Below, piece after piece: positions 1-64,000 of a DNA stretch of 64,000 bases. The notes beneath the pieces are model-generated. The model searched no databases, was not told where the DNA came from, and saw only the letters and a list, made by a program, of their open reading frames with translations. The stretch is from Eubacterium sulci ATCC 35585. Lineage in GTDB: Bacteria > Bacillota > Clostridia > Peptostreptococcales > Anaerovoracaceae. Each line of letters begins with the position of its first letter. Positions within the stretch are counted from its first letter, which is position 1. The stretch is from positions 186,001 through 250,000 of the forward strand of contig CP012068.1 in assembly GCA_001189495.1 (NCBI GenBank). Direction: 5' to 3'. Both the position numbers and the translations under genes were made by a program.

Positions 1-291
1 CGAAGTATTGCCAAATGAGGTTCTCTCATAGCCAGGAAATTTTGGTACAGACTCCCATTCTGCATTTGACGTGCTATTTGGTGCATTGTATGATGTGTTT
101 GCAGATGTTGAATCAAAGTTTGAAGCAGGATTTTGATCAACGCCTGTCTGCGCTGTGCCTGCGCTGAAAGTGTTATTAGCACTTGGTAGCTCGCTAGCTG
201 TAGCTTCGGTTATATCCGATGGATTTTCATTTGGGGGAGTTATTTCATCTTTGTTGCCAAATGGGGGTGTGTAATCATTATTGTGATCCAT
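1..291 (-). CDS. Partial N/P/S-rich protein, N-terminus only
   Basis: The frame is open from the ATG at 291 down to the window edge (97 codons), with an excellent ribosome site (AAGGAGG) just upstream on the minus strand. The visible protein starts MDHNNDYTPPFGNKDE and is hydrophilic, rich in Asn, Pro, Ser, Thr and Gln, without any hydrophobic stretch. Such tails commonly precede membrane domains in Clostridia proteins (the DUF4234 gene at 24840 in this window has a similar Asn-rich head), but the functional part lies outside the window. No function is assigned. Confidence 0.75.
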   Translation of the reverse strand, partial: MDHNNDYTPPFGNKDEITPPNENPSDITEATASELPSANNTFSAGTAQTGVDQNPASNFDSTSANTSYNAPNSTSNAEWESVPKFPGYERTSFGNTS

Positions 292-490
292 AAGCTTACC
301 TCCTTGTTAGTTTGTCTATTTATGGTATGATTATAGTTAAGATATATGACTTTTTTGTGATAAAAGGGTTAATCCTGTGCAATGATTTTATATATTTTGA
401 TACTATCAGAGTTTAAGGGTTTATAAAAGCAAAATAAATGATTTTAATACAAGTTTTTTGCTTGCTGAATAACAAAAAAATATCTATTTG

Positions 491-499
491 TGGTATAAT
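491..499 (+). promoter_or_regulatory. Extended -10 promoter for the DUF1934 gene
   Basis: TGG followed by TATAAT, an extended -10 element 34 nt before the start at 533; no good -35 hexamer is visible, as is usual for extended -10 promoters. Confidence 0.5.
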
Positions 500-532
500 A
501 GCAAATTGAGTTTGTGAAAGGACAGTAATGAT

Positions 533-961
533 ATGAAGAATGTCACGATAAAGATAACTGGCAAGCGTTTTGTCGGCGACAATGTCGAAGAAGAACTCGA
601 ATTTGTGAGTGACGGCATGATGTTCGAGAAGGGCGGAGCCAAGTATTTTATATATGAAGAGAGTGAGTTTTCGGGATTTCCAGGATGTAAGACCAGTCTT
701 AAACTGACGGATACCAGCCTGAGAATGAAGAGAATTGGAGACTCAAGTGAGTACGGATCAGTACTAGAGTTTGAGACCGGAAAGCGTTTTAAGAGCGATT
801 ATAGCACGCCGTATGGGCCTATGTCGCTAGAGGTTTTGACGAATAGCATCAAGAGAGAGCTTTCGCCAGAGGGGTACGGTAAGATAACTCTTGAGTATGA
901 TATTAGTCTCAGAGGAATGATAGAAGGTCGCAACGAGCTTGCGATTGAGATAATGCAGTAG
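533..961 (+). CDS. DUF1934 (YwiB-like) beta-barrel protein
   Basis: A 142-residue cytosolic protein. The pattern of alternating short strands, the early KITGKRF segment and the closing SLRGMIEGRNELAIEI strand match the DUF1934/YwiB family, small calycin-like beta-barrels of unknown role that are widespread in Bacillota. No signal peptide or membrane segment. An AAAGGA ribosome site lies about 10 nt before the ATG. It starts a co-directional run with the tiny membrane peptide and the DUF1846 gene. Family assignment rests on recalled sequence pattern; the biochemical function is unknown. Confidence 0.75.
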   Translation: MKNVTIKITGKRFVGDNVEEELEFVSDGMMFEKGGAKYFIYEESEFSGFPGCKTSLKLTDTSLRMKRIGDSSEYGSVLEFETGKRFKSDYSTPYGPMSLEVLTNSIKRELSPEGYGKITLEYDISLRGMIEGRNELAIEIMQ

Positions 962-969
962 GTGTAAGT

Positions 970-1071
970 ATGAACAGATTTCACAGATGGGTTGCAAGAA
1001 TAGTAGTAGCGGTTATTATCCTCTCTATGGTTGGAACCACCTTATTTCTTTCTTTTCAGATGTTAGTGTAG
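970..1071 (+). CDS. 33-residue single-pass membrane peptide
   Basis: ATG at 970, eight bases after the DUF1934 stop, gives MNRFHRWVARIVVAVIILSM... ending in QMLV and a TAG at 1069-1071. A basic head (Arg, His, Trp) is followed by one ~20-residue hydrophobic helix with a Met-Val-Gly-Thr-Thr break, so it would sit N-in as a single-pass peptide. The size and shape resemble the tiny membrane peptides of Bacillota such as the Prli42/DUF4044 group, but the resemblance is loose. There is no strong ribosome site; translational coupling to the upstream gene is likely. It could be a chance ORF. Confidence 0.45.
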   Translation: MNRFHRWVARIVVAVIILSMVGTTLFLSFQMLV

Positions 1072-1086
1072 ACGGGAGGCGTCTCT

Positions 1087-2601
1087 ATGTACAAATTAGG
1101 TTTTGATTCAGAAAAATATCTCGAAGAACAGTCGCATTATATAATGCAGAGAATCAACGAAAAGCAGGGCGAAAGGCTTTACCTTGAGTTCGGTGGCAAG
1201 TTGGTTCACGATAAGCACGCTATGAGGGTGCTTCCTGGCTTTGATGAGAATGCGAAAATTAAGCTTTTGCAGAAGATGAAGGACTCAGCAGAGGTGATTA
1301 TTTGCATCTACTCTGGAGATATAACGACTAACAAAACGAGGCATGACTTCGGCATCACCTATGACCTCGAAGTTCTAAGGCTCATAGATACATTCAGAAA
1401 GTACGATTTAGATATAAACAGCGTAGTCATAACGAGATATGAGGATGCTCCAGCAGTTGACATGTTCATCAAAAAGCTCGAAAGACGCGGAATTAAGACA
1501 TATAAGCACTGCTTTACAAAGGGGTATCCTACAGATGTAGATACGATTGTAAGTGAAGAAGGCTATGGCGCAAACCCTTACATTGAGGTGACCAAGCCGC
1601 TTGTCGTTGTAACTGGACCTGGTGGAGGCTCAGGAAAGCTTGCGACATGTCTATCCCAGCTATATCATGACTTTATGCGTGGACGCAAGGTAAGATATGC
1701 GAAGTTTGAGACCTTCCCAGTTTGGAATCTTCCACTAAAGCATCCAGTTAACCTTGCTTATGAGTCTGCAACGGTAGATCTAAAGGATGTGAACATGATA
1801 GACCCTTTCCACCTAGAGGCTTATGGTGAGAAGGCAATCAACTACAATAGAGATATTGAGGTATTTCCAGTAGTTAAACGAATAATTGAGAAGATTACAG
1901 GAGAGGAATCTGAATACCAGTCACCAACGGACATGGGTGTAAACCGTGTAGGCTTTTGTATTACTGATGATGAGGTCTGTCAGGAGGCTTCTTGTCAGGA
2001 GATAATCAGGAGATTTCTGATAGCAGCAGTCGATTTCAAGAAGGGTAAGATTGAGAGCGATTCCCTAGATAGGGCGGAGCTTTTGATGAAGGAAGTTGGC
2101 AAGGCTGTTGGCGATAGAGTTGTAGTTCAGAAAGCTAGAGATTATGTGGAATTCAAGAGAGAGCTCTGCGATAAATACGAGAATGCAGTAGCCATGGCCA
2201 TGGAGATGCCGGATGGTCACGTTATAACGGGACGTAGCTCAAGGCGTATGGTTGCAGCAGCTGCAGTGGTTTTGAACTCAATCAAATATCTAGCAGAAAT
2301 GCCAGACGAACTCCTTTTGATAGAGCCAAAGGTTCTTGAGACAACGCAGCACCTAAAGACAGATGTGCTTGGATATGACAGGAGCAGCCTGAACTGCGAG
2401 GAGATTTTGATGGCTCTTACAGTTTCAGGAGTTACGGACGAAAAGGCAAGACTTGCAGCTAGCAAGCTTTCCTTGCTTCATGGATGCAGGGCACATTGCA
2501 CGGCAATTCTCTCAGACCGAGACGAGCAGACACTTTCATCACTTGGAATCGATGTAACTTGCGACCCAGAATATGTAACAACAAATTTATACAGTAACTA
2601 A
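1087..2601 (+). CDS. DUF1846 (UPF0371) family protein
   Basis: Full-length 504-residue member of the DUF1846/UPF0371 family, cytosolic proteins found across Bacillota with a solved structure but no settled function. The hallmark N-terminus ([12 protein letters not shown]), the [17 protein letters not shown] block near residue 36 and the glycine-rich nucleotide-binding-like loop GPGGGSGK at residues 177-184 are all present. The ATG at 1087 follows a GGGAGG ribosome site. It is preceded by the small membrane peptide and followed after 18 bases by the CLC gene, so the three or four genes are probably co-transcribed. Family call is firm; function unknown. Confidence 0.88.
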
Positions 2602-2619
2602 ATAATATAAGGAGCGGTC

Positions 2620-4008
2620 TTGAAACAAAATCAGCGATATACCCAGACTGAATACGTTAAGCAGTATGTAAAGCTCATCATTAGATGGAGCCTTATTGCG
2701 ATTGTAATCGGAATGATTTGTGGTGTTATCGGAGCTTTGTTTTACAATGGTGTATTATATGCGAATGTATTTCGCAAGAAGCACGAGTGGCTGCTCTTTT
2801 TGCTTCCATTTGCAGGAATAATCATAGTCTACATGTATCAAAAGCTAGGGCTTGAGGGCAAGGGAACCGATGATATAATCGATTCTGTGCACGACAGCGC
2901 ACCTGTTAGATTTAGACTGGTTCCTGCTATTTTTGTGGGTACAGTTCTGACGCACCTTTGTGGTGGTTCAGCAGGTAAGGAGGGTGCAGCACTTCAGATA
3001 GGTGGAGGCATAGGCAACTACATAGGTAGAAAGTCGAGACTCCACGCGGAGAACCTCAGAATAGCGACCATGGCCGGCATGGCAGCCTTCTTTGCGGCTA
3101 TCTTCGGTACACCGCTTACCGCAACGGTCTTCGTCGTCATGTTCATCAAAGTCGGACACCTCTACCAAATGGCCGTATTCCCATGTTTTGTGTCCTCGTA
3201 CACAGCCTACTGGATTGCAACAAAGCTTGGCGTAGTCGCCTTTGGCTTCCATATAAGCATACCGACGACAACGCCAGTACTGATGCTCAAAATCCTCGTG
3301 CTCGCATCTCTTTGTGGCCTCGTATCCACACTGATGTGCAATAGCTACAGATTGATACATGCGATTTACGATGAGTTATTTAACAACGCATATATTCGAG
3401 TAGTCTCAGGAGCAATAATTATAATTATTTTAAGCCTTTTAGTATCAAAAGATACCTATAACGGAGCAGGCAGTGAAACAATAGCAGAGGCGCTCTCAGG
3501 TGGCAATGAAGACTATCTCGCGTTTCTACTCAAGATACTGTTCACAGCAATAACGCTCGGCGCAGGATTCAAGGGCGGAGAAATCCTGCCGCTCTTCTTC
3601 ATAGGAAGCACCTTCGGCGCCGTATTCGCGCCGCTACTAGGCATACCATCATCCTTCGGCGCAGCGCTCGCTATGGTAGCACTGTTCGGAGGAGCAACAA
3701 ATACCATGATAGCACCGATTTGCCTCGCCATAGAGTGTTTTGGAGGCGGAGGTGTGCAAATGTTTGCAATAGCTAGCTTCATGGGATACCTTTGTTCGGG
3801 ATATAACGGGCTTTATTCAAGTCAAAAGATACCTGATTCCAAGCTTCAGGCAAAGCCTGTAGAGATGCGAACAAACCAAAACAACATGGTAAGAAGACAT
3901 GAGCCGGAGGCTATAGGAAGGCTTGTGAGCCAAAAGAGCAAGCGAGCGTACCGCAAGATGCTCAGTGCAGCAAAGAAGACAAGACCAGTAAAAAGACGTA
4001 AAAAATAG
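2620..4008 (+). CDS. CLC-family chloride/proton channel or antiporter
   Basis: Integral membrane protein of 462 residues with about ten hydrophobic helices, of the CLC (EriC) superfamily. The gating-glutamate motif is GKEGAALQ with Glu121, and the third signature is GGEILP near residue 318. The first selectivity motif, GSGIP in classical members, is replaced by a GKGTDD segment around residues 80-85, so the ion carried (chloride, fluoride or other) cannot be read off. Start is TTG with GGAG just upstream. The C-terminus is a basic cytosolic tail (KKTRPVKRRKK) with no CBS domains. It is the last gene of its run, ending inside a strong terminator. Confidence 0.85.
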   Translation: MKQNQRYTQTEYVKQYVKLIIRWSLIAIVIGMICGVIGALFYNGVLYANVFRKKHEWLLFLLPFAGIIIVYMYQKLGLEGKGTDDIIDSVHDSAPVRFRLVPAIFVGTVLTHLCGGSAGKEGAALQIGGGIGNYIGRKSRLHAENLRIATMAGMAAFFAAIFGTPLTATVFVVMFIKVGHLYQMAVFPCFVSSYTAYWIATKLGVVAFGFHISIPTTTPVLMLKILVLASLCGLVSTLMCNSYRLIHAIYDELFNNAYIRVVSGAIIIIILSLLVSKDTYNGAGSETIAEALSGGNEDYLAFLLKILFTAITLGAGFKGGEILPLFFIGSTFGAVFAPLLGIPSSFGAALAMVALFGGATNTMIAPICLAIECFGGGGVQMFAIASFMGYLCSGYNGLYSSQKIPDSKLQAKPVEMRTNQNNMVRRHEPEAIGRLVSQKSKRAYRKMLSAAKKTRPVKRRKK

Positions 4009-4033
4009 TGCAACATCAGTTGCACTATTTTTT
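4001..4033. terminator. Bidirectional intrinsic terminator between clc and brnQ
   Basis: Perfect 14-bp stem (AAAAATAGTGCAAC paired with its complement) around an ATCA loop, with A and T tracts on the two sides, sitting between convergent genes; it overlaps the last codon of the CLC gene. Confidence 0.85.
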
Positions 4034-4061
4034 ATTTAAAATTATGTTTTCTTATATGCTA

Positions 4062-5420
4062 CTAAGCGTTAGCCGTTCCTTTATCCTTCTTCAATGCGTA
4101 GAAGATTAGTCCTACTACAAAGCCTAATACTGAAGGAACTACCCAGTCCATTCCGATATCTGAAAGTGGAAGGAATGCACCGACCTTTGCAACAACACCA
4201 TCTAGGTGTAGAGCTGCAACTGTCTCAGCTGGAAGGCTCTTAACTCCATCGAAGATAGCTGGAAGCATAGTGAATGCGATTGTCCATCTGTAAACAGTTG
4301 TGTGATAATTGAACAGTCCTCCAACGATGCTCACTAGGATGATAGCTATTGTTAGTGGATATAGGAACATCAATACTGGTATTGAGTATGCGATGATCTT
4401 AAGTAGTCCAAAGTTTGCAAATACAAATGAAACAGATGTGAATAGTATTGCCCAAGCCTTGTATGAAAGTAAGCCAGGAAACATCTTTCCGAATGTTTCT
4501 GCACCTGCAGTTATAAGACCGATTGCAGTCTTTAGGCAAGCAAGTGTGATTGTGATAGCTAGGAATGTTGCGCCTATACCTCCCATGTAGTGGTCAGCCA
4601 TCTTGTTAAGTAGTGTACCACCATCTGGCTGAACTTCAAAGATTCCTCTTGACTGTGCACCAGCAAATACGAGTGCAAAGTAGATTACTGCCATGAGAAC
4701 CGCACATCCTACACCTGCGATAGCAGTTGATTTAGCTATGTTCTTAGGCTCATTAACGCCAAGATTTCTAACAGCGTTGATGATGATGATTCCGAATGCT
4801 AGTGAAGCTAGTGCGTCCATGGTGTTGTAACCCTCAACGAATCCTCTGAAGAATGGGTGTGTTACATATTCACCAGTTGCCTTTGTGCTTGAAACTGAAC
4901 CCATTGGGTTAACGAAGCACATTACTAGTAGCACTGCTAGGAATGCAAGGAATATTGGATTGATGTACTTACCTACACTGTCTAGGATGTTCGATGGTCT
5001 TAGTGAGAACCAAAGAACTACCGCAAAGAAGCAGAGTGAGAAGAGTCCAAGCACTATAGGTGAATCCTTGTGAAGTGCTGGTACTACACCTACTGTGTAA
5101 GGAACTGTCGCAGTTCTAGGAATTGCGAAGAATGGTCCTATAGTTAGATATAGTAGGCAAGTAAAAAATATACTGTACGGTCTAGATACTTTGCAACCTA
5201 GGTCGTAAAGACCCTCACTTCGAGACAGTGAAATTGCGATAATACCGAGTAGCGGTAGACCTACGCCTGTAATAACGAAGCCAATAGTCGCTGCTGGTGT
5301 GTGTTCGCCTGCCATCTGCCCCATAAGCGCCGGGAATATTAGATTTCCCGCTCCAAAGAACAGTCCGAATAGGAGGGAGGCAAGTAGTACATAATTTTTT
5401 GTGGAAAGTTTCTTATCCAT
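4062..5420 (-). CDS. brnQ: Branched-chain amino acid:cation symporter BrnQ
   Basis: 452-residue LIVCS-family carrier that imports leucine, isoleucine and valine with sodium or protons. Twelve hydrophobic helices are evident; the N-terminal LFGLFFGAGNLIFPALMG block and the downstream FAIPRTATVPY segment are family signatures. ATG at 5420 follows an AAGGGG ribosome site. It is a single-gene unit with its own promoter at 5470-5498 and the shared terminator at 4001-4033. No T-box or other leader is seen in the short upstream region, so amino-acid regulation, if any, would be by a protein factor. Confidence 0.92.
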   Translation of the reverse strand: MDKKLSTKNYVLLASLLFGLFFGAGNLIFPALMGQMAGEHTPAATIGFVITGVGLPLLGIIAISLSRSEGLYDLGCKVSRPYSIFFTCLLYLTIGPFFAIPRTATVPYTVGVVPALHKDSPIVLGLFSLCFFAVVLWFSLRPSNILDSVGKYINPIFLAFLAVLLVMCFVNPMGSVSSTKATGEYVTHPFFRGFVEGYNTMDALASLAFGIIIINAVRNLGVNEPKNIAKSTAIAGVGCAVLMAVIYFALVFAGAQSRGIFEVQPDGGTLLNKMADHYMGGIGATFLAITITLACLKTAIGLITAGAETFGKMFPGLLSYKAWAILFTSVSFVFANFGLLKIIAYSIPVLMFLYPLTIAIILVSIVGGLFNYHTTVYRWTIAFTMLPAIFDGVKSLPAETVAALHLDGVVAKVGAFLPLSDIGMDWVVPSVLGFVVGLIFYALKKDKGTANA

Positions 5421-5469
5421 ATGTTTTTGTCCCCTTTTCTTTTTAAATTTTTGTTTGGAAATAATAAGG

Positions 5470-5498
5470 ATTGTAACATAATTTGTTTATGTACACAA
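5470..5498 (-). promoter_or_regulatory. Sigma-A promoter of brnQ
   Basis: On the minus strand TTGTGT, a 17-bp spacer, then TACAAT, about 50 bases before the start codon. Confidence 0.65.
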
Positions 5499-5664
5499 GA
5501 TATTTTTTCATGTTTTTTTCATTTTGTTCACTCAGATATCAAAATATACTAATATAGCATATCAAAATCCTTGTAATTTCAATGGTTACAGACCTTGCAT
5601 TCTAATCTCTAATCAAAATGATAAGTAAAAAAATAAACATATTTTTAATTAAATGTATACAAAA

Positions 5665-5690
5665 ATAAAAAACTGGCCTGAGCCAGTTTT
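5665..5690 (-). terminator. Intrinsic terminator of the phosphohexomutase gene
   Basis: AACTGGC / GCCAGTT stem with CTGA loop followed on the minus strand by a long T run, seven bases after the stop codon at 5697. Confidence 0.85.
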
Positions 5691-5696
5691 TATGTC

Positions 5697-7229
5697 TTAA
5701 ACTAAGTCTTTTAGCTTTCCTATATCAAGGTTTTCGTATTTTGATAGAAGCGGGATGAGAAGCTCAGCTATTTTGATACAGCCTCCCTCAACATCACTTT
5801 CAAAGTTTAGTGGCATGATAGGTTCATGCAGGGATTTTCTCAGGAGCATCCAGCCTTTAATCGATGAATTGTTAAAGTTGATTCGTACGCCCTCGTAATT
5901 TGGTTCTTCAAGACTACACTCAGAAAGCTCGCCTGAGGAGATTAGCGTGCGCAAATCTTCTATTATACTATCGCCCACAGCACCGAAGTCACTTCCTATG
6001 ATTGGCAAGCGAACTTCTAGGCTTTCTAGCGGTTCTGACAAATCGCTTATCAGCGATGCGATTCCTTTGCCTTCTTTTTTACAATTTGCAGCAGCGATTA
6101 CTATCTTTGTTGCAAGATATGCGCCGTCATCTAGGAAGAAGTTTTCCTTATATGCTGCGTGTCCCGATGTCTCTATCGCAAGATCGCTTTCTATGCCCTG
6201 CTCGTTAAGCTCTATAGACTTGTTTATCACATTCTTATAGCCTCTCTTAAAGCGAAGATGCTTAAGGCCTAGGCTTCCTTCGAGAAAGGCGGTCAGACCA
6301 CGAGAAGTTACACTGTCTGTAACAACTGTTGAGCCTGGGTGTGAATCTGCTATGAGTGCAGCTGCTAGTGCTACAATAGCGTTTCTGTTTATCTCTTTGC
6401 CGCTTTCGTCAACTGCAGAAACTCTGTCTACATCTGTATCAAAAATTAAACCTAAATCGGTCTTTGCTTCGCGAACCTTTGCACAGATGGATTCTATTGC
6501 ATCCTTGTCCTCTGGATTAGGAATGTGGTTTGGGAAGCTTCCGTCTGGCTCTAGGAACTGTGAGCTGCTTACATCAGCGCCGAGTGGTGATAAAACTTTT
6601 TCGGCATAGAAACCACCAGCACCGTTTCCGGCATCAACTGTAATAGATAATCCTGAAAGAGGGGTTTCTCCAGAATCAAGAGCATTTACGATTTTCTTTC
6701 TTAGGTGTGCACTGTAAACATCCATCAAATTAGCTTTGATTGGATCAGAAGCAGGTTTTGAAATCAATCTACCTAGGATTGAACTAGATTCAGCAAAGGT
6801 GATTATGTCAGCAATGTCACCCTTATCTAGTCCGCCGTCCACATCAAAGAACTTCATTCCGTTTCGGTTTGAAGGCATGTGGCTTGCTGTAACCATGATG
6901 GCGCCGTCACATTTAAACTCTTCAAAGACTGTGGACATGAACATAGCAGGTGTAGATGAAAGTCCTGAGTCCAAAACCTTAGCTCCGTATGGAGTGAGTG
7001 CGGAGACTATATCTCGCACTAGCTCAGGACCTGAAATTCTGGAATCTCGTCCAACTGCTATGCAAAGCTCGTTTGGTTCTTTATCTGTTTTATGTGATAG
7101 AAGATACAGAAAGCCTTTAGCTAGGCGCGAAACTGCTTCAGAATCGAGATTTACCGGTTCTGCAGGGCTTCCGATAGCTATGCCTCGTATATCGCTTCCG
7201 TTTTGCAATTTTGAGTAGTCGTAAGCCAT
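5697..7229 (-). CDS. Phosphomannomutase/phosphoglucomutase (alpha-phosphohexomutase)
   Basis: 510-residue cytosolic enzyme that moves phosphate between C1 and C6 of a hexose. All family signatures are present: the phosphoserine loop TASHMPSNRNG (Ser116), the Mg-binding DTDVDR at 264-269 and the sugar-binding ETSGH at 353-357. Substrate (mannose versus glucose phosphate) cannot be decided from sequence; the ManB/ManB-like branch is likely. Start ATG at 7229 follows AAGGAG. It is transcribed with the phosphoribosyltransferase gene 19 bases upstream and ends at the terminator at 5665-5690. Confidence 0.9.
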   Translation of the reverse strand: MAYDYSKLQNGSDIRGIAIGSPAEPVNLDSEAVSRLAKGFLYLLSHKTDKEPNELCIAVGRDSRISGPELVRDIVSALTPYGAKVLDSGLSSTPAMFMSTVFEEFKCDGAIMVTASHMPSNRNGMKFFDVDGGLDKGDIADIITFAESSSILGRLISKPASDPIKANLMDVYSAHLRKKIVNALDSGETPLSGLSITVDAGNGAGGFYAEKVLSPLGADVSSSQFLEPDGSFPNHIPNPEDKDAIESICAKVREAKTDLGLIFDTDVDRVSAVDESGKEINRNAIVALAAALIADSHPGSTVVTDSVTSRGLTAFLEGSLGLKHLRFKRGYKNVINKSIELNEQGIESDLAIETSGHAAYKENFFLDDGAYLATKIVIAAANCKKEGKGIASLISDLSEPLESLEVRLPIIGSDFGAVGDSIIEDLRTLISSGELSECSLEEPNYEGVRINFNNSSIKGWMLLRKSLHEPIMPLNFESDVEGGCIKIAELLIPLLSKYENLDIGKLKDLV

Positions 7230-7248
7230 TTGTTCTCCTTATGTGCTA

Positions 7249-7803
7249 TTACTCTTTGATCGAGCCATCTGCATTGAATAGAGGTAGCTTCTCAAGATAC
7301 TTGATATCATCTCTATCTGCGGCTTCTCCTTCAGCTAGAACTGCCATACGGCATACTATGTTTCCACCAGCAGCATTTACGAGCTTCTCCATGGAGCGGA
7401 GAGACTCACCAGTGCTGATAACATCGTCTACAACGAGGACTCTTCTGCCTTTAATTAGGCTAGCTTCCTTCTCGCCTATGCATAGTGTCTGCACGTGGTC
7501 AGTTGTAATTGAGTCAACGCTTGTCTCTATAATGTTCTGCATGTATAGCTTTGCTGCTTTTCTAAATACGACATAGTCCTTACCACCGCTAAGTCTTGCC
7601 ATCTCGTAAGCCAAAGGAATTCCCTTAGATTCTGCTGTTACGATAACATCAAATTCAGGTGCCTTAGCTAGGAGCTCCTTTGCGGATGCTTCTGTTATTG
7701 CAACGTCTCCAAACATTACAAAGGCTGCGATGTAAAGTTCATCGTTTATCGGACAAAGTGGTAGCTGTCTTGTTAGACCAGCAATCTTCATTTCATAATG
7801 CAT
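7249..7803 (-). CDS. Purine-type phosphoribosyltransferase
   Basis: 184-residue type I phosphoribosyltransferase. The PRPP-binding signature RVLVVDDVISTGES lies at 121-134 and a second conserved loop TAESKGIPLAYE at 56-67, as in adenine and xanthine phosphoribosyltransferases. The neighbouring AzgA/PbuG-type permease upstream supports a role in purine base salvage, but the base (adenine, xanthine or guanine) is not resolved. Ribosome site AAAGAGGAAAG precedes ATG at 7803. It has its own consensus promoter (7863-7891) and a stem-loop at the very start of the predicted mRNA, then reads on into the phosphohexomutase gene. Confidence 0.85.
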   Translation of the reverse strand: MHYEMKIAGLTRQLPLCPINDELYIAAFVMFGDVAITEASAKELLAKAPEFDVIVTAESKGIPLAYEMARLSGGKDYVVFRKAAKLYMQNIIETSVDSITTDHVQTLCIGEKEASLIKGRRVLVVDDVISTGESLRSMEKLVNAAGGNIVCRMAVLAEGEAADRDDIKYLEKLPLFNADGSIKE

Positions 7804-7832
7804 TTTGCTTTCCTCTTTTTTACATGATTTCT

Positions 7833-7854
7833 ATGCTTGAACACGCTCAAGCAT
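7833..7854 (-). other. Stem-loop at the 5' end of the phosphoribosyltransferase mRNA
   Basis: Perfect 8-bp inverted repeat ATGCTTGA / TCAAGCAT with a 6-nt loop, beginning only a few bases after the start point predicted from the promoter at 7863-7891; likely an mRNA-stabilising leader hairpin or a regulator site. Confidence 0.5.
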
Positions 7855-7862
7855 ACGCTTAT

Positions 7863-7891
7863 ATTATACCTTTGACGCAAAATACTTGCAA
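7863..7891 (-). promoter_or_regulatory. Consensus sigma-A promoter of the phosphoribosyltransferase gene
   Basis: TTGCAA, exactly 17 bp, TATAAT on the minus strand, among the best promoter matches in the window. Confidence 0.8.
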
Positions 7892-7896
7892 GGTAA

Positions 7897-7920
7897 AAGG
7901 CGCGCCTTGAGGCACGCCTT
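7897..7920 (-). terminator. Terminator of the purine permease gene
   Basis: GC-rich stem AAGGCG/CGCCTT with an inner GCC/GGC step and a short T run on the minus strand; lies between the permease stop (7967) and the next promoter. Confidence 0.7.
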
Positions 7921-7966
7921 GATATCAAATTTATTTGTTTTTTATTCTTGTAATTCCTAGGCTTTA

Positions 7967-9337
7967 CTAGAATGTAAGTCCATGTGCAAGTGTGTAGAAT
8001 CTGAATGCGAATAGCACCGCTGATACCCACATAACTAATGGAACCTTCTTAGCGTTTCCTGTTAGAACCTTTAGGATTACCCATGCTAGCATTCCGAACA
8101 TGATTCCGTTAGCGATTGAGTATGTGAATGGCATCATGACTATTGCAAGGAAACCACCGAGTACGTCTGCGATGTCTCCGTCAAATGACATCTTCTTAAC
8201 TGTGCTCATCATCAAAAGTCCAACCCATACAAGAGCAGGAGTTGTTGCAAATCCTGGAATTGCTAGGAAGATTGGTGAGAAGAATAGAGCTATGATGAAG
8301 AGTACTGCAGCTGTAAGAGCTGTCATACCTGTACGTCCACCTACTGCAACACCTGCTGATGACTCAACATAGCTTGTTACTGTTGATGTACCTAGGCATG
8401 CACCTGCAACTGTACCAACAGCGTCTGCAAGAAGTGCGCCCTTAGCGTTTGGAAGCTTGCCATTCTCATCTAGGAGATCACCCTTTGATGCAACACCGAT
8501 AAGTGTTCCTACTGTATCAAAAATATCAACAAATAGGAATGAGAATACGATTGTAGCAAAGCTTACTATGTGCTGGCCAATCCATGCGAAGTCAAATGCG
8601 AATAGCTCAGGTGCCTTAGGGATGAAGCTGCTTCCCTCAAAGCTTGGATATAGTGAGAATGCACCTGCTTCTGGATTTACAACATACCAGCCTGCAGCCT
8701 GTGCAATCATGCCTAGAATCCATGTTCCAAGAATACCGATAAGAATGTCACCCTTAATCTTGAAGTGGTGCATTACTGCGATCATTAGAAGTCCAACAAG
8801 TGCTAGAATGAACTGAGGTGTGTTTACTGCACCAAGTTCAACGAGTGTTTCAGAGTTTGAAACTGTGATTCCAGCACCCTTTAGGCCGATGATTGTGATA
8901 AATAGACCTATACCTGCTGTAATTCCGTACTTGAGGCTTTCTGGGATATCGTTAACGAGCTTTTCTCTGAAGTTTGTCAGAGACAGAAGGATAAATGCAA
9001 TACCTTCAATTAATACTGCCGCTAGAGCAATTGTCCATGGGTTTTTAATTCCTGCTTCAGCCATCGGAATACAAACCGAATAAGCGAAGTATGCGTTTAG
9101 ACCCATTCCTGAAGCAAGTGCAACTGGATAGTTAGCAAAGAATGCCATGCATAGTGTTGCGAATGCGGCAGAAACTGCTGTAGCAGTAAAGATTCCTGCG
9201 CGGTCCATTCCAGCCGCTGAAAGAATGTTAGGGTTAACTGCCAAGATGTAAACCATTGACAGGAAGGTGGTAAAGCCGGCGATGACCTCAGTACGTGGAT
9301 CAGTGCCGTGTTCCTTCAATTTGAAAAGCTTTTCCAT
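7967..9337 (-). CDS. AzgA/PbuG-type purine (hypoxanthine/guanine/adenine) permease
   Basis: 456-residue NCS2-superfamily transporter of the AzgA branch, proton symporters for purine bases. The N-terminal signature HGTDPRTEVIAGFTTF, the MVYILAVNP segment and the ASGMGLNAYFAY helix are diagnostic; 12-14 membrane segments follow. ATG at 9337 has AAAGGAG upstream. Placement beside the phosphoribosyltransferase couples uptake and salvage. No purine riboswitch consensus was found in the 179-base upstream region, and a terminator plus new promoter separates it from the phosphoribosyltransferase. Confidence 0.9.
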   Translation of the reverse strand: MEKLFKLKEHGTDPRTEVIAGFTTFLSMVYILAVNPNILSAAGMDRAGIFTATAVSAAFATLCMAFFANYPVALASGMGLNAYFAYSVCIPMAEAGIKNPWTIALAAVLIEGIAFILLSLTNFREKLVNDIPESLKYGITAGIGLFITIIGLKGAGITVSNSETLVELGAVNTPQFILALVGLLMIAVMHHFKIKGDILIGILGTWILGMIAQAAGWYVVNPEAGAFSLYPSFEGSSFIPKAPELFAFDFAWIGQHIVSFATIVFSFLFVDIFDTVGTLIGVASKGDLLDENGKLPNAKGALLADAVGTVAGACLGTSTVTSYVESSAGVAVGGRTGMTALTAAVLFIIALFFSPIFLAIPGFATTPALVWVGLLMMSTVKKMSFDGDIADVLGGFLAIVMMPFTYSIANGIMFGMLAWVILKVLTGNAKKVPLVMWVSAVLFAFRFYTLAHGLTF

Positions 9338-9516
9338 AATTGATTGTTCTCCTTTAATACATCAACTTAATAGTTAAAATAAATACACTGTAATTATAAT
9401 GTAGTAAAGTTACAATTGACTATAAAAATAATTTCCTGAAATGCAAAAAAACAAATGTTTTGACACATTTTATTGAGATTTTGGCAAAAATACGAATATA
9501 TCAAAGTAGTTTTGCT

Positions 9517-10422
9517 CTAAATGTTCGTATTATCTTTCTCCGGAAGTTGAGCTAGGATAACGGCAATAAATATCACTATGCATCCGAGAATTTCATAGCC
9601 TGTCATTCTCTCGCCAAGAAGAATTGCACCAGAGATAACTGCAAACACAGACTCAAGGCTGAGAATTAAAGAAGCCGCTGTAGGCTCTGCATTCTTTTGG
9701 GCAACAACCTGAAGCGTATAGGCGATACCACAGGAGAATACACCAGCATAGATGATAGGGAACCAGCAGTCGAGAATCTGGTTTATATCAGGTGATTCAA
9801 ATATTAGCATCATGATGAAGCTAAGTCCTCCTGCAACAAAGAACTGCAAGCAGGATAGCTTGACACCATCACACTTAGGTGAGAAGTGATCGATTGCAAG
9901 AATATGGCATGAGAACAGTACCGCACAGAGCAAAACGAAGAGATCTCCCTTTTCTATTGTGAGTCCAACGCCCTTGCCTGCGATGGTCAAAAGGTAGAAT
10001 CCACATGCTCCAAGAAGCACGCAGAACCACACTAGAGGACGTACTCTCTTGCCGAGAAACATTCCTAAAATTGGAACTATCATTATATATAGCGCGGTTA
10101 TAAAGCCGGCCTTACCAGCATCGGCATCAAAGTACATGCCAAACTGCTGAAGATTTGAGGCAATCGCCAAAAATGTACCACAGACTATACCACCAAGTAT
10201 TAGTGGTTTCTTGTCTTTAGGCGCAGCTTCGTCTGCCTTGCTTTTGCCGACCCTTGATAGAATCAATATAACTGGGACTAGAGAAATTCCACCAACTAGT
10301 GTACGGATACCGTTATATGTAAACGGCTCCAGCGCCGTACCCGCCTTCTGGGCAACGAAGGACGAACCCCAGATCAGTGCTGTGACTAGCAATAGAATAT
10401 TGCTGATGATTCGTTTGTTCAT
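9517..10422 (-). CDS. EamA/DMT-family transporter
   Basis: Drug/metabolite transporter with ten predicted helices and duplicated EamA domains: first half from LLLVTALIWGSSFVAQKAG, second half ending in ILGCIVIFIAVILAQL. I place the start at ATG 10422 (301 residues, MNKRIISN...) because an AAAGGGA ribosome site precedes it; the longer open frame to 10503 would add 27 residues of non-membrane sequence with no ribosome site. Substrate unknown. It is divergent from the cobalamin operon, which may or may not be functionally relevant. Confidence 0.85.
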   Translation of the reverse strand: MNKRIISNILLLVTALIWGSSFVAQKAGTALEPFTYNGIRTLVGGISLVPVILILSRVGKSKADEAAPKDKKPLILGGIVCGTFLAIASNLQQFGMYFDADAGKAGFITALYIMIVPILGMFLGKRVRPLVWFCVLLGACGFYLLTIAGKGVGLTIEKGDLFVLLCAVLFSCHILAIDHFSPKCDGVKLSCLQFFVAGGLSFIMMLIFESPDINQILDCWFPIIYAGVFSCGIAYTLQVVAQKNAEPTAASLILSLESVFAVISGAILLGERMTGYEILGCIVIFIAVILAQLPEKDNTNI

Positions 10423-10587
10423 AAATAATTCCCTTTCATAATCAAAATAATAAATCGCTTTACCTTGTAAAAATATTATATATTTGAATCTTTGCTGAGG
10501 CAATAAGGCCTTCTTTTATTCAACACAAAGATATGATAAAATCATTGTATATTTTACAACGAATTTTTGAAAAATGAGGTCTAAGTA

Positions 10588-11736
10588 ATGAATAAATGGA
10601 TTTGCTCTGCAGACGAATCAAAGCTCAGAGAGCGCCTAGCAGAAATCAAGCCTCTAGATGAGCAGGCGATGAAGGATGCTAAGGTGAGACAGGATTATAG
10701 ACTCAAAGTTCCAACAAGCCTAGGAAGGCTTGAGGAGATGAGCATTAGGCTTGCGGGTATTACTGGGAAAGTCTACGGAAATATGGTAGATAATCAGGCT
10801 GTCGTTTTGATGTGCGCAGATAACGGTGTTGTCGAGGAAGGTGTGGCATCGGCTCCTCAGACTGTTACTTTGATGCAGACTATTAACTTCACAAAGCGTA
10901 TTACAGGTGTAGGTGCACAGGCCAAGTACTTTGGAATAGACATTTTAGATATAGATGTTGGCGTTAAACTTCCGATACCAGCTGACGTACTTGCAGATGA
11001 CATGCTAGTTGATGGAAAGATTCAGAGACTTGTCGTAGACAGAAGAATTGCTGATGGAAGCAGAAATCTAGCAAAGGAACCAGCTTTGACTAAAAAAGAA
11101 GCTATCGCTGCGATACTGACCGGAATCGAGGCTTCCGATGCGGTTTGTGAGGCCGGAAAGAATATCTACGGCGTCGGCGAAATGGGTATAGGAAACTCAA
11201 CAACTGCAGCCTGCATAATAAGCTCGTTTACAGGAATGAGTGCAGAGGAGGTTGTCGGAAGAGGCGGTGGACTGAACGATGAATCCCTGAGCAAAAAGTG
11301 TAAGATTGTTGCAGAGGCTGTATCAAAATATGATATGCCCGATCCTATAGAACGCGCAGCAGCTTTTGGTGGCTACGATATCTGTGCCATGGCAGGCGCC
11401 TTCCTAGGTGCAGCGATTAATAGAATTCCAGTTGTTGTGGACGGATATATTTCTATTGCGGCAGCGCTTCTTGCAGCTGAGATTGATCCTAGGGTTAAGG
11501 ATTTCATGTTCACATCGCATTTTTCGCAGGAACCAGGATATAAGGCAGCGGTGAAAAAGCTTGGAATTAGACCGATGTTTGACCTTGAGATGAAGCTCGG
11601 TGAGGCTAGCGGATGCCCTATAGCATTTAAGATTATGGAAGCGGCTTGTGCTGTTATGAATGAGATGAAGAGTCTAGATGAAGGACAGATAGATTCGGAA
11701 TATCTTGATGAGCTGAGAGAAAAGAGTTTGTTTTAA
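10588..11736 (+). CDS. cobT: Nicotinate-nucleotide:dimethylbenzimidazole phosphoribosyltransferase CobT
   Basis: Activates the lower-ligand base of cobalamin by transferring phosphoribosyl from nicotinate mononucleotide. 382 residues, slightly longer than the ~350 usual because of a head of about 30 residues. The diagnostic motifs are VLMCADNGVVEEGVASAP, GVGEMGIGNSTTAA and the catalytic RxGE-like segment MKLGEASGC near the C-terminus, preceded by FTSHFSQEPGY. First gene of cobT-cobU-cobS; it ends one base before cobU starts. No cobalamin riboswitch fits in the short upstream region. Confidence 0.92.
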   Translation: MNKWICSADESKLRERLAEIKPLDEQAMKDAKVRQDYRLKVPTSLGRLEEMSIRLAGITGKVYGNMVDNQAVVLMCADNGVVEEGVASAPQTVTLMQTINFTKRITGVGAQAKYFGIDILDIDVGVKLPIPADVLADDMLVDGKIQRLVVDRRIADGSRNLAKEPALTKKEAIAAILTGIEASDAVCEAGKNIYGVGEMGIGNSTTAACIISSFTGMSAEEVVGRGGGLNDESLSKKCKIVAEAVSKYDMPDPIERAAAFGGYDICAMAGAFLGAAINRIPVVVDGYISIAAALLAAEIDPRVKDFMFTSHFSQEPGYKAAVKKLGIRPMFDLEMKLGEASGCPIAFKIMEAACAVMNEMKSLDEGQIDSEYLDELREKSLF

Positions 11737-11737
11737 T

Positions 11738-12277
11738 ATGAATGTTTTTGTAAGCGGAGGCGCAAAGAATGGCAAGTCCTCCTTTGCTCAGAGATATGCG
11801 TTTGACATGGCAAAGGGGAAAAAGCTATACTATCTTGCCACCATGGTCGCAACGGACGATGAGGATGAGCTTAGAATCCAAAGGCATGTAGAAGACCGTG
11901 ACGGAATGGGCTTTATCACGGTTGAGAAGCCTATGAACATGTGTGAGCTCTTTGATGCACCATATAATTTAGATAGGGACGGAGTTTTCCTTCTGGACAG
12001 CGTTACAGCACAGCTTGCTAACGCGATGTTCTGGATGGGAGATTTTGATGAGCACGCGGCTGAGAAGGTTTCAGAGGACCTTTTGAGATTTGCTGAGCTT
12101 AGCGGCAATGTAGTTTTCGTTTCTGATTACATATATTCTGAGGCTAGAATTTTTGATGATTTTACGGAAAACTACAGGCGTGGGCTTGCTTTGATAGATA
12201 GGGCTTTAGCGAATAAATGCGAGCTTGTATGCGAGGTTATTTGTGGTAATGTCATCGCGCGCAAGGGTCATTTATAG
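11738..12277 (+). CDS. cobU: Adenosylcobinamide kinase/guanylyltransferase CobU
   Basis: 179-residue enzyme that phosphorylates adenosylcobinamide and then attaches GMP. The P-loop is GGAKNGKS (7-14) and the GMP-accepting histidine is in RIQRH (His50). The C-terminal third is less typical: the usual E-x-G-x-G-I-V-P segment is replaced by SDYIYSEARIFDDF. That canonical segment is present instead in the short CobU-like gene at 13120, so the two proteins may complement each other. Coupled to cobT (one base between stop and start). Confidence 0.85.
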   Translation: MNVFVSGGAKNGKSSFAQRYAFDMAKGKKLYYLATMVATDDEDELRIQRHVEDRDGMGFITVEKPMNMCELFDAPYNLDRDGVFLLDSVTAQLANAMFWMGDFDEHAAEKVSEDLLRFAELSGNVVFVSDYIYSEARIFDDFTENYRRGLALIDRALANKCELVCEVICGNVIARKGHL

Positions 12278-12303
12278 TTTTGAATTGATTTAGAGAGTAT
12301 GTT

Positions 12304-13095
12304 ATGAAGGATTTTGTTATTGGGTTTTTCATGGCTTGGGGTAATTTTTTAACCTTGCCTTGTCCGTACAAGAGATGGGATAGCGGACTTAAGAACATGA
12401 TGCTGGCCTTTCTACCTGGTGTAGGAATGGTTGCAGGTATTATCTGGTTTATCCTAGGATGTATTTTGCTAAGAATTGCAGTTTATCCACTGCTTTCAGC
12501 ACTGCTAATATGTTTTTTTATCTATGCGATATGTGGCTTTATGCATATGGATGGCTTTATGGATGTCAATGACGCGATTATGTCGCGCAGACCTTTGGAG
12601 GATAGACTTAGGATTCTCAAGGATTCGACGGTTGGAGCTTTTGCCGTTATAACTTTGGTATTCCTAGTTCTTGCTATGTATGTGGCGAGCTTTAGCTTTT
12701 TTATAAAGCCTATGGATATAAGTGGGCTCTTTCCTCTTTTGACAATTCCAGTTATTTCCCGTGGTACGGCAGGTGCTTGTGTGCTTAGTTTCAAGCCACT
12801 TACGACAAGCCAGTATCTAGAGGATCACGAAAAACCTAGAGATAAGTATATTAAGATGGTAGCCTTGATTACATGTGCCTACTTTTTGTTAATTCTCATC
12901 TTTGCAATCATCTTTGCAAGGCCAGAGGCTATAGCTAGACTTGTTGTTTCATCCCTTGGAACTTCATGTGTTACGCTTCTTTCTTGTCTTTATGCACGAC
13001 ATAACCTGGGCGGCATGAATGGCGATATCGCAGGATATAGCATCTGCATGGGTGAACTTGGCGGAATGATTTTGGCAGCGCTGATAATAGTGTAG
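12304..13095 (+). CDS. cobS: Adenosylcobinamide-GDP ribazoletransferase (cobalamin synthase) CobS
   Basis: 263-residue integral membrane enzyme that joins adenosylcobinamide-GDP to alpha-ribazole (phosphate). The family hallmark GFMHMDGFMDVNDAIMSRRPLEDRLRILKD-type cytosolic loop (conserved DGFMDxxDA-like motif near residue 81, and RxxxLxxLKDSTVGAFAV) is clear, and six or so hydrophobic helices surround it. It follows cobU by 26 bases. Together with cobT, cobU and the CobC-like phosphatase it forms the nucleotide-loop assembly branch; corrin-ring genes are absent, consistent with salvage of imported cobinamide. Confidence 0.92.
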   Translation: MKDFVIGFFMAWGNFLTLPCPYKRWDSGLKNMMLAFLPGVGMVAGIIWFILGCILLRIAVYPLLSALLICFFIYAICGFMHMDGFMDVNDAIMSRRPLEDRLRILKDSTVGAFAVITLVFLVLAMYVASFSFFIKPMDISGLFPLLTIPVISRGTAGACVLSFKPLTTSQYLEDHEKPRDKYIKMVALITCAYFLLILIFAIIFARPEAIARLVVSSLGTSCVTLLSCLYARHNLGGMNGDIAGYSICMGELGGMILAALIIV

Positions 13096-13119
13096 GAATG
13101 ATGAGCGAAAGGAGAGCCA

Positions 13120-13500
13120 ATGATTTTGATATATGCGGGAGCTTATCAGGGTAAGCTCGATTTTGCCAGAAAAAGCTTCGGAATCAAAGATGAGGATATT
13201 TGCTATTGCAATAGCGATATGGAGTCTATCGACTTTGGGAGAAAAGTCATCTACGGTTTGGAAAAATTTATATATGGGTATGAGAAGAGGGGGCAAAGCG
13301 CTGATGAATACATAAGGGCGCAGCTTCCTTTGATGAAGGATAAGATAATAATCTGTGAGGATATATCTCGTGGTCTTGTTCCTATGGACAAGCTTGAGAG
13401 AGCTTGGCGTGAGACGAACGGAAGGGTTGTCAATGCTGTAGCTGCAGAGGCTGACGAGGTATATACAGTTTTCTGCGGAATTGAAAGTAGGATAAAATAG
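13120..13500 (+). CDS. Short CobU-like protein with altered P-loop
   Basis: 126 residues, against about 180 for CobU. The N-terminus IYAGAYQGKLDFA lines up with the CobU P-loop region but the Ser/Thr after GK is Leu (Leu13), and the region that carries the GMP-accepting histidine is missing. The C-terminal half (CEDISRGLVPMDKLERAWRE, then ADEVYTVFCGIESRIK) matches the canonical CobU end closely. I infer a CobU paralogue that has lost kinase/transferase chemistry and may bind nucleotide, corrinoid or CobU itself. AAAGGAG ribosome site; the next gene begins immediately after its stop codon. Confidence 0.65.
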   Translation: MILIYAGAYQGKLDFARKSFGIKDEDICYCNSDMESIDFGRKVIYGLEKFIYGYEKRGQSADEYIRAQLPLMKDKIIICEDISRGLVPMDKLERAWRETNGRVVNAVAAEADEVYTVFCGIESRIK

Positions 13501-14160
13501 TTGGAATCTAAGATTTTGATCATAAGACATGGTATAACTGAGGGGAATAAGAAGAAGTGGTTCTACGGAGCGACGGATATAGGCCTCTGCGAAGAGGGCG
13601 TTGCAGAGCTTATTGAACAAAGGAATAGCGGTTTTTATCCTGATATTCCTGAGGGAGCGCAGTTCTTCACAACTGGTATGAAGCGCACAGAGGAGACTCT
13701 TGAGATTCTGTTTGGAGATGTTGAACACGGCAGAATCACGGATATGAAAGAGATGAACTTCGGAGACTACGAGTGCAGAGCCTTTGATTCTCTTAAGGAC
13801 GATGAGGTTTTCCTAGAGTGGGGATACGATCAGATTGGTGAGGTCAAGCTTCCAAACGGTGAATCCAGAAACGAATTTCATGAGAGAACAAGGCGAGGCG
13901 GTCAGTTTTTGATAGATGAACATGTTGCTAAGAATGTACCTATGACTGTGATGATATGTCACGGTGGTGTAATTTCTAGCTTTATGGATCATCTTTTCGG
14001 TGACGAAAGGTCTATGTGGGACTGGATGCCTGAGCCTGGATGTGGATACGAGATAATTTTTAAGGACGGTAAACCTGTGAGGTATGAGGCTATCGGAAGA
14101 ATTGGTGATAAGCTTCAGACGATGATAGATGAGTATGAGTCCGAGAATGGGGAAGAGTAA
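13501..14160 (+). CDS. Histidine phosphatase, CobC-like (alpha-ribazole phosphatase)
   Basis: 219-residue member of the histidine phosphatase (phosphoglycerate mutase-like) superfamily. The catalytic RHG triad is in LIIRHGITEGN (His10), a Glu lies in the KEMNFGDYE segment, and the second histidine in VMICHGGVIS. Position directly behind cobS and the CobU-like gene supports CobC, removing phosphate from alpha-ribazole-phosphate or adenosylcobalamin-phosphate. The start is TTG, exactly adjacent to the preceding stop, so translation is presumably coupled. The family is certain, the cobalamin role is inferred from context. Confidence 0.8.
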   Translation: MESKILIIRHGITEGNKKKWFYGATDIGLCEEGVAELIEQRNSGFYPDIPEGAQFFTTGMKRTEETLEILFGDVEHGRITDMKEMNFGDYECRAFDSLKDDEVFLEWGYDQIGEVKLPNGESRNEFHERTRRGGQFLIDEHVAKNVPMTVMICHGGVISSFMDHLFGDERSMWDWMPEPGCGYEIIFKDGKPVRYEAIGRIGDKLQTMIDEYESENGEE

Positions 14161-14175
14161 GGACAAGAGGTTGAT

Positions 14176-14970
14176 ATGGGTAAAAAAGAAAAGAAAAAAG
14201 CAGGGCTAGGAACATGGCTTTACAGACTCGTAATGCTTGCACTGCTTTGCGTTATGATTTTCAGTGGATATAAGGTTTTCACGATTTATATGGAATATCA
14301 CAAGGGCACAGTTGCCTACGATGATCTTGCAAAGATTGCTGGTGCTGGTGAATCAGCAGATAAGGAAGAAAAGGACCTCACAATCGACTGGGATGCTTTG
14401 ACAAAAATTAGCAAGAATGTCAAGGGATGGATCAGATCTAAGGGTACGGTTATCAACTATCCTATCATGCAGGGAAGTGACAACGATTACTATCTCTACC
14501 ACATCATGACAGGAGAGTACAGCCGTAAGGGTTCTATTTTCATCGATAGCAACAATAGGGATCCGTTCAATAGTTTTTTGACCATTGTTTACGGACACAG
14601 AATGCTTGACGATAGTATGTTCAATAGCCTCGGAAATTACTTTGAGGATGCGAAGTACTATAAGAAGCACAAAGTTATCGACATTTATACGCCTGAGAAG
14701 AACTATAAGCTTGAGATTTTCGGTGCAGCAAATGTAAATGCAACTAATGAGAGCATATATAATCTCAATATTGCAGAGGATGATGTATCAACTAAAGAAG
14801 CATACATCAATAATGTACTCAGCAAAAATGAACTCGCTGGCTACAAGGGAACCGTAGATGTAACGGCAAATGACAAGATAGTTATGCTAAGTACCTGTAC
14901 TTATGACCCAGGCGATGACAGAATTGTTGTATGGGGAAAACTTGTAGAAAAGACTCCTGAAAGCAAGTAA
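14176..14970 (+). CDS. srtB: Class B sortase
   Basis: 264-residue membrane-anchored transpeptidase that attaches surface proteins to peptidoglycan. Basic head, one helix at about 15-37, then the sortase barrel: catalytic His141 in YGHRM, Cys241 in LSTCTY and Arg249 in DDRIVVW. The extra helix between His and Cys and the TC-TYDPGDDR spacing mark class B. No NPQTN-like substrate gene was found in the window, so its client is elsewhere. It follows the CobC-like gene by 15 bases and may simply be co-transcribed; it ends at the terminator at 14996. Confidence 0.9.
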   Translation: MGKKEKKKAGLGTWLYRLVMLALLCVMIFSGYKVFTIYMEYHKGTVAYDDLAKIAGAGESADKEEKDLTIDWDALTKISKNVKGWIRSKGTVINYPIMQGSDNDYYLYHIMTGEYSRKGSIFIDSNNRDPFNSFLTIVYGHRMLDDSMFNSLGNYFEDAKYYKKHKVIDIYTPEKNYKLEIFGAANVNATNESIYNLNIAEDDVSTKEAYINNVLSKNELAGYKGTVDVTANDKIVMLSTCTYDPGDDRIVVWGKLVEKTPESK

Positions 14971-14995
14971 TCACGCCAAGATATATGGTAAATCA

Positions 14996-15024
14996 AAAGA
15001 CCGATTTTTAGAAATCGGTCTTTA
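14996..15024. terminator. Intrinsic terminator after srtB
   Basis: Perfect 12-bp stem AAAGACCGATTT / AAATCGGTCTTT with a 4-nt loop between convergent srtB and birA; weak T tract but usable in both directions. Confidence 0.75.
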
Positions 15025-15055
15025 TAGTTATCTTATTTTGTTGTAATTATAAGGC

Positions 15056-15090
15056 TTATAAGAATCGTCTATTTGCGATGTAACCTATAC
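15056..15090. repeat. 35-bp intergenic repeat, copy A
   Basis: TTATAAGAATCGTCTATT... matches 28 of 35 positions with the sequence at 39258-39292. Both copies lie just beyond the 3' end of a minus-strand gene and next to a terminator hairpin. Contains an AATCG/CGAT half-palindrome. Confidence 0.45.
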
Positions 15091-15129
15091 ATAGATTTAC
15101 GTTCTATAGCTTGCGAAGGATTTGCAAGA

Positions 15130-16098
15130 CTATTGCCTGATGGAAACTTCACCCGATGATAGGGTCTCAATTTCTCTCATTCTGACACCTTCCATGTACT
15201 CCACAACGAGCCCTCCCTTGTCGTCGATATCTAGGGCGCGTGCTTTGATGCGCTTGCCATCTGCGATTGTATGGACGTAGATGTCTTTGCCGAGTATGAA
15301 GCATTTTCTTCTGTACTCAGGAAGGAAGTTTGTGCTTGGGAATTCCTTAATCATGGCGAGAATATTATCAGCTACTGCACCAGCTAGTGTACTTCTCGAA
15401 AACGCACCGTTTTCGTCCGCTACGCTTCCTGCAATATCAGCAATTTCCTCAGGGAATTTACTTGGGAAACAGTTGATGCCAATTCCGATAATCAATTTAT
15501 CAATTCTGCCAGTCTCAAGATTGGTCTGAGCTTCTGTTAAGATTCCGCAAACCTTTTTGTTCTTATAGAAAATATCGTTGACCCATTTAATCTTAGGGTT
15601 TATATCACAAACATTCTCAAGTGCCTTGCAAACTGCTAGTGCAGATGCCATGGTTATGAAAGGTGATTTGTTTAAATCAAAGTTTGGTCTGAAGGCAACG
15701 GTCAGATAAATTCCGTTGTCTGACGGGGACATGAAGCTCCTTCCGAGTCTCCCCTTACCTGCAGTCTGGCAGTTTGCAACGATTACCTGTGGTACATCTG
15801 ATGATGGCAGGGAATGTGCAAAGTTGTTTGTTGAGTCAATCTCATCAAAAACCATGAGCTTGCAAGCCTCATTTATCTTGGAACCGATGGATTCCTCGGT
15901 TAGAATATCGATTTTCTCAAGTAGCTTATAGCCTTGGCTTGGTCTACTCAATATCTTGTAGCCTGACTTTTTGAGTGCAGAGGCAGCCTTGTTCACCGCA
16001 GCTCGAGAAACACCCAAGGTCTGGGCTAGGCATTCGCCTGAAACAAAGGAACCGTAGTTCTCGTCTAAAAATTTTAGAAGTTCTATCTTAGTAGACAT
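15130..16098 (-). CDS. birA: Biotin-protein ligase with DNA-binding domain, BirA
   Basis: Ligates biotin to acyl-carboxylase carrier domains and, through its N-terminal winged helix (residues 1-60, SVSRAAVNKAASALKKSGY-like recognition helix), can repress biotin genes. The catalytic part has the adenylate-binding GKGRLGRSF loop and KWVNDIFY motif; a C-terminal SH3-like cap follows. I choose ATG 16098 (322 residues) because GGAGGT precedes it at ideal distance; the open frame continues 16 codons further upstream with no ribosome site. No biotin biosynthesis genes are nearby. Confidence 0.92.
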   Translation of the reverse strand: MSTKIELLKFLDENYGSFVSGECLAQTLGVSRAAVNKAASALKKSGYKILSRPSQGYKLLEKIDILTEESIGSKINEACKLMVFDEIDSTNNFAHSLPSSDVPQVIVANCQTAGKGRLGRSFMSPSDNGIYLTVAFRPNFDLNKSPFITMASALAVCKALENVCDINPKIKWVNDIFYKNKKVCGILTEAQTNLETGRIDKLIIGIGINCFPSKFPEEIADIAGSVADENGAFSRSTLAGAVADNILAMIKEFPSTNFLPEYRRKCFILGKDIYVHTIADGKRIKARALDIDDKGGLVVEYMEGVRMREIETLSSGEVSIRQ

Positions 16099-16274
16099 GC
16101 TGACCTCCATACAAATAAGTTCAATTTGATTAAACCTATTATACAATGTTTTGAGCTTTTTGAAAACACATTGATTTTTAGGGCTATCTCCTTTATTTTT
16201 TCACATTTATATGATAAAATTATCGGGTAAATTGGGTAAATAGGCTCACTTTGAGATTTAGGGAGAAATAATAT

Positions 16275-17561
16275 ATGGAAAGTCACAGTATAACGTCGTC
16301 AGTCGTACAAATTTTAGTATTACTGCTCTGCTCCGCTTTCTTTTCAGCGACGGAAACGGCGTTTACTTCACTCAACAGAATAAGAATTAAGAATAAGGCT
16401 GACGCAGGTAACCCTAGAGCTAAGAGAGTTTTAGCTCTCGAGCAGAACTACGACAACCTGCTTTCGACGATATTGGTCGGAAACAACCTTGTAAATATCG
16501 CAAGTACAGCAGTAGCAACGGTTTTGTTTATAAACCTATATGGGCAGTACGGTGCTACGATTTCGACAATAGTTACAACGGTTATCGTTTTGACCTTCGG
16601 TGAAATCACTCCGAAGAGTCTTGCTAAGGAACATCCAGAGACCTTTGCTTCCTTTGCCGCACCGATTATAAACCTGCTGAGGATTATTCTCACGCCAATA
16701 AACTGGATATTTGCGCAGTGGAAAAAATTGCTCTCAGTAATTTTCAAGACTGAGGTTGTACCTAGCATAACAGAGGACGAACTCGTAACAATAGTTGACG
16801 AGGCCTTCGTTACAGGCGGTATCGACAAAGAGCAAAACGAGATGATCCAGAATGCAATAAGCTTTAGGGAACTCGAGGCTCAGGATATTTTGACACCACG
16901 TGTAAACATAGAGGCTGTCGAGGTTGAAACTCCTGAAGAAGAGGTTGATGAGATCTTCCGAAAGACAGGATTTTCAAGGCTTCCAGTCTACGAGGATGAG
17001 CTTGACCGAATAATAGGAGTACTCAATCAAAAGGATTTCCACAACTACGTATATAAGCGTGGTGCTAGCATAGCAAACCTAGTTAAGCCAGTAATTTACG
17101 TTGCGGGCTCGATGAAGGCGATAGATCTGCTAAGAAAGCTACAGGAAAACAAGTGCAGAATGGCAATCATCGTTGATGAATACGGTGGAACTGAGGGTAT
17201 AGTAACCTCTGAGGATATCATCGAGGAGCTTGTTGGTGAGATATACGACGAGAGCGACACGGTTGCGATGAGAGAGATAACCTTACAGCAGAACGGAAGC
17301 TACAGGGTGCTCGGATCAGCGAACTTTGAGAAGATGATGGACTACTTTGGCGAAGAAGCCGAGATAGATGCGACAACGGTAAACGGATGGGCTGCTATAC
17401 AGCTTGACAAGTTGCCACGCAGAGGGGACCGATTCGAATATGTGGTCGGCAAAAAGAAATTTAAAGCAATAGTAACAAAAGCAGATGATAGAAAGGCGCT
17501 AGAGCTCACGATTAGAGTCGAGAAACTCGATGAAGGCGCCGGAGAAGGGGAAAAGAAATGA
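16275..17561 (+). CDS. CNNM/CorC-type hemolysin-family membrane protein with CBS pair
   Basis: 428 residues: an N-terminal CNNM transmembrane domain (about 1-190, four hydrophobic segments, with [10 protein letters not shown]), two CBS domains (about 205-325; the second contains [19 protein letters not shown]) and a C-terminal CorC_HlyC domain (about 340-420). Proteins of this layout are implicated in magnesium/cobalt efflux; 'hemolysin' is a historical label. Start ATG follows GGGAGAAA. Its stop overlaps the secA start by four bases (ATGA), so the two are translationally coupled. Confidence 0.88.
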
Positions 17562-20350
17562 GCCTAATGGAAAAAATATTTGGCAACCTCAACGCTAAGG
17601 AAGTCAAGAAACTCGAGAAAATAGCGGAGAAGGTCGAGGCCTTAGATGAGGAAACTGCCAAGCTTAGCGACGATGAACTTCGTGCTAAAACAGATGAATT
17701 TAAGGGAAGACTTGCAGAGGGTGAAACGCTAGACGACCTTTTGCCTGAGGCCTTTGCTGTCTGCCGAGAGGCTGCAGTTCGAAGCCTCGGAATGAAGCAC
17801 TTCCACGTGCAGATTATAGGTGGTATCGTTCTTCACCAGGGCCGTATAGCCGAGATGAAGACTGGTGAAGGTAAGACTTTGATGGCTACACTTCCTGTAT
17901 ACCTAAATGCACTTTCTGGCGACGGTGTACACGTAGTTACTGTCAACGATTACCTAGCAAAGCGTGACGCGGAGTGGATGGGTAAGCTCTATACTTTCCT
18001 TGGACTCACAGTTGGTTGCGTTATCAATAGCATCACAGGTGAGGAGAGAAAGCAGGCGTATCGCTGCGACATCACTTACGGAACAAATAACGAGTTCGGT
18101 TTTGACTACCTGAGAGATAACATGGTTATCTACAAGGAAGAGCTCTTACAGCGCGAGCTAAACTATGCGATTATAGACGAGGTCGACTCAATCCTAATCG
18201 ATGAGGCGAGAACACCTTTGATTATTTCTGGACAGGGCGATAAGTCAACAGACCTATATCAAAAGGCGGACCGTTTTGTTAAGACTCTCACAAGAGGTGA
18301 GCAGATTGACGAAAAGGATACAAATCCTACGGGCGACTTTATCGTAGACGAAAAGGATAAGCAGGTTTCTTTGACAGACGCCGGCGTAAGCAAGGCTGAA
18401 GCTTTCTTTGGTGTCGAAAACTTCGGTGACCCTGAGAATATGGAAATCAACCACCACGTTCTTCAGGCTTTGAAGGCTCACAACATCATGGAAAGAGACG
18501 TCGACTACATCGTTAGCGACGGAGAAATTTTGATTGTCGATGAGTTCACTGGTCGTCTGATGGTCGGAAGAAGATTCAGCAACGGCTTGCACCAGGCTAT
18601 CGAGGCTAAGGAGCATGTATCGGTTAGATCTGAATCAAAGACAATGGCAACTATAACGCTTCAGAACTACTTCCGTATGTACAATAAGCTATCAGGTATG
18701 ACTGGTACTGCTAAGACTGAGGAAGAGGAATTCCGTGATATCTACAATATGGATGTAGTTGTTGTTCCAACAAATAAACCTCCTAAGAGAGAGGACCTTC
18801 CAGATTCTGTTTACCTAAAGGAGAGCGGAAAGTACAAGGCTCTTGCTAATAAGGTTGCAGAGGTTCACGCAACTGGGCAGCCGGTGCTTGTAGGTACGAT
18901 TTCAATCGAAAAATCTGAGCTTTTGAGCAATCTTCTAACAAAGAAGGGTGTCAAGCACAATGTCCTAAATGCTAAGCAGCATGAGCGCGAAGCAGAGATT
19001 GTTGCTGAAGCAGGTAGACTAGGACAGGTAACCATCGCAACCAATATGGCTGGTAGAGGTACCGATATTATCCTAGGTGGTAACCCTGAGTTTGAGGCAA
19101 AGCGCGAGATGAAGAAGCTCGGATATACAGAAGAGCAGATTCTATTTGCAACAAGCTTTGTAAAGAGCGATGACGAGGAGCTAAATGCAGCTAGACAGAA
19201 GTTTGCTGAGCTTCATGACAAATATAAGGCTGAGAGACAGCCTGAACACGAGCAGGTAGTCGAGCTTGGTGGTCTTTGCATTTTAGGTAGTGAAAGACAC
19301 GAGTCAAGACGTATAGATAACCAGCTACGAGGAAGAGCTGGTAGACAGGGTGACCCTGGTACAACACAGTTCTTTATCTCACTCGAGGACGATTTGATGC
19401 GCCGCTTCGGTGGAGAAATGATGCAAAACATCGTTAGCAGATTCGGACTTGCAGAAGACGAACCGCTAGAAGCAAACGTTCTTTCAAGAAGAATTGAAAA
19501 CGCTCAGAAGAAGGTTGAGGGTAAGAACTTCGGTATCAGAAAATACGTTCTTCAGTACGATAATGTAATGAATAAGCAGAGAACTATCATCTACGGTGAG
19601 AGAAGAAAGGTTCTCTTTGGTGAAGATATCCGTAGCGATATCATGAACATGAAGGACAGCCTAGTTGCTGCAATCATTGGACCTTCAACCATGGACAGCA
19701 AATTCCCTGAGGAGTGGAATTTCGCTGAGATGAGACGTAATCTAAACAAGCTAATTCCTAGCTATGAGATGAGAGTAGACTACAGCGCTGACGAGCTCAG
19801 AGACATGACTCAGGAATCATTAATTCAGGACATCTGTGCAGAGCTAGACGAACTCTACACCAAGAAGGAAGAGGAAGTCGGCGTAGAGCAGATGCGTGAA
19901 ATTGAGCGTGTTATCCTTCTCAGAGTTGTTGACAGTCTCTGGATGGATCACATCGACGCTATGGATCAGCTAAAGTCAGGTATTGGACTAAGAGCTATAG
20001 GTCAGCAGGATCCTGCCGCTGAATACGGCAAGGAAGGCTTTGATATGTTCGAGCAGATGATTGGAGCTATTCAGGAGGATACGGTAAGATACTGCTACAA
20101 TGTCTCTGTTGATACTAAGGCTGAGCGCAAGTCAGTTACAGGCGGTAGCATGACTGCAAGCAAGTCAGAATATCATGACGAAGAACCTCAGAGCGGGGAG
20201 CCAGCTCAGCACAAAGAGGAACGAGAGCATAGACAGGAGACTGTGAGAAGAGAAAGTCCAAAGATAGGCAGAAATGATCCTTGCCCATGCGGAAGCGGTA
20301 AGAAGTATAAGAACTGCTGTATGAAGAAGGATATGGCTGACGCAGAATAG
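17558..20350 (+). CDS. secA: Preprotein translocase ATPase SecA
   Basis: 930-residue motor of the Sec secretion channel. Walker A is MKTGEGKT around 100-107, Walker B is in [12 protein letters not shown], helicase-type motifs include [10 protein letters not shown] and [13 protein letters not shown], and the C-terminal SecB/zinc-binding tail [13 protein letters not shown] is intact (Cys909, 911, 920, 921). A Glu/Arg/His-rich linker of about 40 residues precedes the tail. Overlaps the preceding gene by four bases and is followed after 39 bases by prfB, a common Bacillota arrangement. Confidence 0.97.
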
Positions 20351-20389
20351 GATTTTAAACATATTCCAACACAGAGGGGAGATGATTTG

Positions 20390-21491
20390 ATGTTGATGCT
20401 TGATCCGGTAAAGATGGATTTACCGAAGGCTGAAGCAAGACTCAAAGAGGCAGGTGAGTCCCTTTGACCTCGCAGGTCTTAGGGCGAAGATAGATTCGAT
20501 GAATAAACAAAGCGAGCAGAGCGACTTTTGGGATGACCCCGAAAAGGCGCAAAGCTTGCTCAAAAAGAAAAAGGCTCTCGAGAGCACCGTAAATGAATAT
20601 GACAGACTGAGCTCGGGCTTTAAAGATATCTCTGAAATGATAGAAATTGCAGAGGAACTTGAGGATGAAGACGAGGCGATGACGGTGGTCGAGAACTTTG
20701 ATGAGCTGTGCAAGGATGCTGAGACATTTAGGCTCAAACTCCTTCTAGACGGAAAGTACGACAGCAACAGCGCGATTCTTTCAATTCACGCTGGAACTGG
20801 TGGCGTCGACGCTATGGACTGGGCTCAGATGCTGATGCGCATGTACACAAGATGGGCAGATAAGCACGGATACACGGTCAAAGTAGTAGACCTCCAGGAT
20901 GATGCAGAGGCAGGAATTAAAAGCTGCACGATGATAATCGATGGTGAGAATGCCTATGGCTATCTCAGAAGAGAGCATGGAGTGCATAGACTCGTCAGAA
21001 TTTCGCCATTTAACGCGGCAGGAAAGAGACAGACCTCTTTTTCATCAGTCGAGGTTATGCCGGAAATGGACGAGGATTTCAATATCGAAATAAATCCTCA
21101 GGATTTGAGAATAGACACATATAGGTCGACTGGTGCAGGCGGACAGCACGTCAATACGACAGATTCTGCGATAAGAATTACGCATCTGCCTACAAACATA
21201 GTCGTTACATGCCAAAACGAGAGAAGCCAGCATCAGAACCGTGAGGTTGCAATGAGAATTCTCGCATCAAAATTAGCTGAACTCGCCGAAAGGGAGCACA
21301 AGGAAAATCTTGCTGAATTAAAAGGGGATTTTTCACAGATAACTTGGGGTTCCCAGATAAGATCCTATGTCTTCCAACCATATACCATGGTTAAAGACCA
21401 TCGTACTGGTGCCGAAGTAGGAAATGTCGCATCCGTAATGGATGGTGATATAGATTACTTTATAAATGAGGAACTAAAGGCTAGAATCTAA
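20390..21491 (+). CDS. prfB: Peptide chain release factor 2 with programmed +1 frameshift
   Basis: Reads stop codons UGA and UAA. The zero frame opens at ATG 20390 after GAGGGGA, runs 25 codons (MLMLDPVKMDLPKAEARL...) and meets TGA at 20465-20467 in the context CTT TGA C. Skipping T20465 continues in the +1 frame as GACCTCGCAGG, giving ...GESL-DLAGLRAKID..., exactly the normal RF2 N-terminus; total about 366 residues. The anticodon-like SPF tripeptide (RISPFNAAG) and the catalytic GGQ (STGAGGQHVN) are present. RF2 controls its own synthesis by this frameshift. The GTG at 20454 is not the true start. Confidence 0.95.
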
Positions 21492-21505
21492 AGAATAGAA
21501 TTTGA

Positions 21506-21787
21506 TTAGTAGGATTTGCTCGGATTGAGGAAATGGGGTTCGTGCAAATCAGCAATGATGACTTTTTGTAAATCGTCTGACCAGAGTCTTCTGAAATCGA
21601 CTCTGAAAATCTCAGACAGCTTGATTGCGTGGTAGAGGCCAAGGGGCTGTCTACCCGCTTCAATCGCACAATAACTTGAGCGACTTATTCCCAGCGATGA
21701 TGCTATTGCATGCTGGGACATGTTCGTGGCTGACCTAAGCAGCCGCAGGTTTTTGCTAACTTTAAAGTTGAAATTTAAATAGTCCAT
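21506..21787 (-). CDS. Small XRE-family DNA-binding protein
   Basis: 93 residues with one helix-turn-helix of the Cro/C1 type at about 10-65 (LRLLRSATNMSQHAIASSLG, then SRSSYCAIEAGRQP). No second domain. It is convergent with prfB (15 bases apart) and divergent from the second XRE regulator, so it may control the shared 200-base intergenic region. TAAGGAG ribosome site before ATG at 21787. Target and ligand unknown. Confidence 0.75.
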   Translation of the reverse strand: MDYLNFNFKVSKNLRLLRSATNMSQHAIASSLGISRSSYCAIEAGRQPLGLYHAIKLSEIFRVDFRRLWSDDLQKVIIADLHEPHFLNPSKSY

Positions 21788-21885
21788 AGATACTCCTTAT
21801 AGTATTGATTTTTCGCATTGTATCAAATGTATAATGACATCAGAGACTTAACTGTTCGAATTATACAATAATATGTACGCAATGA

Positions 21886-21927
21886 AAAGGAAGTTAAACT
21901 TCCAAGACAGGAAACCTAGCTTCCTTT
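21886..21927 (+). other. Competing hairpins upstream of the XRE gene
   Basis: AAAGGAAG at 21886-21893 can pair with CTTCCTTT at 21920-21927, while GGAAGT at 21889 can instead pair with ACTTCC at 21898-21903, two mutually exclusive structures 60-100 bases before the start at 21987. Could be an attenuator or an operator cluster; no T run follows. Confidence 0.35.
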
Positions 21928-21986
21928 AAGATGGATTTCAATAACCATAAAATAAAAGTAATACTATTTTATGGGGAGAAAGCCTG

Positions 21987-22415
21987 ATGAGCGAAAGATT
22001 CAAAGAAATCAACAATGCAGAGGTAGGTAAGAGAATTAGGGACCTGCGAGAAAAACGCGATATCACACGTGAGAAGCTCGGCGAGCTCCTTGAGATTTCA
22101 GATAAGACGATGAGAAATATTGAGTCGGGTATTTATGGAACAAAGCTGAGCAATCTGTACAATATCGCTCAGTATTTTGATGTAGGACTTGATTATCTAG
22201 TAGATGGCTATAATCACAGCTCAAAGATCGTGGTCGAGGAAAATACTGGGTATATAAGCGGTCAAGTCACTAGAGATATAGATGGAAATGCTAATCGTCT
22301 AAAGAGTCGCAAGCTGTTAGAAGCAGAACTGATGGAACTTGCGGATGGGCTGAATGACGTGCAGCTAAGCAACTTACTTGACGCGGTAAGTTCCATGATG
22401 AAAATGACAAAATAA
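21987..22415 (+). CDS. XRE-family transcriptional regulator
   Basis: 142 residues. A Cro/C1 helix-turn-helix occupies about 13-67 (GKRIRDLREKRDITREKLGE, then ISDKTMRNIESG and LYNIAQYFDVGLDYLVDG). The C-terminal part is a short, charged region without recognised ligand domain. GGGGAG ribosome site before ATG. Only 34 bases separate it from the isomerase-like gene, so the two are likely one transcription unit; a regulator paired with a sugar-phosphate-isomerase-like protein suggests sensing, which is inference. Confidence 0.8.
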   Translation: MSERFKEINNAEVGKRIRDLREKRDITREKLGELLEISDKTMRNIESGIYGTKLSNLYNIAQYFDVGLDYLVDGYNHSSKIVVEENTGYISGQVTRDIDGNANRLKSRKLLEAELMELADGLNDVQLSNLLDAVSSMMKMTK

Positions 22416-22449
22416 AAGCTCCAAAAACTCTTTGGAGTGGAGGGAAAGA

Positions 22450-23523
22450 ATGAGAATAAACATTAAGAATAACAAGACATATACTTCAGAGGATTTGAAA
22501 CACGCTAACGACATCGCGAGTCCAGCGCTCGACAAAATCTGGGCAATGCAATGGCTTAACGACTGCATCCACAAGAAGGATGTAAATAAGATTAATGGAT
22601 TTAATGAGTATGTATCAAATCTCAATCAGATATACGATACAATTCTTGTAGTGGCAGGAAGAGAGGAAAGAGCATCAATCAAAGCTGTTACAGATCTTTT
22701 TGAGAAAAAGGAAGGCTGTGCAGAGATTGTTTTCATGCCCATAGATTTTTCTGTAAGAGAATACACAGCGCTTCTCCGAAAACTAGAGAATAAGAAGATT
22801 GCACTTCTTGCAGTTTCAATCGTTGAAGAGAGTTTAGAACTCCGCTGTGCGTACAGCGTTGCAAAGCATTTTGTTATCGCTCAGGCAAACAAGGCCAAGG
22901 TGAGCCCGGAAATTTGTGTCATATACGGAAAGGGAAGCAGAATAATCAAAGAGGATGCTTCTGAAAATGAGTACACAAAGATTGAACTTCCAGATGGTGT
23001 AGATCCTTCATATCTTGCGAATTCAGATGCGGTTATTTTACTTTTGATATTCATGGGCGTCGATGTAGAAGCATATTTGACAGGTTTCTACGACTGCGTT
23101 TCCGCGCCTGAATGGGATACGCATCTTCCTTTGATGGCTTCAAGAATGCTCGCTGCTGAGGACAAGGGCATTATCGTAGAGAGCTGGCAGAGTGACTATG
23201 AGGAAATCGCAAAGTGGTTTGCAAGAACTGATATAAGAGCTACGCACAAGCATCTTCAGATGCCAGCGCTTGACTTTGATAGAGAAAGTCTTAGAATCTG
23301 CGTGGCTGGAAGAGAAGCTTATGAGGATTTGATGACTCCTTCTTTTGAGGGATGTGATGAGGATGGCTCACTTCAGCTTCTTCTGAACAGGGAGAGAGAT
23401 GAGCATTTTGCAGGTCTTGAGTGCGAAGGCTTGACAATTGAACTAGACACAAACGACGCTGAAGATATTGGTGAACTTGTGGCATTTTTGCAGATGACAC
23501 AATCAATCGAGTTTTTAATATAA
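22450..23523 (+). CDS. Degenerate glucose-6-phosphate isomerase-like protein
   Basis: 357 residues. I choose ATG 22450 because GGAGGG sits 7 bases before it. The whole length follows the phosphoglucose isomerase layout: a first SIS-type sheet at ILVVAGREERASIKAV (67-80) where the enzyme has VIGIGGSYLGARA, KIALLAVSIVEESLEL (116-131) in place of the ISKSGTTTE phosphate loop, MASRMLAAEDKGIIVESW near 240, and a closing DIGELVAFLQMTQSIEFLI helix. The glycine loop, the Ser/Thr phosphate loop and the final catalytic lysine segment (about 30 residues) are absent, and the protein is about 90 residues short. I infer a non-catalytic homologue; it could not be recognised with certainty from one family motif. 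Confidence 0.6.
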   Translation: MRINIKNNKTYTSEDLKHANDIASPALDKIWAMQWLNDCIHKKDVNKINGFNEYVSNLNQIYDTILVVAGREERASIKAVTDLFEKKEGCAEIVFMPIDFSVREYTALLRKLENKKIALLAVSIVEESLELRCAYSVAKHFVIAQANKAKVSPEICVIYGKGSRIIKEDASENEYTKIELPDGVDPSYLANSDAVILLLIFMGVDVEAYLTGFYDCVSAPEWDTHLPLMASRMLAAEDKGIIVESWQSDYEEIAKWFARTDIRATHKHLQMPALDFDRESLRICVAGREAYEDLMTPSFEGCDEDGSLQLLLNRERDEHFAGLECEGLTIELDTNDAEDIGELVAFLQMTQSIEFLI

Positions 23524-23570
23524 AAATTAAAGAAGATGAGATTTTGAAAGCTTATTTGTAAATTTTAAGG

Positions 23571-23598
23571 TTTACATTATTTTCGAGTGTGTTATAAT
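23571..23598 (+). promoter_or_regulatory. Promoter of hbd
   Basis: TTTACA, 16-bp spacer, TATAAT, about 80 bases before the hbd start codon. Confidence 0.65.
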
Positions 23599-23680
23599 AT
23601 ACTGTATAAAGGTTAATTTTTTAACAAAATTACCAAGTGAGTGAATTATATTATTTTAATATCCACACAGGAGGGTTACA

Positions 23681-24529
23681 ATGAAGAAGATTGGTGTTTT
23701 AGGTACAGGCACAATGGGTGCTGGCATTATTCAGGTACTTGCACAGAACGGCTACGAAGTAGTAATGAGAGCTAGACGTCAGAGCTCAATCGACAAGGGA
23801 ATGGCAACTGTTGAGAAGAACCTTGCTAAGATGGTAGCTAAGGAAAAGATCACAGAAGAAGAGAAAGCAGCTATTCTAGGACGTATCACAGGAGCTACAG
23901 AGCTAGAGGTTATCAAGGATGCTGACCTTATCATCGAAGCTGCTACAGAGGATATGGAAGCTAAGAAGGCTCTATTCGCTGAGCTAGATGAGCTTGTAAA
24001 GCCAGAGTGCATCATCGCAACAAACACATCATCACTTTCAATCACAGAGATTGCAGCAGCAACAAAGAGAGCTGACAAGGTTATCGGAATGCACTTCTTT
24101 AACCCAGTTCCAGCAATGAAGCTTGTTGAGATTATCAACGGACTAACAACATCAGCTGAGACAAACAAGACAATTGTTGAGCTAGCTGAGAAGCTTGGCA
24201 AGACAGCTGTAGAAGTTGCAGAAGCTCCAGGATTCGTTGTTAACAGAATTCTTATCCCAATGATCAACGAAGGTATCGGAATCCTAGCTGACGGCGTTGC
24301 TGATGCAAAGGGTATCGACGCTGCTATGAAGCTTGGTGCAAACCACCCAATGGGACCTCTAGAACTAGGTGACCTAATCGGACTAGATGTTTGCCTAGCA
24401 ATCATGGAAGTTCTTTACACAGAGTTCGGCGATACAAAGTACAGACCACACCCACTTCTAAAGAAGATGGTAAGAGGCGGCAAGCTTGGTCGCAAGAGCG
24501 GAGAAGGTTTCTACGACTACAGCAAGTAG
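23681..24529 (+). CDS. hbd: 3-hydroxybutyryl-CoA dehydrogenase
   Basis: 282-residue NAD(P)-dependent enzyme interconverting acetoacetyl-CoA and 3-hydroxybutyryl-CoA in butyrate-type fermentation. Rossmann motif GTGTMGAGI at residues 7-15; catalytic region [16 protein letters not shown] with the active His, and [11 protein letters not shown] in the C-terminal dimerisation domain. Strong AGGAGG ribosome site and its own promoter; the very regular codon choice suggests high expression. It stands alone here, without crotonase, thiolase or acyl-CoA dehydrogenase beside it. Confidence 0.95.
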
Positions 24530-24611
24530 TCAGAAGCAGGTGCTATTCAGTAGTACCGAAATACAAGATTATAACAGCAATCGACTGAATAGCGGGTGAC
24601 TGTTGAATTTC

Positions 24612-24655
24612 AAGGACTATGCGAGGCGTTCACGCTGGGTGTAGTCCTTTTTGTT
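24612..24655 (+). terminator. Intrinsic terminator downstream of hbd
   Basis: AAGGACTA / TAGTCCTT stem enclosing a second GCG...CGC step, followed by TTTTTG. Confidence 0.7.
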
Positions 24656-24736
24656 TGATATCAAAGCGATATATTTGTTAAAAATATATTACAAGAAACT
24701 TAAAAAGCTTAAGGAAGCTTTAAATTTACATTTAAA

Positions 24737-24777
24737 GGTAAATTTACCCTTAAAAATCACATTTCTTATGATATAAT
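24737..24777 (+). promoter_or_regulatory. Palindromic operator and extended -10 promoter of the DUF4234 gene
   Basis: TG-A-TATAAT (24769-24777) is an extended -10; the perfect 12-bp palindrome GGTAAATTTACC at 24737-24748 abuts the expected -35 position, well placed for a repressor or activator. Confidence 0.45.
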
Positions 24778-24839
24778 AGACAAAGATTTTAAAAGCGAGT
24801 ATCTTAGGTAGAAGATTAAGATTAATAAGGAGAACAATA

Positions 24840-25406
24840 ATGGAAAACAACATGAACCCAAATAACGGCCAGTTCAACCAGAATAGCGGCCAGTTTAACG
24901 CTAACAACGGCCAGTTCAACCAGAATAGCGGCCAGTTTAACGCTAACAACGACCAGTTCAATCAGAACAATGGTCAGTTTAACGCTAACAACGGACAGTT
25001 CAATCAGAACAATGGTCAGTTTAACGCTAACAACGGCCAGTTTGGCGGAAATGGATTCAATCAGTATAGAGCACCAATTAGAAGAAGAGAAATTGCTCTT
25101 TGCATCATTTTCAGCTTGCTAACCTGCGGAATCTATGGCATCTACTGGATGATCGTGCTCAACGATGAAGTTAACTCACTGTCAGGTGAAGTAGGAGCTA
25201 CAACAGGTGGAATGGTATTCCTATTTTCAATACTGACATGCGGAATCTACGGTATCTACTGGATGTACAAGATGGGTGAAAGACTTGATAGAGTTACAGG
25301 TAAGTCAAACACAGGAATTCTATACATCGTGCTTACCTTCCTAGGACTTGGTATCGTATCATATGCTCTAATGCAGGACACACTAAATAACTATGCAGAT
25401 ATGTAA
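24840..25406 (+). CDS. DUF4234 membrane protein with Asn/Gln heptapeptide repeats
   Basis: 188 residues. Residues 8-70 are nine tandem heptapeptides of the form N-N/S-G-Q-F-N-Q/A, followed from about 78 by a hydrophobic DUF4234 domain with two repeats of the CGIYGIYWM motif (near 98 and 136) that define the family. Three or four membrane segments. The repeat domain is uncharged and prion-like in composition. AAGGAG ribosome site. It overlaps the DUF2752 gene by 14 bases. Role unknown; DUF4234 proteins are common, uncharacterised small membrane proteins. Confidence 0.85.
   Translation: MENNMNPNNGQFNQNSGQFNANNGQFNQNSGQFNANNDQFNQNNGQFNANNGQFNQNNGQFNANNGQFGGNGFNQYRAPIRRREIALCIIFSLLTCGIYGIYWMIVLNDEVNSLSGEVGATTGGMVFLFSILTCGIYGIYWMYKMGERLDRVTGKSNTGILYIVLTFLGLGIVSYALMQDTLNNYADM
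24861..25049 (+). repeat. In-frame tandem repeat, nine 21-bp units
   Basis: Nine 21-bp units encode the N-x-G-Q-F-N-x heptapeptides; units alternate in a 42-bp higher-order pattern, and the first four units are nearly identical in DNA, indicating recent slippage or unequal exchange. Confidence 0.9.
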
Positions 25407-25779
25407 TAAGCGAGAAGGTGGATTTCTACGCTATTTGCTGAAGAAAACGACTCCCTTTATAATATTGGGAGTCATTTACTATATATGGCTTAGAATGACG
25501 AATATATATGTGCCTTGTGTTTTTAGGCACTTCACAGGATATAAATGCCCAGGCTGTGGTGTGACGACAATGTGCGTCAATATTTTGATGTTTAGGTTTC
25601 CGCAGGCTTTCTACGCTAATCCGTTCATCTTTACAACCATTCCGTTTTTACTTTTTGAAATACTATATAACGCATACCTTGGCTATAAGCAAAAGGCAAT
25701 GCCTAGATGGAATAAGATTTTGCTTGTAATTTACTGCACTGCACTCATAGTGTTTGCGATAATCAGAAACATTATCTAG
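25393..25779 (+). CDS. DUF2752 membrane protein
   Basis: 128 residues. The DUF2752 signature CPGCGVTTMC lies near residue 53, between two hydrophobic helices, with a third at the C-terminus. The reading frame opens at ATG 25393, inside the end of the DUF4234 gene, without a clear ribosome site; a TTG about 14 codons later has GAGAAGGTGGA upstream, so the exact start is unsure. DUF2752 genes very often sit beside DUF4234-type or Asn-rich membrane proteins, which suggests a shared but unknown role in the envelope. A GACTCCC/GGGAGTC inverted repeat lies in the first coding part (about 25450-25472). Confidence 0.8.
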   Translation: MQICNKREGGFLRYLLKKTTPFIILGVIYYIWLRMTNIYVPCVFRHFTGYKCPGCGVTTMCVNILMFRFPQAFYANPFIFTTIPFLLFEILYNAYLGYKQKAMPRWNKILLVIYCTALIVFAIIRNII

Positions 25780-25813
25780 CATCAGAAATCAAGGCTATAA
25801 TCTGGAGGACAAA

Positions 25814-26884
25814 TTGGAAAAGCTTTTAGTAATATTCGGTGGGCTATCGCCAGAGCACGATGTCTCCTGCCTTTCGGCAGCATCCCTTACATCAAATGTG
25901 GATAGAAGCAGATTCGAGCTTAAATGTCTCGGCATAACGAGAGAAGGCAGATGGCTTTTGACGGAAGCGACTAGCGAAGAGATAAAATCGGGCGAGTGGA
26001 AGAATAGAGAAGATAATATAGCTGTATTTTTGTCAACGGATATGTCGAGGAAGGGTCTTTATCGCTGGGATGATGCGAGCGAGCCTATCTATATCCCGGA
26101 TTGCCTATTACCGATATTACATGGCGAATACGGTGAAGATGGCTCAATTCAGGGCATTTTCAAGTATGCGGGCATTCCGTATATAGGTCCAGGAATTATG
26201 TCATCGGCAGTTGCAATTGACAAAGCGATAACCAAAAGGCTGGTCAAAGGCTTAGACCTTATGCAGGCTGATTATCTAGAGTTTAAGCTAGAAGATGGTG
26301 ATGTCAAAGCGCAGTGCGAGGAGATAGCAAGCTACTTCAGTAACAGATACCCTATATTTGTCAAACCAGCTAATGCAGGTTCATCCATAGGTGTAAGTAA
26401 GGTGAGCAGTGCTTCAGAGATTAGAGATGCAGTTTCTGAGGCATATAAGCACCATAATAAAATAGTTGTCGAGGAGGGCATATCGGGTCGTGAAATTGAG
26501 GTAGCTGTTTTAGACTGCGGGAATGGTGAGCTAATTGCTTCGAGGATAGGTGAGATTGTCAGCGATGATAGGTTTTACTCATTTGATGAGAAGTACAAGG
26601 ATTCGGTTAAGACCAAGGTTGGCATCTGCGATGACCTAAACGATGAAATAGTCTGTGAGATTCAGGAGCAGGCCAAGGCAGTATTCAGGGTCCTTGAATG
26701 CAAGGGGCTTTCTAGGGTGGACTTCTTCTATACTGATGATGGTGAGATTTGCTTTAACGAGATAAATACAATGCCAGGATTCACTGAGCACAGTATGTAT
26801 CCTAAACTTATAATGGACAAGGGAATTAGCTATTCAGAGCTGATTACTACGCTCGTGGATGGTGCGATTAAACAATTTGAATAA
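25814..26884 (+). CDS. ddl: D-alanine--D-alanine ligase
   Basis: 356-residue ATP-grasp enzyme making the D-Ala-D-Ala dipeptide for peptidoglycan. N-terminal FGGLSPEHDVSCLSA, ATP-grasp EEGISGREIEVAVL, and the C-terminal metal/product site NEINTMPGFTEHSMYPKL are all intact. The omega-loop segment FYSFDEKYKD contains tyrosines as in D-Ala-D-Ala (not D-Ala-D-Lac) ligases, so vancomycin resistance is not implied. Start is TTG after GGAGGA. Single gene with its own terminator. Confidence 0.93.
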   Translation: MEKLLVIFGGLSPEHDVSCLSAASLTSNVDRSRFELKCLGITREGRWLLTEATSEEIKSGEWKNREDNIAVFLSTDMSRKGLYRWDDASEPIYIPDCLLPILHGEYGEDGSIQGIFKYAGIPYIGPGIMSSAVAIDKAITKRLVKGLDLMQADYLEFKLEDGDVKAQCEEIASYFSNRYPIFVKPANAGSSIGVSKVSSASEIRDAVSEAYKHHNKIVVEEGISGREIEVAVLDCGNGELIASRIGEIVSDDRFYSFDEKYKDSVKTKVGICDDLNDEIVCEIQEQAKAVFRVLECKGLSRVDFFYTDDGEICFNEINTMPGFTEHSMYPKLIMDKGISYSELITTLVDGAIKQFE

Positions 26885-26912
26885 TAGCAGGCCTTTAGCC
26901 ATGCAAAAAATA

Positions 26913-26944
26913 AAAAACTGCTGTTCACTGACAGCAGTTTTCGT
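26913..26944. terminator. Bidirectional terminator between ddl and the DUF1858 gene
   Basis: 10-bp stem AAACTGCTGT / ACAGCAGTTT, loop TCACTG, with A-rich and T-rich flanks serving both convergent genes. Confidence 0.88.
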
Positions 26945-26945
26945 C

Positions 26946-27149
26946 TTATTTTGATAGCTTTTCGTTGATAGCTGCTAGAAGAGCATCTGAGCTGATGCCG
27001 TGAACAGCGCAAGCGTCTGAAAGTGACTCCATCTGTGATGATGGGCAGCCTAGGCAGTGCATTCCTGCCCCCATTAGAATTTCGATTGTCTCTGGGTACT
27101 TTGATACAACCTCACCGATTAGCATGTCCTTAGTTACTTTATTTTCCAT
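26946..27149 (-). CDS. DUF1858 small CxxC protein
   Basis: 67 residues from ATG 27149, chosen because GGAGG lies 8 bases upstream (an earlier ATG gives five more residues). DUF1858 signature: MLIGEVVSKYPETIEILMGAGMHCLGCPSS-type helix-turn with Cys-x-x-Cys. Proteins of this family carry a hybrid-cluster- or redox-linked CxxC helix and accompany ScdA/RIC-like or hydroxylamine reductase systems. Transcribed from a promoter that carries a Crp/Fnr-like palindrome immediately downstream of the crp/fnr gene. Function unknown; redox or nitrosative-stress role is inference. Confidence 0.8.
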   Translation of the reverse strand: MENKVTKDMLIGEVVSKYPETIEILMGAGMHCLGCPSSQMESLSDACAVHGISSDALLAAINEKLSK

Positions 27150-27192
27150 CTTTATATCCTCCATTTATTGTTCATCTGTTTAATATAAACAT

Positions 27193-27234
27193 ATTTTAAC
27201 ATATATTTAGGGCCTTGTAGGTAACAAATGTTAC
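27193..27234 (-). promoter_or_regulatory. Promoter of the DUF1858 gene with Crp/Fnr-like operator
   Basis: Minus-strand -10 TAAAAT at 27193-27198; the palindrome GTAACA-AA-TGTTAC occupies 27221-27234, centred about 41.5 bases before the expected start point, the classical position for class II activation by Crp/Fnr proteins. The neighbouring gene encodes such a protein. Confidence 0.6.
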
Positions 27235-27241
27235 ATGCGAA

Positions 27242-27946
27242 CTAGATTAAATCCGCTAGGCCATCAAAATCAACTCCGTAGATTTTCTTGCCGTCAACAT
27301 TTATGAGGCCTTCGTCGTACATTTTCATAAGCTCACGTGAAACGGATGGTCTTGCCGCGCCGAGAAGCTCAGAAAGGTTTTCGCGCCCTATTGTGAGCGG
27401 GGTCTTTGGATCGCATTTCGTCTCATTGACTATGAGGTAAGCAATCTTGGATCTAAGCGTTGAGCCGAGAAGAAGCCTAACTCTGCCGTTAAGGTAGAAA
27501 GCCTTCTGCGCCAAAATGTTGATCATATTTGACGAAAGAATCTGGTGTGTCCTGATACCAATTCCTATATCGCTTAGAATGTATTTCTTTGGAACCATCA
27601 AAACTTCTGAACGCGCAATTGCCTCGCCGAAGTGGTCGTAGCTGTCCTTGTTCAAAAATAGCAAAACCTCGCCAAATATCTCACCAGGCTCATCAAAATG
27701 AGTGACTATGCTTCGTCTTCCATCGAGGAAAATCTTGCCTATGTCGACAGAACCTTTAATCAGAATTAGAAGATCTGTCGGCTCATCGTCCATGTCAAAT
27801 ATCAGCTCGCCCTTCTCAAAACTGCAGAGCTTGGAATTACTGTTTTCTAGGTATTTCGAGATTTCATCACGGCTCAGAGTCTTAAAAAGCGGACAGCAAC
27901 ATAGCGCGTCCAAAGCCTGTGCCGATATATTTTTGATAGTTGCCAC
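27242..27946 (-). CDS. Crp/Fnr-family transcriptional regulator
   Basis: 234 residues from GTG 27946, chosen because AAAGGAGG sits five bases upstream; the longer ATG frame (27982) lacks this. N-terminal cyclic-nucleotide-type beta-roll (about 25-140), dimer helix, then C-terminal winged helix (TIGRENLSELLGAARPSVSRELMKM, recognition helix near 190-205). Three consecutive cysteines (CCCPLF) near the N-terminus plus others leave Fe-S or thiol sensing possible, but the classical FNR four-cysteine pattern is not evident. Probably activates the adjacent DUF1858 gene. Confidence 0.85.
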   Translation of the reverse strand: MATIKNISAQALDALCCCPLFKTLSRDEISKYLENSNSKLCSFEKGELIFDMDDEPTDLLILIKGSVDIGKIFLDGRRSIVTHFDEPGEIFGEVLLFLNKDSYDHFGEAIARSEVLMVPKKYILSDIGIGIRTHQILSSNMINILAQKAFYLNGRVRLLLGSTLRSKIAYLIVNETKCDPKTPLTIGRENLSELLGAARPSVSRELMKMYDEGLINVDGKKIYGVDFDGLADLI

Positions 27947-28104
27947 ATTAGCCTCCTTTGCGAAGAAAAACGAACAGCCCAAATTACATTTTATTAATAC
28001 CCCAATTGAGATATTTCTACCATATAAATGGACATCAAAGGGATATCGTGGTAAAGTTATATAGGATAATTATACAAAAATTTACAGTGCACGAGAGGGA
28101 AAAT

Positions 28105-28767
28105 ATGAAGATAAAGGCAGCAATATTTGATGCCGACGGCACGCTTCTCGACTCGATGGGACAGTGGAATTTGGTGCCGTATAAATACATAAAATCACTC
28201 GGTGTAGATGCAGATGAAAACATAGCCGAAAAGCTTTTTGCTATGACGATTTCTGAGGCGGCCGAGTACATAATAGATGAATACAATCTTACGGTAACGG
28301 CAGAGGAAGCTGTTGAAGGGATGGATGCGATAATTAGAGAGTTTTATCAGAATGAGGTTGAACTTAAGGAAGGCGCTAGGGAGCTTTTAGAGTATTTTAA
28401 GACGCGTGAGATTCCTATGGTTATCGGAACTTCGACTGATAGGGAATGCATCGAGGTAGGCCTTGAGCGCACGGGACTTTCTTCCTATTTTGATAGAATT
28501 TACACCTCGACAGAGGTCGGAAAATCAAAGGCAGAGCCGGATTTGTTCCTTCAGGCCATGGATTTTATGGCTAGGGCCCCAGAGGAGACCATAGTTTTTG
28601 AGGATGGGCTCTACTCGCTCAAAACAGCAGCTGCGCTTGGAATGAAGACAGTTGGTATCTTTGATGAGGTGAGTATCGCTAACCAAAAGGAAATAAAGGA
28701 ACTTGCGGACCTATATGTTAGCGAGGGCGAGAGTCTAGTGTGCCTAATAGAAGGATTGGAAGGTTAG
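28105..28767 (+). CDS. HAD-superfamily phosphatase, beta-phosphoglucomutase-like
   Basis: 220 residues from ATG 28105 (GAGAGGG upstream; the frame is open further 5' but without ribosome site). Motif I DADGTLLDS (nucleophile Asp8), motif II GTSTDRE, motif III lysine in GKSKAEPDLF and motif IV VFEDGLYSLKTA, with an alpha-helical C1 cap after motif I. This is the subfamily of beta-phosphoglucomutases and small sugar-phosphate phosphatases. Substrate not resolvable. Divergent from the Crp/Fnr gene and three bases upstream of the MFS start, so probably co-transcribed with it. Confidence 0.85.
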   Translation: MKIKAAIFDADGTLLDSMGQWNLVPYKYIKSLGVDADENIAEKLFAMTISEAAEYIIDEYNLTVTAEEAVEGMDAIIREFYQNEVELKEGARELLEYFKTREIPMVIGTSTDRECIEVGLERTGLSSYFDRIYTSTEVGKSKAEPDLFLQAMDFMARAPEETIVFEDGLYSLKTAAALGMKTVGIFDEVSIANQKEIKELADLYVSEGESLVCLIEGLEG

Positions 28768-28769
28768 GG

Positions 28770-29975
28770 ATGGAAAAGAAACTGAACTTCCTTTACTCGT
28801 CGGTACACGGTGCATACTGGGTTTACTACGGTGTTATTTCGAGCTTTTCGTCGGTGTTTTTGCTGGCAAGAGGCTTTTCAAATTCGCAGATTGGAATTAT
28901 CATAGCGCTGGCGAATATACTTGCGGTAATAATACAGCCATATCTTGCTGACTATGTGGATAGATCTAGAAGAACTGCGATATTTAGCGTTATGGCGAGC
29001 ATGTGCATAGCACTTGTTTTGTTTACAAATATAATTCTTGTAGCTAAGAATCATCTTGTACTTGGAACTTTTTATGTAGCAGCTTTCATGCTTCAGTCAG
29101 TTATGCAGCCTTTTTGCAATGGACTTAACCGCGTGCTCGAGGATGGCGGAAATAAGATTTATTTCGGATTTTGCAGGAGCATAGGTTCCTTGGTTTACAG
29201 CATTGTCGTTGTTGCCTTGGGATATATGGTTGATTCATATACTGTTGACATTATTCCAAAGGCCGGAATTCTAACGACTTTAGTGCTTTTAATAGTCGTT
29301 TGGTTCTCATATAGGGCACATAGACAAAACACTTTGATGGCAGGGGAAAAAAATGTGGAGCATGAGGTTCCTGCAGAGAAGATAAACCTAAGGGCGTTCC
29401 TCAAAGATCACAGGATGTTCTTCATGGTGAATCTAGGTGTTTTAGGTCTTTATGTTGGAAATGCGACTGTAAACACTTTTATGGCTCAGATTGTAAGGGC
29501 AGTTGGAGGAAACAATGGTGAAGTAGGGCTAGTTCTATCGGTTCTAGCTTTTCTCGAGGTTCCTGCGATGATGACCTTTGATAAATATAGCAAGAGAATA
29601 CAGTGCAGTACGCTTCTGAAGTTTTCAGCAGTTGTGTTCTGTATATGGCTTGTCGGATGCACGCTTTCACCGAATGTAACCATGCTTCTCATAGTCCAGT
29701 TAACTCAGCTTTGTTCACTAGCGGTATTTTTACCTGCAATGGTCAAGTATATCGATGAGAATATGAGAAAAGGCGAGGAAATAAAGGGGCACATGCTGTT
29801 TACGACTATGACAACTACGGCAGGCGTTGTAACTAGCTTGATGGGCGGCTTTATATTGGATATTTTTTCAGCAAAGGTTCTTCTTTGCGCATCATCTGCG
29901 CTCACCATCATAGGTGCTATATTCATTTTTATGTATATAGATAAGGCGGCAGAGGAAAACAAGGAAAGGGATTAA
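28770..29975 (+). CDS. MFS transporter (nucleoside/oligosaccharide-symporter-like)
   Basis: 401 residues from ATG 28770, two bases after the HAD stop, with GGAAGGTTAGGG upstream. Twelve hydrophobic helices; the first helix block YSSVHGAYWVYYGVISSFSSVFL and the DRSRRTAIFS inter-helix loop place it in the LacY/NupG-like branch of the major facilitator superfamily. Substrate unknown; association with a sugar-phosphate-type HAD phosphatase suggests a carbohydrate or nucleoside, weakly. The response regulator follows after two bases. Confidence 0.82.
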   Translation: MEKKLNFLYSSVHGAYWVYYGVISSFSSVFLLARGFSNSQIGIIIALANILAVIIQPYLADYVDRSRRTAIFSVMASMCIALVLFTNIILVAKNHLVLGTFYVAAFMLQSVMQPFCNGLNRVLEDGGNKIYFGFCRSIGSLVYSIVVVALGYMVDSYTVDIIPKAGILTTLVLLIVVWFSYRAHRQNTLMAGEKNVEHEVPAEKINLRAFLKDHRMFFMVNLGVLGLYVGNATVNTFMAQIVRAVGGNNGEVGLVLSVLAFLEVPAMMTFDKYSKRIQCSTLLKFSAVVFCIWLVGCTLSPNVTMLLIVQLTQLCSLAVFLPAMVKYIDENMRKGEEIKGHMLFTTMTTTAGVVTSLMGGFILDIFSAKVLLCASSALTIIGAIFIFMYIDKAAEENKERD

Positions 29976-29977
29976 AA

Positions 29978-30679
29978 ATGGCACAGAATAAGATTTTGGT
30001 TGTTGATGATGATCAAGATATTAGAGAGGTAGTCTCCATTTTGCTTGGAAGTGAGGGATACAATGTTCTTCAAGCGGGTAATGGTGGCGATGCTGTTGAG
30101 ATGGTATATGCTGACAAGGAGATAAATCTCGTAATTCTTGACATAATGATGCCTGGTCTTACAGGCGTTGAAACCTGCGAGATGATTCGCCGAAGATCAA
30201 ACGTGCCTATCATGTTTTTGACGGCAAAATCGCAGGAGAAGGATAAGATAGATGCCTATTCAGAGGGCGGTGATGACTACCTAGTTAAGCCTTTTTCTCA
30301 GGCAGAGCTTTTGATGAAGGTAAAATCCCTTCTGAGAAGATATACGGAGTATCAGAGAGTGGTATCTCAGGCTTCGGGCGTTACGGCGCTGAACGAGAGC
30401 ATTAGGCTCGATTCTAAGAAGCGTTGTGTCATCAAAGAAGGAAAGCGTATCTCTTTGACAGATAAGGAATATGCGATAATGAGATACTTTGTTGAACACC
30501 GTGGTGAAATCGTCGGCAATAAGGACCTTTATGAGGGCGTTTGGAACGGTGAGTATCGTCCATCTGATGGGAATACGGTAATGGTTCACGTGCTTAACCT
30601 GCGAAAGAAGCTCGAGGATGATGCTAACCACCCTAAGCTTATAAAGACCATCTGGGGAAAGGGGTACAAGGTTGAGTAA
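29978..30679 (+). CDS. OmpR-family response regulator
   Basis: 233 residues: receiver domain 1-120 with acidic pair DDDQD near 8-12, phospho-acceptor Asp54 in LVILDIMMPG, Thr in MFLTAKS and Lys in YLVKPFS; winged-helix effector domain about 135-233 ending in TIWGKGYKVE. Partner of the following histidine kinase, whose start overlaps its stop by eight bases. The ensemble resembles VncRS-type systems of Bacillota. Targets unknown. Confidence 0.92.
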   Translation: MAQNKILVVDDDQDIREVVSILLGSEGYNVLQAGNGGDAVEMVYADKEINLVILDIMMPGLTGVETCEMIRRRSNVPIMFLTAKSQEKDKIDAYSEGGDDYLVKPFSQAELLMKVKSLLRRYTEYQRVVSQASGVTALNESIRLDSKKRCVIKEGKRISLTDKEYAIMRYFVEHRGEIVGNKDLYEGVWNGEYRPSDGNTVMVHVLNLRKKLEDDANHPKLIKTIWGKGYKVE

Positions 30680-32117
30680 GAAGAAGTTTATTTCGCTTAA
30701 CCTTATGCTCACCATTGTCGTACTCGCAACCATTGTGCTTGCCATCTCGCTTTATGGAGTCTCAGATTGGCTAGAGAATATACTGATTGAGAAATTCTAC
30801 AAGAGCGATGCTGCAATCGAAAAGAATGTCGGCAAGGCATACAGCGGGCTTGAGGAGTATATAGCGAATAATAATGTCAAGGGGACCGACACCGAAAAGC
30901 TTCAGAAATGGGTAAAGAAAAACGATTACACTTATCTCACGGTTTCTGATGATACGAATACGGTATTCGACGGAGGCTGGTCATACTCGCCAACGACGGA
31001 CAATAAAACCAAGAGCGACAAGAAGTTAACGACTAACAATCAAATAAAACAGCAAACAACAACTTTAGACGAGAATTTTAAGACAAACTTTAAGAATAGG
31101 ATTGTTAAATTCGCTGATAAAAAATATTACGTATTTATAGATGTGTACAAGGAAGAGCATTTTTCCAAGATTATGCTTTTTGTCAAGATATTCGTCTGTG
31201 GTCTTGCTATTTTCGGAAGTCTTTTGATATATAACAGTAGGGTTCTGAAGAGGATGATTAGGCTATCAAAGGAAGTTCAGGAGGTTATCGACGGAAACCT
31301 TGAGGCAGAGATTAATCCTATGTCAAATGACGAGATTGGAAGGCTTGCGGTCAATGTCGACAACATGCGTAACTCTATAGTTGAAAGACTTCAGAGCGAG
31401 AAGGCTGCTTGGGATGCAAACACACAGCTCATAACCGCTATGTCGCATGATATCAGGACTCCGCTCACATCGTTAATAGGCTATTTGGACATTATTGAGA
31501 GTCATAAGTATAATTCTGAAGAGGAAATGCTTAAGTACATTGTTTCGAGCAGAGAGAAAGCTTTCCAGCTAAAGGATTTGTCTGATAAGCTATTCCAATA
31601 TTTCCTTGTATTTGGAAGCCACAAGGAGAAGGAGCTTGAGGTCTACAATGCCGGTATCCTTTTGCAGCAGCTTATATCTGAGCATGCAGCTGAGCTTATA
31701 AACTACGGATATCAGATTGACTTTGAGTACTCAGTTCCTGAGATTGATATAAAGGCCGATGTTTCAGGTCTTAAGAGGCTCTTTGATAATGTTTCATCAA
31801 ATATATTAAAGTACGCCGATAAGACTTACCACGTGCGAATAAGTGCAGTGCAGGAGCTTTCGGAGATTATAATCAGAATCATAAATAGATCGCGTCCAGA
31901 TTCGCGCGATGTAGAGAGTAACAAAATTGGACTCAAGACTTGTGAGAGAATTTGCCGTAATATGGGCGGAAGATTTTCATATAAAGATGAGGGAACTCTA
32001 TTTACGGTAAAAATAAATCTCCCGGTATTCGAGGGAACGCCGGAAGGTGAAATCAAAGCTGATGAAGCTGAATCGCAGGATTCAGCTGAGACAGATATTA
32101 CGGAAAAGCATCAATAG
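30672..32117 (+). CDS. Membrane sensor histidine kinase (VncS-like)
   Basis: 481 residues. TM1 about 8-30, extracellular sensor loop 31-165 (Thr/Lys-rich, no named domain), TM2 about 166-186, HAMP about 187-240, HisKA with phospho-His259 in SHDIRTPL, HATPase from about 340. The N box is FDNVSSNILKYA and the second glycine box is reduced to NKIGLKTCERICRNMGG; the usual DxGxG box is not recognisable (RIINRSRPDSRD). Such reduced kinases are known in the VncS group and normally are functional. TTG start within the regulator gene. The end of the gene forms half of a terminator. Confidence 0.88.
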   Translation: MSKKKFISLNLMLTIVVLATIVLAISLYGVSDWLENILIEKFYKSDAAIEKNVGKAYSGLEEYIANNNVKGTDTEKLQKWVKKNDYTYLTVSDDTNTVFDGGWSYSPTTDNKTKSDKKLTTNNQIKQQTTTLDENFKTNFKNRIVKFADKKYYVFIDVYKEEHFSKIMLFVKIFVCGLAIFGSLLIYNSRVLKRMIRLSKEVQEVIDGNLEAEINPMSNDEIGRLAVNVDNMRNSIVERLQSEKAAWDANTQLITAMSHDIRTPLTSLIGYLDIIESHKYNSEEEMLKYIVSSREKAFQLKDLSDKLFQYFLVFGSHKEKELEVYNAGILLQQLISEHAAELINYGYQIDFEYSVPEIDIKADVSGLKRLFDNVSSNILKYADKTYHVRISAVQELSEIIIRIINRSRPDSRDVESNKIGLKTCERICRNMGGRFSYKDEGTLFTVKINLPVFEGTPEGEIKADEAESQDSAETDITEKHQ

Positions 32118-32139
32118 AAATCTATTATTTTCCGTTTTT
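32101..32139. terminator. Terminator built into the 3' ends of two convergent genes
   Basis: CGGAAAA (32101-32107) pairs with TTTTCCG (32128-32134), with an inner AATAGA/TCTATT helix, then TTTTT. It includes the kinase stop codon and the last codon of the minus-strand TSCPD gene. Confidence 0.75.
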
Positions 32140-32379
32140 GGCAGCTTCTTCGAGTGCGTGAACAAGCTGGTCGGCACAAGAGGTGTCTTTGAAACCGCAG
32201 GTAATTCCCTGAAGTCTTTCTCTCACCTCTTCGAGGGTCATTCCCTTTACAAGGTTTGAGATTGCTTTGAGGTTACCGTTGCAACCGCCGGTGAAATTGA
32301 CCTCTTTGATCTTGTCGCCGTCCATCTCAACGTCGATAAATGAAGCGCATGTTCCATGAGTTTTGAATTTATATGACAT
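32125..32379 (-). CDS. TSCPD-domain protein (TIGR03905 type)
   Basis: 84 residues. Compact TSCPD domain: KTHGTCASFIDVEMDGDKI, GGCNGNLKAISNLVKGM, and the terminal CGFKDTSCADQL with paired cysteines. The domain is the same fold as the C-terminal part of adenosylcobalamin-dependent ribonucleotide reductases; stand-alone copies are widespread in Clostridia with no assigned role. ATG at 32379 preceded by GGAGG. Single gene, convergent to the histidine kinase. Confidence 0.85.
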   Translation of the reverse strand: MSYKFKTHGTCASFIDVEMDGDKIKEVNFTGGCNGNLKAISNLVKGMTLEEVRERLQGITCGFKDTSCADQLVHALEEAAKNGK

Positions 32380-32532
32380 TTTACACCTCCAAATATTGCA
32401 TTTCTTATCGCATTATAGCATAGTTTTGCTGTTTTGACTAAGGACAATCTTTGATGGATGGTGAAAAGTGCGAAACCAGAATCAAAGGCACGCGTGTCGT
32501 GCGTTATATAAAACTAAGATTGGAGTGATATG

Positions 32533-33273
32533 ATGAACAAAAAAGACATTCCACGCCTAAATGGAACCTTAAGATCACACAGCTTACAGATTCCAGAAAA
32601 CATTTGGAAGGCAAAGGGCATAGTTGTGCTCGGCCGAAGAATAAAGTCAGTTATATTTACAACGGACCTTGCCATAATCAGAAACTGCAATGCCGATGCG
32701 GTGCTAGCGGTGTATCCTTTTACGCCACAGCAGATTATTTCGCAGACCATAGTAAATGCGTCGTCTATTCCTGTATTTGCAGGTGTTGGTGGAGGAACCA
32801 CAACGGGACTTCGTTCTGTTTTGATAGCAAGAGACGCTGAGGCACATGGAGCTTTTGGTGTAGTCGTAAATGCCCCAACTCAGAATGATACTATCATGAT
32901 GATAAAGAAGACTATTGATATTCCAATCATTGTAACCGTACTAAACAGTGATACGGATATTCAGGCAAGACTAGATGCAGGTGCATCGATTTTGAATGTT
33001 TCTGCTGCGGCAAAGACGCCTCAGGTGGTTCGCGAAATCCGAAAGAAATTCCCAACGATTCCAATTATCGCAACGGGTGGTCCTACGGAGGAATCCATAG
33101 CTGAGACAATTGAAGCTGGTGCAAACACGATAAGCTACACGCCGCCTTCAACAGCAGATATATTTGCAAGCATGATGGAAAACTACAGAAATAGTCCAGA
33201 CGATGCATCAAAGAAAGGCAGTGATCTCGAGGAAATCGAGAAAGAACTCAAAGCGTCAATGGATATAATATAG
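32533..33273 (+). CDS. TIM-barrel phosphate-binding-type protein of unknown function
   Basis: 246 residues from ATG 32533 (GGAG seven bases upstream; ATG 32530 also possible). Repeating beta-alpha units with VVVNAPTQND, PIIVTVLNSDTD, GASILNVSAAAKTP and PIIATGGPTEESIAETIEAGAN indicate a TIM barrel with a phosphate-binding glycine loop near strands 7-8, in the style of KDPG-aldolase or indole-glycerol-phosphate enzymes. Homologues in Clostridia are usually labelled simply 'hydrolase'; I know no established reaction. It is followed 21 bases later by the P-type ATPase gene. Confidence 0.6.
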   Translation: MNKKDIPRLNGTLRSHSLQIPENIWKAKGIVVLGRRIKSVIFTTDLAIIRNCNADAVLAVYPFTPQQIISQTIVNASSIPVFAGVGGGTTTGLRSVLIARDAEAHGAFGVVVNAPTQNDTIMMIKKTIDIPIIVTVLNSDTDIQARLDAGASILNVSAAAKTPQVVREIRKKFPTIPIIATGGPTEESIAETIEAGANTISYTPPSTADIFASMMENYRNSPDDASKKGSDLEEIEKELKASMDII

Positions 33274-33294
33274 TTCGTTTAGAAAAGGAAAAGT

Positions 33295-35664
33295 ATGCAG
33301 GGATTAACAAAGCAAGAAGTAAAAGATAGAGAACAGGCCGGAAAGGTGAATGTAAAGGTAAGCTCCTCGACGAGAACGGTGAAGCAGATAGTGAAGGACA
33401 ATGTCTTCACCTACTTCAACCTTATCTTTACGGTGCTCGCACTTCTACTCGTTATCGCAGGTTCGCTTAAGGATTTGACATTTATGCTCATAGTCTTTGC
33501 GAATACGGCAATAGGAATACTGCAGGAGATTAGATCAAAGCGCACCCTCGACAGCCTGAAAATCCTCAAGATGCCAAAGGTTGAGGTCTTGAGAGATGGC
33601 AAGAGAACAGAGGTCGCTACAGAAAAACTAGTCATCGATGATGTGATTATTTTGCGCTCTGGAAACCAGATTCCAGCAGATGCAGAGGTTATAGATGGCT
33701 CGATTCAGGTAAATGAGTCTCTTTTGACGGGTGAAGCCGACGAGATTGGAAAATCTCAGGGCGATGCATTGCTTTCGGGAAGCTATGTAGTTTCTGGAGA
33801 GTGCATGGCAGTTCTTACTGCGGTCGGAGCTAGCTCGTATATATCAAAGCTAACAAAGGAAGCAACCAAGGATAAGCAGGAAGAGTCCGAGATGATAAAG
33901 TCGCTCGACAAGCTGGTTAAGGTCATCGGAATTTTAATTATACCAATGGGACTTACGCTCGTATTTCAGGAGTGGTACATACTCGATGGAACCTTTAGAA
34001 GCAGTATAACTTCAATGGTTGCAGCTATTCTCGGAATGATTCCAGAAGGCCTATACATGACGGCGAGCATAGCTATGGTTGTTTCGGCTTTGAGGCTAGC
34101 AAAGAAGGATGTTCTTGTCCAGAACATGAAGTGCATAGAAGCTCTAGCACGTGTAGACGTGCTTTGCGTTGACAAAACTGGTACTATAACAGGCCCAGAT
34201 ATGAAGGTTGAAGGCTTTGTAAAGATGGATGAAAGTATTAGCGATGATGCCTTAGAGACTCTAGTAGGCGACATTGTGAGATATCAAAGCAAGGATAACT
34301 CGACCATGGCCGCGCTTCAAGAGCACTTTACTAAGCTGAGTGGAAGAGAAGCTACATCGGTTTGCGGATTTTCATCTAAATATAAGTACAGTGCAACCTG
34401 CTTTGTTGAGGGCAACTTTGTAATAGGCGCACCTGAGTTTATACTGAGAAGTGACTTTGAAAGGTACGAAGACTATATAAGTAATATAAGCAATAAGGGA
34501 TATAGAGTCCTTGCAATTGCACAGACTAACGAGGTTCCTAATGGCGGAAGGCTTGAGGCAGCTGCGAGACTTCTTGGACTTGTGTTCCTAGATAATCCAG
34601 TAAGAGAATCGGCGAAGGAAACCTTTGAGTACTTCGCAGCAAATGGCGTAGAGATCAAAGTTATTTCGGGAGACAACCCTGAGACAGTATCACACGTAGC
34701 CATGGAAGCTGGAATCATAGGTGGAGACCACTATGTAGATGCTAGAGATTTAACGGATGAGCAGTCAATTTATGAGGCTGTTGAGAGATTTACGGTATTT
34801 GGTAGAGTTACGCCTGAGCAGAAACTTGCATTTGTCAAGGCGCTTAAGAAACAGGGCAAGACTGTAGGTATGACGGGTGACGGTGTAAACGACGTCCTCG
34901 CCTTAAGAGATGCAGACTGCTCGGTAGCCATGGCTTCCGGAAGCGAGGCGGCGTCAAATGCGTCTATGCTCGTTTTGATGGATTCAGATTTCTCTAAGAT
35001 GCCTTCTGTAGTTTCCGAGGGTAGAAGAGTTGTAAATAACATCCAAAAGGCAGCATCACTTTACTTAACAAAGAATATTTTCTCACTGCTTCTTGCGGTG
35101 TTCTCGGTGATCAATGTGCTTAAGTATCCACTAAAGCCTTCGCAGATTACTTTGATAAGCATGTTCACGATTGGCGTTCCGTCGTTTATCCTTTCGCTAG
35201 AGCCAAATTTTGATAGAATCAAAGGAAGATTCCTATCAAATGTGTTCAAGATGGCCCTGCCGGCGGGTATTACGATGTTCATAAGCGTAAGTTCTCTGGT
35301 TGTATTTGGGCAGGTGTTCAACATCACAGCAGAGTGTATTTCGACTTCAAGCACTATGCTTGTTGCGCTAGTTGGCTTCCTATACTTAGGTAAGGTGGCT
35401 CAGCCGATAAATAGACTTCACATTGGAATGATGGCGATTTTGATAGCGGGTATGGCTTACAGCGTTATGTTTATGCCTAAGCTCTTTGGTATCAACAGCA
35501 TTACAACAGAAGCTGCTATGCTTCTCGTAGTATTTTTGATCGCTACAGAAGGCCTATTCAGATATATCCATAAGGGTGTGGGTATCGGAAAATGGATTTC
35601 AGAGAGGCGTAAAGCTCGCAAGCTAGAAAAGCGAAGAGGAAGAAGACGTAAGAGCGCGGAATAG
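33295..35664 (+). CDS. Cation-translocating P-type ATPase (CtpE-like)
   Basis: 789 residues with the full P-type layout: actuator TGEA at 145-148, M4 motif PEGLYMTAS at 250-258, phosphorylation DKTGT with Asp293, and hinge GDGVNDVLALRDADCSVAM. No N-terminal metal-binding domain and no CPC motif, so it is not a copper/zinc pump; the M4 motif and overall sequence resemble mycobacterial CtpE, linked to calcium. Eight to ten helices; basic C-terminus. GAAAAGG ribosome site. The TetR gene follows after 140 bases and may regulate it. Confidence 0.88.
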   Translation: MQGLTKQEVKDREQAGKVNVKVSSSTRTVKQIVKDNVFTYFNLIFTVLALLLVIAGSLKDLTFMLIVFANTAIGILQEIRSKRTLDSLKILKMPKVEVLRDGKRTEVATEKLVIDDVIILRSGNQIPADAEVIDGSIQVNESLLTGEADEIGKSQGDALLSGSYVVSGECMAVLTAVGASSYISKLTKEATKDKQEESEMIKSLDKLVKVIGILIIPMGLTLVFQEWYILDGTFRSSITSMVAAILGMIPEGLYMTASIAMVVSALRLAKKDVLVQNMKCIEALARVDVLCVDKTGTITGPDMKVEGFVKMDESISDDALETLVGDIVRYQSKDNSTMAALQEHFTKLSGREATSVCGFSSKYKYSATCFVEGNFVIGAPEFILRSDFERYEDYISNISNKGYRVLAIAQTNEVPNGGRLEAAARLLGLVFLDNPVRESAKETFEYFAANGVEIKVISGDNPETVSHVAMEAGIIGGDHYVDARDLTDEQSIYEAVERFTVFGRVTPEQKLAFVKALKKQGKTVGMTGDGVNDVLALRDADCSVAMASGSEAASNASMLVLMDSDFSKMPSVVSEGRRVVNNIQKAASLYLTKNIFSLLLAVFSVINVLKYPLKPSQITLISMFTIGVPSFILSLEPNFDRIKGRFLSNVFKMALPAGITMFISVSSLVVFGQVFNITAECISTSSTMLVALVGFLYLGKVAQPINRLHIGMMAILIAGMAYSVMFMPKLFGINSITTEAAMLLVVFLIATEGLFRYIHKGVGIGKWISERRKARKLEKRRGRRRKSAE

Positions 35665-35741
35665 AAATGTGAAATTTATTGAGATATGCATATTTTACGT
35701 TGATATTTGATTGGAGATGAGCTAATATAAAAAGGTGGTAA

Positions 35742-35760
35742 GTTTAACTATACGTTAGAC
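35742..35760. promoter_or_regulatory. Candidate TetR operator
   Basis: Imperfect inverted repeat GTTTAAC-TATAC-GTTAGAC (6 of 7 arm positions) 45 bases before the tetR-type start, typical size and spacing for a TetR-family autoregulatory site. Confidence 0.4.
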
Positions 35761-35804
35761 TGCATATAAAAACATAATATAGTACCTAAGTGGGGAGAAA
35801 AAGA

Positions 35805-36347
35805 ATGAGTGTATTTTATGGCAAGAGAGGAAAGACCCGAAGACTAATAATGCAGAATTCTAAAGCATTACTAGAAACTCATGGAATTGAGCATGTCACA
35901 ATGCAGGACATTGCAGATGCTGCGAATGTTTCCAGGACAACGGTTTTCAACTACTTTGGGAGTGTTAAAGGTGTGCTAGACGCACTTTGCGAGGATGAGG
36001 TTAACGCAGTAAGGGAATACTGCGAAAGAAAAGAGAAAAGGGAAGACAATCGTCCAGATGTAAGACATGTCTTCGAGCAGCTGATTAAAGATGCAGCTGT
36101 CTTCCCGGCGCTGATTATCAGGGTAATTTCAGCATCAATAGTCGAACCGGGCGGCTGCAATCCAATTTTAGAAATAGAGCAGATGATATTAGACAGAATC
36201 GGTGGAGACGAGACCAAGTTAACATTTTTAACTGGTGGTTTTTACGCAGTTCTAAATCATACTTACCTGCACGATGGCAAGATTGACGAGAATAAGATGA
36301 TGGACAAGATGGATGACATCATTCAGCAGGTAGAGTGTTTGGGCTAG
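35805..36347 (+). CDS. TetR/AcrR-family regulator
   Basis: 180 residues from ATG 35805, with GGGGAG seven bases upstream (a GTG five codons earlier overlaps that site). The N-terminal helix-turn-helix is typical: HGIEHVTMQDIADAANVSRT then TVFNYFGSVKGVLDAL (about 25-65). The C-terminal ligand/dimer part shows a GGCNPI turn and no recognisable subfamily. It precedes the class II aldolase pair by 22 bases, so it may regulate that pair, itself, or the ATPase upstream. Confidence 0.82.
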   Translation: MSVFYGKRGKTRRLIMQNSKALLETHGIEHVTMQDIADAANVSRTTVFNYFGSVKGVLDALCEDEVNAVREYCERKEKREDNRPDVRHVFEQLIKDAAVFPALIIRVISASIVEPGGCNPILEIEQMILDRIGGDETKLTFLTGGFYAVLNHTYLHDGKIDENKMMDKMDDIIQQVECLG

Positions 36348-36369
36348 TTTAAGGGGAAAGGATTAGTTG

Positions 36370-36984
36370 ATGAAACCAGAAGAGCTTTCAAACTATATCA
36401 AAAAGATAAGAGAGCTTGAATACAATTTACAAGTAGAAGACAGATTACTCGTTAAGCTGGACGGCAAATGCCTTATATCAAAAGCAGGAACCGAACTTTA
36501 CAAGCTAGGAACTGAAGATTTTTCCGAAGTTACAGACGAGTATATGACAGAAGCTGAAATACTAATGAGCCTCAAAAATTATGAGGCTCTTATGCTTAGC
36601 GCACCTAAATACTGTAAGGCGTGCATCAAAGCAGGTACGCAAGTAACAGCAGTGCTCGATGACTTCGCACAGATTGTTGGTCACAGGGCTCCAATACTAG
36701 ATAGAGATGCACATAAAATTGCAAGTTCTCTCAGGAAGGATTCAGCAGTACTTGTAGATCCACAAGGAGAGCTATCGCATGCTTATGCAATAACCATTGG
36801 CAGAAATCCATATGAGGCTGTTGTTGCCATGACTGTACTAGAAAAATCGGCAGAAATAGTCCTCAAAGCTTCGGTAATAGGTGGTGCAAAGGAACTTGGC
36901 TTTTTTACTGTGAATACAAACAGAAGAAAGTATTTGAACAAGTACTCTAGGGCAGAGAGGAGGATTGCAGATGAGAAAAAATGA
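36370..36984 (+). CDS. Degenerate class II aldolase-fold protein
   Basis: 204 residues (ATG 36370; a TTG directly before it is an alternative). The order of elements parallels the intact aldolase encoded next: an early KLDGKCLISKAGTE strand pair, MLSAPKYCKACIKAGTQVTAVLDD where the active enzyme has IIHTHSRYCSIFAA, and GHRAPI near 115. The two zinc-binding histidines of HTH are replaced (SAP), so it should lack metal-dependent chemistry. It overlaps the next gene by 14 bases. Homology is my inference from pattern alignment; it may form a hetero-oligomer with its neighbour. Confidence 0.55.
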   Translation: MKPEELSNYIKKIRELEYNLQVEDRLLVKLDGKCLISKAGTELYKLGTEDFSEVTDEYMTEAEILMSLKNYEALMLSAPKYCKACIKAGTQVTAVLDDFAQIVGHRAPILDRDAHKIASSLRKDSAVLVDPQGELSHAYAITIGRNPYEAVVAMTVLEKSAEIVLKASVIGGAKELGFFTVNTNRRKYLNKYSRAERRIADEKK

Positions 36985-37552
36985 TGAATGGCAATCCAGA
37001 CGCTCCATGGCTGAATACGGACGCAAGCTTCTTGAACTTGGACTAGTTCAGGGCACTTGGGGAAATATATCTGTGAGACTTTCCGCAAACTACATGCTTG
37101 TAACTCCATCAGGCCTAGATTATAAGATGATAGATGGTAGCGATATGGTAAAGGTCGCAATTAAAACTTTGACATGTGGAGACGGAAATGTTCCAACAAC
37201 AGAGAAGGGATTACATGCAGGAATCTATGAGAGTAGAAGCGACATTGGAGCAATAATTCATACGCATTCCAGATACTGCTCAATCTTTGCGGCGGCGAGA
37301 AAGCCACTGCAGGTTTTGGATGAAAAACTAGCAAAGATTACAGGAGAGCTAATCTACATCAGTGACTATGCCTATGCTGGAAGCCGAAAGCTGACCAAGA
37401 ATGTCGTAAAGGCACTCGGCGACCGCTCTGGATGCATAATATCAAACCACGGTATGATTGCTTGTGGCAAGGACCTTCAGGATGCACTAGAGATATGTCT
37501 AGCTATGGAAAAGGCTGCAGAACAGTACATAGAGGCAAGGATTAGTAAGTAA
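36971..37552 (+). CDS. Class II aldolase/adducin-family protein
   Basis: 193 residues from ATG 36971 (GAGGAGG seven bases upstream). Zinc aldolase signatures are intact: GTWGNISVR near 29, Thr-Pro-Ser-Gly-Leu-Asp-Tyr (43-53), Glu in PTTEKGLHAGIY, the HTH pair in AIIHTHSRYCSIF, and the third His in SNHGMIACGKDL. The family includes L-fuculose- and L-ribulose-phosphate aldolase/epimerase and MtnB; this member's substrate is unknown. It is the last gene before the ISL3 insertion, which landed seven bases after its stop, between it and its terminator. Confidence 0.85.
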   Translation: MRKNDEWQSRRSMAEYGRKLLELGLVQGTWGNISVRLSANYMLVTPSGLDYKMIDGSDMVKVAIKTLTCGDGNVPTTEKGLHAGIYESRSDIGAIIHTHSRYCSIFAAARKPLQVLDEKLAKITGELIYISDYAYAGSRKLTKNVVKALGDRSGCIISNHGMIACGKDLQDALEICLAMEKAAEQYIEARISK

Positions 37553-37558
37553 ATATGA

Positions 37559-37566
37559 GAAATAAC
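37559..37566. repeat. Target-site duplication, left copy
   Basis: GAAATAAC, repeated exactly at 39201-39208 on the other side of the insertion sequence. Confidence 0.85.
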
Positions 37567-37634
37567 GATAGTATAAATTATCGGGTTGGTTAGAAAAATC
37601 CATCTCTAAACTATCGGGTTGGTGACTATGAATA

Positions 37635-37679
37635 AAAAGGACATTTTTCGCATGAAATTCATGTGGAAAATGTCCTTTT
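37635..37679 (-). terminator. Terminator of the ISL3 transposase gene
   Basis: 13-bp stem AAAAGGACATTTT / AAAATGTCCTTTT with an inner CATGAAATTCATG palindrome and T run on the minus strand, just past the transposase stop. Confidence 0.8.
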
Positions 37680-37685
37680 ATATTG

Positions 37686-39026
37686 CTACTCTTTATTGTA
37701 TGGACCTCTCTTTCGTCCAATCCTCTTGTTTGTTTTAAGGTTGTCCGATATTGCAAAGTATATTTTTGGATTTAAAGCGAATAGAGTTCTACATCTAAAC
37801 CGTTTAAAGTTGCCAAGCCCTCTGGATACAGTTATGTATGTTCGGAGTTTTCCGTTGATATTCTCAGAATAAGCATTGGAAAGTTTTCTGTTTTCATATG
37901 GTCTTCTGAAAGAATTAAGTATTTCAGTTTTCCATTTTACTAATATGGATGCAAATTCATCATATTGAGGAATTCCGGAGTTATTAAAAAGCCTTACAAC
38001 ATCATCATATTTTTCAACTGCCTCCTCATAGGTTGCTGTTTTGTTTAGCCTTCTGTAATACTCTTTTAATTCATATGCTTCGCCAAGGATTGGGAAAGTA
38101 TCTTTGATCATCATTAACAAATCTCTTCGATTTAAGGTGGTTTGGAATCTGTGATTATATGCTTTAGCGTTATCTAAATCTATGCCGTCCTTATTTAATA
38201 GCCAGTTCCATTTCTTTAAAAGATAATAGCCATTTGAATCGTAAGGACATTGTTTCATAAGGCTAATTCTAAGATTTTCAAAGTCTCTGCACAGGTGTTC
38301 AATTACATGAAAAGGGTCAACTGCCACTATTGCATTTGGTAAAAATGACTTTGCAACATCACGGTAAGGTTCCCACATATCAATAGTTACATATTTTACA
38401 TTATGCCTTTCTTCTCTTGTTTTACTCACGAAAAAATTTGATAGATAATCTTTACTTCTGGAATCCAGAATATCGTATAGGCAACGCTTTTCGTTGTCTA
38501 CAATTACACATAAATAGCTAGCATTCTTCCTTGAAAGAGAAGGACTATGAAGTTCATCAATGCCAACGGATTCAGGAAGAGGAAGATTAGGGACAACAAC
38601 ATATGAATCAAGATAATTGTTTATCTGTGTGGTTGAAATATTCAGTTCTTCGGAAATCATTTCTAGAGTGTAGCCAAGGTTCTTTAATTTCTTCATAACT
38701 TCATCAAGAAGCAAGTATGATGAATTGAATTCAGAGAATGCAAAAGGATTAGGTTCCATGGAAATCTTGCCACAGCCTTTACAGAGATATCGATTGGCAT
38801 TATATTTGATATATCCGTTAGTATCTCTCAAAACAGGGTGATAGATTGTTTTCATTCTGTGTCCATATCCGATAGTTTCACAACGGCAATATGGACAGGA
38901 AAAAAGCTTCCTTTTAAGCTGAACATTGTAGTAAGTTTTACCATTTTCTGTAGAAACAAAGAAATATTCCAGATCAGAATCTCTGATATTGAGAAAAGTT
39001 GTGATAAAATCAGTATTAGGAATCAT
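37686..39026 (-). CDS. ISL3-family DDE transposase
   Basis: 446 residues. N-terminal zinc finger CPYCRCE...C-x-x-C (near 44-90, CKGCG second pair), helix-turn-helix at about 115-135 (YTLEMISEELNISTTQINNYL), and a DDE catalytic domain: Asp in SVGIDELHSP, Asp in VTIDMWEPYRD and Glu in NAYSENINGKLR, followed by the LGNFKRFRCRTLFALNP tail characteristic of the family. No frameshift or internal stop, so the element is probably active. Binds its terminal repeats and moves by cut and paste. Confidence 0.93.
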   Translation of the reverse strand: MIPNTDFITTFLNIRDSDLEYFFVSTENGKTYYNVQLKRKLFSCPYCRCETIGYGHRMKTIYHPVLRDTNGYIKYNANRYLCKGCGKISMEPNPFAFSEFNSSYLLLDEVMKKLKNLGYTLEMISEELNISTTQINNYLDSYVVVPNLPLPESVGIDELHSPSLSRKNASYLCVIVDNEKRCLYDILDSRSKDYLSNFFVSKTREERHNVKYVTIDMWEPYRDVAKSFLPNAIVAVDPFHVIEHLCRDFENLRISLMKQCPYDSNGYYLLKKWNWLLNKDGIDLDNAKAYNHRFQTTLNRRDLLMMIKDTFPILGEAYELKEYYRRLNKTATYEEAVEKYDDVVRLFNNSGIPQYDEFASILVKWKTEILNSFRRPYENRKLSNAYSENINGKLRTYITVSRGLGNFKRFRCRTLFALNPKIYFAISDNLKTNKRIGRKRGPYNKE

Positions 39027-39200
39027 AGAGTTCCTCCCTTCGTAATTAGAGTATTGTGCTTAAATACATTATATGCGAAGGGTTATTTTTTTTACCAACC
39101 CGATATTTTAGAGTCCACCAACCTCAAAGAAAAAACGGTCTGTTTTTACCAACCCGATAATTTAGAGAGTACCAACCCCAACCCAATATTTTAGAGCGCC

Positions 39201-39208
39201 GAAATAAC
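39201..39208. repeat. Target-site duplication, right copy
   Basis: GAAATAAC, identical to 37559-37566. Confidence 0.85.
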
Positions 39209-39240
39209 AAAGGGACTAGATTTAATCTAGTCCCTTTAAT
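39209..39240. terminator. Terminator shared by thrS and, originally, the aldolase gene
   Basis: 12-bp stem AAAGGGACTAGA / TCTAGTCCCTTT with TTTAA loop. Before insertion it would have lain about 15 bases after the aldolase stop; the insertion sequence now separates them. Confidence 0.8.
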
Positions 39241-39257
39241 CGTTTATATTTGAATAT

Positions 39258-39292
39258 TTATAAGAATCGCCTATTAACGATTCAATCTAAAC
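39258..39292. repeat. 35-bp intergenic repeat, copy B
   Basis: 28 of 35 positions identical to 15056-15090; lies between a terminator hairpin and the 3' end of thrS (stop at 39295). Confidence 0.45.
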
Positions 39293-39294
39293 CC

Positions 39295-41064
39295 TTATAG
39301 TTCCTCAATTAGCTCAAGGTTGTGCTCAAGATTCATCTCATTACACATATCGATGAATTTCTCTAGTGGAACATTCTGGATCTGCTTGTTGCTTCCGCGA
39401 ACATTTACAGAAACAGTGTTTTCGCTAGCTTCCTTATCACCGAGTACGATGATATATGGAGCTTTGCAGTTCTTATAAGCCTTAATCTTTTCCTTCATGT
39501 TGCGGTTCTCGTAGTCAACCTCAAATCTGATGCGGTTCTTACGAAGAAGCTTAGCAACTTTCTCAGCATACTCATTGTGCTCAGGACGGATAGGAACTAT
39601 GCCTACCTGAACAGGTGAGAGCCAGAATGGGAATGCACCCTTGAAGTTCTCGATTAGGATACCGATGAAACGCTCAAATGAACCGAAGATTGCACGGTGA
39701 ATCATAACTGGGCGCTGCTGGCTTCCGTCAGCTGCAGTGTACTTAAGATCAAAGTTCAAAGGTAGCTGGAAGTCAAGCTGGATTGTACCCATCTGCCATT
39801 CACGACCTAGAGCATCTGTCATCTGTAGGTCAATCTTAGGACCGTAGAAAGCACCATCGCCTTCATTAACTTCGTAGTTGCCTTCTCCATACTGATTATC
39901 AAGGATTGCCTTTAGACCTGCCTCAGCCTTGTTCCATGACTCGATGTCTCCCATATAGTCATCAGGTCTTGTTGAAAGCTCTGCGCGGTACTTTAGACCT
40001 AGTGTTCCGTAAATCTCGTCCGCTATCTTCATGATATCGGCGATTTCGTCAGCTACCTGATTCTCAGCTAGGATTGTGTGTGCATCGTCTTGACGGAACA
40101 TCTGAACACGGAATAGACCGTTAAGCTCGCCGGACTTCTCCTTACGATGAATTGTATCTGTCTGGCTGATTCTAATTGGAAGGTCCTTGTAGCTGTGAAT
40201 ACTTCTCTTATATGTAAGTATAGCATTAGGGCAGTTCATTGGTTTAAGAGCATAAATCTTATCACCATCGTTTGCTGGAGGAACTACAAACATATTCTCT
40301 TTGTAATGACCCCAGTGTCCGCTGACTTCCCAGAGCTCACTGCTGCTTAGAACAGGACCTGAAATCTCCTGATATCCATGCTCTTCGTGTATGCTAGACC
40401 AGAATCCCTTAAGTGCATTGAAGAGCTTCCATCCTCTTGGTAGCCAGTAAGGCATACCAGGTGCACTTGGCTGGAACATAAATAAATCTAGTGCTGGGCC
40501 AATCTTCTTGTGGTCACGCTCCATAGCTTCCTTAACGAGCTTTAGATGCTCTTTTAGATCCTGCTTGTTTAGGAAGGCGTAAACATAGATACGCTGAAGC
40601 TGCTCACGGTTTTCGTCGCCTCTCCAATATGAGCCAGAAGCTGATTTAATCTGAAATGCACAGTTCATCAATTCCTGAGAATTGCTAATGTGCGGTCCAC
40701 GACATAGGTCAACAAAGTCATCTCCTGTGTAGTAAACTGTGAGTCTCTCGTCCTCAGGTAGCTCGTTGATCAGTTCAACCTTGAATATCTGGTCCTTGAA
40801 TAGCTCTAGAGCCTCGCTCTTAGAGAGCTCCTTACATACCCAATCTTCTCTGCGCTTGATAATCTCGCGCATCTTTTCCTCTATTGCAGGGAAGTCGTCA
40901 TTTGTCACATTCTTAGGCAATACGAAATCGTAGTAAAATCCGTCGGCAATTTCTGGGCCGATGGCTATCTGAACATTCTCCTTGCCATAAATCTCCATAA
41001 CAGCTTTAGCTAGGATATGTGCAAGGGAATGGCGATATACTTTTGCAAATTCTTCTTTATTCAT
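39295..41064 (-). CDS. thrS: Threonine--tRNA ligase lacking the TGS domain
   Basis: Charges tRNA-Thr. 589 residues from ATG 41064, which follows GGGGGAT; the upstream ATG overlaps that ribosome site. The protein begins directly at the editing domain (HSLAH at 12-16, DLCRGPH near 123-129) without the ~60-residue N-terminal TGS domain that most ThrRS have. Class II motifs follow: RKEKSGELNGLFRVQMFRQDD (motif 2 region) and the C-terminal anticodon-binding domain (PVQVGIVPIRPEHNEYAEKV). No T-box leader is present upstream. Confidence 0.93.
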   Translation of the reverse strand: MNKEEFAKVYRHSLAHILAKAVMEIYGKENVQIAIGPEIADGFYYDFVLPKNVTNDDFPAIEEKMREIIKRREDWVCKELSKSEALELFKDQIFKVELINELPEDERLTVYYTGDDFVDLCRGPHISNSQELMNCAFQIKSASGSYWRGDENREQLQRIYVYAFLNKQDLKEHLKLVKEAMERDHKKIGPALDLFMFQPSAPGMPYWLPRGWKLFNALKGFWSSIHEEHGYQEISGPVLSSSELWEVSGHWGHYKENMFVVPPANDGDKIYALKPMNCPNAILTYKRSIHSYKDLPIRISQTDTIHRKEKSGELNGLFRVQMFRQDDAHTILAENQVADEIADIMKIADEIYGTLGLKYRAELSTRPDDYMGDIESWNKAEAGLKAILDNQYGEGNYEVNEGDGAFYGPKIDLQMTDALGREWQMGTIQLDFQLPLNFDLKYTAADGSQQRPVMIHRAIFGSFERFIGILIENFKGAFPFWLSPVQVGIVPIRPEHNEYAEKVAKLLRKNRIRFEVDYENRNMKEKIKAYKNCKAPYIIVLGDKEASENTVSVNVRGSNKQIQNVPLEKFIDMCNEMNLEHNLELIEEL

Positions 41065-41130
41065 AAAACTATCCCCCATATAAAATTTAGCATTAATTAG
41101 TATTAAAAAGGTAATTTAATTGTACCCCTT

Positions 41131-41159
41131 ATACTAACATATTATCCATTTATTGTAAA
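41131..41159 (-). promoter_or_regulatory. Promoter of thrS
   Basis: TTTACA, 17-bp spacer, TAGTAT on the minus strand, about 65 bases before the start codon. Confidence 0.5.
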
Positions 41160-41161
41160 AT

Positions 41162-41195
41162 AAAACCAATAAATTAATATAAATTTATTGGTTTT
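41162..41195 (-). terminator. Terminator of the GPH symporter gene
   Basis: 14-bp stem AAAACCAATAAATT / AATTTATTGGTTTT with T-rich tail on the minus strand, eight bases past the stop at 41203. Confidence 0.85.
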
Positions 41196-41202
41196 ACTAA
41201 TT

Positions 41203-42570
41203 TTATTTATCCTTTTTTGCTAAATCCCTCAAAATTTCCTCATGTGCACGCTTTGTTATCGGATAAAGGTAGATTGATATAGCCGCAACAGCTAGAAACA
41301 TTACAGGAATTATAGTTGTAGAGCTCTCTATTCGTGCCAAAGTCTCGGCATTTTGCACAGTTGCATTTCCATCAAAGCCAGATACCTTAAGAAGTGTACC
41401 GAGTATCAGCGAGCCGGCGCCTACAGCAACTGCCTCAATTAACCCCTGGAAGGAAACTATAGTTCCCTGTCTTGATTTACCGCTATGGAGCTGGTCGTAG
41501 TCGCACACATCGTAGTAGATTGCAGGCATTAGCTGCCAGTAGATACATGTGCAGAGCATCAAAGCTAGGACATATAGAGCGATGGTAAACTTGCTTTCGA
41601 TACCGATGAAGTGAAGTAATACCATCAAAGCGATACCAAGAGAGTAAAATGCAATTATCGCTAGACGCTTGTCTGTTTTGATAGCGATTCTTCCCACAAG
41701 TGGGATGAAAGCTACTGCAATCAGCGGTCTGAACAAAAGTAAAAGTGCAATAAGCTTAGGTGAAAATCTTAGGTTATATGTCATAAAGTAGAGCATGTCA
41801 GACATCAAAATCGCATAGCAGATAAGCGATGTTAGGCTGGCAATTGTCAGGTATATCATAGGCTTTAGCTTTGCAACGGCAATGTATTCCTTGAATATAC
41901 CTAGGATTCCATTACTGTCATCCTTTGCTGGGGCATCTGCCTTAGAACATGGAAGATCCTTACTCTTTGATAGATGAACCGTTATAAATATTACGCTCAT
42001 TATAATCAGTCCAAGCATGCCTGCAGTTAGCGACCATGCGTGGCTGGTTTCCATTCCCTTTGATTTTAGAAAGTCTATCAAAAGTGTAGGCGAGAACATG
42101 CAGATTAAGATTCCCATCATATTGAAGAATGATGCATAAAGCCTTAGCACGATTCTATCGTCGTAGTTTGTTGTATATTCTGCGCCAAGTGCTAGATAAG
42201 GGACAAAGAAGCCAGTGTATGATGTCCAAAAAAGCATGAGAATCAGGCCGTAGTAGATTGCTTTTAGGGTTTCGGGTAGTGGAACAACGGTGTAAAGCAA
42301 GAAGAGTGAAACGCCGAGCGGAATTGAAAACGCGAGCATTACAGGTCTACGCTTACCAAAGCGAGTTCTTACTTTGTCCGAAAAATACCCCATAAATGGG
42401 TTAAAGATGGCATTCCAAATAGCACCGACAGCGCTGATTACGCCAGCCTTTGCTGGATCAATCTTTGCCACGGTGGTAAGAAAGAACATCAAAAAAGTAC
42501 CTATAAATGTATAGGCAATTGCATCTCCGGTCGAAGCAATGCTGTAGCCGAGTTTATCTGATTTTTTCAT
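41203..42570 (-). CDS. GPH-family (MelB-like) cation:sugar symporter
   Basis: 455 residues with twelve hydrophobic helices. The N-terminal YSIASTGDAIAYTFIGTFLMFF helix, the FNPFMGYFSDKVRTRFGKRRP loop and the CDYDQLHSGKSRQGTIVSF segment are diagnostic of glycoside-pentoside-hexuronide symporters. Members carry oligosaccharides or glycosides with Na+ or H+; this one's sugar is unknown and no glycosidase is beside it. The small membrane protein gene lies nine bases upstream and is probably co-transcribed. Confidence 0.88.
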   Translation of the reverse strand: MKKSDKLGYSIASTGDAIAYTFIGTFLMFFLTTVAKIDPAKAGVISAVGAIWNAIFNPFMGYFSDKVRTRFGKRRPVMLAFSIPLGVSLFLLYTVVPLPETLKAIYYGLILMLFWTSYTGFFVPYLALGAEYTTNYDDRIVLRLYASFFNMMGILICMFSPTLLIDFLKSKGMETSHAWSLTAGMLGLIIMSVIFITVHLSKSKDLPCSKADAPAKDDSNGILGIFKEYIAVAKLKPMIYLTIASLTSLICYAILMSDMLYFMTYNLRFSPKLIALLLLFRPLIAVAFIPLVGRIAIKTDKRLAIIAFYSLGIALMVLLHFIGIESKFTIALYVLALMLCTCIYWQLMPAIYYDVCDYDQLHSGKSRQGTIVSFQGLIEAVAVGAGSLILGTLLKVSGFDGNATVQNAETLARIESSTTIIPVMFLAVAAISIYLYPITKRAHEEILRDLAKKDK

Positions 42571-42579
42571 ACTTATAAG

Positions 42580-42777
42580 CTATCTGCTTTCTGACTCCAG
42601 CTCAGAGCTAACTGCTTCGTCCTTGCGAACTGGCGCTAGGGCAATTACTGAAAGTCCAACAAGTGTTGTCAGAGTTAAGGCTGTAGCTATATTGAGAAAT
42701 ACGTTTCTCTGACGCTGTTTCTCTCTAGCGAGGATTTCCTCAGCTTTCTTTAGTTTCATTCTATTCTTTTTACGCAT
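42580..42777 (-). CDS. Small single-pass membrane protein
   Basis: 65 residues from ATG 42777, chosen for the AAAGGAG five bases upstream (open frame extends 12 codons more). Very basic head (MRKKNRMKLKKAEEIL), a coiled, charged stretch, one hydrophobic helix at about 33-53, and a short acidic tail. Not recognised. Immediately precedes the symporter, suggesting co-expression. Confidence 0.6.
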   Translation of the reverse strand: MRKKNRMKLKKAEEILAREKQRQRNVFLNIATALTLTTLVGLSVIALAPVRKDEAVSSELESESR

Positions 42778-42926
42778 CTTATCTCCTTTGTGCCAAGAGG
42801 CCTTTGCTATCATTTTATATTTTGATTGTCATATGATTGTATCACTAAAAACCAGAGGATGGAATAGTTTCACTAGTTATAATATAAGATATTAATTTAA
42901 TTGTAGTTATCATGTGTATGTCAGTT

Positions 42927-42954
42927 TTGTTTTAAGCAGATGAGATGGTATAAT
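42927..42954 (+). promoter_or_regulatory. Promoter of the CA-nitroreductase gene
   Basis: TTGTTT, 16-bp spacer, TGG-TATAAT (extended -10), about 45 bases before the start. Confidence 0.6.
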
Positions 42955-42998
42955 ATAATGGTTATTAAAAGAATATAAATATGCTAGGAGATGAATAT

Positions 42999-44111
42999 AT
43001 GAACGGTTTTGAGGATTTGATGATAGCCGAGGGCGCAGTTGTCAGCGGAAATGTAAGATGTGGCAAGGATTGCTCTATTTGGTATAACGCAACGGTTCGA
43101 GGAGACTCAGCTGAGCTCAAAATGGGCTCGAGAGTTAATGTCCAGGAATCTGCAGTTCTGCATCTTGATGCTGGATATCCTATGCATATAGGTGATGATG
43201 TGACGATTGGCCATGGCGCTATAGTTCATGGTGCAGTAATTGAGGATAACTGCATGATAGGCATGGGCTCAATTTTGATGAATGGATGTCATATAGGAAA
43301 GAATTCCCTAGTGGCAGCAGGAAGCCTAATCCCCCAGAACAAGAAATTTCCAGAGGGTGTGCTCATAGTAGGAAGCCCAGCAAAGGTAGTAAGAGATCTA
43401 ACTCCAGAGGAGATAATCGGCAATCAAAAAGCGGCAGAGCACTATGTCGCTTCAGCCAAGGCACACTTTGGAAAGACATCGGAGAAGACTGCTATAACAA
43501 AGGTAGGTGGTCTGAATTTTTCTGGAGAATCAAAGATGAATCTCAAGGAATTGCTAGATAGGTGCAGGACATATAGAAGGTTTAAACAGGTTGAAATTCC
43601 TAGAGAAGAACTCGCCGAAATAGTTTCTATGGCAGCAAAGAGAAGCTGTGGCAGAAATGCTCAGGAGCTTCGTTTTGTTGTTGTAACAAATAGGGAGAAA
43701 GTCAGAACGCTTTGCGAGAATGCAAAGTGGGCTGCGTCCTTGCCAAGCGAACTAGGAACGCCAAAAGAAGATGAGATGCCGACAGCTTTTATAGTGATTT
43801 ACTATGCAGGAAGCCCATCGATGATAAAGGATATAGATACCGGAATTGCATCAGATACTATAGCTATAGCTAGTGCCGAAAAGGGTTACGGAAGCTGCAT
43901 ACTCGCATCAATTAATGCCAAGGCTTTTGCAAAGGAGCTTGGGCTTGATGATGATATCACAATGCGCCTTGCAATAGCGATTGGAAAACCAGCTCATACG
44001 AGCACATTGGTCGAAGGCAAGGCGGGTGAACTTAGCTACTATATAGATGAAGAAAGAAACTACTACGTCCCTAAGCTTCCTTTGGATGAAGTTCTTAGTT
44101 TTGATGAGTAG
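42999..44111 (+). CDS. Gamma-carbonic-anhydrase-like / nitroreductase fusion
   Basis: 370 residues from ATG 42999 (AGGAG eight bases upstream). Residues 1-165 form a left-handed beta-helix of hexapeptide repeats of the gamma-carbonic-anhydrase/YrdA type, with the three zinc histidines in VLHLD (55), IGHG (72) and VHG (77). Residues 180-370 are a flavin nitroreductase domain (MNLKELLDRCRTYRRFK, then SCGRNAQELRFVVV and GYGSCILASI). The linker is about 15 residues. An internal GGAG and ATG at 43536 could start the nitroreductase part alone. Reaction unknown; FMN binding and zinc binding are expected from the families. Confidence 0.85.
   Translation: MNGFEDLMIAEGAVVSGNVRCGKDCSIWYNATVRGDSAELKMGSRVNVQESAVLHLDAGYPMHIGDDVTIGHGAIVHGAVIEDNCMIGMGSILMNGCHIGKNSLVAAGSLIPQNKKFPEGVLIVGSPAKVVRDLTPEEIIGNQKAAEHYVASAKAHFGKTSEKTAITKVGGLNFSGESKMNLKELLDRCRTYRRFKQVEIPREELAEIVSMAAKRSCGRNAQELRFVVVTNREKVRTLCENAKWAASLPSELGTPKEDEMPTAFIVIYYAGSPSMIKDIDTGIASDTIAIASAEKGYGSCILASINAKAFAKELGLDDDITMRLAIAIGKPAHTSTLVEGKAGELSYYIDEERNYYVPKLPLDEVLSFDE
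43536..44111 (+). other. Possible independent translation unit: nitroreductase module
   Basis: ATG 43536 is in frame with the fusion and is preceded eight bases upstream by GGAG; it starts precisely at the nitroreductase domain. A second, shorter product of 191 residues is therefore plausible. Confidence 0.4.
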
Positions 44112-44124
44112 GTGGGGGGATTTG

Positions 44125-44775
44125 ATGAAATATAAATTAGCCATTTTTGATATGGACGGAACCATTCTATCGACGCTCGACGACCTTGCAAACGGTGTAG
44201 ACTATGCATTAAGTGAGAATGGGCTCCCAGCAAGAAGCAAGCAGGAGACGAGGGCGGCGCTCGGCAGGGGCGTCAGGTTTTTGATAGAACAAAGCGTGCC
44301 AGCCGGACTTAGCGATGCTGAAATATCAAAGGTTGAAGAGGATTTTCTGAAATACTATAAGGTTCATAGCATGGATAATACTAGGCCTTACGATGGAATA
44401 GTTGAACTGATCAAAGAGGTGAGAGCTAGTGGCGTAAAGACAGCTGTTGTTTCCAACAAGATTGACAGTGCTGTTAAGGAGCTTTGTGCGAATTTCTTTG
44501 AGGGCGCCTTTGATGTAGCTTATGGTGAGAGACTTGGAATACCAAGGAAGCCAGATCCAAAGCCTATAAATGCTATAATTGATGAGTTCGGCTTGAGCAA
44601 GGACGAGGTTGTATATATCGGTGATTCGGAGGTTGATCTGCTCACGGCAAACAATGCGGGGATTAATCACATAATAGTCACATGGGGATTTAGAGACAGA
44701 GATTTTTTGGTGCAAAATGGGGCGAAGACTCTTGTGGAAAGCATGGACGAGCTCAAAGAGCAAATCTGCAAATAA
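44125..44775 (+). CDS. HAD phosphatase, phosphoglycolate-phosphatase-like
   Basis: 216 residues from ATG 44125 (GGGGGGA upstream). Motif I DMDGTILST (Asp9), motif II VVSNK (Ser/Lys), motif III GIPRKPDP and motif IV VYIGDSEVDLLTANNAG; a helical cap between. Closest in feel to Gph/PpaX phosphatases acting on phosphoglycolate or pyrophosphate. Thirteen bases after the fusion gene, so probably in its operon. Substrate assignment is tentative. Confidence 0.83.
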   Translation: MKYKLAIFDMDGTILSTLDDLANGVDYALSENGLPARSKQETRAALGRGVRFLIEQSVPAGLSDAEISKVEEDFLKYYKVHSMDNTRPYDGIVELIKEVRASGVKTAVVSNKIDSAVKELCANFFEGAFDVAYGERLGIPRKPDPKPINAIIDEFGLSKDEVVYIGDSEVDLLTANNAGINHIIVTWGFRDRDFLVQNGAKTLVESMDELKEQICK

Positions 44776-44923
44776 AAGCTCAGATGGCTTGAAATATGCA
44801 CATGAGGTTTATCGCTTTAGCAAAGTAAAAGGTCAAGTCTTAATTTCTAATGGAAGAGCCTTATTTCTATTACCGAATTTCATAACGAAATAATCAAAAA
44901 ATAGTAGATATGTGATGGATTTG

Positions 44924-44932
44924 TGTTATAAT
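44924..44932 (+). promoter_or_regulatory. Extended -10 promoter of the opp operon
   Basis: TGT-TATAAT about 95 bases before the oppA start; no strong -35. Confidence 0.5.
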
Positions 44933-44945
44933 ACAGGAAAGTTAC

Positions 44946-44966
44946 GACTGCATTTGTTGTGCAGTC
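44946..44966 (+). other. Leader stem-loop at the 5' end of the opp mRNA
   Basis: GACTGCA / TGCAGTC stem with 7-nt loop, starting about seven bases after the predicted start point, as also seen for the phosphoribosyltransferase mRNA at 7833. Confidence 0.4.
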
Positions 44967-45025
44967 CAAATACCACCTAATAAATCTAAACGCTAGTAAG
45001 ACGAATGTTTGTAGGAGGCAAAAGA

Positions 45026-46933
45026 ATGAAGAAAAAGATTTTTGTGACGCTAGTCAGCGTACTTCTTGTAGCTGGCGTGCTGACCGCTTGTGGAGGCGGA
45101 AGCAACGATTCAGGAAAAACTGAATTCAGATCACTGTATTCATCTGACGTAACAACGCTGAACTACCTCAACACAACACTTACCGGAGATATGGGTATCC
45201 CGGCAAACACGCAGGAATGGTTGATTCAGTATGACTCAACAGGACATATTAAGCCAGCACTTGCAGAGAAGTGGGAAACATCTAAGGACGGAAAGACTTG
45301 GACATTTAAGCTTCGTAAGGGCGTTAAGTGGTATAATTCTGCACACGAGGAAATGGGTGAAGTTAAGGCTCAGGACTTTGTAAACTCAGCAGAATATGCA
45401 CTAAAGTGTGATGCGGCAGCAGCATACATGTTCCCATCGGCAAAGATTAAGAACACAGACGCAGGTTCTGAGGCATTGCTAAACGGAACAGTTAAGTGGA
45501 AGGACGTAGGAATCAAGGCTAAGGATGACTACACTCTAGTATTTACACTAGATGCAGAGTGCCCATATTTCCTATCATGCTTAACATATGGATGCTTTGC
45601 ACCAGCTTCATCAGATATGCTAAAGCAGTTTGGTGATTGGAATAAGCGCGAAAAGTGGACAGCAGAGGATTGGAACAAGTTCTCAGAGGCTCTTGACGGT
45701 GTAAGTGCTGAGCAGCTTTGGTACTGTGGTGCATACTATTTAAGCGAATACAGCGCAGGTGAGAAGTATGTAATGCAGAAGAATCCAGACTACTTTGAGG
45801 CTGATCAGGTTTACATTGAGACAATCACAGATACATATAATGCAGAAGCTGCAACACTTTCAGGTGAGATGTATCAGAGAGGCGAGCTCGAGCAGGCAAC
45901 AATTACAAATACAATGGCTAAGAGCTGGTCGCAGAATGATAAGACAAAGGATTTATTCCACCCTACAAGAGTAACTCCAGACTATAGCTACTTCTTCTCA
46001 TTCCAGTTTGATCCTAAGTTTGATGAGAAATACGAGCCAGAGAATTGGAAGATAGCAGTAAATAATGAAAACTTCCGTAAGTCATTGTTCTACGGAATGA
46101 ATAGACTCGGTGCTAAGAAGATTTCTAACGAGAATAATGCAGAGGCTTTGGTACTAAATACAATTACACCGGCAAACTTCGTCTCAGCTGACGGAACAGA
46201 CTATACACAGCAGAAGGAATTTAAGGACCTAGCAGTTAATAAGGATGGCGTTGATGCATACTTTAACGAAGATAAGGCTAAGGAATATGCAGCAAAGGCA
46301 AAGAAGGAGCTACAAGCTTCAGGTGCTACACTTCCAGTTAAGGTTCTAATGGTATACAATCCAGCAGTTGCTGACTGGGATTCAGAATGCACATACTTAG
46401 AAAAGCAACTTGAAGGGCTACTTGGAACAGACTATATAGATGTAGTTCTTGAGCAGGGTCCTACACAGAGCTTCCTAACAAACATTAGAAGAAGCAACAA
46501 GTTCGGATTCATGAAGAACAACTATGGATGCGACTATGCGGATCCGCTAACATATGCAGATCCTTTCGGTAAGGATAACTCATACGGACGCGAATACATG
46601 AGTACAGATGCATCAACAAAGGCAATCATGGATGAGTACTACAAGCAGATAGATACTGCTAATAAGATTACAGATCCAAACAAGCTTGCCGAAAGATATG
46701 AGGCATTTGCAAAGGCAGAAGCTATTTTGATAGACCATGCTATGGTAGTCCCTTATGGACTAGATGCAGGATATACAGCATCTTATCTAGATCCATTTGA
46801 AGGCGCTTATGCACCTTATGGTGTAGCATCGCTCAGATACAAGGGCATGCACATCCTAGAGAAACCTCTCAATACTAAGGAATTTGAGAAGAAGCTAAAG
46901 ACATGGGAAAAAGAGCTTACTGAAAAAGAGTAA
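45026..46933 (+). CDS. oppA: Oligopeptide-binding lipoprotein OppA
   Basis: Extracellular peptide receptor of the ABC importer, 635 residues from ATG 45026 with TAGGAGG upstream. Lipoprotein signal peptide with lipobox LTAC (Cys22) followed by a Gly/Ser-rich linker; then an SBP family 5 domain: ALAEKWETSKDGKTWTFKLRKGVKW near 70-95. Very regular codon use suggests high expression. A terminator hairpin after the gene (46983) probably limits read-through so that receptor exceeds the permease, as common in opp operons. Confidence 0.93.
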   Translation: MKKKIFVTLVSVLLVAGVLTACGGGSNDSGKTEFRSLYSSDVTTLNYLNTTLTGDMGIPANTQEWLIQYDSTGHIKPALAEKWETSKDGKTWTFKLRKGVKWYNSAHEEMGEVKAQDFVNSAEYALKCDAAAAYMFPSAKIKNTDAGSEALLNGTVKWKDVGIKAKDDYTLVFTLDAECPYFLSCLTYGCFAPASSDMLKQFGDWNKREKWTAEDWNKFSEALDGVSAEQLWYCGAYYLSEYSAGEKYVMQKNPDYFEADQVYIETITDTYNAEAATLSGEMYQRGELEQATITNTMAKSWSQNDKTKDLFHPTRVTPDYSYFFSFQFDPKFDEKYEPENWKIAVNNENFRKSLFYGMNRLGAKKISNENNAEALVLNTITPANFVSADGTDYTQQKEFKDLAVNKDGVDAYFNEDKAKEYAAKAKKELQASGATLPVKVLMVYNPAVADWDSECTYLEKQLEGLLGTDYIDVVLEQGPTQSFLTNIRRSNKFGFMKNNYGCDYADPLTYADPFGKDNSYGREYMSTDASTKAIMDEYYKQIDTANKITDPNKLAERYEAFAKAEAILIDHAMVVPYGLDAGYTASYLDPFEGAYAPYGVASLRYKGMHILEKPLNTKEFEKKLKTWEKELTEKE

Positions 46934-46982
46934 TTTATTGAGAGAGCTTTCAAAATGAATTAGCGTGATTATTGGTGTTAAT

Positions 46983-47020
46983 ATAGCCAGAGGGATTATG
47001 TCTCTCTGGCTATTATTAGA
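46983..47020 (+). terminator. Hairpin between oppA and oppB
   Basis: ATAGCCAGAG / CTCTGGCTAT stem with short T-rich tail; probably a partial terminator setting receptor excess. Confidence 0.7.
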
Positions 47021-47074
47021 TGTAAAAATTGACATAATAAACTGACACAAATTTTAAGGATGGGAGGCTTATAA

Positions 47075-48016
47075 ATGGCTTCATATTTGACAAAACGAAT
47101 CCTACGTTCCTTTATAACTCTATTTATCGTATGTACGATAGTATTCTGTTTGTTAAGGCTCATGCCAATCGAAGGATATTTTAATAACTTTGATAAACTT
47201 ACAGAATCACAAGTACAGAGACAGCTAGAGATGAAGGGCCTAAAGGATCCACTACCTGTACAACTTGGACACTTCTATAAGGATTTGATTCACGGTGATT
47301 TGGGAAAATCAAACCGTTATCGTCCTGGTGTAGAAATCACAAAGATTCTGGCAGATAAGATTCCAGTATCAATGTGGCTTGGTGCGATTTCTCTTGTTAT
47401 CTCACTTTTGCTAGGCATTCCACTAGGAAGGGTTATGGCACGCTACAAGGGAAGAATTCCTGACCATCTTGGAACTATATTTATCGTGCTTATTAACGCG
47501 GTTCCAGCGGTGGTATACTACTTGTTCATTCAAATGTATGGAACAAGTATTTTAGGAATCCCGATATTATTTACACGAGGTAAATGGATTACATATATAT
47601 TGCCTGTATTCTCTTTGGCCTTAGGAAATATCTCATACTATGCGATGTGGTTAAGAAGATATATGATAGACGAGAGCAATAAGGATTATGTGAAACTTGC
47701 AGTTGCAAAGGGCATGAAATCTAGGGATGTTATGAATAAGCAGATTTTCAGAAATGCCTTTGTTCCACTTATCCAATATATACCGACATCATTTTTATTG
47801 ACACTGGTAGGATCAATCTATATCGAGTCTCTATATTCGATTCCAGGTATGGGTGGACTTCTTGTAAAGAGCATTCAGGGTCAGGACAATACCATTGTCC
47901 AAGCGTTAGTTTTGATTTACTCAGCACTAAGTATCGCAGGACTAATCATAGGTGATATTATGATGACTATGATTGACCCAAGAATTTCATTTAGCAAGAA
48001 GGGAGGTGCTCGTTAA
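47075..48016 (+). CDS. oppB: Oligopeptide ABC permease OppB
   Basis: 313-residue inner-membrane subunit with six helices. N-terminal RSFITLFIVCTIVFCLLRLMP and the cytosolic EAA-type loop YVKLAVAKGMKSRDVMNKQIFRNAFVP region mark the DppB/OppB family; the C-terminus SLYSIPGMGGLLVKS is also typical. GGGAGG ribosome site. Its last base is shared with the ATG of oppC (TAATG), so the pair is tightly coupled. Confidence 0.92.
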   Translation: MASYLTKRILRSFITLFIVCTIVFCLLRLMPIEGYFNNFDKLTESQVQRQLEMKGLKDPLPVQLGHFYKDLIHGDLGKSNRYRPGVEITKILADKIPVSMWLGAISLVISLLLGIPLGRVMARYKGRIPDHLGTIFIVLINAVPAVVYYLFIQMYGTSILGIPILFTRGKWITYILPVFSLALGNISYYAMWLRRYMIDESNKDYVKLAVAKGMKSRDVMNKQIFRNAFVPLIQYIPTSFLLTLVGSIYIESLYSIPGMGGLLVKSIQGQDNTIVQALVLIYSALSIAGLIIGDIMMTMIDPRISFSKKGGAR

Positions 48017-49092
48017 TGAACAAGTTTTCAATTAAGGATCATATGTCCAAGAATTTAGAAGACAAAGCTTCGGAGGCCCTTGCTAAGGAACTTGACCGTA
48101 TCGAGAGTGGTGGACTAGGCGATGCACCTGTCACGGAAGGAAAGATAGATGGAGCTAAGATGTCAGACGCTGAAAAATTCAGCTTTGCAGTACATGACCT
48201 TAGAGATTCAGAGAGACTGGGCTTTAAGGGCTACTCCTACTGGCGTTCGACATTTAATACGTTCTTACACAGAAAGGTAGCTGTTGCATTTTTGATTATA
48301 ATGTTTGCCTTGTTAGCATTTACATTTATTCAGCCATTGCTACCTGGACAGGCAAAGCCAAACGATGTATTTTTCTATCCTAACGGAAGTGCTATGAGTA
48401 ACCAGCAGCCTGGTGCAAAGTTCATATTTGGTACTAACAACGCAGGTCAAGACCTGTGGTCACGTATATGGGCAGGAACTAGAACCTCACTATTTATAGG
48501 ATTTGTCGTAGCATTAGTTGAAGCAGTTGTTGGTATCACAATTGGACTTCTTTGGGGTTATGTCAGAAAGCTCGATTTCTTCTTCACAGAGCTGTGGAAT
48601 ATCTTTGACAATGTACCTCAGACAATAGTTCTTGTACTTCTTGCTTATGTAATGGATAGAAGTATATTTACTTTGATATTTGCAATGAGTATCACTGGAT
48701 GGCTTTCCATGGCGCTATTTATCAGAAATCAGATTTTGATGATACGAGATCGAGACTACAATTTGGCTTCCAGATGTTTGGGAACTCCTATCTATAGGAT
48801 TATTCTAAAGAATCTATTGCCATACATTGTTTCGGTTATCATGCTGAGAATGGCTTTGACAATTCCTGGAGCTATCAGTAACGAAGTGTTCGTAACATAC
48901 ATAGGTCTTGGATTGCCAGCAGATGTGCCTTCACTAGGTAACCTAGTTAACTCGGGCCGTACGCTTATGATGAGTCCAAATCTAAGATATCAGCTCATAT
49001 TCCCAACGGCAGTTCTGTCGCTGATAACTATAGCTTTCTATGTTATAGGTAATGCGTTCTCAGACTCTGCAGACCCAAGAAATCACAGGTAG
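48016..49092 (+). CDS. oppC: Oligopeptide ABC permease OppC
   Basis: 358-residue partner permease with six helices preceded by a long charged cytosolic head of about 85 residues (longer than in OppC of enteric bacteria). FGTNNAGQDLWSRIWAGTRTSL is the conserved DppC/OppC entry motif and the EAA loop is DRDYNLASRCLGTPIYRIILKNLLP. AAGGGAGG ribosome site within the end of oppB. Confidence 0.92.
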   Translation: MNKFSIKDHMSKNLEDKASEALAKELDRIESGGLGDAPVTEGKIDGAKMSDAEKFSFAVHDLRDSERLGFKGYSYWRSTFNTFLHRKVAVAFLIIMFALLAFTFIQPLLPGQAKPNDVFFYPNGSAMSNQQPGAKFIFGTNNAGQDLWSRIWAGTRTSLFIGFVVALVEAVVGITIGLLWGYVRKLDFFFTELWNIFDNVPQTIVLVLLAYVMDRSIFTLIFAMSITGWLSMALFIRNQILMIRDRDYNLASRCLGTPIYRIILKNLLPYIVSVIMLRMALTIPGAISNEVFVTYIGLGLPADVPSLGNLVNSGRTLMMSPNLRYQLIFPTAVLSLITIAFYVIGNAFSDSADPRNHR

Positions 49093-49104
49093 GAGGTGGA
49101 TTTG

Positions 49105-50172
49105 ATGGATAGTATGGATAACAACGTAGTATTGTCAATTGATGATCTCCATGTAAAATTCAGCCTCAGAGGTGATACTCTCAATGTAATTAGAGGTATT
49201 AGCCTTGATATTCACAGAGGTGAGAGCATTGCCATAGTAGGAGAGTCTGGCTCAGGTAAATCTGTATTTACAAAGACCTTCCTAGGAATGCTGGATTCAA
49301 ATGGTAGAATAGATTCAGGACATATCTATTTTAGGGATAAAGATAAGGATGGAAACGAAAATGTCGTTGACCTTGCAACATATGCAACCGAGAAAGAGTG
49401 GTTGACAATTAGAGGAAAGCAGATTGCAATGATTATGCAAGATCCTATGACCTCGCTCAATCCGCTTAAGACTATAGGACATCAGCTCGAGGAGACAGTA
49501 CTTCTTCACCGAGACGTAAGCAAGGAAGAGGCGCACAAGAGGGCGGTAGAGCTTTTGACGGACGTTGGTATAAATGATCCTGAGAGACGTTGCAAACAGT
49601 ATCCTCATGAATTTTCGGGAGGTATGAGACAGCGTGTAGTAATCGCTATTGCGCTTGCCTGTGACCCAAGAGTTTTGATTTGTGACGAGCCGACAACAGC
49701 GCTTGACGTAACAATCCAAGCTCAGATACTTAAGCTTATACGCACACTTCAGCAGAAACTTGAGCTGACAACTATCTATATCACTCACGACCTCGGCGTA
49801 GTTGCTAATGTTGCAGATAGAATTGCTGTAATGTATGCTGGTGATATAATTGAAGTTGGAAAGTGCGAGGAAATTTTCTATAATGCAAAGCACCCATACA
49901 CATGGGCATTGCTAAGCTCACTGCCTCAACTAGGAATCAAAGGAGAGGACCTCTATTCAATCACAGGCACGCCTCCTAATCTGTTGCAGGAAATCAAAGG
50001 TGATGCTTTTGCACCTCGTAATCCATATGCTTTGAATATTGACTTTATTGAGAGGCCGCCATTCTTTGATGTCAGCCCAACTCATAAAGCTAGAACATGG
50101 CTGTTGGACCCACGAGCACCTAAGATAGATCCACCTGAAGCTGTGCAAAGACTTGCAGAGAGGAGGCTGTAA
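49105..50172 (+). CDS. oppD: Oligopeptide ABC ATPase OppD
   Basis: 355 residues from ATG 49105 (AGGAGG eight bases upstream; a GTG three codons earlier is too close to it). Walker A GESGSGKS, signature FSGGMRQRV, Walker [14 protein letters not shown]-loop THDLG, and the C-terminal oligopeptide-transporter tail. Insertion [21 protein letters not shown] between Walker A and the Q-loop is longer than usual. Confidence 0.92.
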
Positions 50173-50173
50173 T

Positions 50174-51124
50174 ATGAGCGAAAAAGAGAAGAAAGACAAA
50201 AAGGTTCTCGTTGACGTTCGTGACCTAACAGTTCAGTTCGGATCACGCAAGAATCCATTTACGGCTGTAGATAAGGCGAGCTTCCAGATATACAAGGGTG
50301 AGACTTTTGGTTTGGTTGGTGAGTCCGGCTCTGGTAAGACGACAATTGGACGTGCCATCATACGCATTAACCCTACGGCTAGTGGAGAGATTATCTATGA
50401 TGGGGAGCGCATAAGTGGTAAGATTTCTAAAGCAAAGGACAAAGAGGTAACCCGCAAGATTCAGATGATTTTCCAGGATCCTATGGCTTCACTGAACGAA
50501 CGTGCAAAGGTTGACTATATCATTGCAGAAGGACTTCTAAACCTACCTAAGAAGCTCAGCAAGCAAGAGCGTAACAGAATAATCTCAGAGGCTTTAGATT
50601 CTGTAGGACTCCTGCCTGAGTTTGCAAGCAGATTTCCACACGAATTCTCGGGTGGTCAGAGGCAGCGTATAGGTATAGCTAGAGCTATGGTTATGAATCC
50701 TGAGTTCATTATTGCGGACGAGCCTATCTCAGCGCTTGACGTTTCAATCAGAGCACAGGTTCTAAACCTGATGGCGAAGTTGCAGAGGGAGATGGGACTC
50801 ACATATCTGTTCATTTCACATGACCTCTCAGTTATGAGATTTATATGCGACAGAATATGTGTAATTCACAAGGGAGTTCTCGTTGAACTTGCAGAGACTG
50901 AGGAGCTTTTCGCACACCCTATGCACCCTTATACGCAGGCACTGCTTTCGGCTATACCAATGCCAGATCCAGAGCGTGAGAAACAGAAGGTGCTAAAGGT
51001 TTACGATCCTTCACAGCACGACTACTCAACCGATAAGCCAAAGTGGATGGAAATTAGACCTGATCACTTTGTTTGGGCTAACGAAGCTGAGTTTGCAAAG
51101 TATCAAGAGGAGCTAAACAAATAA
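50174..51124 (+). CDS. oppF: Oligopeptide ABC ATPase OppF
   Basis: 316 residues from ATG 50174, one base after the oppD stop, with AGAGGAGG inside oppD. Walker A GESGSGKT, signature FSGGQRQRI, Walker [14 protein letters not shown]-loop SHDLS. C-terminus carries the oligo_HPY tail ([15 protein letters not shown]) typical of OppF. Completes the five-gene oppABCDF importer. Confidence 0.93.
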
Positions 51125-51133
51125 AAGTTATTT

Positions 51134-51163
51134 AAGGAGTCGGTTTGACCGGCTCCTATTTTG
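51134..51163 (+). terminator. Terminator of the opp operon
   Basis: 9-bp stem GGAGTCGGT / ACCGGCTCC (one G-T pair) with TATTTTG tail. Confidence 0.8.
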
Positions 51164-51174
51164 ATGTAAAAAAA

Positions 51175-51186
51175 GAACATATGTTG
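51175..51186. promoter_or_regulatory. LexA (SOS) box of uvrBA
   Basis: GAACATATGTTG matches the Bacillota SOS-box consensus (GAAC-N4-GTTC/G) and overlaps the -35 element of the uvrB promoter. Confidence 0.8.
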
Positions 51187-51212
51187 CAAAAAATGTGCTA
51201 AGGATTTATAAT
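51184..51212 (+). promoter_or_regulatory. Sigma-A promoter of uvrBA
   Basis: TTGCAA, 17-bp spacer, TATAAT; 66 bases before the uvrB start. Confidence 0.8.
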
Positions 51213-51277
51213 CAAAGCTATGAAATTGGTGTATAAGTACTTAGTGCACTTTAGATAGATGAAAGGAATTTAGCTTT

Positions 51278-53251
51278 ATGTCAGGGTTTAAGCTCGTTTC
51301 GGAATTTGCTCCGACTGGGGATCAGCCACAGGCGATAGAAAAATTGGTAAAGGCTTTCAGAAGCGGCAAGAAGGCGCAGACTCTTCTTGGTGTTACTGGA
51401 TCAGGAAAGACTTTTACTATGGCGAATGTCATCAAGGAACTAAATCGTCCTACTTTGATAATCAGCCATAATAAGACGCTTGCAGCTCAGCTTCACGGGG
51501 AGTTTAAGGAGTTCTTCCCTGAGAATGCGGTTGAGTACTTCGTTTCATACTATGATTACTACCAGCCAGAGGCCTATGTTCCTTCGACAGATACATATAT
51601 CGAGAAAGATTCAGATATCAATGCAGAGATTGAGAAGCTAAGGCATAGTGCGACTGCGGCGCTTTCAGAGAGACGCGATGTCATCATAGTTGCCAGCGTT
51701 TCTTGCATATACGGTCTAGGTAGCCCGCTTGATTACGAGAATCAGGTTCTTTCGCTGCGCCCAGGTATGGAAAAATCGCGCAAGGATATTTTGATGAAGC
51801 TAGTCGACATTCAGTACATGCGTAACGATGTTGATTTTGACCGAGGAACATTTCGCGTTAGAGGTGATATCATAGATATTTTTCCTGCTGGTGCTGACCA
51901 TGCGGTGAGAATTGAGCTGTTTGGTGACGAGATAGAGACCATCAAGGAGCTGAATCCTTTGACTGGTGAAATTATCGGACTCAGAAATCACGTGGCGATT
52001 TACCCTGCATCTCACTACGTTACATCAAAGGAGAACATGGAGAGGGCTCTCGTTACGATAGAGCAGGAGCTAGAGGACAGAATCAAGTGGTTTAAGGATA
52101 GGGGAAAGCTTCTTGAGGCTCAGAGAATTGAGCAGAGAACTAGGTATGATATGGAGATGCTCAGAGAGGTCGGAACCTGTAAAGGTATAGAGAACTATTC
52201 GAGACACATAAACGGCCTTGAGGCAGGTGCTAGACCATATACTTTGATAGACTATTTCCCAGATGACTTCATCACGATTATAGATGAGTCGCATGTTATG
52301 TTGCCACAGCTTAGGGCGATGTATGCCGGTGACCGCTCGAGAAAGAGCTCGCTCGTGGAGTACGGATTCCGCCTTCCTTCAGCGCTGGACAACAGACCTT
52401 TGCAGTTTGATGAGTGGGAAGGTCTAATTCATCAGATAATGTTCTGTAGTGCAACACCTGCAGCTTACGAAAAGGAGCAGTCCGAGGGAATTACAGCTGA
52501 GCAGGTTATTAGACCGACGGGTCTTCTCGATCCGCCTATAGATATTAGACCTACTGAGAATCAGATTGACGATATCATAGGTGAATTAAACGCTGTTGTG
52601 AAGAAGGGTGAGAGAGCATTCATCACCACTTTGACGAAGAAGATGGCAGAGGGTCTAACGGAGTACCTACAGAAGGCAGGCATCAAAGTGAGGTATCTGC
52701 ACTCGGAGATTGATACGCTTGAGCGTCTTGAGATTATCAGGGATTTGAGACTTGGTGTTTTTGATGTATTGGTTGGAATCAATCTTCTCAGAGAGGGTCT
52801 TGATATTCCTGAGGTATCGCTTGTGGCGATTTTGGATGCTGATAAGGAAGGCTTCCTGAGAACAGAGACTTCTTTGATTCAGACCATAGGGCGTGCTGCG
52901 AGAAATGTGGACGGCAGAGTTATCATGTACGCTGATCATATTAGCAGGGCTATGCAGGCAGCAATTGACGAAACGGATAGACGTAGAGGGATTCAGTCGG
53001 CATATAATGAAGAGCATGGAATCACGCCTAAGAGCGTTTCTAAGTCAGTTAGAGATGTTATTGAAGCGACCAAGCAGGCTGATGGCGAGGAGAACTATAA
53101 GGGTAAGAAGGCTTCTGAGCTTACTACTAAGGAACTTAAGGCTCTGGTTAAGAAGCTTGAGGCAGAGATGAAGCAGGCTGCTAAGGATTTGCAATTTGAA
53201 CGTGCAGCCGAGCTTAGAGATATTGTATTTGAGTATAAGTCAAGGCTATAG
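51278..53251 (+). CDS. uvrB: Excinuclease ABC subunit B
   Basis: 657-residue helicase-like damage-verification subunit of nucleotide excision repair. Walker A GVTGSGKT near 38-45, beta-hairpin [12 protein letters not shown], motif II IIDESH, motif [15 protein letters not shown], and the C-terminal UVR motif ([22 protein letters not shown]) for UvrC contact. First gene of an SOS-controlled uvrB-uvrA unit; uvrA begins 48 bases later. Confidence 0.97.
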
Positions 53252-53299
53252 GCTTTGATGTAGATTAAAGATATTTATGGGATGGAAGGGATTTTGTAA

Positions 53300-56143
53300 A
53301 TGCAAAACGAGATATATATAAAGGGTGCGAGAGCAAACAACCTTAGAAATATAGATTTGAAGATACCGCGCGACAAGATGGTTGTGCTTACGGGTCTTTC
53401 AGGCTCCGGAAAGTCATCGCTAGCCTTTGATACGATTTATGCGGAGGGACAGCGTCGTTATGTTGAGAGCCTTTCTTCATACGCAAGACAGTTTCTCGGA
53501 CAGATGGAAAAGCCAGATGTCGAGTTCATAGAGGGACTTTCTCCAGCGATTTCCATAGACCAAAAGACGACGAGCAAGAACCCGCGCTCAACCGTTGGAA
53601 CAGTGACGGAGATTCACGACTATTTGAGACTTCTTTATGCGAGGATTGGAGTGCCACACTGTCATATTTGCGGACGTGAGATTAGCAGTCAGAGCGTGGA
53701 CCAGATTGTCGATGCTTTGATGGAATATGAAGAAGGAACCAAGTTGATTCTTCTCGCCCCTGTTGTGAGAGGCAGAAAAGGTCAGCATGAGAAGCTCATA
53801 GATAGAATAAGGCGTGAAGGTTTCACGAGAGTTAGAATTGACGGCGAGTTATACCAAATCAATGAAGAGGAAATCAAGCTCGAGAAAAACAACAAGCACA
53901 ATATTGAAATTGTCATAGATAGAATTGTTATCAAGGACGGACAGCAGGGAAGAATCTCAGAGGCTGTGGAACTTGCCATTAAAGAGGGTGAGGGTCTTGT
54001 ACTAGCACAACTTGGAACTGGTGAGGATAGCAAGGAGAGAATGTTTTCAACAAAGCTAGCCTGCCCAGACCATGGTATTGGAATCGAGGAGCTAGAGCCT
54101 AGAACCTTCTCGTTTAACAATCCATTTGGCGCATGTCCTGTTTGTAATGGTATCGGATTTACCGAAAAGGTAGATGAAAAGGCGATTATCAAAGAGGATG
54201 AGAGCATAGAAGAAGGTGCTTTGAGCCGTATTTTTGCAACGATGCAGTTCACAAAGTACTACTGGGACGTCATCAGGATTTTAGCAGAGATGCATAAGGT
54301 TGACCTAAGCACCCCTTTCAAGGATCTGCCTAAGAAGTTCAAGGATGAGCTTCTCTACGGAACGGGTGACCGCAAGCTGAAGTATGAGCTGACAAGTAAT
54401 CGAGGCAAAGTTCAGCAGAGGGAACATACCTTTGAGGGGCTTATTGTAAATCTTGAGAGACGCTATCGTGAATCGAATTCTGATTTGATGAAGGAGTGGA
54501 TGGGCAAGTTCATGACCGTTCACAAGTGTGAGGCATGTCAGGGCAAGAGGCTTAGACCTGAGGTTTTGGCAGTCACTGTCGGAGGAAAGAATATAGCGGA
54601 GCTTTCGGATTTACCGGTACGCGATGCTCTCAGCTTTATCGAAAATCTTGAGCTCAGCGAAAAGGACATGCTTATCGCAAGGCAGATTGTAAAGGAGATT
54701 AAAGAGAGACTTTCATTTCTCGTCAATGTAGGTCTAGACTATTTGACACTATCTCGATCGGCGGGAACCCTATCAGGCGGTGAGTCTCAGAGAATAAGAC
54801 TTGCGACCCAGATAGGCTCTAGTCTTGTCGGCGTGCTATATATACTAGATGAACCTAGCATAGGGCTACATCAAAGGGATAATGACAAGCTTTTAGCAAC
54901 GCTAAGGCGGCTTACTGATATCGGAAATACTTTGATTGTTGTAGAGCACGATGAGGATACCATGTATGCGGCTGACCAGATTGTGGATATTGGGCCAGGA
55001 GCAGGAATTCACGGCGGTGAGGTCGTGGCTCAGGGTACTGCAGAGGAAATCAAAGCAAATCCGAACTCTATCACAGGGCAGTATCTGTCAGGAGCAAAGA
55101 AAATAGAACTGCCAGAACATCGAAGAGAAGGTAATGGCAAATTAATTACAATTAAAGGTGCGCGTGCAAACAACCTAAAGAATCTCGATGTAGATATTCC
55201 TTTAGGAGAGTTTGTTTGTGTGACGGGTGTTTCGGGATCAGGCAAGAGCAGCCTAATTAACGAAATCCTCAACAAAGGAGCTTCAGCGATAATCAACCGC
55301 ACTCATGCAAATGCGGGCGAGCACGAGGCTATCTTGGGTCTTGAGAACATAGATAAGGTCATAGACATAGACCAAAGCCCGATTGGAAGAACTCCACGCT
55401 CAAATCCAGCTACATACACTGGAATGTTTACCAAGATAAGAGATCTATTTGCAGCATTGCCAGAGGCAAAGATGCGAGGCTTTGGCAAAGGCAGATTCAG
55501 CTTCAATGTAAAGGGCGGACGTTGTGAGGCGTGTAGTGGCGATGGAATAATCAAGATAGAGATGCACTTCTTGCCAGATGTCTATGTTCCTTGTGAGGTC
55601 TGTGGTGGAAAGAGGTATAACAGAGAGACCCTTGAGGTAAAATACAAGGGAAAGAGTATCTTTGATGTGCTAAATATGAGCGTAGATGAGGGAGTAGAGT
55701 TCTTCAAAAACATTCCAAGCATAATGCGTCACCTAAAGACGCTTCAAGACGTGGGGCTAGGATATATCAAAATCGGACAGCCTTCGACACAGCTTTCAGG
55801 TGGAGAGGCACAGCGAATAAAGCTTGCTACAGAGCTATCAAAGAGAAGCACCGGAAACACACTTTATATATTGGATGAGCCGACAACAGGACTTCATTTT
55901 GCCGATGTTGATAAACTGGTATCAGTGCTCCAGCAGCTAGTCGATGCCGGAAACACAGTAGTTGTAATTGAACACAATCTAGAAGTAATCAAGTGTGCTG
56001 ACCACATAATCGACCTTGGACCAGAGGGTGGTGACAAGGGTGGACAGATAGTTTTCAGCGGAACGCCTGAAGAAATAGTAAACTGCAAGCAAAGTTATAC
56101 GGGGCACTATCTAAAGCCACTTTTGAACAAAAATGGGGATTAA
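53300..56143 (+). CDS. uvrA: Excinuclease ABC subunit A
   Basis: 947-residue dimeric ATPase that finds DNA lesions. Two ABC modules: Walker [13 protein letters not shown] near 31-42 and [12 protein letters not shown] in the second half; signatures [12 protein letters not shown] and [12 protein letters not shown]; zinc-finger cysteine pairs [27 protein letters not shown] and CEVCGGKRY. Ribosome site GGAAGGG before ATG. Length and motif order are normal. Confidence 0.97.
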
Positions 56144-56145
56144 GG

Positions 56146-56173
56146 TTGAAATAACGACTATTTTTGTTACAAT
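56146..56173 (+). promoter_or_regulatory. Promoter of pncB
   Basis: TTGAAA, 16-bp spacer, TACAAT, starting just after the uvrA stop. Confidence 0.6.
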
Positions 56174-56217
56174 ATATCTGACTAACTAATGTAATTGTTA
56201 AACGTAGAGGTATCAAA

Positions 56218-57654
56218 ATGTTTAAAACAATGAATCTGACAATGCTTACAGACTTTTATGAAATAACCATGGCTAATGGTTATTTGGAGGCAGGAATAGA
56301 GGACGAAATCGCGTATTTCGACATGTTTTTCCGCAAGGTGCCAGACGGTGGCGGATTCGCTATCATGGCCGGCATTGAGCAGGTTGTAGATTATCTTGAT
56401 AATCTAAAATTCACAGAAGAAGATATAGAGTACCTTAGATCTAAAGGTAGTTTCTGCGAGGAGTTCCTCGAGTATCTTCGTAACTTCAAGTTCAGCTGCG
56501 ATGTGTGGGCAGTTCCAGAGGGAACACCAATTTTTCCACATGAGCCGATCTTGACAGTAAGAGGTCCTGTTATGCAGGCACAGTTCGTAGAGACTATGAT
56601 ACTACTGATTGTAAACCACCAGAGCCTCGTTGCAACAAAGGCAAGTAGAATTGTTAGAGCAGCGCAGGGAAGACCGGTTCTAGAGTTTGGTACAAGAAGA
56701 TCTCACGGTCCTTCAGCAGCAGTATACGGGGCAAGAGCCGCTTATATAGGTGGATGTGCAGGTACAGCATGTACGATAGCTGACAGAGACTATGGCATCA
56801 AAGCGCTCGGAACAATGGCGCATAGCTGGGTTCAGATGTTCCCATCTGAGTACGAAGCATTCAAGAAATACGCTGAGATTTATCCAGAAAATTGCGTTCT
56901 GCTTGTAGACACATATAATGTCCTCAAGTCTGGTGTCCCAAATGCAATCAAGGTATTCAAAGAGATAAAGCCAGCAAAGATGGGCATCAGAATCGATAGT
57001 GGTGATATGACATATCTAACAAAACATGCTCGTAAGATGCTTGACGACGCGGGCTTGCAAGATTGTCAGATTACCGTAAGTAACTCTTTAGACGAGTACA
57101 TCATTAGAGATGTAATACTTGAAGGAGCACAGATTGACGCCTTTGGTGTTGGAGAAAGACTAATAACATCAAAGTCTGAACCAGTCTTTGGTGGAGTATA
57201 TAAGCTCGTAGCGCTAGAGAAAAACGGAGTTACAATACCTAAGATTAAGGTATCTGAGAACGTTGAGAAAATTACAAATCCGGGATTTAAGACTCTTTAT
57301 CGTTTGACAGACAAGACAAGCGGTAAAGTTCTAGCAGACGTTATGACTGTTGATGGGGAGACTATTGAAGAAGTTGATGGATACGAGATCTTTGACCCTA
57401 AGGCTGTTTGGAAGCGCAAGAAGTTAAGCAACTTCGAGGCTAAGAATCTTCGTGTTCAGCTCTTTGACAAGGGTAAGAATGTGCATAAGTCACGCAGTGT
57501 GGAAGAAATCAAGGAATATTGCATGAATCAGATTGACACACTTTGGGATGAGATGCTTAGATTTGAAAATCCACAGACATACTACGTTGACCTTTCACAG
57601 AAGCTATACGATATGAAGCAAGCTCTAATTAAGGAGCTTCACCTAGAAGGCTAG
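56218..57654 (+). CDS. pncB: Nicotinate phosphoribosyltransferase
   Basis: 478-residue enzyme joining nicotinate and PRPP to nicotinate mononucleotide, the salvage entry to NAD. Conserved TDFYEITMANGY head, FGTRRSHGP substrate motif, GTMAHSWVQ with the phosphorylated histidine, and RIDSGD in the barrel. It may also feed nicotinate mononucleotide to CobT in this window. ATG 56218 lies close after GTAGAGGT. Single gene with its own promoter and terminator. Confidence 0.94.
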   Translation: MFKTMNLTMLTDFYEITMANGYLEAGIEDEIAYFDMFFRKVPDGGGFAIMAGIEQVVDYLDNLKFTEEDIEYLRSKGSFCEEFLEYLRNFKFSCDVWAVPEGTPIFPHEPILTVRGPVMQAQFVETMILLIVNHQSLVATKASRIVRAAQGRPVLEFGTRRSHGPSAAVYGARAAYIGGCAGTACTIADRDYGIKALGTMAHSWVQMFPSEYEAFKKYAEIYPENCVLLVDTYNVLKSGVPNAIKVFKEIKPAKMGIRIDSGDMTYLTKHARKMLDDAGLQDCQITVSNSLDEYIIRDVILEGAQIDAFGVGERLITSKSEPVFGGVYKLVALEKNGVTIPKIKVSENVEKITNPGFKTLYRLTDKTSGKVLADVMTVDGETIEEVDGYEIFDPKAVWKRKKLSNFEAKNLRVQLFDKGKNVHKSRSVEEIKEYCMNQIDTLWDEMLRFENPQTYYVDLSQKLYDMKQALIKELHLEG

Positions 57655-57684
57655 GATGCTTTGATAAGTGAATACAAGAAAAAT

Positions 57685-57720
57685 ACCCTTTGGCCGAGAT
57701 TAACTGGTCAAAGGGTTTTC
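57685..57720 (+). terminator. Terminator of pncB
   Basis: 11-bp stem ACCCTTTGGCC / GGTCAAAGGGT (one wobble) followed by TTTTC. Confidence 0.8.
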
Positions 57721-57751
57721 TAGTGTAAAAGCAAATATTCAAATTTACTTA

Positions 57752-58012
57752 TTAGAAAATTGATGTCAAAACAGCAAGGAATCCAAACACGATTCCTGGA
57801 GCGTTTGCAACCATGATAGGATAATCTCTCTTTTCCTTAAAAAATCCGTAGGCAAACCACACTATGCAGTTAAATGTTGCAGCTAGGGGTTGAACAAATC
57901 CACTCTTATTTCCATCTAGATTTCCCATGATTACGAAGACATATGAAACGTACATTACTATTGATAGGCAAGTTCCCATCCAGCCTAGAATTGCGACTTT
58001 CTTCTGATCCAT
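57752..58012 (-). CDS. SemiSWEET-family sugar transporter
   Basis: 86 residues with three helices, the half-unit of the SWEET/PQ-loop fold that works as a dimer. Conserved pieces are GWMGTCLSIVMYVSYV, the NLDGNKSGFVQPLAA loop with the conserved proline, and the TFNCIVWFAYGFFKEKRD segment containing the substrate-site Asn and Trp. Bidirectional facilitator for small sugars; substrate unknown. AAGGAG ribosome site before ATG 58012. Confidence 0.88.
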   Translation of the reverse strand: MDQKKVAILGWMGTCLSIVMYVSYVFVIMGNLDGNKSGFVQPLAATFNCIVWFAYGFFKEKRDYPIMVANAPGIVFGFLAVLTSIF

Positions 58013-58117
58013 ATCATTTACTCCTTTTCTATTCTTATCAAAATATACCTAATTTGATTTACAACAAAGATTGGTCAATTATATTAAAAAGATATATAGC
58101 TGTCAATATTTACAGAT

Positions 58118-58148
58118 AAAAAAACAAGGAGAAAATTGCCCCTTGTTT
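58118..58148 (-). terminator. Terminator of fba
   Basis: AAACAAGG / CCTTGTTT stem followed on the minus strand by a long T run. Confidence 0.8.
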
Positions 58149-58171
58149 AATGTCTATTAAAAAGTTCTAAA

Positions 58172-59101
58172 CTATCTCTGGTTGCTTGCGTTTAGCACAT
58201 TCTTAATCTTATGCTGAACCATCTTTGTAATCGCATCGCGTCCAGGTCCTAGATACTTACGTGGGTCAAACTCTGCAGGATTCTCTATCAAAACGCGACG
58301 AATCTCAGCTGTCATAGCAAGTCTCAAATCTGTATCGATGTTAACCTTGCAGATTCCGTACTTAGTGGATTCTCTAATCATCTCTTCAGGGACACCCTGT
58401 GCTCCTGGAATCTGTCCACCAAACTCGTTGCAACGGTCCACGAATTCCTTCAAAACTGAAGATGCTCCGTGTAGAACAAGCGGTGTGTCTGGAAGAAGGC
58501 TGTGAATCTTCTTTAGTCTCTCGTAGTCGAGGTAAGGCTCGCCTGTGAACTTGTAAGCACCGTGGCTTGTACCGATTGCGATAGCAAGTGAATCAACGCC
58601 TGTGCGCTCTACGAATTCAACTGCTTCGTCAGGGTCGGTAAATGTAGCGGAGCGTGCATCAACTTTGATGTTATCTTCTACTCCAGCTAGCTTGCCGAGC
58701 TCAGCCTCTACTACAACACCGTGAGCGTGTGCGTACTCAACAACCTGCTTTGTCAAAGCAATATTCTCTTCGAATGGGTGCTTTGATCCGTCAATCATAA
58801 CAGATGTGAAACCGTCGTCGATGCACTTCTTGCATATATCAAAATCTTCTCCGTGGTCGAGGTGCAGTGCGATATCAAGACCTGTGTCTTCGATAGCAGC
58901 TTCTACAAGCTTTAGCAGGTATGCAGGCTTTGCGTACTTACGTGCGCCAGCAGAAACCTGAAGAATCAAAGGTGCGTTCTCTATGCTTGCCGCATCTACG
59001 ATACCCTGAATGATTTCCATGTTGTTCACATTGAATGCGCCTACTGCATAGTCGTTCACTAATGCTTTCTTAAACATCTCTTTTGTTGTTATAAGTGCCA
59101 T
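58172..59101 (-). CDS. fba: Class II fructose-bisphosphate aldolase
   Basis: 309-residue zinc aldolase of glycolysis/gluconeogenesis. Zinc-ligand histidines are in ALHLDHGED, GTSHGAYK and LVLHGASS; the first block YAVGAFNVNNMEIIQGIVDAA is typical. ATG 59101 follows GGGAGGAG. Minus strand, downstream of the MltG-like gene with a GC-rich hairpin between them. Confidence 0.95.
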   Translation of the reverse strand: MALITTKEMFKKALVNDYAVGAFNVNNMEIIQGIVDAASIENAPLILQVSAGARKYAKPAYLLKLVEAAIEDTGLDIALHLDHGEDFDICKKCIDDGFTSVMIDGSKHPFEENIALTKQVVEYAHAHGVVVEAELGKLAGVEDNIKVDARSATFTDPDEAVEFVERTGVDSLAIAIGTSHGAYKFTGEPYLDYERLKKIHSLLPDTPLVLHGASSVLKEFVDRCNEFGGQIPGAQGVPEEMIRESTKYGICKVNIDTDLRLAMTAEIRRVLIENPAEFDPRKYLGPGRDAITKMVQHKIKNVLNASNQR

Positions 59102-59122
59102 TGTACTCCTCCCTTAAAATAA

Positions 59123-59144
59123 CCGCGTGCCAATGGCGACGCGG
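59123..59144 (-). other. GC-rich hairpin in the fba leader
   Basis: CCGCGTGCC / GGC-G-ACGCGG, nine pairs with one bulged G and AAT loop, 22-43 bases before the fba start; no T run, so mRNA processing or translational control rather than termination. Confidence 0.45.
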
Positions 59145-59165
59145 AGACTTGAGCCTGAACTGAGG

Positions 59166-59675
59166 CTATTTAGATAACACTGCTTTTATGATGTCAGACT
59201 GTGATTCGCCTGCATCGAATTTGTAGGTTCCTGGGATAATTGATGTAGGGTCTAGACCAAGCTGCTCTGACAAAGCAGCAAAATCGTCATACGACTTAAA
59301 AAGACCTGCCTCAACTAGTCCGGCAACTGCATCTGTAGCTGTTCCTGATGGAACCTTAACTGACATATTGTTCTTAAGGACTCCGTCCTTCCAAATAGTT
59401 CCGTCCTCTACGGTACTCTTTTCGGAGTTATTTTTATCGTTGTCCTTCTTGTCCTTATCAGATTTCTCGTTCTTCTTGTCCTTATCCTTGGATGTGTCCT
59501 TAGCCTTGGTATCCTCAGTCTTCTGGCTAGTCTGAACGGTCTGAGCAGCGACTGTCTTTGGATAACGCATTATTATATCGACGCGCCACAGAATCAAAAA
59601 AGCTGCAATAGCTAGAATGCCGAGCACGATGACTATGTCATTGAAATTATAGAAAAAATCCTTTAACCTTTTCAA
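59166..59675 (-). CDS. Membrane-anchored LysM/MltG-like stub protein
   Basis: 169 residues: one helix at about 13-33, a Lys/Asp/Glu-rich flexible linker (about 48-90, almost only K, D, N, S, E) and a small C-terminal domain with VPSGTATDAVAGLVEAG and IPGTYKFDAGESQSDIIKAVL. This C-terminal part matches the LysM-like entry domain of the endolytic transglycosylase MltG (GTY-x-F...SIIxxL), but the catalytic YceG domain is missing. Such stubs are common in Clostridia near pseudouridine synthase/lepB genes. Role unknown, probably cell wall. Confidence 0.65.
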   Translation of the reverse strand: MKRLKDFFYNFNDIVIVLGILAIAAFLILWRVDIIMRYPKTVAAQTVQTSQKTEDTKAKDTSKDKDKKNEKSDKDKKDNDKNNSEKSTVEDGTIWKDGVLKNNMSVKVPSGTATDAVAGLVEAGLFKSYDDFAALSEQLGLDPTSIIPGTYKFDAGESQSDIIKAVLSK

Positions 59676-59746
59676 AATGCTTGCCTCCTAAAATTCTTAG
59701 AGTTACTTATAATTTATCATATTTCACAGTTTTACACAAATACATT

Positions 59747-59775
59747 TTGCATAAGGTTTGGGGATGGTATATAAT
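59747..59775 (+). promoter_or_regulatory. Consensus promoter immediately before the RluA-type gene
   Basis: TTGCAT, 17 bp, TATAAT. The predicted start point falls at about 59782, on the GTG codon proposed as translation start. Confidence 0.65.
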
Positions 59776-59781
59776 TATTTT

Positions 59782-60804
59782 GTGAAGATAATAGGAATAA
59801 ATGATAACGAATCCGGCCAAAGACTGGACCGTTTTTTACGAAAATATTTGAATAATGCACCGCTTTCTCGAATATATAAGGCGATACGAAAGGACATCAA
59901 GATCAACGGCAAAAGATGTAAGGAAGACTACATCTTACAGGTTGGAGACGAGATGTCACTTTACATATCAGACGATGAGCTGGCTTCCTTAACTAAGGAA
60001 AAACCACGCAATAGAGCAAAGCGACAGTTTACTGTAGTCTATGAGGATGCGCACATCATCGCGGTAAGCAAGCCTTTTGGGCTTCTTACTCATGGAGATA
60101 GTTTTGAGAAGAAAAACCATTTGGCAAACCAGGTCGTAGACTATTTGATAGAAAAGGGTGATTATGACCCACGCGTGGAGAAATCCTTTACTCCAGCACC
60201 TGTTAATCGCCTTGACAGAAATACGACTGGCATAGTGCTCTTTGGTAAAAATGCACAGTCCCTAAGGGAGCTGAACAAGCATATTAGGGAGCGAGGAAGC
60301 ATAGAGAAGTTCTACATGACGATAGTCAAGGGCGAGCTCAGAGAGAAGCTCCACTTACAGGATTTCATGGTCAAGGATAGGGAGAAAAACCTCGCTTCCA
60401 TCGTAAGTGAGAAGCAGGCTGCTCGCATGGGAGGCAAGGCTCTCAGCATGGAGACCTTTGTTGAACCAGTGGAGTCATGCAATGGCTACACATTAGTGAA
60501 GGTGCAGATAGTAACCGGAAGAACACACCAGATAAGACTTCATATGTCCAAGGCAGGTTATCCTGTAATCGGCGATGTTAAGTATGGTGACAAGAAGGTA
60601 AATCAGTTTGTGTCACGTAAATTTTCACTAAACACACAGTTACTTCACGCATATGAGTTAAAATTTTTGATAGAGGATGGAACTTTGTCATATATGAATG
60701 GCAAGGTTTTGACATGTGAATTGCCTGAAGAATTTCAGAGGATATATAGAGGGTTACTTAGGGAGAAAGATGGAAAAAGAATCCAAAATCGAGAACAAAT
60801 TTAA
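59782..60804 (+). CDS. RluA-family pseudouridine synthase
   Basis: Converts specific uridines of rRNA or tRNA to pseudouridine. S4 RNA-binding domain (about 10-65, GQRLDRFLRKYLNNAPLSRI) and catalytic domain with the Asp in NRLDRNTTGIVLFGKN, then GRTHQIRLHMSKAGYPVIGD. I place the start at GTG 59782 (340 residues): homologues begin at this point (VKIIGINDNESGQRLD). Upstream in-frame ATG/TTG codons lie within the promoter, and no ribosome site is present, so the mRNA may be leaderless. Overlaps lepB by 35 bases. Confidence 0.85.
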   Translation: MKIIGINDNESGQRLDRFLRKYLNNAPLSRIYKAIRKDIKINGKRCKEDYILQVGDEMSLYISDDELASLTKEKPRNRAKRQFTVVYEDAHIIAVSKPFGLLTHGDSFEKKNHLANQVVDYLIEKGDYDPRVEKSFTPAPVNRLDRNTTGIVLFGKNAQSLRELNKHIRERGSIEKFYMTIVKGELREKLHLQDFMVKDREKNLASIVSEKQAARMGGKALSMETFVEPVESCNGYTLVKVQIVTGRTHQIRLHMSKAGYPVIGDVKYGDKKVNQFVSRKFSLNTQLLHAYELKFLIEDGTLSYMNGKVLTCELPEEFQRIYRGLLREKDGKRIQNREQI

Positions 60805-61714
60805 TACTCAGGAAGTGCCAGATCTCAAGGAATACCTGAAGAATGAACCTCCACTAATAGATAAATCTAAAAGCGAAGAATCATCTGAAGAGGGCTTGAG
60901 CCAGGAGTCTGGCAGCAATCCAAGTCAGACTCAGCAGGATGTAGCTGATGCAGACTCAGAGCCTGCCGTAACTGGGGAAGTCGCAGAAAGGTCCGAAAAA
61001 GCCGCAGCTCTTTCGGGAGAAACAGCAGGCACAGCCGCAGGATTAGCACATAGAGCATCGCGAAGAGCTAGGTCAGAAAGTGCTTCGCAAGCAGTAAGCT
61101 CAGGAGAGCAGACACCTTCAAGACGTCGTAGAAGACGCAATCAGAAGGCGGAGCCAGCGAAGAAGACAACGGGTGGATTCATCAAAGAGTGGGGCAAGGA
61201 CGTTGCAATTGCGGTTGTAATTGCCATCCTTGTGATGCAGTTCATCAAGCCAACAATTGTAAAGCAACGCTCCATGCAGCCTAACTTCTACACGAACGAT
61301 TATCTGTTTATCAGTAAACAGTCCTACAAGTTATTTGGAGGACAGCCTGAGAGAGGTGACGTAATCGTATTCAAATCCAAGCTAGAGGACGCCGAGGGCG
61401 AAACCAAGATGCTTATCAAGAGAGTAATAGGTGTGCCTGGCGACGTTATTAACATTCACGATGGCAAGGTTTATATAAATGGCAAGGAAATCGACGATAG
61501 TTACACAATGGATCATTACACGACCGGAGATATTACAGAGCTAGTGGTTCCGGCAGATCACCTGTTCTGCATGGGTGACAACAGAGCCGTGAGCATCGAT
61601 AGCAGATCCGATAGTGTAGGGCTTGTTTCATACAAGGACATTGTCGGCAAGGTCGTATTCAGGGTATTCCCACTACGTAAGTTCGGCACAATTCACAATC
61701 CGTACAAGAATTAG
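60770..61714 (+). CDS. lepB: Signal peptidase I with long disordered N-terminal extension
   Basis: 314 residues from ATG 60770 (AGGGAG four bases upstream). Residues 1-140 are hydrophilic and low-complexity (Ser, Glu, Ala, Gly, then an Arg cluster SRRRRRRNQK), cytosolic, and unusual for the family. One membrane helix at about 144-160, then the S26 peptidase: catalytic Ser168 in KQRSMQPNF, Lys217 in MLIKRVIGVPGDV, and MGDNRAVSIDSR. Overlaps the preceding gene by 35 bases. Removes signal peptides of Sec substrates. Confidence 0.9.
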   Translation: MEKESKIENKFNTQEVPDLKEYLKNEPPLIDKSKSEESSEEGLSQESGSNPSQTQQDVADADSEPAVTGEVAERSEKAAALSGETAGTAAGLAHRASRRARSESASQAVSSGEQTPSRRRRRRNQKAEPAKKTTGGFIKEWGKDVAIAVVIAILVMQFIKPTIVKQRSMQPNFYTNDYLFISKQSYKLFGGQPERGDVIVFKSKLEDAEGETKMLIKRVIGVPGDVINIHDGKVYINGKEIDDSYTMDHYTTGDITELVVPADHLFCMGDNRAVSIDSRSDSVGLVSYKDIVGKVVFRVFPLRKFGTIHNPYKN

Positions 61715-61723
61715 AGGATTGAA

Positions 61724-62185
61724 ATGGCAAATAAACAAAGAAAAATGATAGCTAACAATAAGAAGGCACGTCATGACTATTTCATAGAGGAGACCTATGA
61801 GGCAGGAATTGTCCTCACGGGTACCGAAATCAAGTCAGCACGTCTTGGTAAGGTCAGCATCAAAGAAAGCTACGCGCGAATCGAAAAAGAAGAGATGATG
61901 ATATACGGAATGAATATCAGCCCTTATGAGCAGGGAAATCGCTTCAATGTAGATCCGCTCAGACCGCGAAAGCTTCTTCTTCACAAGAGGGAGATTCGCA
62001 AGCTAATTGGTGCAACCAAGCTAAAAGGTCTCACGCTAGTTCCTTTGACCATGTATATAAACGAGGCAGGCCTAGCGAAGCTAGAGATAGCTCTTGCTCG
62101 AGGCAAGAAGAACTACGATAAGAGAGACGCTATAGCAAAGCGCGATGCTTCAAGAAACATGGAGCGCGCAATGAAGCAGAGATAG
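61724..62185 (+). CDS. smpB: tmRNA-binding protein SmpB
   Basis: 153 residues. Delivers tmRNA to stalled ribosomes. [22 protein letters not shown] head, [20 protein letters not shown] core, and the basic tail [26 protein letters not shown] that enters the mRNA channel. Located 95 bases upstream of the tmRNA gene, the usual arrangement in Bacillota. Confidence 0.96.
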
Positions 62186-62280
62186 ATTCCTTAGCTGCAG
62201 GACGGGCAGAGAGACTGCTTAATCCTGTTTTGCTAGGGTATATCAGATATAAGCAAGGCGAAGCTTTGACTCATGAACAT

Positions 62281-62636
62281 GGGGATGTAAAGGTTTCGAC
62301 GGGGGTGTAGAAGCCCGATAAGCGAGCCGTGGTTCCGGATCCACGTAAAAAGTCGGACGTTAAATATAAACGCTAAAAATAACAACAAACTCGCATTTGC
62401 TGCGTAATTAGCAGCCCGCGTGCCTATTCAGGTTCACCTACAGACCTGATGTCGGCATCGACTATGTAGGAAAACTTTGCGGTGAGGCCCGTAACCGTAA
62501 GGGACTAACGGGATAACTGTGGTAGTAGTCTGCTGATGAGCGGCTGCCACGGCGAAAATTTATTCATCAGCTGCGCTCGGAGAAAATCGAGTGGAAATGC
62601 TTTCGGACGCGAGTTCGACTCTCGCCATCTCCACCA
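62281..62636 (+). ncRNA. ssrA: tmRNA (transfer-messenger RNA)
   Basis: Rescues stalled ribosomes. 5' end GGGGATGTAAAGGTTTCGAC pairs as an acceptor stem with CATCTCC followed by A-CCA at 62633-62636; the T-arm GAGTTCGACTCTC is directly before. The tag reading frame starts at GCT 62372 and ends at TAA 62405-62407, encoding AKNNNKLAFAA, with the hydrophobic AFAA end expected for ClpXP targeting. Length about 356 nt is normal. CCA is encoded. Confidence 0.95.
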
Positions 62637-62644
62637 AAACAAGC

Positions 62645-62676
62645 TGAACCGTTGAAATTTCAACGGTTCATTTTAT
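62645..62676 (+). terminator. Terminator of ssrA
   Basis: 13-bp perfect stem TGAACCGTTGAAA / TTTCAACGGTTCA followed by TTTTATAT. Confidence 0.85.
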
Positions 62677-62687
62677 ATATATACGAA

Positions 62688-62846
62688 TTATACACGAATT
62701 TTATCTAAAATTGACGTCGCTTTGCTTTCCTCTGCTGGGTAAAAGTGGCTATAAACATTTAAAGCTGTTGCGATGTCGGAGTGGCCGGGCCGTCTGCTTA
62801 TCTCTAAAATATTTATATTATTGTTAGCTAATGAGGATATATTATG
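62688..62846 (-). pseudogene. C-terminal remnant of a tyrosine integrase
   Basis: Minus-strand frame of 52 residues ending at TAA 62688-62690. It reads ...NINILEISRRPGHSDIATALNVYSHFYP..., the standard end of Tn916/phage-type tyrosine recombinases, including the catalytic His in GHSD and the catalytic Tyr in NVYSH. Everything upstream (the remaining ~300 residues with the two arginines) is gone; the frame stops being integrase-like at the start of the next ORF. It lies 52 bases from the 3' end of ssrA, a classic integration site. Confidence 0.85.
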
Positions 62847-63089
62847 AAAATGACAAAAGAAGAACTGAAAACGGAGATAGAGAGTTGTCTATCAGATGTA
62901 ACATTTATTTACCACAATAAAAATGCGGGAGTCACCGCAACTGTAGATGATTTTAAGCCAAAATACCAAGCATGGTTTGGAGAGTTGTGGAAAGAATATT
63001 CAAATGCGGATGATTTAATGAGTGATACGTTTTATGACAATCGGTCACTTAATGAAATAGTACAAGAACTCGATTTTCAATTGTATTAA
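62844..63089 (+). CDS. Small hypothetical protein in the ssrA hotspot
   Basis: 81 residues, acidic, cytosolic, no membrane helix (MKMTKEELKTEIESCL...; Trp/Tyr-rich middle AWFGELWKEYSNADDLM). ATG 62844 has GAGGA nearby and overlaps the integrase remnant end. It is followed by two terminator hairpins. Not recognised; probably cargo left from the integrated element. Confidence 0.6.
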   Translation: MKMTKEELKTEIESCLSDVTFIYHNKNAGVTATVDDFKPKYQAWFGELWKEYSNADDLMSDTFYDNRSLNEIVQELDFQLY

Positions 63090-63100
63090 ACACGGAACGT

Positions 63101-63132
63101 ACCAGGATGACCTTAGGGCTCCTGGTCTTTTA
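63101..63132 (+). terminator. Terminator of the small hotspot ORF
   Basis: ACCAGGA / TCCTGGT stem with inner CC/GG step and CTTTT tail. Confidence 0.75.
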
Positions 63133-63153
63133 ATTTGAAAAAATATTGTTATT

Positions 63154-63181
63154 AAACATCGCAAGCAAGCGATGTTTTTTA
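63154..63181 (+). terminator. Second terminator hairpin
   Basis: AAACATCGC / GCGATGTTT stem, loop AAGCAA, followed by a T run. Confidence 0.75.
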
Positions 63182-63189
63182 TTGTAATA

Positions 63190-63862
63190 AGAAAACCCCG
63201 CGTTGGACGTGGGGTTCAGTGTACGCTACGCGTTTGACCAGAAATCCTCTCTCCGTTAGGATATAATTGCGGTCTGCCAACTGCAAAATCCTAGGAGGAG
63301 GAGATCATGGGTCTTAACGACATAAATAGTCTATCGCATTCGAAATGGAATTGCAAATACCATATAGTATTTGCACCAAAGTACAGAAGAAAAGTGTTTT
63401 ATGGACAGAAAAAAGTAGCAATAGGAAAGATTTTAAGACAACTGTGTGAATGGAAAGGGATAAATATTATCGAAGCTGAGGTATGTCCTGACCATATACA
63501 TATGCTGGTTGAAATACCACCCAAAATGGCAGTTTCAGGCTTTGTAGGGTACTTAAAAGGTAAAAGTAGTACGCTAATATATGAGCAATTCGGCGAACTA
63601 AAATATAAATATAAAAATAGGTCGTTTTGGTGCAAAGGATATTATGTAGATACGGTTGGTAAAAACACGAGCCGAATTGCGGAGTACATAAGAAATCAAC
63701 TTGAAGAAGATAAGTTGGGAGATCAATTAAGTATAGCCGAAGTTGGATATTTAAGTAAAAAGAAAAAGTAAACTAAGTGAACGCAGTTGGCAGAAGCGTT
63801 TACGCGTTGGACGCGTAGCGAGGAGCAAGGGCTATGCCCGAATGTGAAAAACCCCACGTTCT
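63190..63862 (+). mobile_element. IS200-like element (IS200/IS605 family, tnpA only)
   Basis: One Y1 transposase gene with subterminal hairpins: left AACCCCGCGT-type hairpin 63194-63216, right TACGCGT-TGG-ACGCGTA hairpin 63801-63817. Ends are approximate because this family makes no target duplication. Three nested inverted-repeat pairs (63207/63850, 63224/63811, 63273/63783) flank the gene. No tnpB. Confidence 0.75.
63307..63771 (+). CDS. tnpA: IS200/IS605-family Y1 transposase TnpA
   Basis: 154 residues, full length for the family. HUH motif in CPDHIHMLVEIPP (His-hydrophobic-His near 61-63) and the nucleophilic tyrosine in GYYVDTVGKNTSRIAEYIRNQ (about residue 120). Acts on single-stranded DNA hairpins at the element ends. 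AGGAGGAGG ribosome site before ATG 63307. Unbroken, probably active. Confidence 0.93.
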   Translation: MGLNDINSLSHSKWNCKYHIVFAPKYRRKVFYGQKKVAIGKILRQLCEWKGINIIEAEVCPDHIHMLVEIPPKMAVSGFVGYLKGKSSTLIYEQFGELKYKYKNRSFWCKGYYVDTVGKNTSRIAEYIRNQLEEDKLGDQLSIAEVGYLSKKKK

Positions 63863-63866
63863 GATA

Positions 63867-64000
63867 TGTACCCAGAATCCTGGACACATGTTATGAACTA
63901 AGCGGAACACATGGATGTTATCCTGTACTTTACAGGTGGCATCCATTTTGTTTTTCTTTGTATTCTTTCATTGTTGTAATAACTTATGTATTCATCTAGT
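63867..64000 (-). mobile_element. End of an IS3-family element, continuing beyond the window
   Basis: Starts with a TGTACCCAGAATCCTGGACA inverted-repeat end in the 5'-TG form of the IS3 family, directly adjoining the IS200-like element; inward of it lies the C-terminus of the transposase gene. Confidence 0.75.
63898..64000 (-). CDS. IS3-family transposase, C-terminal part (runs off the window)
   Basis: Thirty-three residues are visible on the minus strand, ending at TAG 63898-63900: LDEYISYYNNERIQRKTKWM then PPVKYRITS. The YYNNxRI...P-x-x-Y-R pattern is the standard end of IS3/IS150-type DDE transposases. Confidence 0.85.
   Translation of the reverse strand, partial: LDEYISYYNNERIQRKTKWMPPVKYRITSMCSA

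Follow-up and report, generated by a model that had tools for sequence, protein, structure and literature searches.

The window analysed here, a stretch of 64,000 nucleotides, corresponds to bases 186001–250000 of the 1.74-Mb single-contig genome of Eubacterium sulci ATCC 35585. Its right end begins with the tmRNA gene (ssrA; 62281–62636, plus strand), which was detected by ARAGORN and by Rfam (RF00023, 192.8 bits) and encodes the tag AKNNNKLAFAA. Both programs found the gene whole across the junction at its 3' end, which would be a former attachment site. A terminator-like hairpin (62646–62669, plus strand; –16.1 kcal/mol) stands directly 3' of the tmRNA CCA. The direct repeat TACGAATT / ACACGAATT (62681–62700) overlaps the 3' end of a tyrosine integrase remnant (62688–62843, minus strand), which is convergent with the tmRNA gene and retains 51 codons (62691–62843) and the stop codon (62688–62690). 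An orphan open reading frame of 81 codons follows (62844–63089, plus strand), then two terminator-like hairpins recognized by eye, and an IS200-group element (63182–63861, plus strand), the left junction of which is ambiguous by a few bases. The window ends within an IS3-family element (63862–64000, minus strand) of 1467 bp that runs 1328 bases past it. The original prediction, made from the sequence alone, had described the tmRNA gene as an insertion hotspot with an integrase scar, an orphan open reading frame, and IS200-like and IS3-family elements stacked in 1.4 kb. All of these components were recovered (phrog_3711 for the orphan frame, NF033573 for the IS200-like element, and a TTC target repeat for the IS3 element). 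The stacking holds within the window, but the region unmatched in the sister species is 5.8 kb long and ends outside it.

The integrase remnant was assigned from PHROG families and from full-length relatives. Against Pfam alone, the tail scored 13.6 bits, below the cut-off of 27.1, and it matched two PHROG integrase families at 4.6e-8 and 4.1e-7. Matches to the tail were present in 95 of 391 genomes of the class at E ≤ 0.001, E. sulci itself included. Most of the best relatives are open frames of ~380–425 amino acids showing ~50–60% identity over residues 2/3–49, and the one full-length relative checked contains Phage_integrase and Phage_int_SAM_3 domains. The catalytic-tail remnant pointing into the tmRNA 3' end was thus correctly recognized in the original prediction. 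No relative with more than 60% identity was found in the searches (all matches in phages and plasmids were below 60%, and viral contigs gave a single one at 34%).

The surroundings of the relatives were compared in 29 fetched loci. In 14 of them, the 3' end of a tRNA or tmRNA gene faces the end of the integrase gene at 55–90 bp; ten of these integrases are full-length and four are short or broken (L041, L043, L046, and L052). Four of the 14 lie at a tmRNA gene (L036, L042, L048, and L052), three of them full-length. For the remaining 15 loci, no RNA gene was found next to the integrase within the fetched stretch. A hairpin of –13 to –29 kcal/mol stands behind the CCA in all 15 RNA-gene loci compared (the 14 relatives and E. 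sulci), and CACG-type repeats were recognized by eye at the equivalent place in 12 of the 14 relatives, L045 and L048 being different. Because the hairpin, the repeats, the spacing, and the orientation recur behind the RNA genes of the relatives, we interpret the sequence that follows the CCA, terminator included, as the attL arm of an element integrating into tRNA or tmRNA genes. The hairpin at 62646–62669 is accordingly taken to have been brought in with the attP arm of the element, and the TACGAATT/ACACGAATT repeats are likely to be attL arm sites bound by the integrase. The attL arm would now supply the tmRNA terminator, and its loss could cost the host that terminator. The inner 22-nt palindrome of the hairpin is identical to that found behind the tmRNA gene in two other loci of the family (L094 and L107).

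The original prediction proposed that a genomic island had integrated at the tmRNA gene and had been largely deleted, and that a second copy of the tmRNA end should mark attR. The attL layout fits the first part of this proposal; attR was found neither in the E. sulci genome nor in the 26 kb to the right. The genome-wide searches covered 27 nt of the tmRNA end with up to three mismatches and 18 nt with up to two, and the 26 kb were searched for exact same-strand matches of at least 11 nt. In the relative G320, which has an intact integrase at the tmRNA gene, a 20-nt repeat of the tmRNA end is present at +35.7 kb, so that attR should be recognizable in E. sulci. A further 18-nt copy lies at +36.0 kb in G320, 0.3 kb from the first; both are at the end of the element distal to the tmRNA gene, perhaps reflecting a tandem or an earlier integration. 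The 27-nt search did not find attR in G320 or G450, although G320 has the 20-nt copy; it proves nothing alone, and the 18-nt search was therefore run in the E. sulci genome. Because no displaced tmRNA 3' fragment was found, we class the locus as a remnant and not as an island, and for the same reason we only infer that a deletion removed attR.

A parallel case was found in the genome G045, in which an integrase tail of 76 codons stands behind the tmRNA gene and is followed immediately by a 15-nt copy of the tmRNA end, the first four letters of which also fit the integrase gene. This arrangement indicates that an element was deleted between its integrase gene and attR. From its sequence, the G045 scar is of the same kind as that of E. 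sulci, with attR kept. The duplicated tmRNA end that was looked for is therefore present in parallel cases, over 20 nt in G320 and 15 nt in G045. These comparisons also bear on another account of the E. sulci tail, according to which it never belonged to an element residing at this tmRNA gene but was introduced in fragmentary form, either along with the IS elements or through illegitimate recombination. The integrase gene is cut at 51 codons, and with attR missing this is what the arrival of a fragment would leave. Such an arrival is nevertheless very unlikely, since the spacing, the orientation, the terminator, and the arm repeats match the attL arms of the relatives at tRNA and tmRNA genes, and since the G045 scar retains the tmRNA-end repeat. 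Under the preferred reading, integration followed by decay, the scar would illustrate how an ssrA island is eroded starting at attR, with the attL arm retained.

Comparison with the sister species (G001) delimited the variable interval. Collinearity between the two genomes extends to ten bases past the CCA (85% identity) and resumes from position 14493 of the E. sulci locus L009 (79%). Between these flanks are 5.8 kb in E. sulci and 1.27 kb in the sister, without a blastn match between them. The site behind the tmRNA gene is thus variable in the sister too, since a different stretch is present there. The sister stretch (L019:2589–3855) contains a 53-codon open reading frame without a match to NCBIfam models. 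The tail itself had no match at 1e-6 in 246 other genomes of the family; the remnant is therefore not fixed among relatives. We also scanned 70 tmRNA loci of the family (30 plus 40, from 118 genomes over the cut-off) with an integrase model built from 15 relatives; several loci near contig ends were left out of this set, and three of those retained have fewer than 300 bases behind the tmRNA gene. A convergent integrase lay directly behind the tmRNA gene in 5 of the 70, namely three long ones (L080, L094, and L107), that of E. sulci, and that of G045 (L100). This frequency is a lower bound for the use of the site since the scan addressed the tyrosine-integrase type only, and it gives moderate support to the view of the tmRNA gene as a hotspot.

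The IS200-group element encodes TnpA, a Y1/HUH transposase of 154 residues (63307–63771, plus strand; Pfam PF01797, 136.8 bits; NCBIfam NF033573, 150.5 bits) that has the TnpA of ISHp608 among its sequence relatives in the PDB. The element has no TnpB and carries subterminal hairpins at both ends. Its boundaries were drawn from pairwise comparison of ends and from a second copy in the E. sulci genome, which is 99.6% identical and has a whole right-end hairpin; this level of identity suggests a recent arrival. The IS3-family element stands in the loop of the right-end hairpin of the first copy, with TTC on both sides, and the last ~20 bases of the IS200 element are found beyond it, outside the window. 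The IS200 element came first and the IS3 element later, because the latter splits a hairpin that the second, uninterrupted copy keeps whole. Later elements thus filled the site, as had been predicted, with the additional feature that one interrupts the other. The IS3 element has OrfA with a helix-turn-helix domain and OrfB with an rve domain in overlapping frames, inverted ends, and a 3-bp target repeat. These features are those of the IS3 family, from which it shows no notable difference. Three relatives in the same genome show 71.5% identity over 1.2 kb and are flanked by 3- or 4-bp repeats.

The first IS200 copy stands behind an intrinsic-terminator hairpin with a T tract (63154–63180, plus strand). 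Both copies begin in the T-rich end of such a hairpin, and the two hairpins differ. Because near-identical copies have unlike hairpins in front of them, these hairpins belong to the target and not to the element. For the second copy, a comparison of its left flank with the sister genome gave no match, and no empty site was found for the E. sulci copies. A second type of IS200 element was preceded by a hairpin, judged by eye, in all four copies opened (three in E. sulci and one of the two present in the sister). Altogether, the five IS200 copies opened in E. sulci, leaving out an IS200 fragment at G000:C1:713076–713191, stand directly behind a terminator hairpin (5/5).

This association was then counted in other genomes. 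In a first set of 31 loci, 17 had a mapped left end and enough flanking sequence, and all 17 elements stood behind a hairpin with a T-rich end. Folding energy discriminated poorly in this set, windows of the flanks folding as well as the site in 35 of 199 cases for L140 and in 20 of 199 for L143, and controls based on T tracts were therefore added. The second set consisted of the best 80 of 569 loci from a TnpA search of named public genomes, mostly metagenome-assembled genomes of Firmicutes. It shares at least five sites with the first set. Left ends were located for 76 elements, 68 of them with at least 64 bases of flank. A combined requirement for a hairpin and T's was satisfied at 65 of these 68 sites versus 91 of 1700 random points, the three exceptions being L194, L212, and L215. 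A hairpin in front was present in 67 of the 68 copies, L212 being the only site without one. Runs of at least four T's were present at 52 sites, each with a hairpin at the foot of the tract, and 15 of the 16 sites without such a run still had a strong hairpin. Of the two features, the hairpin is therefore the less variable. An earlier automatic terminator scan (46 of 65 sites versus 46 of 3900 random points) was set aside because its left-end finder often mistook the terminator for the end of the IS.

T tracts of this length are in general less often preceded by a hairpin. One was found at the foot of 430 of 2209 tracts in the flanking DNA and of 77 of 557 (14%) in intergenic-like DNA. The test is permissive, with 80 positives among the 268 T tracts of a 22-kb portion of the E. 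coli MG1655 genome; for intergenic tracts of MG1655, the count was 11 of 65. These controls weigh against the idea that IS200 sites merely reflect selection for harmless places combined with guide pairing to T-rich DNA, hairpins taking no part. Such pairing has a precedent in IS608, which picks its targets in this way (PMC7290912, excerpt), and in most copies A's predominate at the foot of the left hairpin (AAAACC), as expected for a guide that pairs with T's. The contrast of 52 of 52 with 14%, or with the intergenic tracts of MG1655, is not explained by selection alone, and pairing with T's leaves aside the strong hairpins at the 15 sites without four T's in a row. We consider this idea unlikely.

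E. coli provided a distant comparison. Of 5426 genomes, 3052 contained an IS200C match, which covered 80% or more of the query in 2040 of them; among 40 listed loci, 13 were opened, representing 12 distinct chromosomal sites. Insertion was at a hairpin at all 12 distinct sites (behind prc, htpX, icd, pqqU, ompX, uhpT, carB, plaP, and other sequences). A tract of at least four T's with a hairpin at its foot was present at 12 of the 13 loci, the other (L260) having a hairpin and a shorter tract. At prc, htpX, and pqqU, MG1655 has empty sites, in which the terminator runs on into the sequence that forms the right flank of the insertion; apart from about one ambiguous base, nothing is duplicated or lost. 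These sites show that the E. coli terminators predate IS200C insertion, and they are the only ones that establish the absence of target duplication. At ompX, unlike these three clean cases, the stretch examined in MG1655 stops at the junction. The five top matches opened for the htpX, ompX, and prc flanks all carried the IS, with no empty site among them.

Since terminators are also places where transcription ends, insertion might be guided by the act of termination, or by a paused polymerase, exposing single-stranded DNA, without TnpA reading the hairpin. In agreement with this possibility, an annotated gene of the same orientation precedes the insertion at 10 of the 12 distinct sites in E. 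coli, and TnpA proteins of this family act on single strands (PMC7923331, excerpt). At L194, L215, and L221, the hairpin lacks a T tract and transcription would be terminated inefficiently, which argues against a role of termination as such. In strain A30 (L274, between prc and htpX), two IS200C copies are arranged in head-to-tail orientation, and the second follows immediately upon the right-end hairpin of the first. This location is also difficult to reconcile with exposure by termination, although the tandem could have arisen otherwise. Overall, we regard exposure as a doubtful explanation, if one deserving some weight.

An explanation in which the hairpin itself is read is suggested by the structure of the elements. 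In pairwise comparison, the right end of the IS200 group consists of a hairpin with a T-rich tail behind it (for example ATGTTTATT), and an intrinsic terminator likewise consists of a hairpin followed by T's. TnpA may accept a terminator in place of its own right end, so that the junction between right and left ends would be re-formed with the terminator as the right end. The A-rich foot of the left hairpin may in addition pair with the T's, like the IS608 guide (PMC7290912, excerpt). The A30 tandem, whatever its actual origin, is what mimicry of the right end predicts. We infer this mode of target recognition from the counts and the resemblance, and consider that the chances are about even that IS200-group transposases choose their targets by structure, mistaking a single-stranded intrinsic terminator for their own right end.

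By counting, the preference for terminators looks general, with mixed results for six plasmid relatives, the hairpins of which were judged by eye. A clear terminator was seen for L251 and L254 only (68% and 38.6% TnpA identity, respectively). No T tract follows the hairpin of L250, which is an IS200C, or that of L252, the hairpin of L253 is weak, and L255 has a TnpB gene beside the element, the left end of which was not located. A point against the rule is the disruption of a Yersinia pestis coding gene by IS1541, a relative of IS200.

Taken jointly, the observations are best explained by a decayed ssrA island and by IS200 inserting 3' of terminators, followed by IS3, an account that we hold to be highly probable. 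A prophage or another integrative element with a tyrosine integrase would have entered the 3' end of ssrA, leaving the tmRNA gene whole and bringing its own terminator directly behind the CCA. Most of this element, including attR, would have been lost later, leaving the attL arm, the integrase tail, and perhaps the phage-like open reading frame. The IS200 element would next have inserted in the T tract behind the terminator hairpin downstream of the orphan frame, its single-strand transposase inserting directly 3' of intrinsic terminators on the strand that reads the hairpin and then the T's. Finally, IS3 would have entered the loop of the hairpin at the right end of IS200, giving the present arrangement.

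The tmRNA scar represents unremarkable decay of an island of a familiar kind, and the IS200 rule is the unexpected part. Genomic islands carried into tRNA and tmRNA genes by tyrosine integrases are well known (Islander; PMC4383910, excerpt). The locus shares with them integration at the tmRNA 3' end, a gene kept whole, an integrase at the tmRNA side and, in the intact relative G320, an attR fragment; it differs in having the attL arm only, without a displaced fragment. The IS200 element resembles the members of the IS200/IS605 family, such as IS200C and the studied model ISHp608, in relying on a Y1 TnpA alone, in the hairpins at both ends, and in that no target duplication was seen. According to a published description, members of this family insert 3' of a defined sequence of four or five nucleotides (PMC7290912, excerpt), whereas the constant feature of the targets analysed here is the terminator hairpin. 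Group IIC introns are located downstream of the stem-loops of rho-independent terminators (PMC7923331, excerpt) and are alike in target choice only, since they move by RNA-based retrohoming and have no homology to IS200. Terminators upstream of transposase genes have been read as parts of the IS ("mobile attenuators", with IS200 work cited; PMC2965389, excerpt); in contrast, the near-identical E. sulci copies have unlike hairpins, and in MG1655 the hairpins are present although the IS is not. ISPpu9 similarly inserts into extragenic palindromes, the REP sequences (PMC8450116, excerpt), but these form one sequence family, whereas the IS200 hairpins vary from site to site. No statement of the terminator rule was found in the literature searched, including the available portions of PMC9208149, PMC2965389, PMC7290912, and PMC7923331; coverage of the older IS200 literature was thin, and the rule may already be known.

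IS200 is widespread yet rarely met among mutants. A target preference extending from this genus to E. coli would be a simple and testable reason why a very common IS does little damage. If targets are indeed recognized by structure, IS200 would be a gene-sparing transposon that tracks gene ends without a fixed sequence, which would explain both its wide spread and its rarity among mutants. The rule may point to a structure-guided insertion enzyme of only ~150 residues, and IS200 copies could serve as markers of transcription terminators.

The rest of the 5.8-kb interval comprises, besides the two IS elements, the phage-like open reading frame and a restriction-modification pair. The 81-codon frame is a distant relative of phage proteins of unknown function, with a weak but nearly full-length match to PHROG families (phrog_3711, 4.4e-5). 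It had matches of 28–38% identity, near the threshold, in 3 other of 247 family genomes and none in phages or viral contigs. Beyond the window are the rest of the IS3 element, the last IS200 bases and, as judged by eye, degenerate fragments and a short CopG-like open reading frame. The stretch L009:12013–14283 encodes an EcoRI-type adenine methylase (PF13651, 497 bits) together with a GmrSD_N-HNH protein (PADLOC type II restriction enzyme, 2.1e-168). This pair does lie in the species-specific interval, just beyond the window, where cargo genes had been anticipated; it may have come with the island, but the pair and the CopG-like frame may also have arrived separately. We did not treat the whole interval as a single island, since its components look as if they had been acquired one by one. 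Sequence homologous to that of the sister begins again with a gene for a 186-residue HNH protein, which is followed by a GNAT acetyltransferase gene and a cobalamin riboswitch. The CopG-like frame stands in front of the methylase/GmrSD_N-HNH pair, and relatives of the methylase are present in 80 plasmid records.
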